Source: Eubacterium sp. (GTDB lineage Bacteria > Bacillota > Clostridia > Oscillospirales > Acutalibacteraceae). From it: DNA of 38,376 bases. Positions 1 through 38,376 of this stretch are shown one piece after another. Within the stretch, counting starts at the first letter, position 1. The number at the start of each line of letters is the position of its first letter. Location of the stretch: NCBI GenBank assembly GCA_017463985.1, contig JAFUEH010000035.1, positions 1 to 38,376 of the forward strand, read 5' to 3'. The translations under genes and the position numbers were made by a program. The notes beneath the pieces are model-generated. The model was not told the origin of the DNA. It did not search any database and worked only from the letters and a program-made list of their open reading frames with translations.

Positions 1-32
1 ACGAGTTCTTTGATAATATTCTTTTGAGACAT
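1..32 (-). CDS. 5' end of an unidentified leftward gene (partial)
   Basis: On the minus strand an ATG at 32-30 opens a frame reading MSQKNIIKEL to the window edge. It is preceded by GGAGTG with 6 nt spacing, a good ribosome binding site. A possible promoter lies upstream on the same strand (GAGACA at 98-93, 17 nt, TACAAT at 75-70). Only ten codons are visible, so no function can be given. The start codon lies inside the right arm of an inverted repeat (26-36 with 88-98). Confidence 0.5.
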   Translation of the reverse strand, partial: MSQKNIIKEL

Positions 33-98
33 ATTCTTCACTCCATTCTATTTGGTTTTCGTCGACTCTATTGTAATGGCTTTTTCGGAATATGTCTC
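26..98. repeat. 11-bp perfect inverted repeat around a leader
   Basis: GAGACATATTC at 26-36 is exactly repeated in inverse at 88-98, 51 nt apart. A second short pair (CCATT 43-47, AATGG 75-79) lies inside. For the leftward gene, one arm contains the ATG and the other covers the candidate -35 box. If transcription started further upstream, the pairing would hide the start codon. On the + strand the distal arm is followed by G and six T, so a rightward terminator with a large loop is another reading. Confidence 0.45.
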
Positions 99-114
99 GT
101 TTTTTGTTTCCTTT

Positions 115-157
115 TTTACAAAAAAACAAATGTTGAGGTATTCCTACCCCAACATTT
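115..157 (-). terminator. Intrinsic terminator, leftward
   Basis: Arms 128-140 and 145-157 pair over 13 positions with one A/C mismatch and a TTCC loop. Read leftward, the stem is followed by G and then seven T (126-120). It would stop read-through from the zinc-ribbon gene before the leftward gene at 32. A TATAAT on the minus strand (163-158) abuts the stem, but no convincing -35 box was found for it. Confidence 0.6.
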
Positions 158-190
158 ATTATAGAACCTTATTTTATTGATGAGTGTTTG

Positions 191-222
191 AAAAAGAAAA
201 GGTTGCCTTCTGAGAGACAACC
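191..222 (-). terminator. Intrinsic terminator of the zinc-ribbon gene
   Basis: Read leftward, GGTTGTCT (222-215) pairs with AGGCAACC (208-201) with one G-U pair and a 6-nt loop. It is followed by a T-rich run (200-191). It begins 15 nt after the stop codon of the leftward zinc-ribbon gene. Confidence 0.7.
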
Positions 223-237
223 CCATTTCGCTTTGTT

Positions 238-711
238 TCATTGCATTCCTGCGAATTGACCAATTAAAAGCAAAACATTCAGCACAATACCGATAATGGC
301 AAAAATTCTAACCTTTTTGGCTTGGTTGTTTGCTTCGATGCTGTTGTTGGCATCAATGGCAGCACTCATCTTTTTGTAAGGACCCAATGCTAAAAGACCC
401 CAAAGGATTCCGCACAAGAAGCCGAGAACAAGAAGCACGGTGTGAACCGTTTTGTTCGGCATCGGGCCGCTTGGTACGGCGTTCTGCTGTGTGTACTGAG
501 GCTGATAGAATGGTTGCTGCTGCGGTGCATACTGTCCAGGCGCGGCGTCTTGTACCGGCGGCTGATAGTATGGCTGCTGCGGCTCGTACTGTCCTTGCGC
601 AGCGTCTTGTACCGGCGGCTGCGGTGCTGTAGCAGTAGCGGCATTTCCGCAATTGGGACAAAAGGCTGCCCCATCAGGGATGGTAGTTCCACAAGCTTGA
701 CAAATTTCCAT
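238..711 (-). CDS. Zinc-ribbon, CD225/dispanin-like two-helix membrane protein
   Basis: This 157-residue protein starts with a zinc ribbon (CQAC at 4-7, CPNC at 18-21). A Pro/Gln/Tyr-rich linker follows that contains two adjacent copies of a unit of about 19 residues beginning PVQDAA. The C-terminal half has two hydrophobic helices separated by a short polar, Asn-rich segment, the layout of CD225/dispanin-type proteins. The start is supported by AAAGGAGG 7 nt upstream and by a TTGACA-18-TACAAT promoter. The family is common in gut Firmicutes and has no defined function; a membrane sensor or scaffold role would be a guess. The linker repeat is also visible in the DNA (about 510-625), so length variation between strains is likely. 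Confidence 0.8.
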   Translation of the reverse strand: MEICQACGTTIPDGAAFCPNCGNAATATAPQPPVQDAAQGQYEPQQPYYQPPVQDAAPGQYAPQQQPFYQPQYTQQNAVPSGPMPNKTVHTVLLVLGFLCGILWGLLALGPYKKMSAAIDANNSIEANNQAKKVRIFAIIGIVLNVLLLIGQFAGMQ

Positions 712-740
712 AAGGTTTACCTCCTTTTTTATTTAATATC

Positions 741-770
741 ATTGTATCATTTTGGTGTGTTTCCTGTCAA
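741..770 (-). promoter_or_regulatory. Sigma-A promoter of the zinc-ribbon gene
   Basis: On the minus strand TTGACA (770-765), an 18-nt spacer and TACAAT (746-741), with a TG one base before the -10 (extended -10). It is divergent from the promoter at 816-844, with about 45 bp between the two -35 boxes. Confidence 0.75.
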
Positions 771-815
771 CATAATTGTGGAAATTCATTACACAGGCGT
801 GGCAATGTCTATCTG

Positions 816-844
816 TTGACAGAAGGGGAGAACTGTGCTATAAT
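816..844 (+). promoter_or_regulatory. Consensus sigma-A promoter
   Basis: TTGACA (816-821), 17 nt, TATAAT (839-844), plus TGC just before the -10. This is a perfect match to the consensus. It drives the membrane protein at 877 and probably the HIT gene behind it. Confidence 0.85.
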
Positions 845-876
845 ACATATATAAACTATGCATTTTAGGAGGCACT

Positions 877-1800
877 ATGGAATTTCTGAAGGAAAACTGG
901 TATCTGCTGCTTACCACCTTTGTGGCAGTTGCGTGCCGGTGGTTCTATGTATTTGCGATTTACGCCAATAGTAAGGCGTTGTCAAAAAACAGACCTGCGC
1001 TCTACTTCGTATTGGCGTTATTTTTTCCGGTGATCACCGGCTTTGTGCTGCTCTTTCAGCAAAAGAAAGTAGATAAAAACAACGATGATTATCGCAGGAG
1101 TCTGCGCTATTTTGTCGTTGCTGCCTGTCTGTTTGCCGTTCTCTGCGGCTTGACGGCTTACGGTGCGGCTCGCCGTCTGGACGAGGACAAAGAGGAAACC
1201 TATTTTGACGAAAATATCACCTTCTATGACGCTGAGCACAATGCCTATCAGTTCGATTTTGAAAACAAGGGCTTTGATTATCTGTTTGATGAAGAAGCGC
1301 AGCCGCTCGATGCCGACCTGTGCTACTTGGACAGCAATAACCTGCTTTACTTTGACGGGGATATGAATATTACGGTGGATTCAGAGGGTCACTGTGTTGA
1401 CGGACAGGGGAACGTATACTGTCCGGTGCGTTATGTTCAGCTGGACGGCAACGGCGATTATGTAACGGAGTTTGTGGACCAAAAGCCCTACTATGACCGT
1501 GAGGGAAAGGCCTATGTTTACAGCAATGTGCCGTTCTACAATAATGCCGGTGACAAATATTATTTTTCGATTGCCTCCGGCGAAACGTCCGGCGTCTTTA
1601 CGAACCTGACGACCGGCGAGGAAATTGACGGCAGCAACGCGTTTGTTGACGAAAACGGCTACCTGCTGGCACCGGAGCCTGTCACGCTGACCAAGACAGC
1701 GCACGGACAGTGGCTCGACGCGGACGAAAATGTTTATTACAGTGCTACCGCGGTGCAATGGACCGAGGACGGTACGCTGACGTATATCGGTTTGGAGTGA
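877..1800 (+). CDS. Three-helix membrane protein with an acidic repeat domain, function unknown
   Basis: 307 residues. Three hydrophobic segments lie near 8-30, 41-61 and 78-98. From about residue 105 a soluble, very acidic and Tyr-rich region follows, with loosely repeated units of the type aromatic-D-x-x-G/N-x-x-Y (for example YDREGKAY, YNNAGDKYY, LDADENVYY). These suggest a repetitive beta structure. No catalytic motif is seen and I do not recognise the family. The ATG follows TAGGAGG with good spacing behind a perfect promoter. The stop is 5 nt before the HIT gene, so the two are probably co-transcribed. Confidence 0.75.
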   Translation: MEFLKENWYLLLTTFVAVACRWFYVFAIYANSKALSKNRPALYFVLALFFPVITGFVLLFQQKKVDKNNDDYRRSLRYFVVAACLFAVLCGLTAYGAARRLDEDKEETYFDENITFYDAEHNAYQFDFENKGFDYLFDEEAQPLDADLCYLDSNNLLYFDGDMNITVDSEGHCVDGQGNVYCPVRYVQLDGNGDYVTEFVDQKPYYDREGKAYVYSNVPFYNNAGDKYYFSIASGETSGVFTNLTTGEEIDGSNAFVDENGYLLAPEPVTLTKTAHGQWLDADENVYYSATAVQWTEDGTLTYIGLE

Positions 1801-1805
1801 GTGAA

Positions 1806-2279
1806 ATGTCAGAGAAAATAGACGGCTGCCCGTATTGCTACATCGCGCCGCAGGAGCAGCGCCGACTGTTACTGACGCAGGGCACCTGGCTGGTGTTTTT
1901 GGCAGAGCGTCAGGATTATATCGGCCACTGCGTACTGGTGCACCGTGAGCATCTTGACCGCTTGAGCGATACCACGGTACAGGATTTTATGGATCTGATG
2001 ATGGTGGTGCGCTTGCTGGAAAAGGCGGCAGAAAGTGTTTTTGACGCTACGAATTTCAACTGGTCGTGCCTGATGAACGACGCTTTTAAGGAGACGGAAT
2101 TTAATCCGCATTTGCATCTGCACTTTCGTCCGCGCTATCAAGACGCGGTGAAGGTGCTGGACAACAGCTATGTTGATGGGGAATTCAGCCACCATTACGA
2201 TCCGCATAAGCCGGATCAGCTGAACGAGGCGGAAAAGGAGGAGGTCTTTCGCAGACTATATGCTTATTTACACGCATAA
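1806..2279 (+). CDS. HIT-family protein (histidine triad hydrolase)
   Basis: 157 residues. The C-terminal half carries the histidine triad H102-L-H104-L-H106-F, and a Cys lies in the N-terminal CPYC. HIT proteins hydrolyse or transfer nucleoside monophosphates from dinucleotides, AMP-amides and similar substrates; the central His is the nucleophile. The substrate cannot be told from sequence. I chose the ATG at 1806 because it follows a GGAGTG 5 nt after the upstream stop and gives a normal HIT N-terminus. An upstream GTG at 1710 in the same frame would overlap the previous gene by 90 nt and adds Arg-rich out-of-frame sequence. Confidence 0.85.
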   Translation: MSEKIDGCPYCYIAPQEQRRLLLTQGTWLVFLAERQDYIGHCVLVHREHLDRLSDTTVQDFMDLMMVVRLLEKAAESVFDATNFNWSCLMNDAFKETEFNPHLHLHFRPRYQDAVKVLDNSYVDGEFSHHYDPHKPDQLNEAEKEEVFRRLYAYLHA

Positions 2280-2364
2280 GGCGTCCTGAGCCGGTCGAAG
2301 CACCGCGGCTATCCGTGGCGACAGCACGCTTTGTCTCTTTCTCCACATACAAAAATATCATCAA

Positions 2365-2404
2365 AAGAATGCCCTGAAAACACGCTGCTTTCGGGGCATT
2401 CTGC
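2365..2404 (+). terminator. Hairpin terminator after the HIT gene
   Basis: GAATGCCCTGAAA (2367-2379) pairs with TTTCGGGGCATTC (2389-2401) with one G-U pair and a 9-nt loop. Flanking A and T runs extend the stem. The T tract is broken (TGCTTTTG), so strength is uncertain. The rest of 2280-2457 shows no gene. Confidence 0.55.
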
Positions 2405-2457
2405 TTTTGCGGCGGCCTGTTTTTACCGTTTTGTAATATATTTTTTGAGTAATATTC

Positions 2458-2486
2458 TTTACAATAAATAGCAATTATATTATTAT
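2458..2486 (+). promoter_or_regulatory. Sigma-A promoter of the pyrH-polC unit
   Basis: TTTACA (2458-2463), 17 nt, TATTAT (2481-2486), in a very AT-rich stretch that offers a second -10 (TATAAT 2486-2491). It is 31 nt upstream of the pyrH ATG. No further clear promoter is seen before polC ends. Confidence 0.65.
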
Positions 2487-2517
2487 ATAATAAATAAATA
2501 TATGGAGGTATACTTGT

Positions 2518-3225
2518 ATGGGTATAGCTTATAAAAGAATTTTGCTTAAGTTATCCGGCGAGGTGCTTGCGGGCGAAGCCAGAAAGGGAATTGATAATGC
2601 CACGGTGCTGAATATCTGCCGTTCTGTGAAGGCGGTGGCTGATTTGGGCGTAGAGGTGGCGATTGTTGTCGGCGGCGGCAATTTCTGGCGCGGCAGAACC
2701 AGCGAGCACATGGACAGAACCCGTGCCGACCATATCGGTATGCTGGCTACGGCCATGAACTCTTTGGCGCTCTGTGACGCGCTGGAGCAGCTTGGCGCTG
2801 ATGTACGTGTACAGACAGCAATCGAAATGCGCCAGATCGCAGAGCCGTATATCCGCAATAAGGCGATCCGTCATTTTGAAAAAGGCAGAATCGTGATTTT
2901 CGGCTGCGGTACAGGCTCACCCTTCTTTTCAACGGATACCGCCGCTGCGCTGCGCTCCGTTGAGATCAACGCCGACGCACTGCTGAAGGCGACGAACGTC
3001 GACGGTGTTTACGATAAAGACCCGAATAAGTTTGACGACGCTGTCAAGTTTGATACCGTGTCCTTCCAGGAGGTCATCACACGTGACCTGAAGGTGATGG
3101 ACTCTACCGCCTTCTCCCTCTGCAAGGATAATGATATGCCGATCATCGTATTCAATCTGAACGATCCGGAAAACATTGTGAGAGTGGTTAACGGAGAAGA
3201 GATCGGCACAACCGTCAGAAATTAA
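2518..3225 (+). CDS. pyrH: UMP kinase
   Basis: 235 residues, the normal length. It phosphorylates UMP to UDP with ATP in pyrimidine nucleotide synthesis. It belongs to the amino-acid-kinase fold: KLSGE near residue 10 and [10 protein letters not shown] near residue 50 form the nucleotide and phosphate loops. [15 protein letters not shown] and the [10 protein letters not shown] motif typical of UMP kinases follow. The ATG lies 8 nt after GGAGG. It is first in the unit and directly followed by frr, the usual bacterial order (pyrH-frr-uppS-cdsA). The enzyme is normally hexameric and regulated by GTP and UTP. Confidence 0.97.
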
Positions 3226-3247
3226 TTGAACGATAAAGGAGTAAATT

Positions 3248-3802
3248 ATGGAACAAGTATTTGAAAGAACCGAAAGCAGAATGGATAAATGCCTTGACTC
3301 GCTGGACAGAGATTTCCAGACCATCAGAGCCGGCAGAGCCAATCCGAAAATTTTAAATAACATCACGGTGGAGTACTACGGAACGCCTACGCCGCTGAAT
3401 CAGCTGGCATCTATTTCTGTTCCGGAAGCACGGCTGCTGACGATCCAGCCCTTCGATCCGTCGATCCTGAAGGACATTGAGAAAGCGATCAATGTTTCCG
3501 ACATCGGTATCAATCCGCAAAACGACGGCAAGATCATTCGCCTTGCCTTCCCGCAGCTGACAGAGGAGCACAGAAAGAGCCTTGTGAAGGAGGTTTCCAA
3601 GCGCGGTGAGGACGCGAAGGTAGCGATCAGAAACGTGCGCCGCGACGCCATGGACGACATCAAGAAGCTCAAGAAGAACAGCGAGATCACTGAGGATGAG
3701 CAAAAGGACGGCGAGAAAAGGCTGCAGGATATTACCGACAAGTATATTAAGCAGGTAGACACCATGGTGAAGAAAAAGGAAGAAGAGGTTCTTTCTATCT
3801 GA
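3248..3802 (+). CDS. frr: Ribosome recycling factor
   Basis: 184 residues, the typical size. Together with EF-G it splits the post-termination ribosome. Family hallmarks are seen: RAGRANP near residue 30, the YYGTPTPLNQ segment, and the C-terminal long helix with VRRDAMDDIKKLKK. The gene is 22 nt behind pyrH, with AAAGGAG before the ATG. A short hairpin follows that may reduce read-through into uppS. Confidence 0.97.
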   Translation: MEQVFERTESRMDKCLDSLDRDFQTIRAGRANPKILNNITVEYYGTPTPLNQLASISVPEARLLTIQPFDPSILKDIEKAINVSDIGINPQNDGKIIRLAFPQLTEEHRKSLVKEVSKRGEDAKVAIRNVRRDAMDDIKKLKKNSEITEDEQKDGEKRLQDITDKYIKQVDTMVKKKEEEVLSI

Positions 3803-3816
3803 CCTGACGTTAACGT

Positions 3817-3844
3817 GGAGCGATGTCATCATCGCTCCGTTTTG
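3817..3844 (+). terminator. Short hairpin between frr and uppS
   Basis: GGAGCGATG (3817-3825) and CATCGCTCC (3830-3838) form a perfect 9-bp stem with a TCAT loop. G and four T follow. The T tract is short, so partial termination (attenuation) before uppS is more likely than a full stop. Confidence 0.55.
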
Positions 3845-3874
3845 TGACTAATCACTGTTTTAGGAGCGGAAGTC

Positions 3875-4594
3875 ATGGCTTTATTTACAAAGAAAAAAGA
3901 TGAGGAACGCCCGTCCTTTCAGGTGCTCCCGAATCACCTCGGAATCATTATGGACGGCAACGGGCGCTGGGCAAAAAAAAGAGGTCTGCCGCGTAAAGCC
4001 GGCCATAAGCAAGGCGCTGATGTGTTCCGTACCATTTCACAGGAATGTGCCGACCTGGGCATCCGTTACGTGACGTTTTATGCCTTTTCTACGGAGAACT
4101 GGAAACGGCCGCAGGAAGAGGTGGACGCGCTGATGGCGCTGTTTAAGGACTATCTGCTGGAGGCAAAGCAAGACTTTGTCAAGGCCGGCAACAACAAGAT
4201 CAAGTTCATTGGTGAGCGTGAGGGAATTTCGCCGGAGCTGCTGGAGTTGATGGATGAGGCGGAGGCAGAAACCGCCGGACATACCGGTACGACCGTGTAT
4301 TTGGCGATCAACTATGGCGGCCGACAGGAGATTGTCAGTGCCGTTAATCGGCTGATAGCTGAAGGAAAAACAGCAGTGACAGAGCAGGATATTTCAGACA
4401 GTATCTATACTGTTCCGGAGTGTGACCTGATCATCCGACCGTCGGGCGAGCAGCGGCTGTCTAACTTCCTGCTGTGGCAGGCTGCTTATGCTGAATTTTG
4501 GTACAGCGACGTGCTGTGGCCGGATTTCAAAAAAAGTGACTTGTATGCCGCATTAAGAGAATTTGAAAAGCGCAACAGGCGCTTTGGAGGGTAA
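3875..4594 (+). CDS. uppS: Undecaprenyl diphosphate synthase (cis-prenyltransferase)
   Basis: 239 residues. It extends farnesyl diphosphate with isopentenyl diphosphate to the C55 lipid carrier for peptidoglycan and wall polymers. The motif HLGIIMDGNGRWAKKRG has the catalytic Asp at 27. FYAFSTENWKRP and the C-terminal RPSGEQRLSNFLLWQ segment are also typical. The start is an ATG behind GGAGCGGAAG. The last bases carry the ribosome binding site of cdsA. It fits with dxr and ispG downstream, which supply the isoprenoid precursors. Confidence 0.96.
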   Translation: MALFTKKKDEERPSFQVLPNHLGIIMDGNGRWAKKRGLPRKAGHKQGADVFRTISQECADLGIRYVTFYAFSTENWKRPQEEVDALMALFKDYLLEAKQDFVKAGNNKIKFIGEREGISPELLELMDEAEAETAGHTGTTVYLAINYGGRQEIVSAVNRLIAEGKTAVTEQDISDSIYTVPECDLIIRPSGEQRLSNFLLWQAAYAEFWYSDVLWPDFKKSDLYAALREFEKRNRRFGG

Positions 4595-4595
4595 T

Positions 4596-5462
4596 ATGAA
4601 ACAACGTTTGATTACGGCGTTTGCACTGCTGGCACTAGTCGCCGTACTGGTATGGCGTATTTATACGCCGGTGTTTATTGCTGTCATTGCTGCTTTTTCC
4701 GCCATCGCGGCAAATGAGATTATGCGCTGTGCTAAAATCAGCAATCGTTTTATTCTGATCGTCGGAACGGCAGCGGCGGCGATCGTTCCGTTTTTCTCCA
4801 GCGCCAGCATTTTAGAACCGCTGGTACCGACAGAAGTATGGTTTAACGTGATCAATGCTGTGCCGAGAGTGGTGTATGCCGTCGTGCTGATATTGGCATT
4901 CCTGCTCGCCATGCTCAAGGGGTATTCCCATACGAAGTTTGAGGATGTGGCGATCGCTGTGTTTGCGTCACTGCTAGTGCCTTATGCTTTTTCTATGTTC
5001 GGGATGCTGCGCGACCTCACCGGCTACAAGACGCAGATCGGTATCTACCTGATGTTTTACGGGTTGATTGCCGCGCTGGCAACGGACAGCGGCGCACAGC
5101 TTACCGGCATGGCGATCGGCAAAACAAAGATGGCGCCGAACATTTCCCCGAAAAAGACGGTGGAGGGCGCTGTCGGCGGTGTGATTTTTGCCATTATTTT
5201 ACAGGCCGTAGCGCTGCTGTTATACAATCGCTTTGCGACGGTAGGTTTGACGGCAAGGGAAGCGACGGCGCTGTTGATTGCTTCACCGTTTATGTCCTTT
5301 ATGGGCATGATGGGCGACCTGGCCTCGTCTGTATTGAAGCGTAATTTCGGCGTAAAGGATTTCGGTAAGATCTTCCCCGGTCACGGCGGTGTGATGGACA
5401 GAATGGATTCTTCGCTGTTTACCGTTCCGCTGACGTATTGCGTGGCGATCATCGTATTTTAA
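4596..5462 (+). CDS. cdsA: Phosphatidate cytidylyltransferase
   Basis: 288 residues, integral membrane protein with about eight hydrophobic segments. It makes CDP-diacylglycerol from phosphatidate and CTP, the branch point of phospholipid synthesis. The C-terminal family signature is complete (residues 244 to about 271: SSVLKR, then KDFGKIFPGHGG, then DRMD). I chose the ATG at 4596, two bases after the uppS stop and behind GGAGG. An ATG at 4563 would overlap uppS and lacks this site. Confidence 0.95.
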   Translation: MKQRLITAFALLALVAVLVWRIYTPVFIAVIAAFSAIAANEIMRCAKISNRFILIVGTAAAAIVPFFSSASILEPLVPTEVWFNVINAVPRVVYAVVLILAFLLAMLKGYSHTKFEDVAIAVFASLLVPYAFSMFGMLRDLTGYKTQIGIYLMFYGLIAALATDSGAQLTGMAIGKTKMAPNISPKKTVEGAVGGVIFAIILQAVALLLYNRFATVGLTAREATALLIASPFMSFMGMMGDLASSVLKRNFGVKDFGKIFPGHGGVMDRMDSSLFTVPLTYCVAIIVF

Positions 5463-5475
5463 ATGGGGTGACAGT

Positions 5476-6624
5476 ATGACGAAGAATATTGCATTACTCG
5501 GCTCTACCGGCTCGATCGGAACCCAGTCGCTGGACGTATGCCGGATGCACGGCTACGGCGTCAAGTGCCTGACCGCTTCTTCCCGTGTGGAGGAGATGGA
5601 GCAGCAGGTAAGAGAATTTCGGCCGGAGCTTGTTTGCATGATGAATGAGCAGGCGGCGGCTGACCTGAAGGTGCGTATTGCCGATACGGCTACGAAGGTC
5701 GTCAGCGGCATGGATGGCTTGATTGCCTGCGCTACCTACGACGGCGCTGATACGGTGCTGAATGCGGTGGTCGGTATGGTCGGTCTGGAGCCTACACTGG
5801 CTGCGATCGCGGCCAAAAAGACAGTTGCCTTGGCGAATAAAGAAACGCTGGTTGCCGGCGGTCACCTGGTGACGAATTTGGCAAAAGAAAACGGCGTAGA
5901 CATTCTGCCGGTGGATAGTGAGCATTCCGCCATCTTCCAAGCGCTACAGGGCAGTCCGCGCAAGGAAGCAGTCAAAAAAATCATTTTGACGGCCTCCGGC
6001 GGTCCGTTCTTCGGCCGGACACTGGACGAGCTGGAAAACGTGACGGCGGCAGACGCATTAAAGCATCCTAACTGGGATATGGGCGCAAAAATCACCATCG
6101 ATTCTGCTACGATGATGAATAAGGGACTGGAGTTTATTGAAGCCAAGTGGCTTTTCGATATGCCGGGTGAGGATATAGAGATCGTAGTGCACCGAGAATC
6201 GGTGCTGCATTCCGCTATCGTTTATCAGGACAATTCCGTGATCGCACAGCTTGGTGTGCCGGATATGCGTATTCCGATTCAGTATGCGCTGACCTATCCG
6301 GAGCGTAAACCGAGTCCGGTGAAGCCGCTCAGCTTGGCGGATTACGGTAAACTGACCTTTTTTGAGCCTGATTATGAGACCTTCCGCTGCATCAATGTCT
6401 GCAAGGAAGCGATCGCACTAGGCGGTCTCCATCCGGCAGCCGCCAACGGCGCAAACGAAGAAAGCGTGAAATTATTCCTGAACGGAAAAATTAAATTCAC
6501 GGATATTGCATATCTTAATTATGAAGCGATGAAGGCGGCTCCGGAGAAGCAGGACTTTACTTTGGAGGATGTGCTTGCTGCGGACAAAGCCGCCAGAAAA
6601 TACGTTTTGGAGACGGTGAAGTGA
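5476..6624 (+). CDS. dxr: 1-deoxy-D-xylulose 5-phosphate reductoisomerase
   Basis: 382 residues. It catalyses the second step of the MEP isoprenoid pathway, rearranging and reducing DXP to MEP with NADPH and a divalent metal. The N-terminal LGSTGSIGTQ is the NADPH loop. The metal site D147-S-E149-H is present, as are the ALANKE and SATMMNKGLE segments. Its stop overlaps the GTG start of rseP by 4 nt. The dxr-rseP-ispG order is widespread in Firmicutes. Confidence 0.97.
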   Translation: MTKNIALLGSTGSIGTQSLDVCRMHGYGVKCLTASSRVEEMEQQVREFRPELVCMMNEQAAADLKVRIADTATKVVSGMDGLIACATYDGADTVLNAVVGMVGLEPTLAAIAAKKTVALANKETLVAGGHLVTNLAKENGVDILPVDSEHSAIFQALQGSPRKEAVKKIILTASGGPFFGRTLDELENVTAADALKHPNWDMGAKITIDSATMMNKGLEFIEAKWLFDMPGEDIEIVVHRESVLHSAIVYQDNSVIAQLGVPDMRIPIQYALTYPERKPSPVKPLSLADYGKLTFFEPDYETFRCINVCKEAIALGGLHPAAANGANEESVKLFLNGKIKFTDIAYLNYEAMKAAPEKQDFTLEDVLAADKAARKYVLETVK

Positions 6625-7658
6625 TTTCAACAATTTGGCACACGGTTTACCCGATACTCATTGCCATCCTCTTTTTTGAGCTGATTATCATCATTCACGA
6701 GGCCGGCCACTTTGCAGCGGCACGGATGATGAAGATCAAGGTCAATGAGTTTTCCGTCGGTATGGGACCGAAGCTGATACAGTTTACAAAGGGCGAAACC
6801 AAATACACCCTGCGGCTGATCCTGTTTGGCGGTTATTGCGCGATGGAGGGCGAGAGCGAGGAAAGCGACGCCGAAAACTCCTTCTCAAAAAAGAAGGTGT
6901 GGCAGCGTATTTTTGTCGTCGTAGCCGGCGCGCTGATGAATCTCATTCTTGGTGTGGTCATCATCGCCATCCTGAGCTGTACACAGGGACTGATCGGCAC
7001 GACGTCGATTGCAAAGTTTGACGATAACGCTGTCAGTAACGCTGTGCTGCAGCAAGGCGATACGATCAAGGCGATCGACGGTATGCGTGTGTACTGCCCC
7101 AGCGATGTTTCCACCGGCCTTTCACGCAGTGCAGACAGTACGCTGGAGATGACGGTGCTGCGCGACGGCGAGGAGCTGCAGCTCAGCGTTCCCTTTGAAA
7201 TGGAGGACGTCGACGGTACACAGTTCATTAAGATGGATTTTTGGCTGCTCGGTGTAGAGAAAAATTTCAGTAATGTGGTAAAAAACGTGGCGACGGAATG
7301 GATGTCTTATGCACGTATGGTGTTCCTGTCGCTGCACGATATTATCATCGGGCGCTTTGGGTTGTCTGATCTGAGCGGACCGGTTGGTGCTGTCGGCGTT
7401 GTGTCAGACGCTGTGAAGGTGGGGTTCACGCCGATGCTGCGTATTATGGCGCTGCTGACGATCAACGTGGGACTTTTCAACCTGTTCCCGATACCGGCTC
7501 TGGACGGCTGGCGGCTGTTCCTGCTGATTTTTGAGGGCATATTCCGTAGGAAGCTGCCCGATAAATGGGAGTGGGCTATCAACGGCGCAGGCTTGGTACT
7601 GCTGCTCGGGTTGATGGCGGTGATCACTTTTTCTGATATAACCAAGCTATTTCGATAA
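6621..7658 (+). CDS. rseP: Site-2 intramembrane zinc metalloprotease
   Basis: 345 residues. It cleaves membrane-bound anti-sigma factors and signal-peptide remnants inside the bilayer. The zinc site HEAGH is at 26-30 in the first helix. A single PDZ-like domain lies in the middle (about 125-195). The third zinc ligand D295 is in NLFPIPALDGW near the C-terminus. The usual LDGG has Trp at 297 instead of the second Gly, which is unusual. The GTG start overlaps the dxr stop (GTGA) and follows GGAGACGG. The Asp ligand is intact, so I expect an active enzyme. Confidence 0.94.
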   Translation: MISTIWHTVYPILIAILFFELIIIIHEAGHFAAARMMKIKVNEFSVGMGPKLIQFTKGETKYTLRLILFGGYCAMEGESEESDAENSFSKKKVWQRIFVVVAGALMNLILGVVIIAILSCTQGLIGTTSIAKFDDNAVSNAVLQQGDTIKAIDGMRVYCPSDVSTGLSRSADSTLEMTVLRDGEELQLSVPFEMEDVDGTQFIKMDFWLLGVEKNFSNVVKNVATEWMSYARMVFLSLHDIIIGRFGLSDLSGPVGAVGVVSDAVKVGFTPMLRIMALLTINVGLFNLFPIPALDGWRLFLLIFEGIFRRKLPDKWEWAINGAGLVLLLGLMAVITFSDITKLFR

Positions 7659-7674
7659 CTGACGGTGAGATGTT

Positions 7675-8721
7675 ATGAATAAAAATACAAAAAAGATCAA
7701 GCTGGGCAATACCTATATCGGCGGTGATGCGCCGGTACTGGTGCAAAGTATGCTCAATATTCCAGCTGACGATATTGAACGCTCTGTTGAACAGGCGGTA
7801 GCGCTGGAAAAGGCCGGCTGCCAGGTCATTCGCTTTGCGGTGCCGAACGAGGAGGCGCTGTCGCTGATCGAGCCGATTAAAAAAGCAACTACCGTGCCGC
7901 TGGTGGCGGATATTCATTTTGATTATCAACTGGCGCTCGGCGCAGCAGAACGGGGGATCGATAAGATCCGCATCAATCCCGGCAATATCGGCAGTGAAGA
8001 TCGCGTGAAGGCGGTAGCAGACAGCTGCCGTCAGCATGGACTGCCGATCCGTATCGGCGTCAATTCCGGCTCACTGGAGAAGCATATTCTGGCAAAATAC
8101 GGTTCACCGACGCCGGAGGCAATGGTGGAGTCCGCGCTGTACCATGCTTCGCTGCTGGAAAAATTTGATTTCGACGATATTGTGATTTCGATTAAATCCT
8201 CGAATGTCAATACCATGCTGCAGGCTTATGAGCTGGCGGCGGAACGCTGCCGCTATCCGCTTCACCTTGGCGTAACAGAGGCCGGTACGAAGCGGATGGG
8301 TATTATCAAATCCGCGATCGGTATCGGCTCGCTGCTGACGAGAGGCATCGGTGATACGATCCGCGTCAGTCTGACCGACGAACCGGTGGAGGAGGTTTAT
8401 GCTGCCTTTGATATTCTGAAGGCAATCGGGCTGAAAACTGATTGCCCCTATTTGATCTCCTGCCCGACCTGCGGCAGAACAAAGATTGACCTGGTCGGCC
8501 TCGCAATGCAGGTGGAGGAACGCCTGCGCGACTGTAAAAAGCCGATCAAGGTAGCCGTTATGGGCTGTATCGTTAACGGCCCCGGCGAAGCGAGAGAAGC
8601 AGATGTCGGCGTAGCGGGCGGCGACGGCTGCGGACTGATTTTTAAGAAGGGCGAAATTCTGCGTAAAGTACCGGAGGACAAGCTCTTAGACGAATTAATG
8701 AAAGAGGTAGATAAACTGTAA
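7675..8721 (+). CDS. ispG: 4-hydroxy-3-methylbut-2-enyl diphosphate synthase
   Basis: 348 residues, the short bacterial form with a TIM barrel followed by a 4Fe-4S domain. It converts MEcPP to HMBPP in the MEP pathway. The cluster ligands C263 and C266 (SCPTCGR), C298 (MGCIVNGPGE) and E305 are all present. The ATG follows GGTGAGATG. Its stop overlaps the polC ATG (TAATG), so the two are translationally coupled. With dxr it covers two steps of the pathway in this unit; the other MEP genes are not in the window. Confidence 0.97.
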   Translation: MNKNTKKIKLGNTYIGGDAPVLVQSMLNIPADDIERSVEQAVALEKAGCQVIRFAVPNEEALSLIEPIKKATTVPLVADIHFDYQLALGAAERGIDKIRINPGNIGSEDRVKAVADSCRQHGLPIRIGVNSGSLEKHILAKYGSPTPEAMVESALYHASLLEKFDFDDIVISIKSSNVNTMLQAYELAAERCRYPLHLGVTEAGTKRMGIIKSAIGIGSLLTRGIGDTIRVSLTDEPVEEVYAAFDILKAIGLKTDCPYLISCPTCGRTKIDLVGLAMQVEERLRDCKKPIKVAVMGCIVNGPGEAREADVGVAGGDGCGLIFKKGEILRKVPEDKLLDELMKEVDKL

Positions 8722-11700
8722 TGACACAGTTTTATGAAATATTTTCTGATTATATTAACTGCGACGAATTACAGCAGCTGACTTATACATATATCGAACA
8801 GTTTAAGGTGCGGCGCGCCTCGCGTCAGCTGACGCTGGGACTGTTTTCCGATACCCTGATCGACTATGCCGTGATCGCAAAAGCAGAGCAGGCACTGGCG
8901 CAGGCGCTGTCGCTGAAGAAAGCGACGGTGGAAGTGCGTTACGACCCGTCACTGTTCCGTTTAGAGGATATTGAAAAGATCCTGTCTCATATCAGCGGCA
9001 AGCATACCGTCGTCAACGGCTTCTTTGAAGGCGCAGAGGCTGAGCTGGTGGACGACACCTTGACAGTCTGTCTGAAACGCGGCGGCAAGGATATTCTGGA
9101 AGCGCAGAAGATCGACAGCGCGATTGCCTCGCTGCTGAGCAAGCAGTTTGATCTTGATTATACTGTTTCTTTCCTTGAAACGCAGGCGTATGATATTGAC
9201 AGCGCTGTGAAGGAGGCTGCAAAGCAAAAACGGCAGGAGGAAGCAGCCAGACAGAAGCAGCTGCAGCAGGAGGCTGAGGAGGCGGAGAAAAACGCCGTCC
9301 ATCAGCGCTGGGGCACGCTGCCGATCTATAAGGACACGCGCAAGGTAATTTTTGGCCGTCCGATTTCGGAAAAGCCGAAGCCGATGGCGGAGATTGATCC
9401 GGACGACGGCGTGATCACCGTGTGGGGCGATGTGCTCAAAAGCGAAGCGCGGGATATGCGCCGCGGCGGCTCTAAGGCCTTCAATTTTGACATCAGCGAC
9501 TATACCTCCTCGGTTTCCTGCCGTATGTATGACTATGCTTCAACGCTCAATCCGGTGATTGAAGAGGTAGAAAGTGCCGGCACGGTGATCGTCAGCGGCG
9601 TCTATACGTATGACGATTATGTCGGCGGCTTTATCCTAAAGCCGCGGAGCATTGAACGGGTAAAGAAGGCAGTGAAAACGGACGACGCACCCGAAAAGCG
9701 CGTGGAGCTGCACTTGCATACCTCTATGTCCGAAATGGACGGTATCACCGCTCCGAAAAAGCTGATTGAACGTGCGATTCAGTGGGGGCATAAGGCCATT
9801 GCTGTGACCGATCACGGCGTGGTGCAGGCATTGCCGGAGGCGTATGCTGCCGCCGGTAAGGGCAGCAAGATTAAGCTGATCCTTGGTATGGAGGGTTATT
9901 TGGTTGATGATTCGCTGTACCCCGATTATATGCACCTAAAAAATAAGGAGTACCGCCGCCACCATATTATTCTGCTGGTGAAGGAGGATAACTCGCTGGA
10001 TGAATCTATTCCGCCGGAGGAACGTAAATACGGCCGCAAAAACCTGTATGAAATGATTTCCTATTCCAACGTGAAATCCTTTAAGGGACGGCCGCTGATC
10101 CCCAAGTCCATGCTGGCGCAAAAGCGCGACGGGCTGATCATCGGCTCTGCGTGCGAGCAGGGTGAAATTATTCAGGCAATCCTGCGCGGCGAATCGCAGG
10201 AGGAAATTGAACGTCTTGCCTCCTTTTATGATTATATTGAGATCCAACCGACCGGTAACAACGCTTTCATGATCCGCTCAGAAAAGGAGCTGCATCAAAG
10301 CATTAATTCCGAAAAGGATCTGATCCGTCTCAATCAGCGGATGGTGGAGCTTGCCGATAAGCTCGGCAAGCCGGTGGTAGCAACGGGCGACGTTCATTTT
10401 ATGGACGAAAAGGACGCCAAGTTCCGTGCGATCATTATGGCGTCAAAGGGCTTTACCGACGCTGATAATCAGGCACCGCTGTATTTTAAAACAACGGAGG
10501 AAATGCTGCAGGATTTTGCATGGGCAGGGGAGCGCGCCAAGGAATTTGTTGTGGACAACCCCAACAAAATTGCGGATATGATTCAGGACAATATTCCGCC
10601 GATCCCGCCTGGCACCTTCCAGCCGTACATTAAAGGCGCTGACGACGAGCTGCGTGAAAAGTGCTGGAGCATGGCGAAGTCACTGTACGGTGATCCGGTT
10701 CCGGAGTATGTGGCGTCCCGTCTGACAAGAGAGCTGGATTCGATCATCTCTAACGGTTACGGCGTGCTTTATGTTATTGCTAAGCGATTGGTAGAGGAGA
10801 GCGAGCGCAACGGCTATCTTGTCGGTTCCAGAGGCTCTGTCGGTTCCTCGCTGGCCGCGCACTTTGGCGGTATTTCAGAGGTAAATCCGCTGGCGCCGCA
10901 CTATTATTGCAAGCAGTGCAAATACAGCGAATTCTTTACGCATGGCGAATATGGCTCCGGCTTTGATCTGCCGCCGAAAAACTGTCCGCATTGCGGCGAG
11001 CCGCTGAAACGTGATGGGCATGAGATTCCGTTTGAAACCTTCCTTGGCTTCAAGGGAGACAAGGAGCCGGATATCGACCTGAATTTCTCCGGTGAAGTGC
11101 AGGGAAAAATTCATCGTTTTACCGAAACGCTTTTCGGCAAGGAATACGTATTCAAGGCCGGCACCATGGCGACGGTGGCGGATAAGACCGCTTACGGCTA
11201 CGTGCGCAAATATTTGGAGGAGCGCGAGCTGCTGAATATTACGCCAAAGGCGGAAATTGACCGCCTCACGGTTGGCTGTACTGGTATTAAGCGTACCACC
11301 GGTCAGCATCCCGGCGGTATGGTCGTTGTACCCGATAAATACACGGTAGAGGATTTTACCCCGATTCAATATCCGTCAAACGATGAAAAGAAGGGTACCT
11401 ATACCACCCATTTTGACTTTAAAAATTCACTGCATGATACCTTGCTGAAGCTCGACGAGCTTGGTCACGATAACCCGACGCTTTATAAATATCTTGAGGA
11501 TGCTACCGGTATCCCGGTGATGGATGTGGATCTTTCTGACCCGAAGCTGTACGAGCTGATCACTTCACCGGCGCCGCTGGGTGTGACCGCGGAGGAAATT
11601 GACTGTAAAACCGGCACGCTGGCGATCCCTGAAATGGGTACCGGCTTCGTTATCGGTATGCTGCTGGAGGCAAAACCGAAAACCTTTGCCGATCTGCTGC

Positions 11701-12554
11701 AGATCTCAGGTCTGTCGCACGGTACCGACGTGTGGCTCGGCAATGCGCGTGATCTGATTCAAAACGGTACGTGTACGATTTCTGACGTCATCGGCTGCCG
11801 TGATGATATTATGACCTACCTGATCCATAAGGCAGAGAAATACGAAAAAGAAACCGGCAAGGAATCGCCGCTCAAAAACGTTGACTGCTTTAAGATCATG
11901 GAATATACCCGTAAGGGAAAGGCACCAAAGGAGCTGCCGCCTTACGAGGAAGCGATGAAAACCATCGGCGTTGAGCAGTGGTATATTGACTCCTGCTACA
12001 AAATCAAGTATATGTTCCCGAAGGCACACGCAGCGGCTTATGTTATCGCCGCGCTGCGGATCGCGTGGTATAAAATCTATTATCCGCTGCAGTTTTATTC
12101 GGCTTATTTTACCGTGCGCGGTGATGCGATCGACGCAAAAGCGGCGGTGGAGGGCCGTGAAGCGGTACAGAAAAAGATGAAGGATTACCACGCCAAAAAG
12201 GACAATAAGCTTGAGATAACGCAAAAGGAAGAGGATACCTACGTCGTCAATCAGCTGGTGAATGAAATGCTGGCACGCGGCTTTGCTTTTTTGCCGGTGG
12301 ATCTTTACAAGTCAGACTGGCGCGTATACAAGATCGAAGATGGGAAAATTCGCTTGCCGTTTTCGGCGGTTCCCGGCATCGGCGCTACCGCTGCTATGTC
12401 GCTTGCGGAGGCTGTACAGCGCAATCCCGACGGCTTTATTGCTGCCGATGATCTGGCGAGTGAACCCGGTGTCGGCAATTCCGTAGTGGACGCCCTCAGA
12501 GAGGTCGGCGCCTTGGGCGATTTGCCGGCCAGCAAGCAAATATCTTTCTTTTAA
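8721..12554 (+). CDS. polC: DNA polymerase III alpha subunit PolC lacking the exonuclease domain
   Basis: 1277 residues, about 160 shorter than typical PolC. Domain order: an N-terminal clamp-loader-type region (1 to about 200, with a Gln/Glu/Lys-rich linker), an OB fold (about 235-315), and a PHP domain beginning VELHLHT at 328. The zinc fingers C730/C733 and C755/C758 follow. The catalytic P-D784-I-D786-L-N motif marks the palm, and a fingers/HhH region leads to a C-terminal clamp-binding QISFF. In usual PolC the PHP domain is split by a DEDD 3'-5' exonuclease. Here GMEGYLVDD (389-397) is followed after about 43 residues by NLYEMIS (441), and no FDxETTG-type motif exists anywhere. Candidate PHP metal ligands (HLH, TDH, GME, HHI, SAC, DVH) are present. 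The family assignment is sure; the loss of the exonuclease is seen directly, and its effect on fidelity is inferred. Confidence 0.97.
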   Translation: MTQFYEIFSDYINCDELQQLTYTYIEQFKVRRASRQLTLGLFSDTLIDYAVIAKAEQALAQALSLKKATVEVRYDPSLFRLEDIEKILSHISGKHTVVNGFFEGAEAELVDDTLTVCLKRGGKDILEAQKIDSAIASLLSKQFDLDYTVSFLETQAYDIDSAVKEAAKQKRQEEAARQKQLQQEAEEAEKNAVHQRWGTLPIYKDTRKVIFGRPISEKPKPMAEIDPDDGVITVWGDVLKSEARDMRRGGSKAFNFDISDYTSSVSCRMYDYASTLNPVIEEVESAGTVIVSGVYTYDDYVGGFILKPRSIERVKKAVKTDDAPEKRVELHLHTSMSEMDGITAPKKLIERAIQWGHKAIAVTDHGVVQALPEAYAAAGKGSKIKLILGMEGYLVDDSLYPDYMHLKNKEYRRHHIILLVKEDNSLDESIPPEERKYGRKNLYEMISYSNVKSFKGRPLIPKSMLAQKRDGLIIGSACEQGEIIQAILRGESQEEIERLASFYDYIEIQPTGNNAFMIRSEKELHQSINSEKDLIRLNQRMVELADKLGKPVVATGDVHFMDEKDAKFRAIIMASKGFTDADNQAPLYFKTTEEMLQDFAWAGERAKEFVVDNPNKIADMIQDNIPPIPPGTFQPYIKGADDELREKCWSMAKSLYGDPVPEYVASRLTRELDSIISNGYGVLYVIAKRLVEESERNGYLVGSRGSVGSSLAAHFGGISEVNPLAPHYYCKQCKYSEFFTHGEYGSGFDLPPKNCPHCGEPLKRDGHEIPFETFLGFKGDKEPDIDLNFSGEVQGKIHRFTETLFGKEYVFKAGTMATVADKTAYGYVRKYLEERELLNITPKAEIDRLTVGCTGIKRTTGQHPGGMVVVPDKYTVEDFTPIQYPSNDEKKGTYTTHFDFKNSLHDTLLKLDELGHDNPTLYKYLEDATGIPVMDVDLSDPKLYELITSPAPLGVTAEEIDCKTGTLAIPEMGTGFVIGMLLEAKPKTFADLLQISGLSHGTDVWLGNARDLIQNGTCTISDVIGCRDDIMTYLIHKAEKYEKETGKESPLKNVDCFKIMEYTRKGKAPKELPPYEEAMKTIGVEQWYIDSCYKIKYMFPKAHAAAYVIAALRIAWYKIYYPLQFYSAYFTVRGDAIDAKAAVEGREAVQKKMKDYHAKKDNKLEITQKEEDTYVVNQLVNEMLARGFAFLPVDLYKSDWRVYKIEDGKIRLPFSAVPGIGATAAMSLAEAVQRNPDGFIAADDLASEPGVGNSVVDALREVGALGDLPASKQISFF

Positions 12555-12566
12555 TAATAATTAATA

Positions 12567-12595
12567 GTTGACAGGATTACTTTAGTGTGTTAACA
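12567..12595 (+). promoter_or_regulatory. Sigma-A promoter of the histidine operon
   Basis: TTGACA (12567-12572), 17 nt, TAACAT (12590-12595). The -35 is perfect and the -10 matches four of six. It lies 62 nt before the hisZG ATG and starts 12 nt after the polC stop. Both sides of its -10 are covered by the inverted repeat at 12573-12617. Confidence 0.7.
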
Positions 12596-12617
12596 TATTA
12601 GCACACTAAAGTAATCC
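12573..12617. promoter_or_regulatory. Candidate operator: perfect 16-bp inverted repeat over the his promoter
   Basis: Positions 12573-12588 and 12602-12617 are exact reverse complements, separated by 13 bp that hold the -10 box. The left arm fills the spacer between -35 and -10, and the right arm sits on the expected transcription start. A transcript from this promoter would contain only the right arm, so an RNA hairpin from it is impossible. No T run follows on either strand. A DNA operator for a dimeric or tetrameric repressor is therefore the best reading. Each arm contains CTTTAGTGTG. A TrpR-family HisR/YerC regulator would be a natural candidate from known his regulation in Firmicutes, but this is inference. 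Confidence 0.6.
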
Positions 12618-12656
12618 GAGAAAGGCAGCGCCGTTGTTGACGGCTGCAAGAACGAT

Positions 12657-14270
12657 ATGAAACGATATTCCAGAATCACCCCCGAAGGGTCGAGAGATTT
12701 TCTGTTTGAAGAATGTGATGACAGACGCGTCGTGGAACACACGCTCGCGGATCTGTTTAAGGACAGCGGTTACCGTAAGGTAATGACGCCAGCGATCGAA
12801 TTCTTTGACGTGTTCAAAAGTGATAATACCGGTGTGGAAGCAGAGGAGATGTTCAAGCTCACAGACGCGAAGGGAAGAACCACTGTGCTGCGGCCGGATA
12901 ATACCATGCCGATCGCCCGTATGGTGGCTACCCGTCTGACGGCGGACGATCTGCCGGTTAGACTGTATTATAACCAAAGCGTTTATATCCGCAGCAAGGA
13001 CTTGGCCGGTAAGACGAATGAAATTGCCCAAAGCGGCATTGAGCTGATTGGCGACGGCAGCATGGAAGCGGATATTGAGGCGATTAAGCTGGCGGTAGAA
13101 TCCTTGCAGCGCTGCCAACTGAATAATTTTAAAATCGAAATCGGCAATGCCGCCTTCTTCAATGCGATTCTGCATCGGATGGCGATTACGGACGAGGACA
13201 AGGCGGATATTTGTAACCTGATTGAGGAAAAAAATTATGCTGCGCTCGGGGATAAGCTTGATAAGCTCGGCAACAGCCGTGAGACGGTCGCCATCAAAGC
13301 GCTGCCGCGTCTGTTTGGCGGCGTAGAGGTGATCGAAAAGGCAAAGCAGCTGTATGATGACCCTGACGCGTACCGCGCGCTGACGTATTTGAAAGCGGTC
13401 TATGAGGCCCTGGTGGAAGCCGGCCTCGGTGACAGCGTGATGCTCGATCTGGGACTGGTAAACCGTAATAATTATTATACGGGTGTGGTTTTCCGCGGCT
13501 ATGCTGAGGGTTCGGGACTGACGATTCTCTCGGGTGGTCGGTATGATAATCTCCTCGGTGAATTCGGGATGCCGGCTCCGGCCATCGGCTTTGGCATAGA
13601 GGTCTCTGCTGTATGCGAGGCCATGCGCGAGGTCATCAACGTCGAACGGCCGTTGCGCATTGCGCTGACGAAGGGCCGGCTAGAGAAAAGCTCCGTTGCC
13701 CTGTTCAAAACGATGGGGCTCGATACCAAGGAGCTGGAGAATAAGGGCAGACGGCTGATCCTGCCGGTGGATAAGTATGAGGCAGTGCTGTCGAAGGCGC
13801 CGGATGTGATCACTTATGTGGAGCACGGCGTGTGCGACATCGGCATTGTCGGTAAAGACACGATCGTTGAACACGGCAGCGCCTTCTACGAGGTGCTGGA
13901 CTTGAATATCGGCAAGTGCCGCTTTGCGCTTGCCTGTCCGAAGGATAGCGATTTTTTCGCCGGTTATAAGCGCAAGGTCGTTGCGTCAAAATATCCTAAG
14001 GTCGCCAAGGAATTCTTTGAAGGCAAGGGTATGGACGTAGAGATCATTAAAATTGAGGGCAGCGTTGAGCTGGCGCCGCTGTTAGGACTGGCGGACGGTA
14101 TTGTGGATATCGTTGAAACCGGCTCTACCCTTAAGGAAAACGGGCTGAAAATTGTGGAGGAGATATTGCCGATCTCGGTAAGAGTCATTGTGAACATGGC
14201 GTCAATGAAACTCAGAAAAGCTGAAATTGAGGGCTTTCTGAATGACCTTGAGCTGGCCAGTCAGGTGTAG
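12657..14270 (+). CDS. hisZG: HisZ-HisG fusion: ATP phosphoribosyltransferase, regulatory plus catalytic parts
   Basis: 537 residues in one unbroken frame. Residues 1 to about 328 are HisZ, the histidyl-tRNA-synthetase-like regulatory subunit (ITPEGSRDFL, then LRPDNTMPIAR, and SGGRYDNLLGEFG near 300). From about 332 a complete short-form HisG follows (RIALTKGRL, the VDIVETGSTLKENGL signature). HisG condenses ATP with PRPP in the first, feedback-controlled step of histidine synthesis. The short form needs HisZ, normally a separate protein in a hetero-octamer. The fusion fixes 1:1 stoichiometry. The ATG has no clear Shine-Dalgarno within 12 nt; AAAGG (12621-12625) lies before a small leader hairpin (12625-12647). 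Confidence 0.93.
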   Translation: MKRYSRITPEGSRDFLFEECDDRRVVEHTLADLFKDSGYRKVMTPAIEFFDVFKSDNTGVEAEEMFKLTDAKGRTTVLRPDNTMPIARMVATRLTADDLPVRLYYNQSVYIRSKDLAGKTNEIAQSGIELIGDGSMEADIEAIKLAVESLQRCQLNNFKIEIGNAAFFNAILHRMAITDEDKADICNLIEEKNYAALGDKLDKLGNSRETVAIKALPRLFGGVEVIEKAKQLYDDPDAYRALTYLKAVYEALVEAGLGDSVMLDLGLVNRNNYYTGVVFRGYAEGSGLTILSGGRYDNLLGEFGMPAPAIGFGIEVSAVCEAMREVINVERPLRIALTKGRLEKSSVALFKTMGLDTKELENKGRRLILPVDKYEAVLSKAPDVITYVEHGVCDIGIVGKDTIVEHGSAFYEVLDLNIGKCRFALACPKDSDFFAGYKRKVVASKYPKVAKEFFEGKGMDVEIIKIEGSVELAPLLGLADGIVDIVETGSTLKENGLKIVEEILPISVRVIVNMASMKLRKAEIEGFLNDLELASQV

Positions 14271-14278
14271 GTGAGAAT

Positions 14279-15562
14279 ATGAAAATAACAAAAGCTAACG
14301 GCAAGGCAGAATATGCCGTCATTGAAAATCTGAAAAAAAGAGCCGGCGAAACCAGCCAAGAGGTGCTGGACATTGTGCAGGGCATCATTAACGGTGTTAA
14401 GGAAAACGGCGATAATGCCGTACGCGAGTATACCGTTCGTTTTGACGGTGTGGTGCCGCACAAGCCCATGCTGACAAAGGAGGAGCTGAACGGTTATCTG
14501 GAACAGGTGGATGCGTCCTTCGGGCGCGCGATCATTAATGCGCGGGACAATATCTATCGCTTTCATCAGCGTCAGGCACAGCAGTCTTGGATGACGACCG
14601 AAGCCAACGGCGTGATCATGGGGCAGCGCGTCAGGGGACTGAAACGCGTTGGTATCTATGTGCCCGGCGGAACGGCTGCGTATCCGTCCTCTGTGTTGAT
14701 GAACGCCATTCCTGCCAAAATTGCCGGCGTTGAGGAAATCATTATGGTAACGCCTCCCGGCAAGGACGGCAACCCGAACCCGAATATTATGGCTGCGGCT
14801 GCCGTAGCCGGTGTGGATAAGGTGTTCATGGTCGGCGGTGCGCAGGCGGTGGCGGCGCTTGCCTTCGGTACAGAGAAGATCCCGAAGGTGGACAAAATCG
14901 TCGGCCCCGGCAATATTTTTGTGGCTACGGCGAAGCGTTTGCTGTACGGAACGGTGGACATCGATATGGTGGCCGGTCCGAGTGAGATCCTGATCGTAGC
15001 GGATAAAACAGCTGATCCTGCCTTTTTAGCAGCTGACCTGATGAGCCAGGCAGAGCATGACAAGCTGGCGTCTGCGATCCTGCTGACGACCTCCGGCGAC
15101 CTCGCCAGAGCCACGCTGCATGAGATCGACAAGCAGGTGAAGCACTTAGAGCGCCAGACGATCATTGAGGAATCGCTGGAGCGTTTTGGTGAAATTATTG
15201 TATGTGAGAATTTAGATCAGGCGCTGCATTTTGCGAACGAGCTGGCGCCGGAGCACCTGGAGCTGTGCATCAGCGAGCCGCTGAAATATATCGGGAAGGT
15301 GGATAATGCCGGTAGCGTGTTCCTCGGCAACTGGTCGCCGGAACCGCTGGGCGATTACTATGCCGGTCCGAATCATGTTTTGCCGACTTCGGGAACAGCG
15401 CGTTTCTTCTCGCCGCTGTCCGTCGACAGCTTTGTGAAAAAGTCGCAGTTTATCTACTATACCTGTTCGGAGCTGCGCAAGGCGAAGGACGATATTATTA
15501 CGTTAGCTGAAAGCGAGGGACTGACGGCTCACGCGAATTCCATTAAAGTCAGATTTGATTAA
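14279..15562 (+). CDS. hisD: Histidinol dehydrogenase
   Basis: 427 residues. It oxidises L-histidinol to histidine in two NAD-dependent steps. Typical segments are the V-P-G-G loop (GIYVPGGTAAYPSSVLM), VGGAQAVAALAFGTE, DMVAGPSEILI, the zinc-site segment SQAEHDKLASA, and NHVLPTSGTARF near the C-terminus. It starts 8 nt after hisZG behind AGGTGAG. All catalytic regions are present. Confidence 0.97.
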   Translation: MKITKANGKAEYAVIENLKKRAGETSQEVLDIVQGIINGVKENGDNAVREYTVRFDGVVPHKPMLTKEELNGYLEQVDASFGRAIINARDNIYRFHQRQAQQSWMTTEANGVIMGQRVRGLKRVGIYVPGGTAAYPSSVLMNAIPAKIAGVEEIIMVTPPGKDGNPNPNIMAAAAVAGVDKVFMVGGAQAVAALAFGTEKIPKVDKIVGPGNIFVATAKRLLYGTVDIDMVAGPSEILIVADKTADPAFLAADLMSQAEHDKLASAILLTTSGDLARATLHEIDKQVKHLERQTIIEESLERFGEIIVCENLDQALHFANELAPEHLELCISEPLKYIGKVDNAGSVFLGNWSPEPLGDYYAGPNHVLPTSGTARFFSPLSVDSFVKKSQFIYYTCSELRKAKDDIITLAESEGLTAHANSIKVRFD

Positions 15563-15586
15563 CGGCTGACGAACGGAGGAAATACT

Positions 15587-16165
15587 ATGAGGACAGCAAC
15601 GATTGAAAGAAATACCAGGGAAACGCAGATCAAAGCTACGCTCTGCCTTGACGGCGGCGCGGTGAACGTATCAAGCGGTATCGGCTTTTTTGACCATATC
15701 CTGACAGCGTTGGCGGTGCATGGCGGCTTTGGGCTGGAGCTGAAGGCGGTCGGTGATCTGGAGGTGGATACACACCATACGGCGGAGGATATCGGTATCG
15801 TGCTGGGCATGGCGTTCAAAGAGGCGCTGGGCGACAAGAGCGGTATCGAGCGCTACGGCAGCTTTGCCGTACCGATGGACGAAAGCTTGGCAAGGGTGGA
15901 TCTGGATATTTCTAACCGTCCGTTTTTGGTCTTTCATGCGCAATTTTTACAGGAGCGCTGCGGCGATTACGAAACCTGCGTTACGGAGGAGTTTTGGCGC
16001 GCCTTTGCCGAAAACGCCGGTATCACGTTACATATCAATGTACCTTACGGCAGTAATGCGCATCATCAGATTGAAGCCATCTTTAAGGCGGTCGGCCATG
16101 CGCTGAAGATCGCTGTAAAGCAAAATGCAGACGGCGGCACGCTGTCTACCAAAGGAGTACTGTAA
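15587..16165 (+). CDS. hisB: Imidazoleglycerol-phosphate dehydratase
   Basis: 192 residues, monofunctional (no histidinol-phosphatase domain). It dehydrates IGP to imidazole acetol phosphate with a manganese site. The His-rich metal motifs are present in both repeats: FFDHILTALAVHG with DTHHTAEDIG, then NAHHQIEAIFKAVGHALK. The ATG follows GGAGG with 7 nt spacing. Its stop overlaps the hisA start (TAATG). In many operons hisC precedes and hisH follows hisB; neither is here. Confidence 0.97.
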   Translation: MRTATIERNTRETQIKATLCLDGGAVNVSSGIGFFDHILTALAVHGGFGLELKAVGDLEVDTHHTAEDIGIVLGMAFKEALGDKSGIERYGSFAVPMDESLARVDLDISNRPFLVFHAQFLQERCGDYETCVTEEFWRAFAENAGITLHINVPYGSNAHHQIEAIFKAVGHALKIAVKQNADGGTLSTKGVL

Positions 16166-16881
16166 TGGTTATTTTACCGGCAATTGACATCATAGACGGT
16201 AAGCCGGTGCGGCTTTATAAGGGCGATTTTGCCACGGCAGAACAGGTGGCGGACGACGCACTGCAAACGGCGCGGCGCTTCGCGGCGGCAGGTGCAACGT
16301 GGATTCATCTGGTGGATCTGGACGGTTCGCTGCAAAAACGAAGAGTGAACAGTGATACGATCCTTGCCGTTGCACGTGAGACGGAGCTGAACGTTGAGAT
16401 CGGCGGCGGTCTTCGCACGATGGAGGATATCGCTTTTTATGCCGAAAACGGTATTCGCCGCATGATTCTCGGTTCTGTGGCGCTGAAGGATCCGGTACTG
16501 GTTAAGGAGGCCGTAAAGGCTTTTGGTGATCGTATTGCTGTCGGCATTGACGCGAAGGATGAGTATGTGGCGGCCGAGGGCTGGACAGAGCAAAGCGGTA
16601 TCCATTATATCGAGTTAGCTAAGGGGATGGAGGCCGTCGGCGTGCGCACGGTGATTTACACAGATATATCCAGGGACGGAACGCTGACTGGTCCGAATAT
16701 AGAGCAGCTGGTGCGGCTGAACGAAGCGGTCAGCTGCAACATTGTCGCCTCCGGCGGCGTGACGGACATCAACGATATTATCGCGCTGCGCACGCACGGG
16801 CTTTACGGTGCAATCTGCGGCAAGTCGATTTATAAAGGAACCTTGGATTTAAAGGAAGCAATTGAGAAAAGCAGGGAATAA
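16165..16881 (+). CDS. hisA: ProFAR isomerase
   Basis: 238 residues, a TIM barrel made of two half-barrel repeats. It isomerises ProFAR to PRFAR. The first-strand Asp is in [15 protein letters not shown] and the second in [12 protein letters not shown]. The phosphate loops IGGGLRT and ASGGV are seen, along with [14 protein letters not shown]. HisA rather than HisF is favoured by the start of the protein and the GTLTGPN segment. It is translationally coupled to hisB. No hisF follows, although that is the usual neighbour. Confidence 0.95.
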
Positions 16882-16883
16882 AC

Positions 16884-17213
16884 ATGACGGATATTGAAAA
16901 GTATTTTAAAAAAGCGCCGCTGATTCCGGCGATCATTCAGGAAGCTGCCACCGGCGAGGTGCTGATGTTGGCGTATATGAACCGTGAATCGATGCAGAAA
17001 ACGCTGGAAACCGGCTACACCTGGTTTTGGTCGCGCTCTCGCCAAGAGCTTTGGAACAAAGGCGCTACCTCCGGTCATGTACAAAAAATTGTGGATATTA
17101 AGGGTGACTGTGACGACGATACGCTTTTAATTCAGGTGGAGCAGACAGGCGCGGCTTGTCATACCGGCAACCACACTTGCTTTTTTAACGATATTTTATT
17201 TAACAGGGAATAA
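16884..17213 (+). CDS. hisI: Phosphoribosyl-AMP cyclohydrolase
   Basis: 109 residues. It opens the purine ring of PR-AMP, the third step of the pathway. Hallmarks are [26 protein letters not shown], the metal site DCDDDTLL, and [11 protein letters not shown] with the zinc cysteines. It is a stand-alone cyclohydrolase: the pyrophosphohydrolase is a separate gene 3 nt downstream, not a HisIE fusion. Confidence 0.96.
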
Positions 17214-17216
17214 GCT

Positions 17217-17540
17217 ATGGATTATATCAGAAACGATTATGAAACAATTCTTGCCCGTAAGGACGCTAAGGCGGAGGGCAGCTACACCTGTTACCTGTTT
17301 GAACAGGGACTGGACAAAATTCTGAAAAAGGTTGGCGAGGAAAGCACTGAAATGGTGATCGCTGCCAAGAACGGTGACAACGCAGAGACAGTCGGTGAGA
17401 TCTGCGACTTGATTTACCATACGCTGGTGATGATGGTGGATCAGGGAATTACCGTGGACGACGTGGAGGCTGTGCTTGCCAAGCGTGCTGAAAAGGCTGG
17501 CAATTTAAAACATTTTCACAAGGTAGATAAAAATTCATAA
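17217..17540 (+). CDS. hisE: Phosphoribosyl-ATP pyrophosphohydrolase
   Basis: 107 residues, an all-alpha MazG-like fold. It removes pyrophosphate from PR-ATP, the second step. The metal-binding pattern is seen as KKVGEESTEMVIAAK followed by EICDLIYHTLVMM. It lies immediately after hisI, and its stop codon overlaps the ATG of recJ (TAATG). It therefore links the his genes to the nucleic-acid genes downstream. Confidence 0.95.
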   Translation: MDYIRNDYETILARKDAKAEGSYTCYLFEQGLDKILKKVGEESTEMVIAAKNGDNAETVGEICDLIYHTLVMMVDQGITVDDVEAVLAKRAEKAGNLKHFHKVDKNS

Positions 17541-19564
17541 TGTCACATAAAAAATGGGTGCTGCGCAGTGCAGATAAGCTGCTTGCCAGTGAACTGAGCG
17601 AAAAATTTAATATTGACCCATTTATTTCCTTTTTGCTGGTGTCAAGAGGGATGCAAAACGAGCTTGCCGTTTCAAGCTTTCTGTCAGAAAGCCTTGAGGC
17701 GGTATCACCATTTCTGTTTGAGGATATGGAGCAGGCGGCGTTGACGCTCGCGGAAGCGATCGACGGTGGCGAGCGAATTTGCATTTACGGCGATTATGAC
17801 TGTGACGGCGTGACCTCCACTGCGCTGCTGCTGCAGTACCTGCGTGAGGAGGGAGCAGACGCCTTCTACTATATTCCGTCAAGAGACGCGGAGGGTTACG
17901 GTCTGAACAAAGCGGCGATCGACAAGATCCATGCGCGCGGCGCACAGCTGATCGTGACCGTGGATAACGGCATCAGCTCCGTAGACGAGGCGGCGTATAT
18001 CTACTCGCTCGGTATGCGGCTGGTGGTGACGGACCACCATCAGCTGGGTGATACGTTACCGCAGGCGGAGGCGGTGGTCAATCCGCACCGCCCTGAAAAC
18101 CGGCTGACCTTCCGCGATTACTGCGGCGTCGGCGTCGCTTTCAAGCTGATTTGTGCGCTGTACGACGGCGATGTGCAGAATTTGATCAACCGGTATGTTG
18201 ACCTGGTGGCGATCGGTACGATAGCCGATGTGGTTCCGCTGCTCGGTGAAAACCGCTTTTTTGTCAAGGCCGGCTTAGACTTAATTAACCGTCAGCCGCG
18301 TCCGGCGCTCGAGGTGTTTAAAAACAACGGCGGCAAAGCGGAATATGCTGCGAATGATATTGCGTTCCAGCTCTGTCCGCGCATCAACGCGATGGGCAGG
18401 ATGGACGACGCGGCCGGTGCGGTGGCGTTCTTAATGGCGGAAAATTATCTGGAGGCTGAGGGACTTTACGCTACGCTGTGCGACAAAAATGCAGAGCGTC
18501 AGGCCTTTGAAAAGGAAATTTTGGAGGATGTACTGGCTCAGCTGCAGGCGAATCCGCGGCTGGCAGCCGAGCGTGTGATCGTGGTATCCGGTCTTGGTTA
18601 TCATCCCGGTGTCGTCGGCATTGTCGCCAGCCATATTGTAGAACGTTATGCAAAGCCGGCGATCGTTATCGGCGTTTATGCCGACGGCGAGGCACGCGGC
18701 TCCGCCCGTTCCGTCGAGGGCTTTAATATTCATGACGCGATTGCCGCCTGCAGTGAAGACCTGATCCGCTTCGGCGGCCATCCTTTGGCGGCCGGTGTCA
18801 CGCTGGCAGCAGAAAAAATTGACGACTTCCGAAAAAGCATCAATCAATATGCGCTGCGTGCTTATGAGGTAATGCCGCCGGCAACGCTGACGCTGGACTG
18901 CAAGATTTCGCCTCAATATATCAGCCTTGCCCTGGCGGAAAGCCTGCGCGCACTCGAACCTTACGGCGCTATGAATCCGCAGGCGGTATTCGGCGTCTAT
19001 AAAATGAAGCTGCTGTCGGTTACGCCGCTCAGCGAAGGCAAGCACGTTCGCTTTGAATGTGAAAAGAAGGGCGAAAAGCTGCGCGTCGTGAAATTCGGCA
19101 CTGCCTATGAAGCATTTCCGTATCATGCCGGTGATTTGGTGGATATTGCCGTTAAGGTTTCAAAGAATAATTACAAGGAACGGGATTACCTGTCTGTTCA
19201 GGCGGTCGATATCCGGCTGAACGGAACAGATGATGACCGCTATTTCCGTGAAAAGAACGCGTACGAGCGCTATCGGCTGACCGGAAGGGCGGACAGCAGT
19301 ATGTACCCGAGCCGGGAAAAATGCGCGGTGGTATACCGCTACTTAAAGGCAAACGGCGGCTGGCCGTACGACCGTGACGACTTGTATTTCCGCCTGCAGG
19401 AGCAGGTGAATTATGCACAGCTGCTGTTTGCACTGGCTGCTTTTCAGCAAGCAGGACTTGTCTCGGTCGGGGACGGCGTTACGCTGCTTCCGTCGTCGCA
19501 AAAAGTAAACCTGGAGGAAACAAAGATACTCAAAACCCTGAGGGAGAGATTGAACATTGAGTGA
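17540..19564 (+). CDS. recJ: Single-strand DNA-specific 5'-3' exonuclease RecJ
   Basis: 674 residues. DHH-superfamily nuclease for recombination and repair. The catalytic motifs D85-Y-D-C-D-G and D165-H-H are present, with the DHHA1 region around GLGYHPGVVGIVASH and the GGHPLAAG motif near residue 415. An OB-fold segment follows, and the last 120 residues form the C-terminal extension typical of Firmicutes RecJ. It overlaps hisE at the start and rel by 8 nt at the end, so its translation is coupled on both sides. RecJ-rel adjacency is common in Clostridia. Confidence 0.94.
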   Translation: MSHKKWVLRSADKLLASELSEKFNIDPFISFLLVSRGMQNELAVSSFLSESLEAVSPFLFEDMEQAALTLAEAIDGGERICIYGDYDCDGVTSTALLLQYLREEGADAFYYIPSRDAEGYGLNKAAIDKIHARGAQLIVTVDNGISSVDEAAYIYSLGMRLVVTDHHQLGDTLPQAEAVVNPHRPENRLTFRDYCGVGVAFKLICALYDGDVQNLINRYVDLVAIGTIADVVPLLGENRFFVKAGLDLINRQPRPALEVFKNNGGKAEYAANDIAFQLCPRINAMGRMDDAAGAVAFLMAENYLEAEGLYATLCDKNAERQAFEKEILEDVLAQLQANPRLAAERVIVVSGLGYHPGVVGIVASHIVERYAKPAIVIGVYADGEARGSARSVEGFNIHDAIAACSEDLIRFGGHPLAAGVTLAAEKIDDFRKSINQYALRAYEVMPPATLTLDCKISPQYISLALAESLRALEPYGAMNPQAVFGVYKMKLLSVTPLSEGKHVRFECEKKGEKLRVVKFGTAYEAFPYHAGDLVDIAVKVSKNNYKERDYLSVQAVDIRLNGTDDDRYFREKNAYERYRLTGRADSSMYPSREKCAVVYRYLKANGGWPYDRDDLYFRLQEQVNYAQLLFALAAFQQAGLVSVGDGVTLLPSSQKVNLEETKILKTLRERLNIE

Positions 19565-21761
19565 AGAAGTAAAGGCAGAAGTCTATAATGACCGTTTTGA
19601 TGAGCTGCTGGAGCAGGTCCGACAAACAGAGGGCTATGACAGCGAACGCATCGAGCGCGCCTATCAACTGGCTAAGACAGCGCATCAGGACCAGCGCCGC
19701 CGCTCAGGCGAGCCGTATATTATGCATCCTGTCGCCGTGGCGAAAATACTGTTTGAAATCGGCATGGACAACGAATGTATCATCGCCGCGCTGCTGCACG
19801 ATGTGGTCGAGGATACGGTCTATGATATTGATTATATTAAGAACGAATTCGGCAGTGATGTCGCACTGTTGGTGGACGGCGTTACGAAGCTGACGCAGAT
19901 TCCGCTGTACACACGTGAGGAGGTTCAGGCAGAGAATATCCGTAAAATGTTTATTGCCATGAACCAGGATGTCCGTGTGATCATCATTAAACTGGCTGAC
20001 CGGCTGCATAATATGCGTACGCTGGAGCACATGCCGGTATATAAGCAGCGCCAAAAGTCACAGGAAACGCTGGAGATTTACGCCCCGATCGCGCACCGTC
20101 TCGGTATCCGTCAGTTCAAGGAGGAGCTGGAGGATTTGGCGATCCGTTATCTTGACCCTGTCGCGTACCAGGAAATAGAAAATTCCTTATCCATGCGTAA
20201 AGCGGAGGGTGAAGCCTTCCTGAAGGAAATTACCGACGAGCTGAGCGCAAAACTCAAGCCGATTATGAAAAATTGCCGTATCACGTCGCGCGTGAAGTCG
20301 GTACACGGTATCTTCCGCAAGGTGTATATCAAGGGCAAAAACCTGGAGGAAATATATGATATTTATGCTGTCAGAATTATTGTGGATACAATGATTGACT
20401 GCTATAATACGCTGGGCATTGTGCACGATATGTTCACGCCGCTGCCCGGTCGCTTTAAGGACTATATCTCCACGCCAAAGCCCAATATGTACCAGTCTCT
20501 CCACACGACGGTGCTCTCTAAAAAAGGAACACCTTTTGAAATTCAGATCCGCACCTGGGATATGCACCGCACAGCGGAATTCGGTGTTGCGGCACACTGG
20601 AAATATAAGCTCGGCAAGGGCGGCAAGGACAGCCTTGATAACTCGCTGCAGTGGATCAACCGGATGTTGGAAAACGAAAATGCTGACGATGCATCGGAAT
20701 TTATTGCGAATATCAAGGGCGATCTTTCGCTTGACGAAGTGTATGTCTTTACGCCGAAGGGCGACGTAAAATCCCTGCCGACCGGTTCTACCGTGATCGA
20801 CTTTGCTTATGCCATTCACTCGGCTGTCGGTAACCGTATGATCGGCGCAAAGGTGGACGGCCGCATTGTGCCGCTCGACACTGTCGTCAAGACCGGACAG
20901 ATCGTAGAGGTGCTGACTTCTAATCAACAGGGAAAGGGTCCCTCCAGAGACTGGCTTAATATCGTAAAAACAAGTGAGGCGCGCTCTAAGATCAGGGCGT
21001 GGTTCAAAAAGGAAAAGCGCGAAGAAAATATAGCCGAGGGCCGCGCCGAGCTGGAGCGTGAGCTGAAACGCAATTTTATTCGCTTTGACGATAATGCAAA
21101 GCAGGAGGAATTTTTACTGAAAATTGCCGCCAGACAGCGCTTTGCGAATACCGACGACCTGTTCGCCGCCATCGGTTACGGCGGTCTGAAGATCAGCCGC
21201 ATTATGCCAGGCATTAAGGATGAATATAACCGCAACTGGAAGGAAAATAAAGAGGAGGCGCAGCCGGCTTCCGTTCAGCCGCCGGTAAAGCGCGATACAA
21301 AATCGTCTGACGGCGTCATCGTGGAGGGTATCGACAACTGCCTGATCAACATGGGCCGTTGCTGTAATCCGCTGCCGGGAGAAGCAATTATCGGCTTTAT
21401 CACCCGCGGTCACGGTGTAACGATCCATCGCCGTGACTGTAAAAACGTGCCGCACGATTTGATCCATTCTCCGGAGCCTGAACGCTGGATCCCTGCCAGA
21501 TGGGATTCCGATATTAAGGTGGATGCTCGCTCCACGCTGAAAATTTATGCCATTAACCGCGACGGCGTGCTGATTGACGTTACAACTGCGCTGATGAATA
21601 TTCATGTCAAAATGTATGCCATCAGCGCCAGGATCATCAACGACGGCAATTGCCTGATCAGTACAACGATTTCCGTCAACGGTAAGGAGCATCTGGACTC
21701 TATTATTAAAATGCTGGGCAAGGTAAACGGCGTTTACTTAATTGAGCGCAGCGATTCATAA
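19557..21761 (+). CDS. rel: Bifunctional (p)ppGpp synthetase/hydrolase (long RSH)
   Basis: 734 residues, the length of Bacillus Rel. The N-terminal HD hydrolase domain has HDVVED at 81-86. The synthetase domain has RFKD at 299-302; the RxKD form marks bifunctional enzymes. A TGS domain follows (VYVFTPKGDVKSLPTGST), then a conserved Cys region (GRCCNPLPGE near 600) and a C-terminal ACT domain. The start is TTG at 19557, inside recJ, behind AGGGAGAG. It makes and degrades the stringent alarmone on uncharged-tRNA-bound ribosomes. It lies in the same apparent transcript as the histidine genes. Confidence 0.96.
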   Translation: MSEEVKAEVYNDRFDELLEQVRQTEGYDSERIERAYQLAKTAHQDQRRRSGEPYIMHPVAVAKILFEIGMDNECIIAALLHDVVEDTVYDIDYIKNEFGSDVALLVDGVTKLTQIPLYTREEVQAENIRKMFIAMNQDVRVIIIKLADRLHNMRTLEHMPVYKQRQKSQETLEIYAPIAHRLGIRQFKEELEDLAIRYLDPVAYQEIENSLSMRKAEGEAFLKEITDELSAKLKPIMKNCRITSRVKSVHGIFRKVYIKGKNLEEIYDIYAVRIIVDTMIDCYNTLGIVHDMFTPLPGRFKDYISTPKPNMYQSLHTTVLSKKGTPFEIQIRTWDMHRTAEFGVAAHWKYKLGKGGKDSLDNSLQWINRMLENENADDASEFIANIKGDLSLDEVYVFTPKGDVKSLPTGSTVIDFAYAIHSAVGNRMIGAKVDGRIVPLDTVVKTGQIVEVLTSNQQGKGPSRDWLNIVKTSEARSKIRAWFKKEKREENIAEGRAELERELKRNFIRFDDNAKQEEFLLKIAARQRFANTDDLFAAIGYGGLKISRIMPGIKDEYNRNWKENKEEAQPASVQPPVKRDTKSSDGVIVEGIDNCLINMGRCCNPLPGEAIIGFITRGHGVTIHRRDCKNVPHDLIHSPEPERWIPARWDSDIKVDARSTLKIYAINRDGVLIDVTTALMNIHVKMYAISARIINDGNCLISTTISVNGKEHLDSIIKMLGKVNGVYLIERSDS

Positions 21762-21777
21762 ACTTTGAGGTAAGAGG

Positions 21778-22230
21778 ATGAAAGCAGTTATTCAAAGGGT
21801 AGCTTATGCAAAATGTCTGATCGACGGGCAACTCACCGGTCAGTGCGGCGAGGGACTGATGATCTTACTCGGCGTTGTAGAGGGAGATACCGTGAGCGAC
21901 GCCGATAAGCTGTTGAAAAAAGTACCGTATCTGCGTATTTTCAGGGATGAAAATGATAAAATGAACCGCTCCTGTCTGGATATCGATGGCGAGATATTGG
22001 TGATTTCGCAGTTTACGCTGGCGGCAGATTGCTCACACGGCAGACGCCCGTCGTTTATTGCGGCGGCAGCACCGAACGAAGCAATACCGCTGTATGAGTA
22101 CTTTGTACAGGGGCTGCGCCAGGCCGGCGTCAAGAGCGTACAGACCGGCGAATTCGGTGCAGATATGCAGATCGAAATGATTAATAACGGTCCGGTTACC
22201 ATTGTGCTGGACAGTAAGGAGCTGAAGTAA
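21778..22230 (+). CDS. dtd: D-aminoacyl-tRNA deacylase
   Basis: 150 residues. It removes D-amino acids (and glycine from tRNA-Ala) in a dimer. The catalytic S77-Q-F-T-L motif and the cross-subunit GPVT motif (as NNGPVT near residue 138) are present. The ATG follows GAGGTAAGAGG 16 nt after rel. The stop overlaps the start of the MBL gene. Dtd after Rel is a conserved Firmicutes arrangement. Confidence 0.96.
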   Translation: MKAVIQRVAYAKCLIDGQLTGQCGEGLMILLGVVEGDTVSDADKLLKKVPYLRIFRDENDKMNRSCLDIDGEILVISQFTLAADCSHGRRPSFIAAAAPNEAIPLYEYFVQGLRQAGVKSVQTGEFGADMQIEMINNGPVTIVLDSKELK

Positions 22231-22844
22231 TGCTGGTGAAACAGGATCTGTTCCGACCGCTTGACAATAACTGTTATCTGATAACAGACGAAAAGACGAA
22301 CTGCGCCGCGCTGGTGGATTGCAGTGAATGGAACGACCGGATGGAACGGCTGATCGGTGACGCGCAGCTGGTGTATATTCTGCTCACACACGGTCATTTT
22401 GATCACATTGGCGGTGTTGCCGAGGTGCAAAAGCGTACCGGCGCTAAGGTAGTGATCAGCCGCGAGGATGCGCCGATGCTGTCATCACCGATGGCGTCGC
22501 TCGCAGCATTTTCCGGCTTCAGAACGCAGCAGTCGGTACAGCCGGATATTTTGGTGAGCGACGGCGATACGCTGACGGTCGGCAGCCTGACGGTGCAGAT
22601 ACTGGCTACGCCAGGTCATACCAAGGGCAGTGTGTGCTATTTAGTAGGGGACTGTCTGTTCACCGGCGATACGCTGTTTTGCGAATCCTGCGGCAGAACT
22701 GATTTTCCCGGCGGCTCCATGACAGAAATGCGCCAATCACTCCGGCGGCTGGCTGCCCTGGAGGGAGACTATAAAGTTTACGCCGGACATGACGAAAACT
22801 CTACGCTGGCGCATGAAAGACAGTATAATCCAATGATGAAATAA
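22230..22844 (+). CDS. MBL-fold metallohydrolase, glyoxalase II-like
   Basis: 204 residues. The metallo-beta-lactamase motif TH54-G-H56-F-D58-H59 is intact. Further metal ligands are likely in ATPGHTKGS, FTGDTLF and AGHDENST. It resembles the YqgX/hydroxyacylglutathione-hydrolase group, but the substrate is not known; many of these are thioesterases. It overlaps dtd by one base (TAATG) and is followed 2 nt later by hemZ. Confidence 0.88.
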   Translation: MLVKQDLFRPLDNNCYLITDEKTNCAALVDCSEWNDRMERLIGDAQLVYILLTHGHFDHIGGVAEVQKRTGAKVVISREDAPMLSSPMASLAAFSGFRTQQSVQPDILVSDGDTLTVGSLTVQILATPGHTKGSVCYLVGDCLFTGDTLFCESCGRTDFPGGSMTEMRQSLRRLAALEGDYKVYAGHDENSTLAHERQYNPMMK

Positions 22845-22846
22845 CT

Positions 22847-24271
22847 ATGCTATTAAAGAATATCAACCATGCTTACGGCTATCATACACAGAAGATCGTT
22901 ACCCTATTTTTTCCGCTTGAAAAAATACAAAACGATCGGCCGGACAGCATTGAAGTCATTACCGAACAAAATGACCGCCTGCTGACGGTGACGGTCCGCC
23001 TCTTTTCCGAGGAAAAAAGGGTAGCGTATACGGCAGACGAAAAAGAGGATATGGCACAGGCTATATCCCTTTTGCTTTATAACGTGCTGGCAGAGATGAC
23101 GGGCTTTCGTCCGCCTTGGGGCATCCTTTACGGTGTGCGACCGGCGCGGCTGATGCACGCAAAAACCGAACAGCTGGGCGAAGCAGGCGCCAAAGCTTTT
23201 TTCAAAAAAAGCTTGGTGACCGACAGCAAAATTGACTTGGCCGTCAGCGTGATGCACCGTGAGAATAAGATCATTGCGCTGTCGCAGAGCAACTCCTATT
23301 CACTTTATGTGTCCATTCCGTTTTGCCCGTCGCGGTGCTCCTACTGCTCGTTTGTATCCCATTCTATCCAGAATGCGCAAAAGCTGATCGATCCGTATGT
23401 TGACCTGCTTTGTCGGGAGCTGGCGGAAAAAGCTGCCCTTGCGCGTCAACTCGGCCTGCGGCTGGAAACGGTCTATTTCGGCGGCGGTACGCCGACAACG
23501 TTGACAGCTGCACAGCTCGACAGGCTGCTGACCGCGGTGGAAGAACACTTTGACCTGACTGCCTTGCGTGAATATACGGTCGAGGCAGGCCGTCCGGATA
23601 CCGTCACGGCCGATAAGCTCTTGACCCTGCAGCGGCATCGCGTTGGCCGTATCAGCATCAATCCGCAAAGCTTCAACGACGAGGTGCTGCAGAAGATCTG
23701 CCGCCGTCATACTGTCGCGCAGGTAGAGGAGGCCTTTGCGCTGGCAAGGTCGCTCGGCTTTGATAATATTAATATGGATCTGATCGCAGGACTGAACGGC
23801 GATACGCTGCCTTCCTTTTGTAACAGCGTGGACCGCGCTGTTGCGATGGGCGCTGAATCCGTCACGGTGCATAACCTGGCGCTCAAGAGCGCCGCTTATT
23901 TGGTGACGGAAAACGAGTATTTTGATAATTCTAAAAAAACGCTGACAGCGGATATGATCAACTATTCCAATCGCGCGCTGAGCGCATCCGGCTATGCGCC
24001 GTATTATATGTACCGCCAAAGCAAGTCGCTTGGTAACCTTGAAAATTGCGGTTGGTGTCGCGAGGGCTTTGACTGTCTGTACAACGTGTTCATGATGGAT
24101 GAGACCCATACCGTTTTGGCCGCCGGCGCCGGTGCTGTCACAAAGCTGAAGCATCCGCAAACGGGGCATATTGAAAGAATTTATAATTATAAATATCCTT
24201 ATGAATATCTGCGTAATTTTGAAACGGTACTGGAAAAACAGAAAAAAATCATAGAATTCTACAATTCGTAA
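22847..24271 (+). CDS. hemZ: Coproporphyrinogen dehydrogenase HemZ-like radical SAM protein
   Basis: 474 residues. An N-terminal region of about 150 residues, typical of HemZ, precedes a radical-SAM barrel. The cluster cysteines are C160-x3-C164-x2-C167 (CPSRCSYC), and GGGTPTT follows as the SAM motif. The HemN-type region EAGRPDT and RISINPQSFND is also present. HemZ-like proteins are annotated as oxygen-independent coproporphyrinogen oxidases, but many Clostridia with them make no heme, so the true reaction is uncertain. The ribosome binding site is weak, which suggests coupling to the upstream gene. It ends the long unit that begins at hisZG. Confidence 0.88.
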   Translation: MLLKNINHAYGYHTQKIVTLFFPLEKIQNDRPDSIEVITEQNDRLLTVTVRLFSEEKRVAYTADEKEDMAQAISLLLYNVLAEMTGFRPPWGILYGVRPARLMHAKTEQLGEAGAKAFFKKSLVTDSKIDLAVSVMHRENKIIALSQSNSYSLYVSIPFCPSRCSYCSFVSHSIQNAQKLIDPYVDLLCRELAEKAALARQLGLRLETVYFGGGTPTTLTAAQLDRLLTAVEEHFDLTALREYTVEAGRPDTVTADKLLTLQRHRVGRISINPQSFNDEVLQKICRRHTVAQVEEAFALARSLGFDNINMDLIAGLNGDTLPSFCNSVDRAVAMGAESVTVHNLALKSAAYLVTENEYFDNSKKTLTADMINYSNRALSASGYAPYYMYRQSKSLGNLENCGWCREGFDCLYNVFMMDETHTVLAAGAGAVTKLKHPQTGHIERIYNYKYPYEYLRNFETVLEKQKKIIEFYNS

Positions 24272-24311
24272 TATTGAAATTTATTTTTTGTATAATTTTT
24301 AGCGTTTTCTA

Positions 24312-24340
24312 TTGCATTTCGTCAAAGAATGTAATATAAT
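24312..24340 (+). promoter_or_regulatory. Promoter of the coiled-coil gene
   Basis: TTGCAT (24312-24317), 17 nt, TATAAT (24335-24340). The -10 is perfect and the -35 is weak. The same TTGCAT/TATAAT pair recurs at 29639 and 34522. Confidence 0.65.
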
Positions 24341-24358
24341 ATAACAGAGGTGATAAAT

Positions 24359-24817
24359 ATGAGTAATATTAACGATGTTATCAGCGGCGTAGACGACGTT
24401 CTTCAGAGCGCCAAGCAAGGCAATTTTGAAGAGGCGTTTTCTAAAACAAAAAGCTATGCTGAAAAGGCCGGCAAAAAAAGTGCCGAAAGACTGGAGATTT
24501 CCAGAAAGAAGATCGAGCTGCTGGATTCCAAGACCAAGCTCGCCAAGGCTTATGAAAAATTCGGAAAGCTCTGCTATGACCGTGACAACGGTGCCGACAT
24601 TGACGAGGACGCTTATCAGTCCTGTGTAGCCGAGATTGAGCTGCAGCGGATGCGCTCCGAGCTGCTGGATGCGGAAATCCAGGAGATGAAGGATAAGGTA
24701 ACGGACACTGTCTCAAAGGTGTATAAGGAAGTTACACGCTCCGAGACAGACGCGGAGGCTGCCGAAGAAGCTGCCCAGCCGGAGGTTGAGGTAGAGGTCG
24801 TTGAACCGGAAGAATAA
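24359..24817 (+). CDS. Acidic-tailed coiled-coil protein, function unknown
   Basis: 152 residues. A short N-terminal segment (INDVISGVDDVLQSA) is followed by long Lys/Glu-rich helices with coiled-coil character to about residue 125, then a Glu/Ala/Val tail. There is no signal peptide and no membrane helix, so it is probably cytosolic. I chose the ATG at 24359 because AGAGGTGAT lies just upstream; a GTG at 24350 is part of that site. It has its own promoter and terminator, so it is a single-gene unit. I do not recognise the family. Confidence 0.75.
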   Translation: MSNINDVISGVDDVLQSAKQGNFEEAFSKTKSYAEKAGKKSAERLEISRKKIELLDSKTKLAKAYEKFGKLCYDRDNGADIDEDAYQSCVAEIELQRMRSELLDAEIQEMKDKVTDTVSKVYKEVTRSETDAEAAEEAAQPEVEVEVVEPEE

Positions 24818-24838
24818 TCAGCTTAGCCGCTGAATACA

Positions 24839-24875
24839 ATAGAGCAGTACCCTACGGTACTGCTCTATTTTTTTT
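24839..24875 (+). terminator. Strong intrinsic terminator
   Basis: A perfect 13-bp stem (24839-24851 with 24856-24868), a CTAC loop and eight T. It ends 13 nt before the start codon of the flippase gene, so that gene depends on read-through or on a promoter not seen. Confidence 0.9.
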
Positions 24876-24888
24876 GACGGTGATTTGT

Positions 24889-26574
24889 GTGGCAGCAAAA
24901 AACAAAACTAACTATTTCAGTTCCGCAGCGCTCCTGCTCACTACCTCAGTACTGGTGAAGGTGCTCGGCGCAGTTTATAAGATACCGCTGACGGCCTTTA
25001 TCGGCGCTGTCGGCAGAGGCTATTTTGCCACCGCTTACAACCTATATATGCCGCTGCACGTGATCCTAATGGGTTCATTGCCGATCGCCCTTTCGCGGTT
25101 GGTCAGCCGTCATAACGCCGTCGGAGATGTTACCGCGCTTTCCTCCTTGCGCAAGGGAGCGCTTTCGGTATTTACAGCGGTAGGTGCTGTCGGAACAGGG
25201 ATCATTTTGTTAGCGGCGATGCCCTACACGCGCTGGATCGCCGGTTCGCCTAAAAGCATCTATACCGTATTGGTGTTAGCGCCAAGCCTGCTGTTCGCCT
25301 GCGTTGCTGCCTGTCAGCGCAGTTATTTTGAAGGACTGTTGAATATGCGCCCGACGGCCGTTTCGCAAATACTGGAGGCTGTCTGCAAGCTTTTGTTCGG
25401 ACTGGCGCTGGCCAAGTGGTCCTTAGCGTATCTCTTGCACCAATTTTCCGCAACCGGTATGATATTGGACCGGCCGTTCAATACGGAATCGGAGGCACTG
25501 AGCTTCATTTATCCGATCACCTCGGCGGCGGCCATGCTCGGCGTGACCTTCGGTACCTTAGTCAGCATGGTGTATACCGGCGTTTACACCACGCTTTACC
25601 GTGACCGCTCACTGCCGCGCGTCAGTGCCGGCGAGGGTAAGCGAGAGCTGCTTCACTTTTCCTTTCCGATCATGGTCAGCTGTGCGGTACAGAGCGTATT
25701 TCAGTTTTTGGATACCGCCACGGTGCAGCTGGCGCTGAGCCGCACAAACATAGCGGCTCTCAAGGCGCTGTATGCGGATAGCCTGCAGCTGGCAACGGTA
25801 CCGGACGGCGATCTGGTGACTTATATTTACGGATTGTTTTCTGCTTCACTGGACTTTAAAAATCTGATTCCCGGTATTACCATGGCGCTGGGTGTTTGTG
25901 CAGTACCTGCTGTCTGTCGCGAGTATGAAAGCGACAACCGTGAACACTTGACATCACTGATGAATACGGTTTATCGGGCAACGGCGCTGCTGTCCGTTGG
26001 CGGCGGTGTATTGCTGGCACTGACGGCGGAGCCGATCCTGCGCCTTTTTTACGGCAGCGCTGCGCCCGATTTGGTAGCAGGCTGTGCGGAACCGGTGAAA
26101 TATTTTGCGCTGACGGTGCCGGTTTATGCGATGGCGTCTACGGCCGTGTTTTTTGTGCAGGCGCTCGGTAAGCCGGAGCGCTCGATCGTACCGTATATCG
26201 TATCCGGTCTTGTGCGGATGGTGCTGAACATGGTTTTAGTACCGCGTGGAGAGCTGATTTTAAACGGTGCGGTGATTGCCGGTGCGATCGGCTATGCGGT
26301 GCTTGCGGTGATGAATATGGTGATCGCCGGCCGGTTATCCGGCGTACGTGCTGACCTTCAGTCCGTGCTGTGGAAACCGTTGATCATCGGCGCGGTTGCG
26401 TTTTTCGTCTGCCGTTTCCTGTTTTCGACAATGACAGACAGGTTTGGCGATGTTGTCAATTTATTGATTGAAGCGGCTGTTTTTAGCGTGATCTTCTGTA
26501 TCTTGTGTTTGCTTTTGAGGGAAGTGAAGCTGCAGGAAATAATTTCCGCTTTTCAACGTAAAAAAATGGCTTAA
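24889..26574 (+). CDS. SpoVB/YabM-like polysaccharide flippase (MATE/MVF superfamily)
   Basis: About 561 residues with roughly 14 hydrophobic segments and short loops. The first segment after a basic N-terminus is typical of SpoVB/YabM/MurJ-type lipid-linked oligosaccharide flippases. Its place just before mazG matches yabM in Bacillus, which favours a role in cell-wall or spore-cortex precursor export. Start codon is uncertain: GTG at 24889 is preceded by GGTGAT; GTG at 24880 and TTG at 24874 are in the same frame but fall in the terminator T tract or leave no ribosome binding site. The last residues (FQRKKMA) are basic and cytosolic. Confidence 0.85.
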   Translation: MAAKNKTNYFSSAALLLTTSVLVKVLGAVYKIPLTAFIGAVGRGYFATAYNLYMPLHVILMGSLPIALSRLVSRHNAVGDVTALSSLRKGALSVFTAVGAVGTGIILLAAMPYTRWIAGSPKSIYTVLVLAPSLLFACVAACQRSYFEGLLNMRPTAVSQILEAVCKLLFGLALAKWSLAYLLHQFSATGMILDRPFNTESEALSFIYPITSAAAMLGVTFGTLVSMVYTGVYTTLYRDRSLPRVSAGEGKRELLHFSFPIMVSCAVQSVFQFLDTATVQLALSRTNIAALKALYADSLQLATVPDGDLVTYIYGLFSASLDFKNLIPGITMALGVCAVPAVCREYESDNREHLTSLMNTVYRATALLSVGGGVLLALTAEPILRLFYGSAAPDLVAGCAEPVKYFALTVPVYAMASTAVFFVQALGKPERSIVPYIVSGLVRMVLNMVLVPRGELILNGAVIAGAIGYAVLAVMNMVIAGRLSGVRADLQSVLWKPLIIGAVAFFVCRFLFSTMTDRFGDVVNLLIEAAVFSVIFCILCLLLREVKLQEIISAFQRKKMA

Positions 26575-26578
26575 ATAC

Positions 26579-26607
26579 TTGATTTACGGAGCAAAATATA
26601 GTATTAT
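26579..26607 (+). promoter_or_regulatory. Probable promoter of mazG
   Basis: TTGATT (26579-26584), 17 nt, TATTAT (26602-26607), starting directly after the flippase stop. It would give a leader of about 80 nt that contains the hairpin at 26619-26656. Confidence 0.55.
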
Positions 26608-26618
26608 TAGTTATAGCA

Positions 26619-26656
26619 AGGGCACAAATTCTCCTAGGTATTGAGTTTGTGCCTTT
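26619..26656 (+). terminator. Hairpin in the flippase-mazG gap (terminator or leader structure)
   Basis: GGCACAAATTC (26621-26631) pairs with GAGTTTGTGCC (26643-26653) with one G-U pair. The T run after it is poor (TTTCTGTT). It may be a weak terminator for the flippase. If the promoter at 26579 is real, it is a leader hairpin of mazG. TTCTCCT at 26629-26635 is exactly complementary to the mazG ribosome binding site AGGAGAA at 26683-26689. Confidence 0.45.
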
Positions 26657-26693
26657 CTGTTGAAACTATTAATCTTCTGAACAGGAGAACGGT

Positions 26694-27500
26694 ATGGCAG
26701 TTGATTTTGAATTAAAGGATCGGTACGGTATTGAGGATTTAATTTCAATTGTCAGAGTCCTCCGCGCACCCGGCGGTTGTCCTTGGGACAGGGAACAGAC
26801 GCACGAATCCATTAGGAAGAATTTTATTGAAGAAACGTATGAAGTCATTGAGGCTATCAATAAGCAGGATACCGCGCTGCTGAAGGAAGAGCTGGGCGAT
26901 GTGCTGCTTCAGGTGGCGCTGCATACGGAAATGGAACGTGAAAAGGGCACCTTCACCTTCGACGACGTTGCTAACGACATTGTGCAAAAGCTGGTGATTC
27001 GCCATCCGCACGTGTTTGGTGAGGTCGTTGCGAATAACGAGGAGGAGGCGCTCGATAGCTGGAACGCCGCGAAGCAGCAGTCAAAGGGGATGAAAAGCCA
27101 AAGCGAAAGTATGCTTTCCGTTCCGCGTGAGCTGCCGGCTTTGATGCGTGCGCAAAAAATACAGCATAAGGCGGCAAAGGTTGGCTTTGACTGGGATCAT
27201 GTCGACGGTGCCGTGGACAAGCTGTATGAAGAGATTAATGAGTTAAAAACGGCGATGTCTGACGGCGATCAGGCTGCGGTGGAGGAAGAATTCGGTGATG
27301 TGCTGTTTTCTTGCGTCAACATTGCACGTTTCCTGAAGCTTGACAGTGAAGAGGCGCTGACCGCTTCAACGGATAAGTTTTTGTCACGCTTTACGGAGGT
27401 GGAACGTTTGGCGCGCGAAAGAGGCATTGACATGAAGGAAGCCTCCCTCAGTACGCTGGATCAGCTGTGGGACGAAGCCAAGAAAATAAAAAGCGAATAA
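26694..27500 (+). CDS. mazG: Nucleoside triphosphate pyrophosphohydrolase
   Basis: 268 residues with two MazG domains. The first has [12 protein letters not shown] and the metal motif [10 protein letters not shown] followed by [13 protein letters not shown]. The second repeats this as [10 protein letters not shown] and [13 protein letters not shown]. The enzyme hydrolyses abnormal NTPs to NMP and pyrophosphate. The Bacillus equivalent YabN carries an extra N-terminal methylase domain, which is absent here as in E. coli MazG. The ATG follows AGGAG. It sits in the yabM-yabN-yabO position with HU inserted behind it. Confidence 0.95.
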
Positions 27501-27519
27501 TCGCAACGGAGGAAATTTT

Positions 27520-27795
27520 ATGAACAAAACTGAACTCGTAGCAGCAGTAGCTGCAAAGGCAGAACTTTCTAAGAAGGACGCAGACGCAGCTGTAGCAGCA
27601 GTTGTAGAGGCTATTACCGGCGCACTGGCTGACGGTGAGAAGGTTTCTCTTGTTGGCTTTGGTACGTTTGAGGTGAAAGATCGTGCTGCTCGCACCGGCT
27701 TAAATCCTCGCACCGGCGAAAAGATCGAAATCGCTGCAGCAAAGGCTCCGGCATTCAAGGCTGGCAAGGCTCTCAAGGATGCTGTCAACAAGTAA
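27520..27795 (+). CDS. hup: HU-family DNA-binding protein
   Basis: 91 residues, full-length [23 protein letters not shown] forms the dimerisation helices, [20 protein letters not shown] leads into the arm, and [12 protein letters not shown] carries the DNA-intercalating Pro. It compacts and bends DNA as a dimer. Codons are strongly biased (GCA, AAG, CTG), as expected of a highly expressed gene. The ATG follows GGAGG. A strong terminator lies directly after it. Confidence 0.97.
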
Positions 27796-27810
27796 TTAGC
27801 TTTTTAAACA

Positions 27811-27838
27811 GAGGGCGTCACAGACGCCCTTTTGTTTT
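27811..27838 (+). terminator. Intrinsic terminator after HU
   Basis: GGGCGTC (27813-27819) and GACGCCC (27823-27829) with an ACA loop, then TTTTGTTTT. It ends 11 nt before the rqcP start codon. Partial read-through would keep HU abundant and RqcP low. Confidence 0.85.
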
Positions 27839-27849
27839 CAGGAGACGTA

Positions 27850-28089
27850 ATGAGATTAGACAAATATTTGAAGGTCACCCGTATCATTAAGCGCAGAACA
27901 GTGGCGAATGAGGCTTGCGACGCCGGCAGAGTGGCGGTGAACGGCAGGGTCGCCCGCGCATCCTATGACGTTAAGATCGGTGATAAAATCACGGTATCGC
28001 TTGGCCAGGGAGAACGTACCTTTGAGGTGCTGGCCGTCAGCGAGCACGTCCTCAAGGAGGACGCTTCCAAAATGTATAAGGTGTTATAA
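27850..28089 (+). CDS. rqcP: S4-domain RNA-binding protein RqcP (YabO/Hsp15-like)
   Basis: 79 residues, a single S4 domain (RLDKYLKVTRIIKRRTVANEA near the N-terminus, VAVNGRVARASYDVKIGD following). In Bacillus, RqcP binds the obstructed 50S subunit with RqcH and helps poly-alanine tailing in ribosome quality control. The position after mazG matches yabO. I chose the ATG at 27850 behind CAGGAG; a TTG at 27832 lies in the terminator T tract. Confidence 0.92.
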   Translation: MRLDKYLKVTRIIKRRTVANEACDAGRVAVNGRVARASYDVKIGDKITVSLGQGERTFEVLAVSEHVLKEDASKMYKVL

Positions 28090-28106
28090 AAAGAGCCTTA
28101 CATGAA

Positions 28107-28140
28107 GAAACTCGGCAGATTATTTCTGCCGAGTTCTTTT
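28107..28140. terminator. Bidirectional terminator between rqcP and the ligase gene
   Basis: AACTCGGCAGA (28109-28119) and TCTGCCGAGTT (28125-28135) form a perfect 11-bp stem with a 5-nt loop. CTTTTACTT follows on the + strand. It lies between two convergent genes and probably serves rqcP; the T run on the other strand is weaker. Confidence 0.75.
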
Positions 28141-28142
28141 AC

Positions 28143-29486
28143 TTATTGAACTTGTTTTTCTTTCGCCTCTTCGTAATCGGCGGAGGTGAGCTCCTCATAG
28201 TCTGAGAGGTCGTCCTCGGCCAACTGCAGCCGGCCTTCTTCCATACGCAGCGTCGCTTCGATCAGCCCCAGCAGGGCAAAGAAAATCATCATTTCCTTCG
28301 CGCTTTGCAGGGTGAATTCAAACATAGAGATCGTGATGAAGCCAACCAGGGAGGCGGTATAAAGCACGGCGTAGGGGCGGTATAGCGCGCTTTTTCCTTT
28401 AAACAGCGCCAGTAATGCTTTGACGATCACGGCAATGATTAAGCCGACAAACACAGCGCCCAGCAAACCGCCCTCTACCAGCGCCTGTAAAAACAGGTTG
28501 TGCGTATGGGCGCGGTCTAAGCCGTAGGTATCGCGCAGCAGGGTGTGGATATTATCCGTTCCGGCGCCGAGACCGATGATCGGGTGATGCAGGAACATAT
28601 CCAGACTGTATTGCCATATATCCATTCGGTGGTTGTTGGAGGCTAAAAAGTCGCCCTTTGAATTGATATACCGCAGCGATAAGCCGAGCGGCACGGCGAT
28701 GGCTAAGATCAGAACAAACGGAAACAGCTTTCTGAATATACGCTTGTTACTGATTAGCATAATAATGATAGAGATCGCGACCGCGATATACGCCCCTCTG
28801 GAGAAGGTACACACGACGCCGCCGAGCGCCAGTAACAGGCAAATACTGCTGATTCTTCTGTTTTTTGAATGTTTAAAAAAGACAGTGCCGAACGCACAAA
28901 ACGGCGTAGTAATAATCAGGTAAGTCGCCAATATCAGCGGATTGTCAAAGGTCGCGGAGGCGCGGGAGGAATAGGGCTTATTGATAATTTCCACCGGCAG
29001 CAGCTTAAAGACCTTGTCGTTCAGCTCATAGAAAAGCGGATTCGCAAGCGTGTGCTCCCAGCCAAAGTGCTTGCTGAGGTTGAAGGTGACGATCTCCACG
29101 ATGGCGATCAGTCCGATAATACCGGTAGAAACATTGATTGCTGTGATCGCCAGCTTCAGCTTTTCCTTTGTGTTGACAACGTTCGCAATCAGCGCATATG
29201 TCAGAAAGCAGCCCATCCACAGCAGGGAAATCAATAGAGAGGACAGGTGCGATTTGCTCCATACAGAAGAAATCAGCATATATACGGTATAGGAAAAAAA
29301 GACCTTGCCCAGTTCGCCCAGCTTTGCGTTCCGGCCGGTTTTTTTGAAATGGACAATAAAGTAAGTATATAATGCAAATATGAAGAGAGGTGCAATATAT
29401 TCGGGCGTCAGCATCGAGAAGCCAAGCGTGACTAACAACCCTTGAAACAGCTTTCTGTCGGTAGTACCGCCCAGCTGCGAAGCCAT
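28143..29486 (-). CDS. O-antigen ligase/polymerase-like membrane protein
   Basis: 447 residues with about ten or more hydrophobic segments. The conserved Wzy_C-type loop is recognisable: GLGAGTDNIH, then AHTHNLFLQALVEGG near residue 325, a segment used for transferring lipid-linked glycans. The C-terminus is an acidic cytosolic tail. The exact acceptor cannot be predicted; polysaccharide polymerisation or ligation at the outer face of the membrane is likely. The ATG follows AAGGAAG. The gene runs against all its neighbours and splits the yab cluster, which suggests insertion, although base composition looks similar. Confidence 0.85.
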   Translation of the reverse strand: MASQLGGTTDRKLFQGLLVTLGFSMLTPEYIAPLFIFALYTYFIVHFKKTGRNAKLGELGKVFFSYTVYMLISSVWSKSHLSSLLISLLWMGCFLTYALIANVVNTKEKLKLAITAINVSTGIIGLIAIVEIVTFNLSKHFGWEHTLANPLFYELNDKVFKLLPVEIINKPYSSRASATFDNPLILATYLIITTPFCAFGTVFFKHSKNRRISSICLLLALGGVVCTFSRGAYIAVAISIIIMLISNKRIFRKLFPFVLILAIAVPLGLSLRYINSKGDFLASNNHRMDIWQYSLDMFLHHPIIGLGAGTDNIHTLLRDTYGLDRAHTHNLFLQALVEGGLLGAVFVGLIIAVIVKALLALFKGKSALYRPYAVLYTASLVGFITISMFEFTLQSAKEMMIFFALLGLIEATLRMEEGRLQLAEDDLSDYEELTSADYEEAKEKQVQ

Positions 29487-29549
29487 AGATTCACTTCCTT
29501 AAGAACGATTCCTGTCAGCGGCCGTTTTCGTTGACTGCTGACTGCCTTG

Positions 29550-29578
29550 ATAATACCACAACACCGCTGTGATTGCAA
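29550..29578 (-). promoter_or_regulatory. Promoter of the ligase gene
   Basis: On the minus strand TTGCAA (29578-29573), 17 nt, TATTAT (29555-29550), with TGG before the -10 (extended -10). It is about 65 nt upstream of the ATG and divergent from the promoter at 29639. Confidence 0.65.
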
Positions 29579-29638
29579 GATTTTTATCCATTTTTTGCTG
29601 TTTGTGTTTATTATAATATTTAAAATTAAAAATTATGG

Positions 29639-29667
29639 TTGCATTGTTGCAACGAATCATGTATAAT
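29639..29667 (+). promoter_or_regulatory. Promoter of the first parvulin gene
   Basis: TTGCAT (29639-29644), 17 nt, TATAAT (29662-29667). The leader to the ATG at 29710 is about 35 nt. Confidence 0.7.
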
Positions 29668-29709
29668 ACTATTTTGTTAAATTATAATTAATGACGAGGA
29701 GTTTTGTTT

Positions 29710-31626
29710 ATGAGTGATAAAAATATTAAAAATGCTCCGATGAACGAAAACGAGGCCAAAAGCACCGTAGAAGAAAATGCGGCCAAAACCGAGGTGCTCT
29801 TTGACGAGGAACCGACGGAGACCTCCGCAGAGCCGGCAGAGGAGAGTGCCTACGATCCTGAGAATCCGACGTATGAGGAAAACGATAACTGGGAGTTTGA
29901 AGCCGAGGCGTTAACCTTAAAGAACACAGTGATCGAGGGTGACGAGCTGGAGGTTGAACTGCCGGAGAAGCCGGTGGCGCAGACGCGCGAGCGGCCAAAG
30001 GCGGTACAGCCGGTAGCTGCTCCGACGGTACAAAAGGTCAATACGGATAACAAAAACGTCACCAAGTTCCTGATCACTGCGATCATAGCGGTGCTGGTGA
30101 TCGGTGTGCTGACCTTTTTCGGTATCCGTTACTACACCGTACCGAACACCTCCGAAAAAATGAATCCAGGTAACGTGGCAATGACGGTAGGCGACCAAAA
30201 GATCTCGCTCGGTATGTATAATTACTACTATAAGTCCGTTGTCAATAGCATCAAGTCGAACGCGATGTACGGCTATTATCCGGATCTGGATATCTACACT
30301 GATTTTAATCAGCAGGAGACGACGGACGACGACGGCAACACCATGACCTGGGCAGAGCGTTTTGATAAGGAAGCTCAGGATCAAATCCAAATGATTGCCG
30401 CTTTCTATGAAATGGCGCTGGAAAACGGCGTAACACTGACAGAGGACCAGCAGGAGCAGATCACGAGCACGATGACCGAGCTCGAATCCGCTGCCGTGGC
30501 CGACGGTAAATCCGTCGATGAGTATATCTCTGAAAATTACGGCGATTACTGCGGTTATGCTACGCTGGAAAAGATGATTACCATGAGTATGGTGGCGCAG
30601 AACTACTATGTGATGCAGTCTGCTTCTATTGCACCGACAGAGGCGGAAATTGAGGCTTATGCGGATGAACACATCAGCGAATACCTGACGGCGGATATCG
30701 CTTATCTGGTCATCCCTTATGACGAAACGACCCACGACACCGTGATGGCGTCAGCAGAGGAGTATGCTGCCGGCTTTACCACTGCGGAGGACCTCATCGC
30801 TGCCATTCCTACGGCTTGCGCGGATCTCATTCAAAGCTATGTGGACATGGGCTATTACGCTTCTGCCGAAGCAGGCGCTGAAGATTTAGCAACGCAGGTT
30901 GAGCTGACGCTCTCTCAGGAATATGTGAGCAATGGTTTCCCGTCAGAAGTTTATGACTGGGTAATGTCGGCTGAGGCGGCAATCGGTAGCTGTAAGGCCT
31001 TTGACGTAGCGGATAACGGCTTTGCGCTGATCGTGCTGAAGGAGACAGAGGCGACTCCGGACGAGGAGACAGTGTTCACCGTCCGTCATATCCTGATTCA
31101 GCCGGAGACCGAGACGGAGGAAGTCACCGACGAAACAACGGGCGAAACGACCGAGCAGGCATTGCCGGCGACAGAGGAACAGCTGGCGGCAGCGAAGACC
31201 AAGGCTGACGAGGTTTACGCAGAGTATCAGAACGGCGACAAGACAGAGCTTAGCTTTGCCAAGCTGGCGGAAGAGTATTCCGAGGACCCCGGTTCTACAC
31301 TGGAGCAGAGCGGCGTGTACGGCGGTATTTATGAAAATATTGCCGCGAGTGAAAATTTTGCAGAGGAATTCAAGGCTTGGGCACTGGATCCGGCAAGACA
31401 GTACGGTGACACCGACATTGTAGAAACGCAGTTCGGCTATCACATTATGTACTTTGTGTACAGTGGTCCGAAGTATCTCGGTCAGGCAAGAACCTCTCTG
31501 TGTGTGGAAATGCAGGACGGTGCTGCCGACGACTACGCGACAAAGCTTTATGACAGCGTGCTGGCAAAGAGAACGCCTGCCGCACCGGAGACCGCCGCTG
31601 ATACGACCGGCGAGATTGCGGAATAA
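29710..31626 (+). CDS. Membrane-anchored parvulin-type peptidyl-prolyl isomerase (first copy)
   Basis: 638 residues. An acidic cytosolic N-terminus of about 118 residues precedes one transmembrane helix (about 120-142). An outer chaperone-like helical region follows (SurA/PrsA type, starting near YNYYYKS and DDDGNTMTWAERF). A PpiC domain runs from about 455 (VRHILIQ at 458) to 595 (GYHIMYFV). The role would be folding of secreted proteins at the outer face. No lipobox is seen, unlike PrsA, so the anchor is a helix. I chose the ATG at 29710 behind GAGGAG; a TTG at 29704 has no spacing for it. It is paralogous to the next gene. Confidence 0.88.
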   Translation: MSDKNIKNAPMNENEAKSTVEENAAKTEVLFDEEPTETSAEPAEESAYDPENPTYEENDNWEFEAEALTLKNTVIEGDELEVELPEKPVAQTRERPKAVQPVAAPTVQKVNTDNKNVTKFLITAIIAVLVIGVLTFFGIRYYTVPNTSEKMNPGNVAMTVGDQKISLGMYNYYYKSVVNSIKSNAMYGYYPDLDIYTDFNQQETTDDDGNTMTWAERFDKEAQDQIQMIAAFYEMALENGVTLTEDQQEQITSTMTELESAAVADGKSVDEYISENYGDYCGYATLEKMITMSMVAQNYYVMQSASIAPTEAEIEAYADEHISEYLTADIAYLVIPYDETTHDTVMASAEEYAAGFTTAEDLIAAIPTACADLIQSYVDMGYYASAEAGAEDLATQVELTLSQEYVSNGFPSEVYDWVMSAEAAIGSCKAFDVADNGFALIVLKETEATPDEETVFTVRHILIQPETETEEVTDETTGETTEQALPATEEQLAAAKTKADEVYAEYQNGDKTELSFAKLAEEYSEDPGSTLEQSGVYGGIYENIAASENFAEEFKAWALDPARQYGDTDIVETQFGYHIMYFVYSGPKYLGQARTSLCVEMQDGAADDYATKLYDSVLAKRTPAAPETAADTTGEIAE

Positions 31627-31649
31627 ATTGTAATTTTTAAAGGTAATAC

Positions 31650-31678
31650 TTGTAATCTTTCAAAAAGTATAGTAAAAT
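31650..31678 (+). promoter_or_regulatory. Probable promoter of the second parvulin gene
   Basis: TTGTAA (31650-31655), 17 nt, TAAAAT (31673-31678). A 7-bp hairpin (31692-31698 with 31708-31714) lies near the 5' end of the predicted leader and lacks a T tract, so it is not a terminator. Confidence 0.5.
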
Positions 31679-31745
31679 ATGTTGGCGTATGCAGCCTGTC
31701 CCCGAGGCAGGCTGATGCAATAACCTGAAAAGGATGAGAATAATT

Positions 31746-33596
31746 ATGGCTAAAGAATTAGAAAACGACAAGCTTGCCGCCAAGCGTGAACAGGCGGAAG
31801 CGAAAAAGCAGGAGCTTGCTGATCAGATTGCAGATATCAAAGCGAAGATCCTGGAATCGAATGACGAAAACGAAAAGAAGACGCTCCGTAAGCAGCGCGA
31901 TGAGCTGGTCAAAATGAGAGACGGCATAGTAATTACGGACGATAAGGTAACCGTACCGATGGCGGCAAAGGCCAAAAAGGCGCTCACCGCTTGCATCGTG
32001 TGTGTTGTTATCGTTGCACTGCTGGTGACGTATGTCGCTACCGGCGCTGTACGTCACGGTCTGATCGCAAGAACCGGCCTGCCGCAGCGGACGATCACCG
32101 GTGTTGTTCTGACTGACGACAAGGGCGTGAAGCATAACATCAAGGTGGCGACTTATAATTATTATTACGCTACTTATTACAACAGCCTGTACCAGACCGG
32201 CCAGATGTTTGCCCAGTACGGCACGTCGGATTCTAACAGCTATCCTGATTTTGATGAAAAGCTGTCTGCACAGACCTATACCGACGATGACGGTAATGTG
32301 ATGACTTGGGAAGAGCATTTCCGTGACGAGGTGCTGGAGAATATCAAGGACACCTATATGTACTATTATGCAGCGTTGGCTGCTAATAACGGCGAGGAGC
32401 CGGAAATTAAGGAATCTCAGCAAGAATCGATCGACGACGCGATCGCGTCTTATGAGGAAAGCGGCGCTACCTACGGCTTTACTGTTGACGGCTATCTGCA
32501 AGCCGTGATTGGCAGTGGCATTAACGAGGCATTCGTCAGACATGAGATGAAGGTGACCTATATCGCTCAGAATTATCTGGAGGATTTTACCAAGGAGCTT
32601 TCCAATAAGGAATATACCGACGAAGAATACAATGCTTACTACAGCGAGCACGAGCAGGAGCTGCAGTCTGTTGACATCATGCACTTTGAAGCAGAGAGTG
32701 AGGACGAGGCTGCTGAGTTTGTGGCTGCGCTGAACGACGACGGCTCTAACTTTGCCGAGCTGGCTTACAGCTATAGCGGCGAGGAGACGGATCAGGATCC
32801 GGTAGAGCTTACCTATTATAATATGACCTACGGCACCATGGAGAACCTTTCCTGGGATATCTGCACTGCCGAGGAGGTTGCGTCAGAGGAAGAAGAGGCT
32901 GCCGACGAGGAAACGGAGGAAGAGCATACACACGCTTATCCGGGTCTTGACTATCTGTTCTCTTCTGAGAGACAGGCCGGCGAAAAGTTCAACGATACAA
33001 AGTCTGTTATCTATATCATTAAGCCCACCTATCTTTCTGACGTCACACCGGTTACGGTTCGTCATATCCTGATCACGCCGGACGATATGAAGCCGGAGGA
33101 AGAGGAAACAGACGAGGAGACCACGGAAGAAGCAACCGAGGAAACCGAAGATACGACGGAAGAGCTTTCCGACGAGGAGTTGGACGCGCTGGCTGCGGAA
33201 AAGGCACAGGCCGTGCTGGATGAATACCTTGCTGGCGAGCAGACCGAGGACGCCTTTGCTGCGCTGGCTAAGGAGAATTCCAGCGACGGTAACGCAGAGG
33301 ACGGCGGCATCTATGAAAACGTTGTACCGAATCAGATGGTGAACACCTTTAACGCTTGGTGCTTTGACGCAAACCGTCAGGCAGGCGATACCGAAATTGT
33401 AAAGACGGAATACGGTTATCACGTGATGTATTTCGTCAGCAAGAGCGAGCTGCCGGTATGGAAATATACCGCTCAGCAGGCACTGGCAGCAGAGGACTCT
33501 GACAGCGATCTGGATGCCTTTGACGAGGCGAATACGGTCAAGACCTCTTGGCTCGGCACACGCTTCATGAATAAGGACACGGATATTTCTAACTGA
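31746..33596 (+). CDS. Membrane-anchored parvulin-type peptidyl-prolyl isomerase (second copy)
   Basis: 616 residues. A charged N-terminal coiled coil (Lys/Glu/Gln-rich, 1 to about 60) lies in the cytosol. A transmembrane helix follows at about 79-101, then the same outer region as the first copy (ATYNYYYAT, DDDGNVMTWEEHF). The PpiC domain starts with VRHILITPDD (439-447). It is interrupted by an acidic Glu/Thr insert of about 30 residues and continues to GYHVMYFV. There are two further acidic patches (about 375-395). I preferred the ATG at 31746 behind AAAAGGA; an ATG at 31734 is too close to it. It is a tandem duplication of the first copy with diverged ends. Confidence 0.87.
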   Translation: MAKELENDKLAAKREQAEAKKQELADQIADIKAKILESNDENEKKTLRKQRDELVKMRDGIVITDDKVTVPMAAKAKKALTACIVCVVIVALLVTYVATGAVRHGLIARTGLPQRTITGVVLTDDKGVKHNIKVATYNYYYATYYNSLYQTGQMFAQYGTSDSNSYPDFDEKLSAQTYTDDDGNVMTWEEHFRDEVLENIKDTYMYYYAALAANNGEEPEIKESQQESIDDAIASYEESGATYGFTVDGYLQAVIGSGINEAFVRHEMKVTYIAQNYLEDFTKELSNKEYTDEEYNAYYSEHEQELQSVDIMHFEAESEDEAAEFVAALNDDGSNFAELAYSYSGEETDQDPVELTYYNMTYGTMENLSWDICTAEEVASEEEEAADEETEEEHTHAYPGLDYLFSSERQAGEKFNDTKSVIYIIKPTYLSDVTPVTVRHILITPDDMKPEEEETDEETTEEATEETEDTTEELSDEELDALAAEKAQAVLDEYLAGEQTEDAFAALAKENSSDGNAEDGGIYENVVPNQMVNTFNAWCFDANRQAGDTEIVKTEYGYHVMYFVSKSELPVWKYTAQQALAAEDSDSDLDAFDEANTVKTSWLGTRFMNKDTDISN

Positions 33597-33616
33597 TCAT
33601 AGAGGAACGATTAGCG

Positions 33617-33850
33617 ATGACGGTGAGACGTAAGGAATCGGAGCAGCTGCTGTTAGAAAATGCACGGCTGAAGGCCGCTTTGAACGAGGCGGAGTTTGAG
33701 TGCGAGCGGCTGACGATCATCAATTCCAATCTGGAACGCCAGCTGGAGGAAGCCAACCGAGAGCTGGAAAAGAATATTGAGGTGCTGCAGTCGCTGAAGC
33801 ATGAAATTGAAGGGATTGTGCAATCGCTGACCGATACAAACCATAACTAA
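33617..33850 (+). CDS. Small all-helical coiled-coil protein, function unknown
   Basis: 77 residues, predicted as one long coiled coil with heptads of Leu and Ile from residue 9 to about 70, rich in Glu, Asn and Arg. There is no signal, membrane helix or catalytic motif. The ATG follows GAGGAA. It lies 20 nt behind the second parvulin, so it is probably co-transcribed, and is closed by a terminator. Proximity to yabPQ-divIC could suggest a division or sporulation role, but that is only context. Confidence 0.7.
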   Translation: MTVRRKESEQLLLENARLKAALNEAEFECERLTIINSNLERQLEEANRELEKNIEVLQSLKHEIEGIVQSLTDTNHN

Positions 33851-33864
33851 TCTTATCATGAATC

Positions 33865-33901
33865 CACCCGGTAAAGCATATACTTTATCGGGTGATTTTT
33901 T
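33865..33901 (+). terminator. Intrinsic terminator directly before yabP
   Basis: CACCCGGTAAAG (33865-33876) and CTTTATCGGGTG (33883-33894) pair with one G-U, a 6-nt loop and six T. It ends 12 nt before the yabP ATG. CATATACT (33877-33884) in the loop matches seven of eight positions of the sporulation sigma-E/K -10 consensus (CATACAHT), but no good -35 was found. Confidence 0.85.
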
Positions 33902-33913
33902 ATGCAGGAGTCA

Positions 33914-34174
33914 ATGATTCAAAAAAAGCATACTGTCTATGCGGAAAATCGGGAGCTGCTGGAGCTGGAGGGCGTTAATGACGTCGGCGCGTTTAACGAG
34001 GAGGAGATCACGGCCCGCTGCGACTGCGGCAGCATTTTGATTAAAGGGAACGGACTGCACATCGAGGTGCTTGACCTGGATAGCGGTAAGCTAAAAATCA
34101 AAGGCAAGGTGACGGCGCTGGTGTATAGCGACAGTGTCAGCACCAAGGGTTTGCTGGGGAGGCTGTTTTCATAG
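33914..34174 (+). CDS. yabP: Sporulation protein YabP
   Basis: About 86 residues, beta-rich. Family features are the early ENRELLELEGVNDV segment, a turn with CGSILIKGNGLHIEVLDLDSG, and GKVTALVYSD near the end. In Bacillus, YabP is a mother-cell sporulation protein made under sigma-E and needed for spore coat and cortex assembly with YabQ. I chose the ATG at 33914 because AGGAG (33906-33910) precedes it, though the spacing is only 3 nt; an ATG at 33902 has only the terminator T tract upstream. The stop TAG (34172-34174) overlaps the proposed yabQ start. Confidence 0.88.
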   Translation: MIQKKHTVYAENRELLELEGVNDVGAFNEEEITARCDCGSILIKGNGLHIEVLDLDSGKLKIKGKVTALVYSDSVSTKGLLGRLFS

Positions 34175-34539
34175 CGGCGTCCACGCCGGCGTTTCTGCTG
34201 CTGGGCGTTGCTGTCGGCCTTTCGTATGATGTCGTGCTGTTTGTCCAGCGTTTGCTTGGTTCCGCCGTCGTAAAGCACCTGCTGGATTTTTTGATTGCTG
34301 TTGCGTGGGGGCTGGCGTATGTGTGCTGCCTGATCGCTTATGCCGGCGGCAGCTTCCGCGGAGAATACCTGCTGCTGTGCGGCGGCGGTGTTGTTATCTA
34401 TTTGATAACAATTCACCGCGTTATTAACCCTGTTTTGTTATTTATCACAAAACCGTTTCAACGTTTGCGTGCGCAGCTCCGGAAAAAATTAAAAAAGAGT
34501 AAAAAAAGATTTAAAAAGGTATTGCATTTCAGTAAATAA
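34171..34539 (+). CDS. yabQ: Sporulation membrane protein YabQ, noncanonical start
   Basis: About 122 residues with three hydrophobic segments (near 9-24, 37-57 and 67-87) and a very basic C-terminal tail (KKLKKSKKRFKK). The order after yabP and before divIC, and the N-terminal FLLLGVAVGLSYDVV pattern, fit YabQ, a spore cortex protein. The frame is open from a TAG at 34126. The first ordinary start is GTG at 34234, which would delete the first membrane helix. The best candidate is ATA at 34171: GGGGAGG (34156-34162) lies 8 nt upstream and the ATAG overlaps the yabP stop. ATA is a rare initiator, so the exact start is uncertain. Confidence 0.75.
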   Translation: MAASTPAFLLLGVAVGLSYDVVLFVQRLLGSAVVKHLLDFLIAVAWGLAYVCCLIAYAGGSFRGEYLLLCGGGVVIYLITIHRVINPVLLFITKPFQRLRAQLRKKLKKSKKRFKKVLHFSK

Positions 34540-34551
34540 ATATATTATAAT
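34522..34551 (+). promoter_or_regulatory. Promoter of divIC inside the end of yabQ
   Basis: TTGCAT (34522-34527), 18 nt, TATAAT (34546-34551), overlapping the last codons of yabQ. It would let divIC be made in vegetative cells independently of the sporulation genes. Confidence 0.65.
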
Positions 34552-34598
34552 ATATATGTTATTTAGTGGGCAGAATCGGAAAGGGGCGTGCGTTCAGC

Positions 34599-34904
34599 AT
34601 GAAAGCAGGTATGAAAAGTATCAGCAAGAAGTCACTGATCAAGGGCGTTGTGATCGTCCTGTTTGCGGCGCTTGTGCTTTATTGTTCTTTTTCTCTTTTT
34701 TCTAATTATGCCGACATCAGCCGCTTGAAGGCGCAGGCTGCGGAATATGACGCGGAGTACGAGCAGCAGCTGGCAGAAAATGAAAAAATCAAAGCGATCC
34801 TTGATTCCGATAATTTGGATGATTATATCGAACAGAAGGCCAGGGAGAAGGGTTATGCCAAGGACGACGAAATGGTGTTCTACGATATTTCTTCCAGTAA
34901 ATAA
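34599..34904 (+). CDS. divIC: DivIC/FtsB-family septum formation protein
   Basis: About 101 residues. A basic cytosolic N-terminus, one transmembrane helix (about 14-32), then a coiled coil (ISRLKAQAAEYDAEYEQQLAENEKIKA) and a short C-terminal domain with DYIEQKAREKGYAKDDEMVFY. This is the typical DivIC/FtsB layout; the family connects FtsL and the PBP complex at the septum. The start is uncertain: ATG 34599 follows AAGGGG with 12 nt spacing; ATG 34611 and GTG 34566 are in frame. The position after yabQ matches Bacillus. Confidence 0.9.
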   Translation: MKAGMKSISKKSLIKGVVIVLFAALVLYCSFSLFSNYADISRLKAQAAEYDAEYEQQLAENEKIKAILDSDNLDDYIEQKAREKGYAKDDEMVFYDISSSK

Positions 34905-34913
34905 GATAAGAAT

Positions 34914-34940
34914 AAGAGGGCTTGTCCCTCTTTATTTTTT
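34914..34940 (+). terminator. Intrinsic terminator after divIC
   Basis: AAGAGGG (34914-34920) and CCCTCTT (34926-34932), a 5-nt loop, then TATTTTTT. It separates divIC from the methyltransferase. Confidence 0.8.
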
Positions 34941-34950
34941 ATGCCGCTTG

Positions 34951-34959
34951 TGGTATGAT
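34951..34959 (+). promoter_or_regulatory. Extended -10 promoter of the methyltransferase gene
   Basis: TGG directly before TATGAT (34954-34959) gives an extended -10. The -35 region is in the preceding terminator and only weakly matches (TTTATT at 34931-34936). It lies about 30 nt upstream of the ATG. Confidence 0.5.
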
Positions 34960-34988
34960 AGTGACAATTGTGATTGCGAGGTGGCGAT

Positions 34989-36104
34989 ATGAAATTATGG
35001 ATGACAGCGCCGTGCCTGCTCGGCTTAGAGGGTCCGGTGGCGGAGGAACTGAAAATGCTCGGCGCAGACAACGTGCGCGCAGAAAATGCACGGGTGTTCT
35101 TTGAGGGCGATGAAACAGTCTTGGCCAGAGCCAATATCTGGTCACGCTTCAGTGAGCGTATCCTGATCGTGCTGGATCGCTTTTTTGCAACGAGCTTTGA
35201 GGAGTTGTTTCAGGCGGTGAAGGCGCTGCCGTGGTCAGATTATATCGGCGCAAAGGATACTTTTCCGGTGAAGGGCTTTTCGCTGCAAAGTCAGCTCCAT
35301 TCTGTGCCGGATTGCCAAAAAATCATCAAAAAAGCGATTGTTGAATCGCTCAAGGAGGACTACGGGATTAACTGGTTTGAGGAAACAGGACCGGTGCATC
35401 AGGTACAGTTTTCCGTTATGAAGGATGAGGTAACCGTGATGCTGGACACCTCCGGCGCAGGACTGCACAAGCGCGGCTACCGCCCTGTCGGCAATGATGC
35501 GCCAATACGTGAAACGCTAGCGGCGGCGATGTGCTCGCTGTCCCGTCTGCGCCACTACCACACGCTGTACGACCCTTGCTGCGGCAGCGGCACCGTGCTG
35601 ATTGAAGGCGCGCTGCTGGCGAACAATATCGCACCGGGCATTAACCGTAATTTTGCGGTGGACCGGTGGGGACTGATTCCCGAAAGCGTCTGGCGGAGCG
35701 AACGGGAGCGCTGCCATGATTTGATCAAAAAGGATACGGATTTTGTGGCCTTTGGCGCTGATATTGACGCGCACGCACTGGGGCTGACGGCCGCAAATGC
35801 CAAGCGGATTCATGTTGACCGCTTTTTGCGTCTCTCTGAGCAGGATGTGCGCCGCTTTGAACCGACAACGGAAAAGGGAACACTGGTAACGAATCCTCCC
35901 TACGGTGAGCGGATGCTGGATGTCCGCGAGGCGGAAGCGATTTACCGCGCGATGGGTGAACGCTTTATTGCCAAAAGAGGATGGTCTTACGGTATTATTT
36001 CACCGGATGAGGCGTTTGAAAAATGCTTCGGCAGAAAGGCGGACAAGCGCCGTAAGCTCTACAACGGTATGATTAAATGCCAGTATTATATGTATTTCAA
36101 ATAA
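34989..36104 (+). CDS. THUMP-domain 23S rRNA guanine-N2 methyltransferase (RlmL/YpsC-like)
   Basis: 371 residues. The N-terminal half is a THUMP RNA-binding domain (to about 160). The C-terminal half is a class I methyltransferase: the SAM motif near 195 (DPCCGSG), an acidic end of strand 2 (GADID) and the catalytic N302-P-P-Y-G-E-R. The family methylates N2 of guanines in 23S rRNA; this is the single-domain form seen in Firmicutes, not the RlmL/RlmK fusion. The ATG follows GCGAGGTGG. Target position is not predictable here. Confidence 0.92.
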   Translation: MKLWMTAPCLLGLEGPVAEELKMLGADNVRAENARVFFEGDETVLARANIWSRFSERILIVLDRFFATSFEELFQAVKALPWSDYIGAKDTFPVKGFSLQSQLHSVPDCQKIIKKAIVESLKEDYGINWFEETGPVHQVQFSVMKDEVTVMLDTSGAGLHKRGYRPVGNDAPIRETLAAAMCSLSRLRHYHTLYDPCCGSGTVLIEGALLANNIAPGINRNFAVDRWGLIPESVWRSERERCHDLIKKDTDFVAFGADIDAHALGLTAANAKRIHVDRFLRLSEQDVRRFEPTTEKGTLVTNPPYGERMLDVREAEAIYRAMGERFIAKRGWSYGIISPDEAFEKCFGRKADKRRKLYNGMIKCQYYMYFK

Positions 36105-36155
36105 CATATATATAGATATAAATCAGTATATTTTTTTAATATTTTGTGAATCCTA

Positions 36156-36183
36156 TTGACAAATAGGAAAAAGCTGGTAAAAT
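36156..36183 (+). promoter_or_regulatory. Sigma-A promoter of groESL
   Basis: TTGACA (36156-36161), 16 nt, TAAAAT (36178-36183), with TGG before the -10. It lies directly upstream of the CIRCE operator. The stretch 36105-36150 is AT-rich and holds no gene. Confidence 0.8.
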
Positions 36184-36187
36184 AAAG

Positions 36188-36214
36188 TTAGCACTCAAGA
36201 GACAAGAGTGCTAA
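36188..36214. promoter_or_regulatory. CIRCE operator (HrcA binding site)
   Basis: TTAGCACTC (36188-36196), nine spacer bases, GAGTGCTAA (36206-36214). This matches the CIRCE consensus in all 18 positions and lies over the transcription start. It implies HrcA repression of groESL relieved on heat shock. hrcA itself is not in the window. Confidence 0.97.
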
Positions 36215-36245
36215 AATGCGAAATTTATTGAAGAGGTGACATAAA

Positions 36246-36518
36246 ATGACCATTAAACCATTGGCTGACAGAGTATTGCTCAAGGCTGTTGAAGCGGAGG
36301 AGACCACTGCGTCCGGTCTGATCCTTGCAGCTTCTGCACAGGAAAAGCCGGAGGTATCCGAGGTGATCGCCGTCGGTCCCGGCACTGACGAACATCCGAT
36401 GACCGTTGCTGTGGGTGACAAGGTGATCATCAGTAAGTATTCCGGTACACAGGTGAAGCTGGACGGTACAGAGTACACGATCAGCGAAATCAAAGATATT
36501 TTAGCAATTGTAGAATAA
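36246..36518 (+). CDS. groES: Co-chaperonin GroES
   Basis: 90 residues, full length. IKPLADRVLLKAVEAEE begins the beta barrel. The mobile loop that docks on GroEL (residues about 15-30, TTASGLIL) is present, as is GDKVIISKYSGTQVK. The ATG follows GAGGTGAC. It is followed 20 nt later by groEL. Confidence 0.97.
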   Translation: MTIKPLADRVLLKAVEAEETTASGLILAASAQEKPEVSEVIAVGPGTDEHPMTVAVGDKVIISKYSGTQVKLDGTEYTISEIKDILAIVE

Positions 36519-36526
36519 GCAAATAG

Positions 36527-38176
<1,650 letters not shown>

Positions 38177-38204
38177 TCCATTCTGACAGAATGTATGAAT
38201 TAGT

Positions 38205-38235
38205 AAAAAAGAACGGCGATGCCGTTCTTTTTTTT
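38205..38235 (+). terminator. Intrinsic terminator of groESL
   Basis: GAACGGC (38211-38217) and GCCGTTC (38221-38227) with flanking A6 and T8 that lengthen the stem. It ends the groESL unit 29 nt after the stop codon. A small extra inverted repeat (CATTCT/AGAATG, 38179-38193) precedes it. Confidence 0.88.
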
Positions 38236-38286
38236 GGACTCTATGTCAAATGTTGGGGTAAGCAAAAAATAAAGACGAAGAAGGAT

Positions 38287-38322
38287 AACACAGCAATGGC
38301 TGAATTCAGCCATTGCTGTGTT
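38287..38322. repeat. 36-bp perfect palindrome without a loop
   Basis: Positions 38287-38304 are the exact reverse complement of 38305-38322, centred on GAATTC. As RNA this gives a stem of up to 18 bp with a minimal loop. Neither side has a proper T run, although read leftward it is followed by a T/C-rich stretch with TATTTTTT at about 38271-38264. It lies just behind the presumed end of a leftward gene, so it may be that gene's terminator. Confidence 0.8.
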
Positions 38323-38328
38323 CGCCGT

Positions 38329-38376
38329 TTAAGGGGCAAACATAAGCAGAATTCTGATTCTAAAACGGTCAAAGCG
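38329..38376 (-). CDS. Possible 3' end of a leftward gene (partial)
   Basis: On the minus strand a frame is open from the window edge to TAA at 38331-38329, giving 15 residues that end LLMFAP. The palindrome at 38322-38287 starts 6 nt later, as a terminator would. The fragment is too short to identify, and an open frame of this length can occur by chance. Confidence 0.25.
   Translation of the reverse strand, partial: RFDRFRIRILLMFAP

Follow-up and report, generated by a model that had tools for sequence, protein, structure and literature searches.

A PolC replicase naturally lacking its proofreading exonuclease in a clostridial genome, with apparently recurrent loss of the domain among relatives

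The PolC-type DNA polymerase III encoded in the window (the whole stretch of 38,376 nucleotides analysed here, from a Eubacterium sp. genome) lacks the DEDDh proofreading exonuclease that other PolCs carry within their PHP domain, an observation proposed in an earlier note on this DNA and confirmed here. We lean, if only slightly, towards reading it as a naturally exonuclease-less (exo-less) enzyme, for which the PHP sites of PolC itself and of the DnaE1 of the same genome most likely proofread, with mismatch repair behind them. Exonuclease loss looks recurrent in PolCs when their sequences are compared, and we extend this reading tentatively, with rather more doubt than belief, to many gut Clostridia, which may have independently dropped the DEDDh domain of a main replicase, their two polymerases now proofreading through PHP alone; some of these lineages have no detectable RNase_T protein, and in one (genome G022) the PolC PHP site is the only replicase proofreading site left intact. 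The label 'main replicase' is an assumption for the window's PolC, its genome also having a DnaE in which the PHP site is complete.

A PolC complete apart from the exonuclease

The polC open reading frame (positions 8721..12554, plus strand; 1277 aa) was characterized with Pfam, NCBIfam, a structural alignment to full-length E. faecium PolC (9qpc) and an AlphaFold model, and is open throughout, with no stop. It is flanked by ispG and by a hisZ-hisG fusion, the latter a single plus-strand frame (12657-14270) with a HisZ match at residues 13-324 and a HisG match at residues 333-512. Both curated PolC models placed the protein in PolC-type DNA polymerase III above their cut-offs (PRK00448, 1360.9 bits against 873; TIGR01405, 1230.9 bits against 1043.45), and Pfam matched the N-I and N-II domains, an unbroken PHP domain (329-508), Pol3 alpha, the fingers and HHH. 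No RNase_T match was found by Pfam anywhere in the 1277 residues up to E 0.1, in agreement with the earlier note, and the DEDDh insertion in PHP was thus absent from an otherwise intact PolC, a domain loss and not a fragment. The PRK00448 alignment picks up again at model position 624 (residue 436), and 9qpc, which is about 50% identical to the window's PolC in the structural alignment, matches it up to chain residue 435 and again from residue 649; the exonuclease sits in this break, and PMC12592400 places it between PHP strands three and four. Canonical self-proofreading PolCs (E. faecium, B. subtilis) share all other domains with the window's PolC and differ from it in having the DEDDh domain.

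Nine PHP metal ligands are present (H331, H333, D340, H365, E391, H415, C478, D557 and H559), as had been supposed, and the earlier residue numbering was right (V328 begins at base 9702). The first part of the domain (9702..9911, plus strand; residues 328-397) holds the first five ligands and the second part (9963..10520, plus strand; about residues 415-600) the other four; a 23-residue loop (residues 392-414; 9894..9962, plus strand) occupies the position of the exonuclease in other PolCs. The roughly 43-residue segment noted earlier as standing in place of the exonuclease does lack that domain, but it is not a remnant of it, being made up of ligand H415, an ordinary PHP strand, the short loop and a lineage-specific insert of about 13 aa (9984..10031, plus strand; around residues 422-437). 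The insert was recognized from segment lengths and junction sequences and occurs in L001, L007, L008 and L011 and not in L009 or L010.

To place these lengths among relatives, we aligned 149 PolCs chosen from search lists, 86 from the window's family, which we take to be Acutalibacteraceae in GTDB, and 63 from other families, a non-random sample in which 76 exo-less to 73 exo-containing sequences is no frequency. The segment from GMEGY to NLYEMIS was bimodal (32-55 residues in 76 PolCs and 197-235 in 73), and the spacing between PHP ligands 5 and 6, which is 23 residues (E391-H415) in the window's PolC, ranged from 16 to 39 in the 76 exo-less sequences and from 181 to 219 in the 73 with the domain. 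The missing length is therefore about 190 residues (median spacing 213 vs 23) rather than the 160-180 first estimated. Across 70 DnaE sequences from the family the same spacing is 18-21 residues, so the loss leaves a DnaE-like PHP loop and no stump.

The rest of the protein follows the order NTD-OB-PHP-Pol-HhH with a C-terminal clamp motif, in which the OB-fold is placed by alignment and model and the clamp motif by sequence. The OB-fold domain (9393..9680, plus strand; about residues 225-320) gave a weak Pfam tRNA_anti-codon match (residues 244-294; E 0.021, below cut-off), the alignment to 3f2b starts at residue 225, and OB-fold structures match residues 1-94 of the AlphaFold model, which covers PolC residues 225-1277 at a mean pLDDT of 90.5. 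The polymerase active-site motif PDIDLNF (11067..11087, plus strand; residues 783-789) is identical in 74 of the 76 exo-less and all 73 exo-containing PolCs (PDIDQNF in the remaining two), and the protein ends in QISFF (12537..12551, plus strand), a clamp-binding-like motif that would bind the clamp and that recurs as QLSLF, QISLF, QMTLF and similar C-termini in exo-less and exo-containing relatives alike. Taken together, model and motifs point to a polymerase that is still folded and has a C-terminus of the clamp type. Its polymerase activity may be presumed by analogy with engineered delta-Exo PolCs (PMC3656037, PMC12592400), which, unlike the window's PolC, were truncated in the laboratory and have no N-terminal domain.

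Spread and apparent recurrence of the loss

The assembly is split into 41 contigs, of which the window is one, and this leaves room in principle for an assembly or annotation artefact, and a deletion introduced by assembly had been named as something that would overturn the earlier claim. Comparison with relatives ruled this out and leaves it a negligible probability: both sampled congeners are exo-less, and a scan of named genomes of close relatives gave 76 loci, 5 of them without PHP columns, in which all 71 readable loci, among them that of the isolate [Eubacterium] coprostanoligenes ATCC 51222 (L252), lacked the exonuclease at the same place, in keeping with the open, stop-free frame. A further 28 PolC loci were also all exo-less, in part because they come from the best matches listed by score, an order favouring exo-less rows. 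A second PolC, also raised earlier as a possible objection, was not found in the genome (97% complete, 41 contigs), in which we found one PolC and, as in the exo-less variant described previously, one DnaE. One locus (L234, JAMPEQ010000001.1), titled Bacteroides sp., encodes a PolC 72% identical to the window's, and its title looks like that of a misnamed bin.

The history of the domain was assessed on a FastTree phylogeny of the 149 PolCs, built on PHP and Pol columns with Exo columns excluded; it leaves out eight loci that are incomplete or duplicates (L022, L034, L042, L051, L053, L056, L059 and L099) and two mini-PolC paralogues (L103 and L104). Exonuclease state changed 17-18 times on this tree, 12 of the changes being forced by supported branches, and the 18 maximal exo-less clades included eight single tips, with several of the 18 on weakly supported branches, so that 12 changes is the forced minimum. 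A 51-tip IQ-TREE subset required 12 changes (7 forced), and on it a tree with one exo-less clade was 750 log units worse and was rejected (p-AU 4.9e-42; quick search, LG+G4); one genus (g15) holds both states. Among 71 exo-containing PolCs, Exo and Pol distances agreed closely (Mantel r 0.856, against a maximum of 0.291 in 2000 permutations), so that the domain appears to be vertically inherited and losses are the simplest reading. Re-gain of the exonuclease through recombination is disfavoured by the same co-inheritance, as a general matter and not case by case. Genome reduction was considered as a driver and set aside: exo-less genomes were smaller (median 1.8 vs 2.3 Mb, p=6e-4), but 7 independent pairs gave the link no support (median p 1).

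An exonuclease apparently caught half-way through decay was found in genus g17, in PolCs of two species (L119 and L120). In both, the segment remains in frame and retains a length of 197-201 residues, PHP ligands are complete and PolC is otherwise conserved, whereas the DEDDh columns are broken (aligned, they read --D-N and MDD-D) and, among the RNase_T matches listed at E 1e-5, none fell on these PolCs; the match counts of the two genomes, one and two, are taken up by other places where listed. Of 146 Exo positions aligned between the two proteins, 68.5% differ; among 91 pairs with an intact domain and a comparable polymerase distance, the median is 32% and no pair exceeds 41%. By its sequence, then, the g17 exonuclease is probably an in-frame domain in the course of decaying.

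Candidate proofreaders

The mechanism we propose begins with an in-frame loss, shown by comparison, that took the DEDDh exonuclease out of the PHP loop of an ancestor of the [Eubacterium] coprostanoligenes-like clade and closed PHP to a DnaE-like shape; proofreading would then most likely be carried out in cis by PolC's own trinuclear-metal PHP site and possibly in trans by that of DnaE1, with mismatch repair presumably acting as backup to both. Clostridia mostly have three candidate proofreaders, the PolC exonuclease, the PolC PHP domain and the DnaE1 PHP domain (PMC12926913), and because they mostly start with three, loss of one may be tolerated. Among the options offered earlier for the source of proofreading, the PHP site fits best, a separate DnaQ-like protein is unlikely to be the answer in general, and reduced fidelity is possible.

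None of the PHP ligands (HHDHEHCDH) was missing from any of the 76 exo-less or 73 exo-containing PolCs, or from the 28 further exo-less PolCs; of the 71 named ones, 70 had the full set and the other has one residue that could not be read. The window's PolC matches HHDHEH[C/H]DH, the motif used in PMC12926913 for an active PHP exonuclease, and has Asp at ligand 8 (D557), whereas Geobacillus PolC (Gka PolC) has Asn there. No PHP exonuclease was detected in the Geobacillus enzyme despite its nearly complete ligands, and its authors suggest that non-ligand residues matter too; in M. tuberculosis, D226N (by our own reading the same ligand as D557) abolishes PHP exonuclease activity. The PHP domain of E. 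coli, in which five ligands are replaced, is inactive and has a structural role (PMC3666897), and such a role by itself could preserve the PHP fold, but less obviously the full set of nine ligands. Since ligands are equally complete in the 73 exo-containing PolCs, their retention is not creditable to compensation: it is universal in this sample and does not track exonuclease loss. Compensation through stronger constraint on PHP was likewise dropped as an explanation, with branch-length ratios showing no significant difference (PHP/Pol rate ratio of 1.18 in exo-less clades vs 1.26 on exo-containing branches; interval spanning zero, fixed tree); crude pairwise ratios, from non-independent pairs, had hinted at it. 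We found no biochemical test of a clostridial PolC PHP nuclease in the open-access literature.

The DnaE of the window's genome (G000:C16, a 1165-aa open frame, named DnaE1 by its complete PHP site) offers a second candidate site, and among the family's 70 DnaE sequences the PHP site is complete in all 31 exo-containing genomes examined and in 33 of the 34 exo-less ones. This pattern also suits another reading, which we judge unlikely, that PolC has been demoted: DnaE1, with its PHP proofreader, would do the bulk of replication and PolC would serve special situations only, its exonuclease being dispensable. The possibility was raised for Clostridia in PMC3919608, a PolC match at E 1e-100 is lacking in some near-complete genomes of the family (it was found in 106 of 115), and in the best-filled distance bin the PolC/DnaE divergence ratio was 1.04 for exo-less against 0.85 for exo-containing PolCs (290 and 299 pairs). 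The other bins are mixed, however (0.52, from one pair, vs 0.73; 0.78 vs 0.80; 0.85 vs 0.81, five pairs), and the pairs are non-independent; PolC keeps its polymerase motifs and C-terminal clamp-like motif; and in the single exception among the exo-less genomes (G022, locus L345; 1.1 Mb) it is the DnaE PHP site that is destroyed (HHNDERYNY), while the exo-less PolC keeps its own intact. To judge from these residues, the PolC PHP site may be the only replicase proofreading site in that genome.

Stand-alone DnaQ-like proteins were assessed by counting RNase_T proteins in near-complete genomes (at least 90%), 35 exo-less and 66 exo-containing, leaving out two genomes with a decayed exonuclease (G016, G146), two with a split or partial PolC (G027, G120) and one whose PolC is a fragment, exo-less by contiguous match, with one RNase_T hit (G023), and keeping one with no RNase_T hit whose PolC is also a fragment (G018). 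Non-PolC RNase_T proteins were no more frequent in exo-less genomes (mean 1.00 vs 1.02, p=0.70), and at E 1e-5 none was found in 9 of the 35, six of which yielded no candidate even in a loose first look; 8 of the 66 exo-containing genomes had none besides PolC. That a separate DnaQ-like exonuclease proofreads in trans nonetheless draws some support from the window's genome, in which the scan suggested by the earlier note recovered three RNase_T proteins. P0001 (L005 1462-2184; G000:C32; 240 aa) has a DEDDh-like residue set by eye and PolC as its best NCBIfam model, but it is a prophage gene whose product shares 63.6% identity with a protein of a faecal phage and 58.9% with one of Faecalibacterium phage FP_Lagaffe, and its neighbours are integrase, repressor, Gam, Erf and replication initiator genes. 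It is without close relatives among the 149 further family genomes sampled, where the best match apart from itself is a PolC Exo domain at 40% identity. P0002 (L004 1480-3162; G000:C7; 560 aa), an RNase_T exonuclease with a BRCT domain, is chromosomal, lying among ordinary metabolic and transport genes with no prophage, and scores higher than P0001 on the PolC model (110 vs 85 bits), its own best model being DnaQ-type. It has no full-length match in the other 149 genomes, however, and its nuclease part was found at E 1e-20 in 10 of the 149, five exo-less and five exo-containing, with no match at that threshold in congener G149. P0003 is KapD-like. The counts, the prophage origin of P0001 and the non-conservation of P0002 led us to reject a stand-alone DnaQ as a general substitute and to regard proofreading in trans by such a protein as very improbable, with P0002 a possible local partner of the window's PolC.

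The exo-less genomes without RNase_T, together with their tendency to smaller size and the retention of MutL in 33 of the 35, are also what might be expected if proofreading were simply reduced, with base selectivity and mismatch repair sufficing and PHP kept for structure. We think this rather improbable: the size link is unsupported by independent pairs, all nine ligands are retained, whereas E. coli's inactive domain has lost five, and one 96%-complete, 1.0-Mb genome with an exo-less PolC (G086) has neither RNase_T at E 1e-5 nor a MutL match at E 1e-20. PHP-based proofreading by PolC, and possibly by DnaE1, is the reading we slightly prefer.

Relation to described replicases

The window's PolC belongs to an already described variant: PMC3919608 (2013) reported that 6% of PolCs lack Exo, all in Clostridia and Negativicutes except for one extra copy in Thermotogae, and that these make up 16% of PolCs in PolC + DnaE1 systems. 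The enzymes are of the same kind, likewise clostridial, without the Exo insertion and paired with DnaE1, and the present analysis adds the tree, the repeated losses, the decaying intermediate and the RNase_T inventory, of which the last three were not found in the open-access literature; searched there by title and abstract start, recurrent Exo loss and the biochemistry of natural exo-less PolCs returned no paper. A further parallel is the PHP exonuclease of M. tuberculosis DnaE1 (PMC5636811), which shares with the window's PolC a complete nine-residue metal site and a DnaE-like loop beside it, but which belongs to the DnaE family and has a demonstrated activity, whereas that of the window's PolC is only predicted. 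If PHP does proofread here, PHP proofreading would extend from DnaE to PolC.

These results bear on proofreading in the unstudied PolC + DnaE1 replication system, for which the repeated losses, the domain found half-way through decay and an exo-less isolate kept in a strain collection provide natural experiments, and also on how PolC is defined. The DEDDh insert is a hallmark of PolC in PMC3919608 and its defining feature in PMC11963600, a 2025 drug-target survey that accepted as PolC only sequences with RNase_T in PHP and kept 620 of 1,158 candidates; such a filter would discard enzymes like the window's PolC, the available text of the survey giving no exo-less share of the rejected candidates. 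Because the window's PolC groups with PolCs by models and tree, the insert is no safe definition.

Among the PolC matches were also two short second PolC-like proteins, both on the minus strand, of 771 aa (L371, 8230-10545 in G073) and 841 aa (L372, 7969-10494 in G146), with PHP, Pol and finger matches only. They are without the N-terminal, HHH or clamp part, and their PHP site is degenerate; one retains PDIDLNF and the other reads PYLVLNY, and they lie near genes matching defence models (PDC-S02, DrmD-like SNF2; PDC-S26, WYL).
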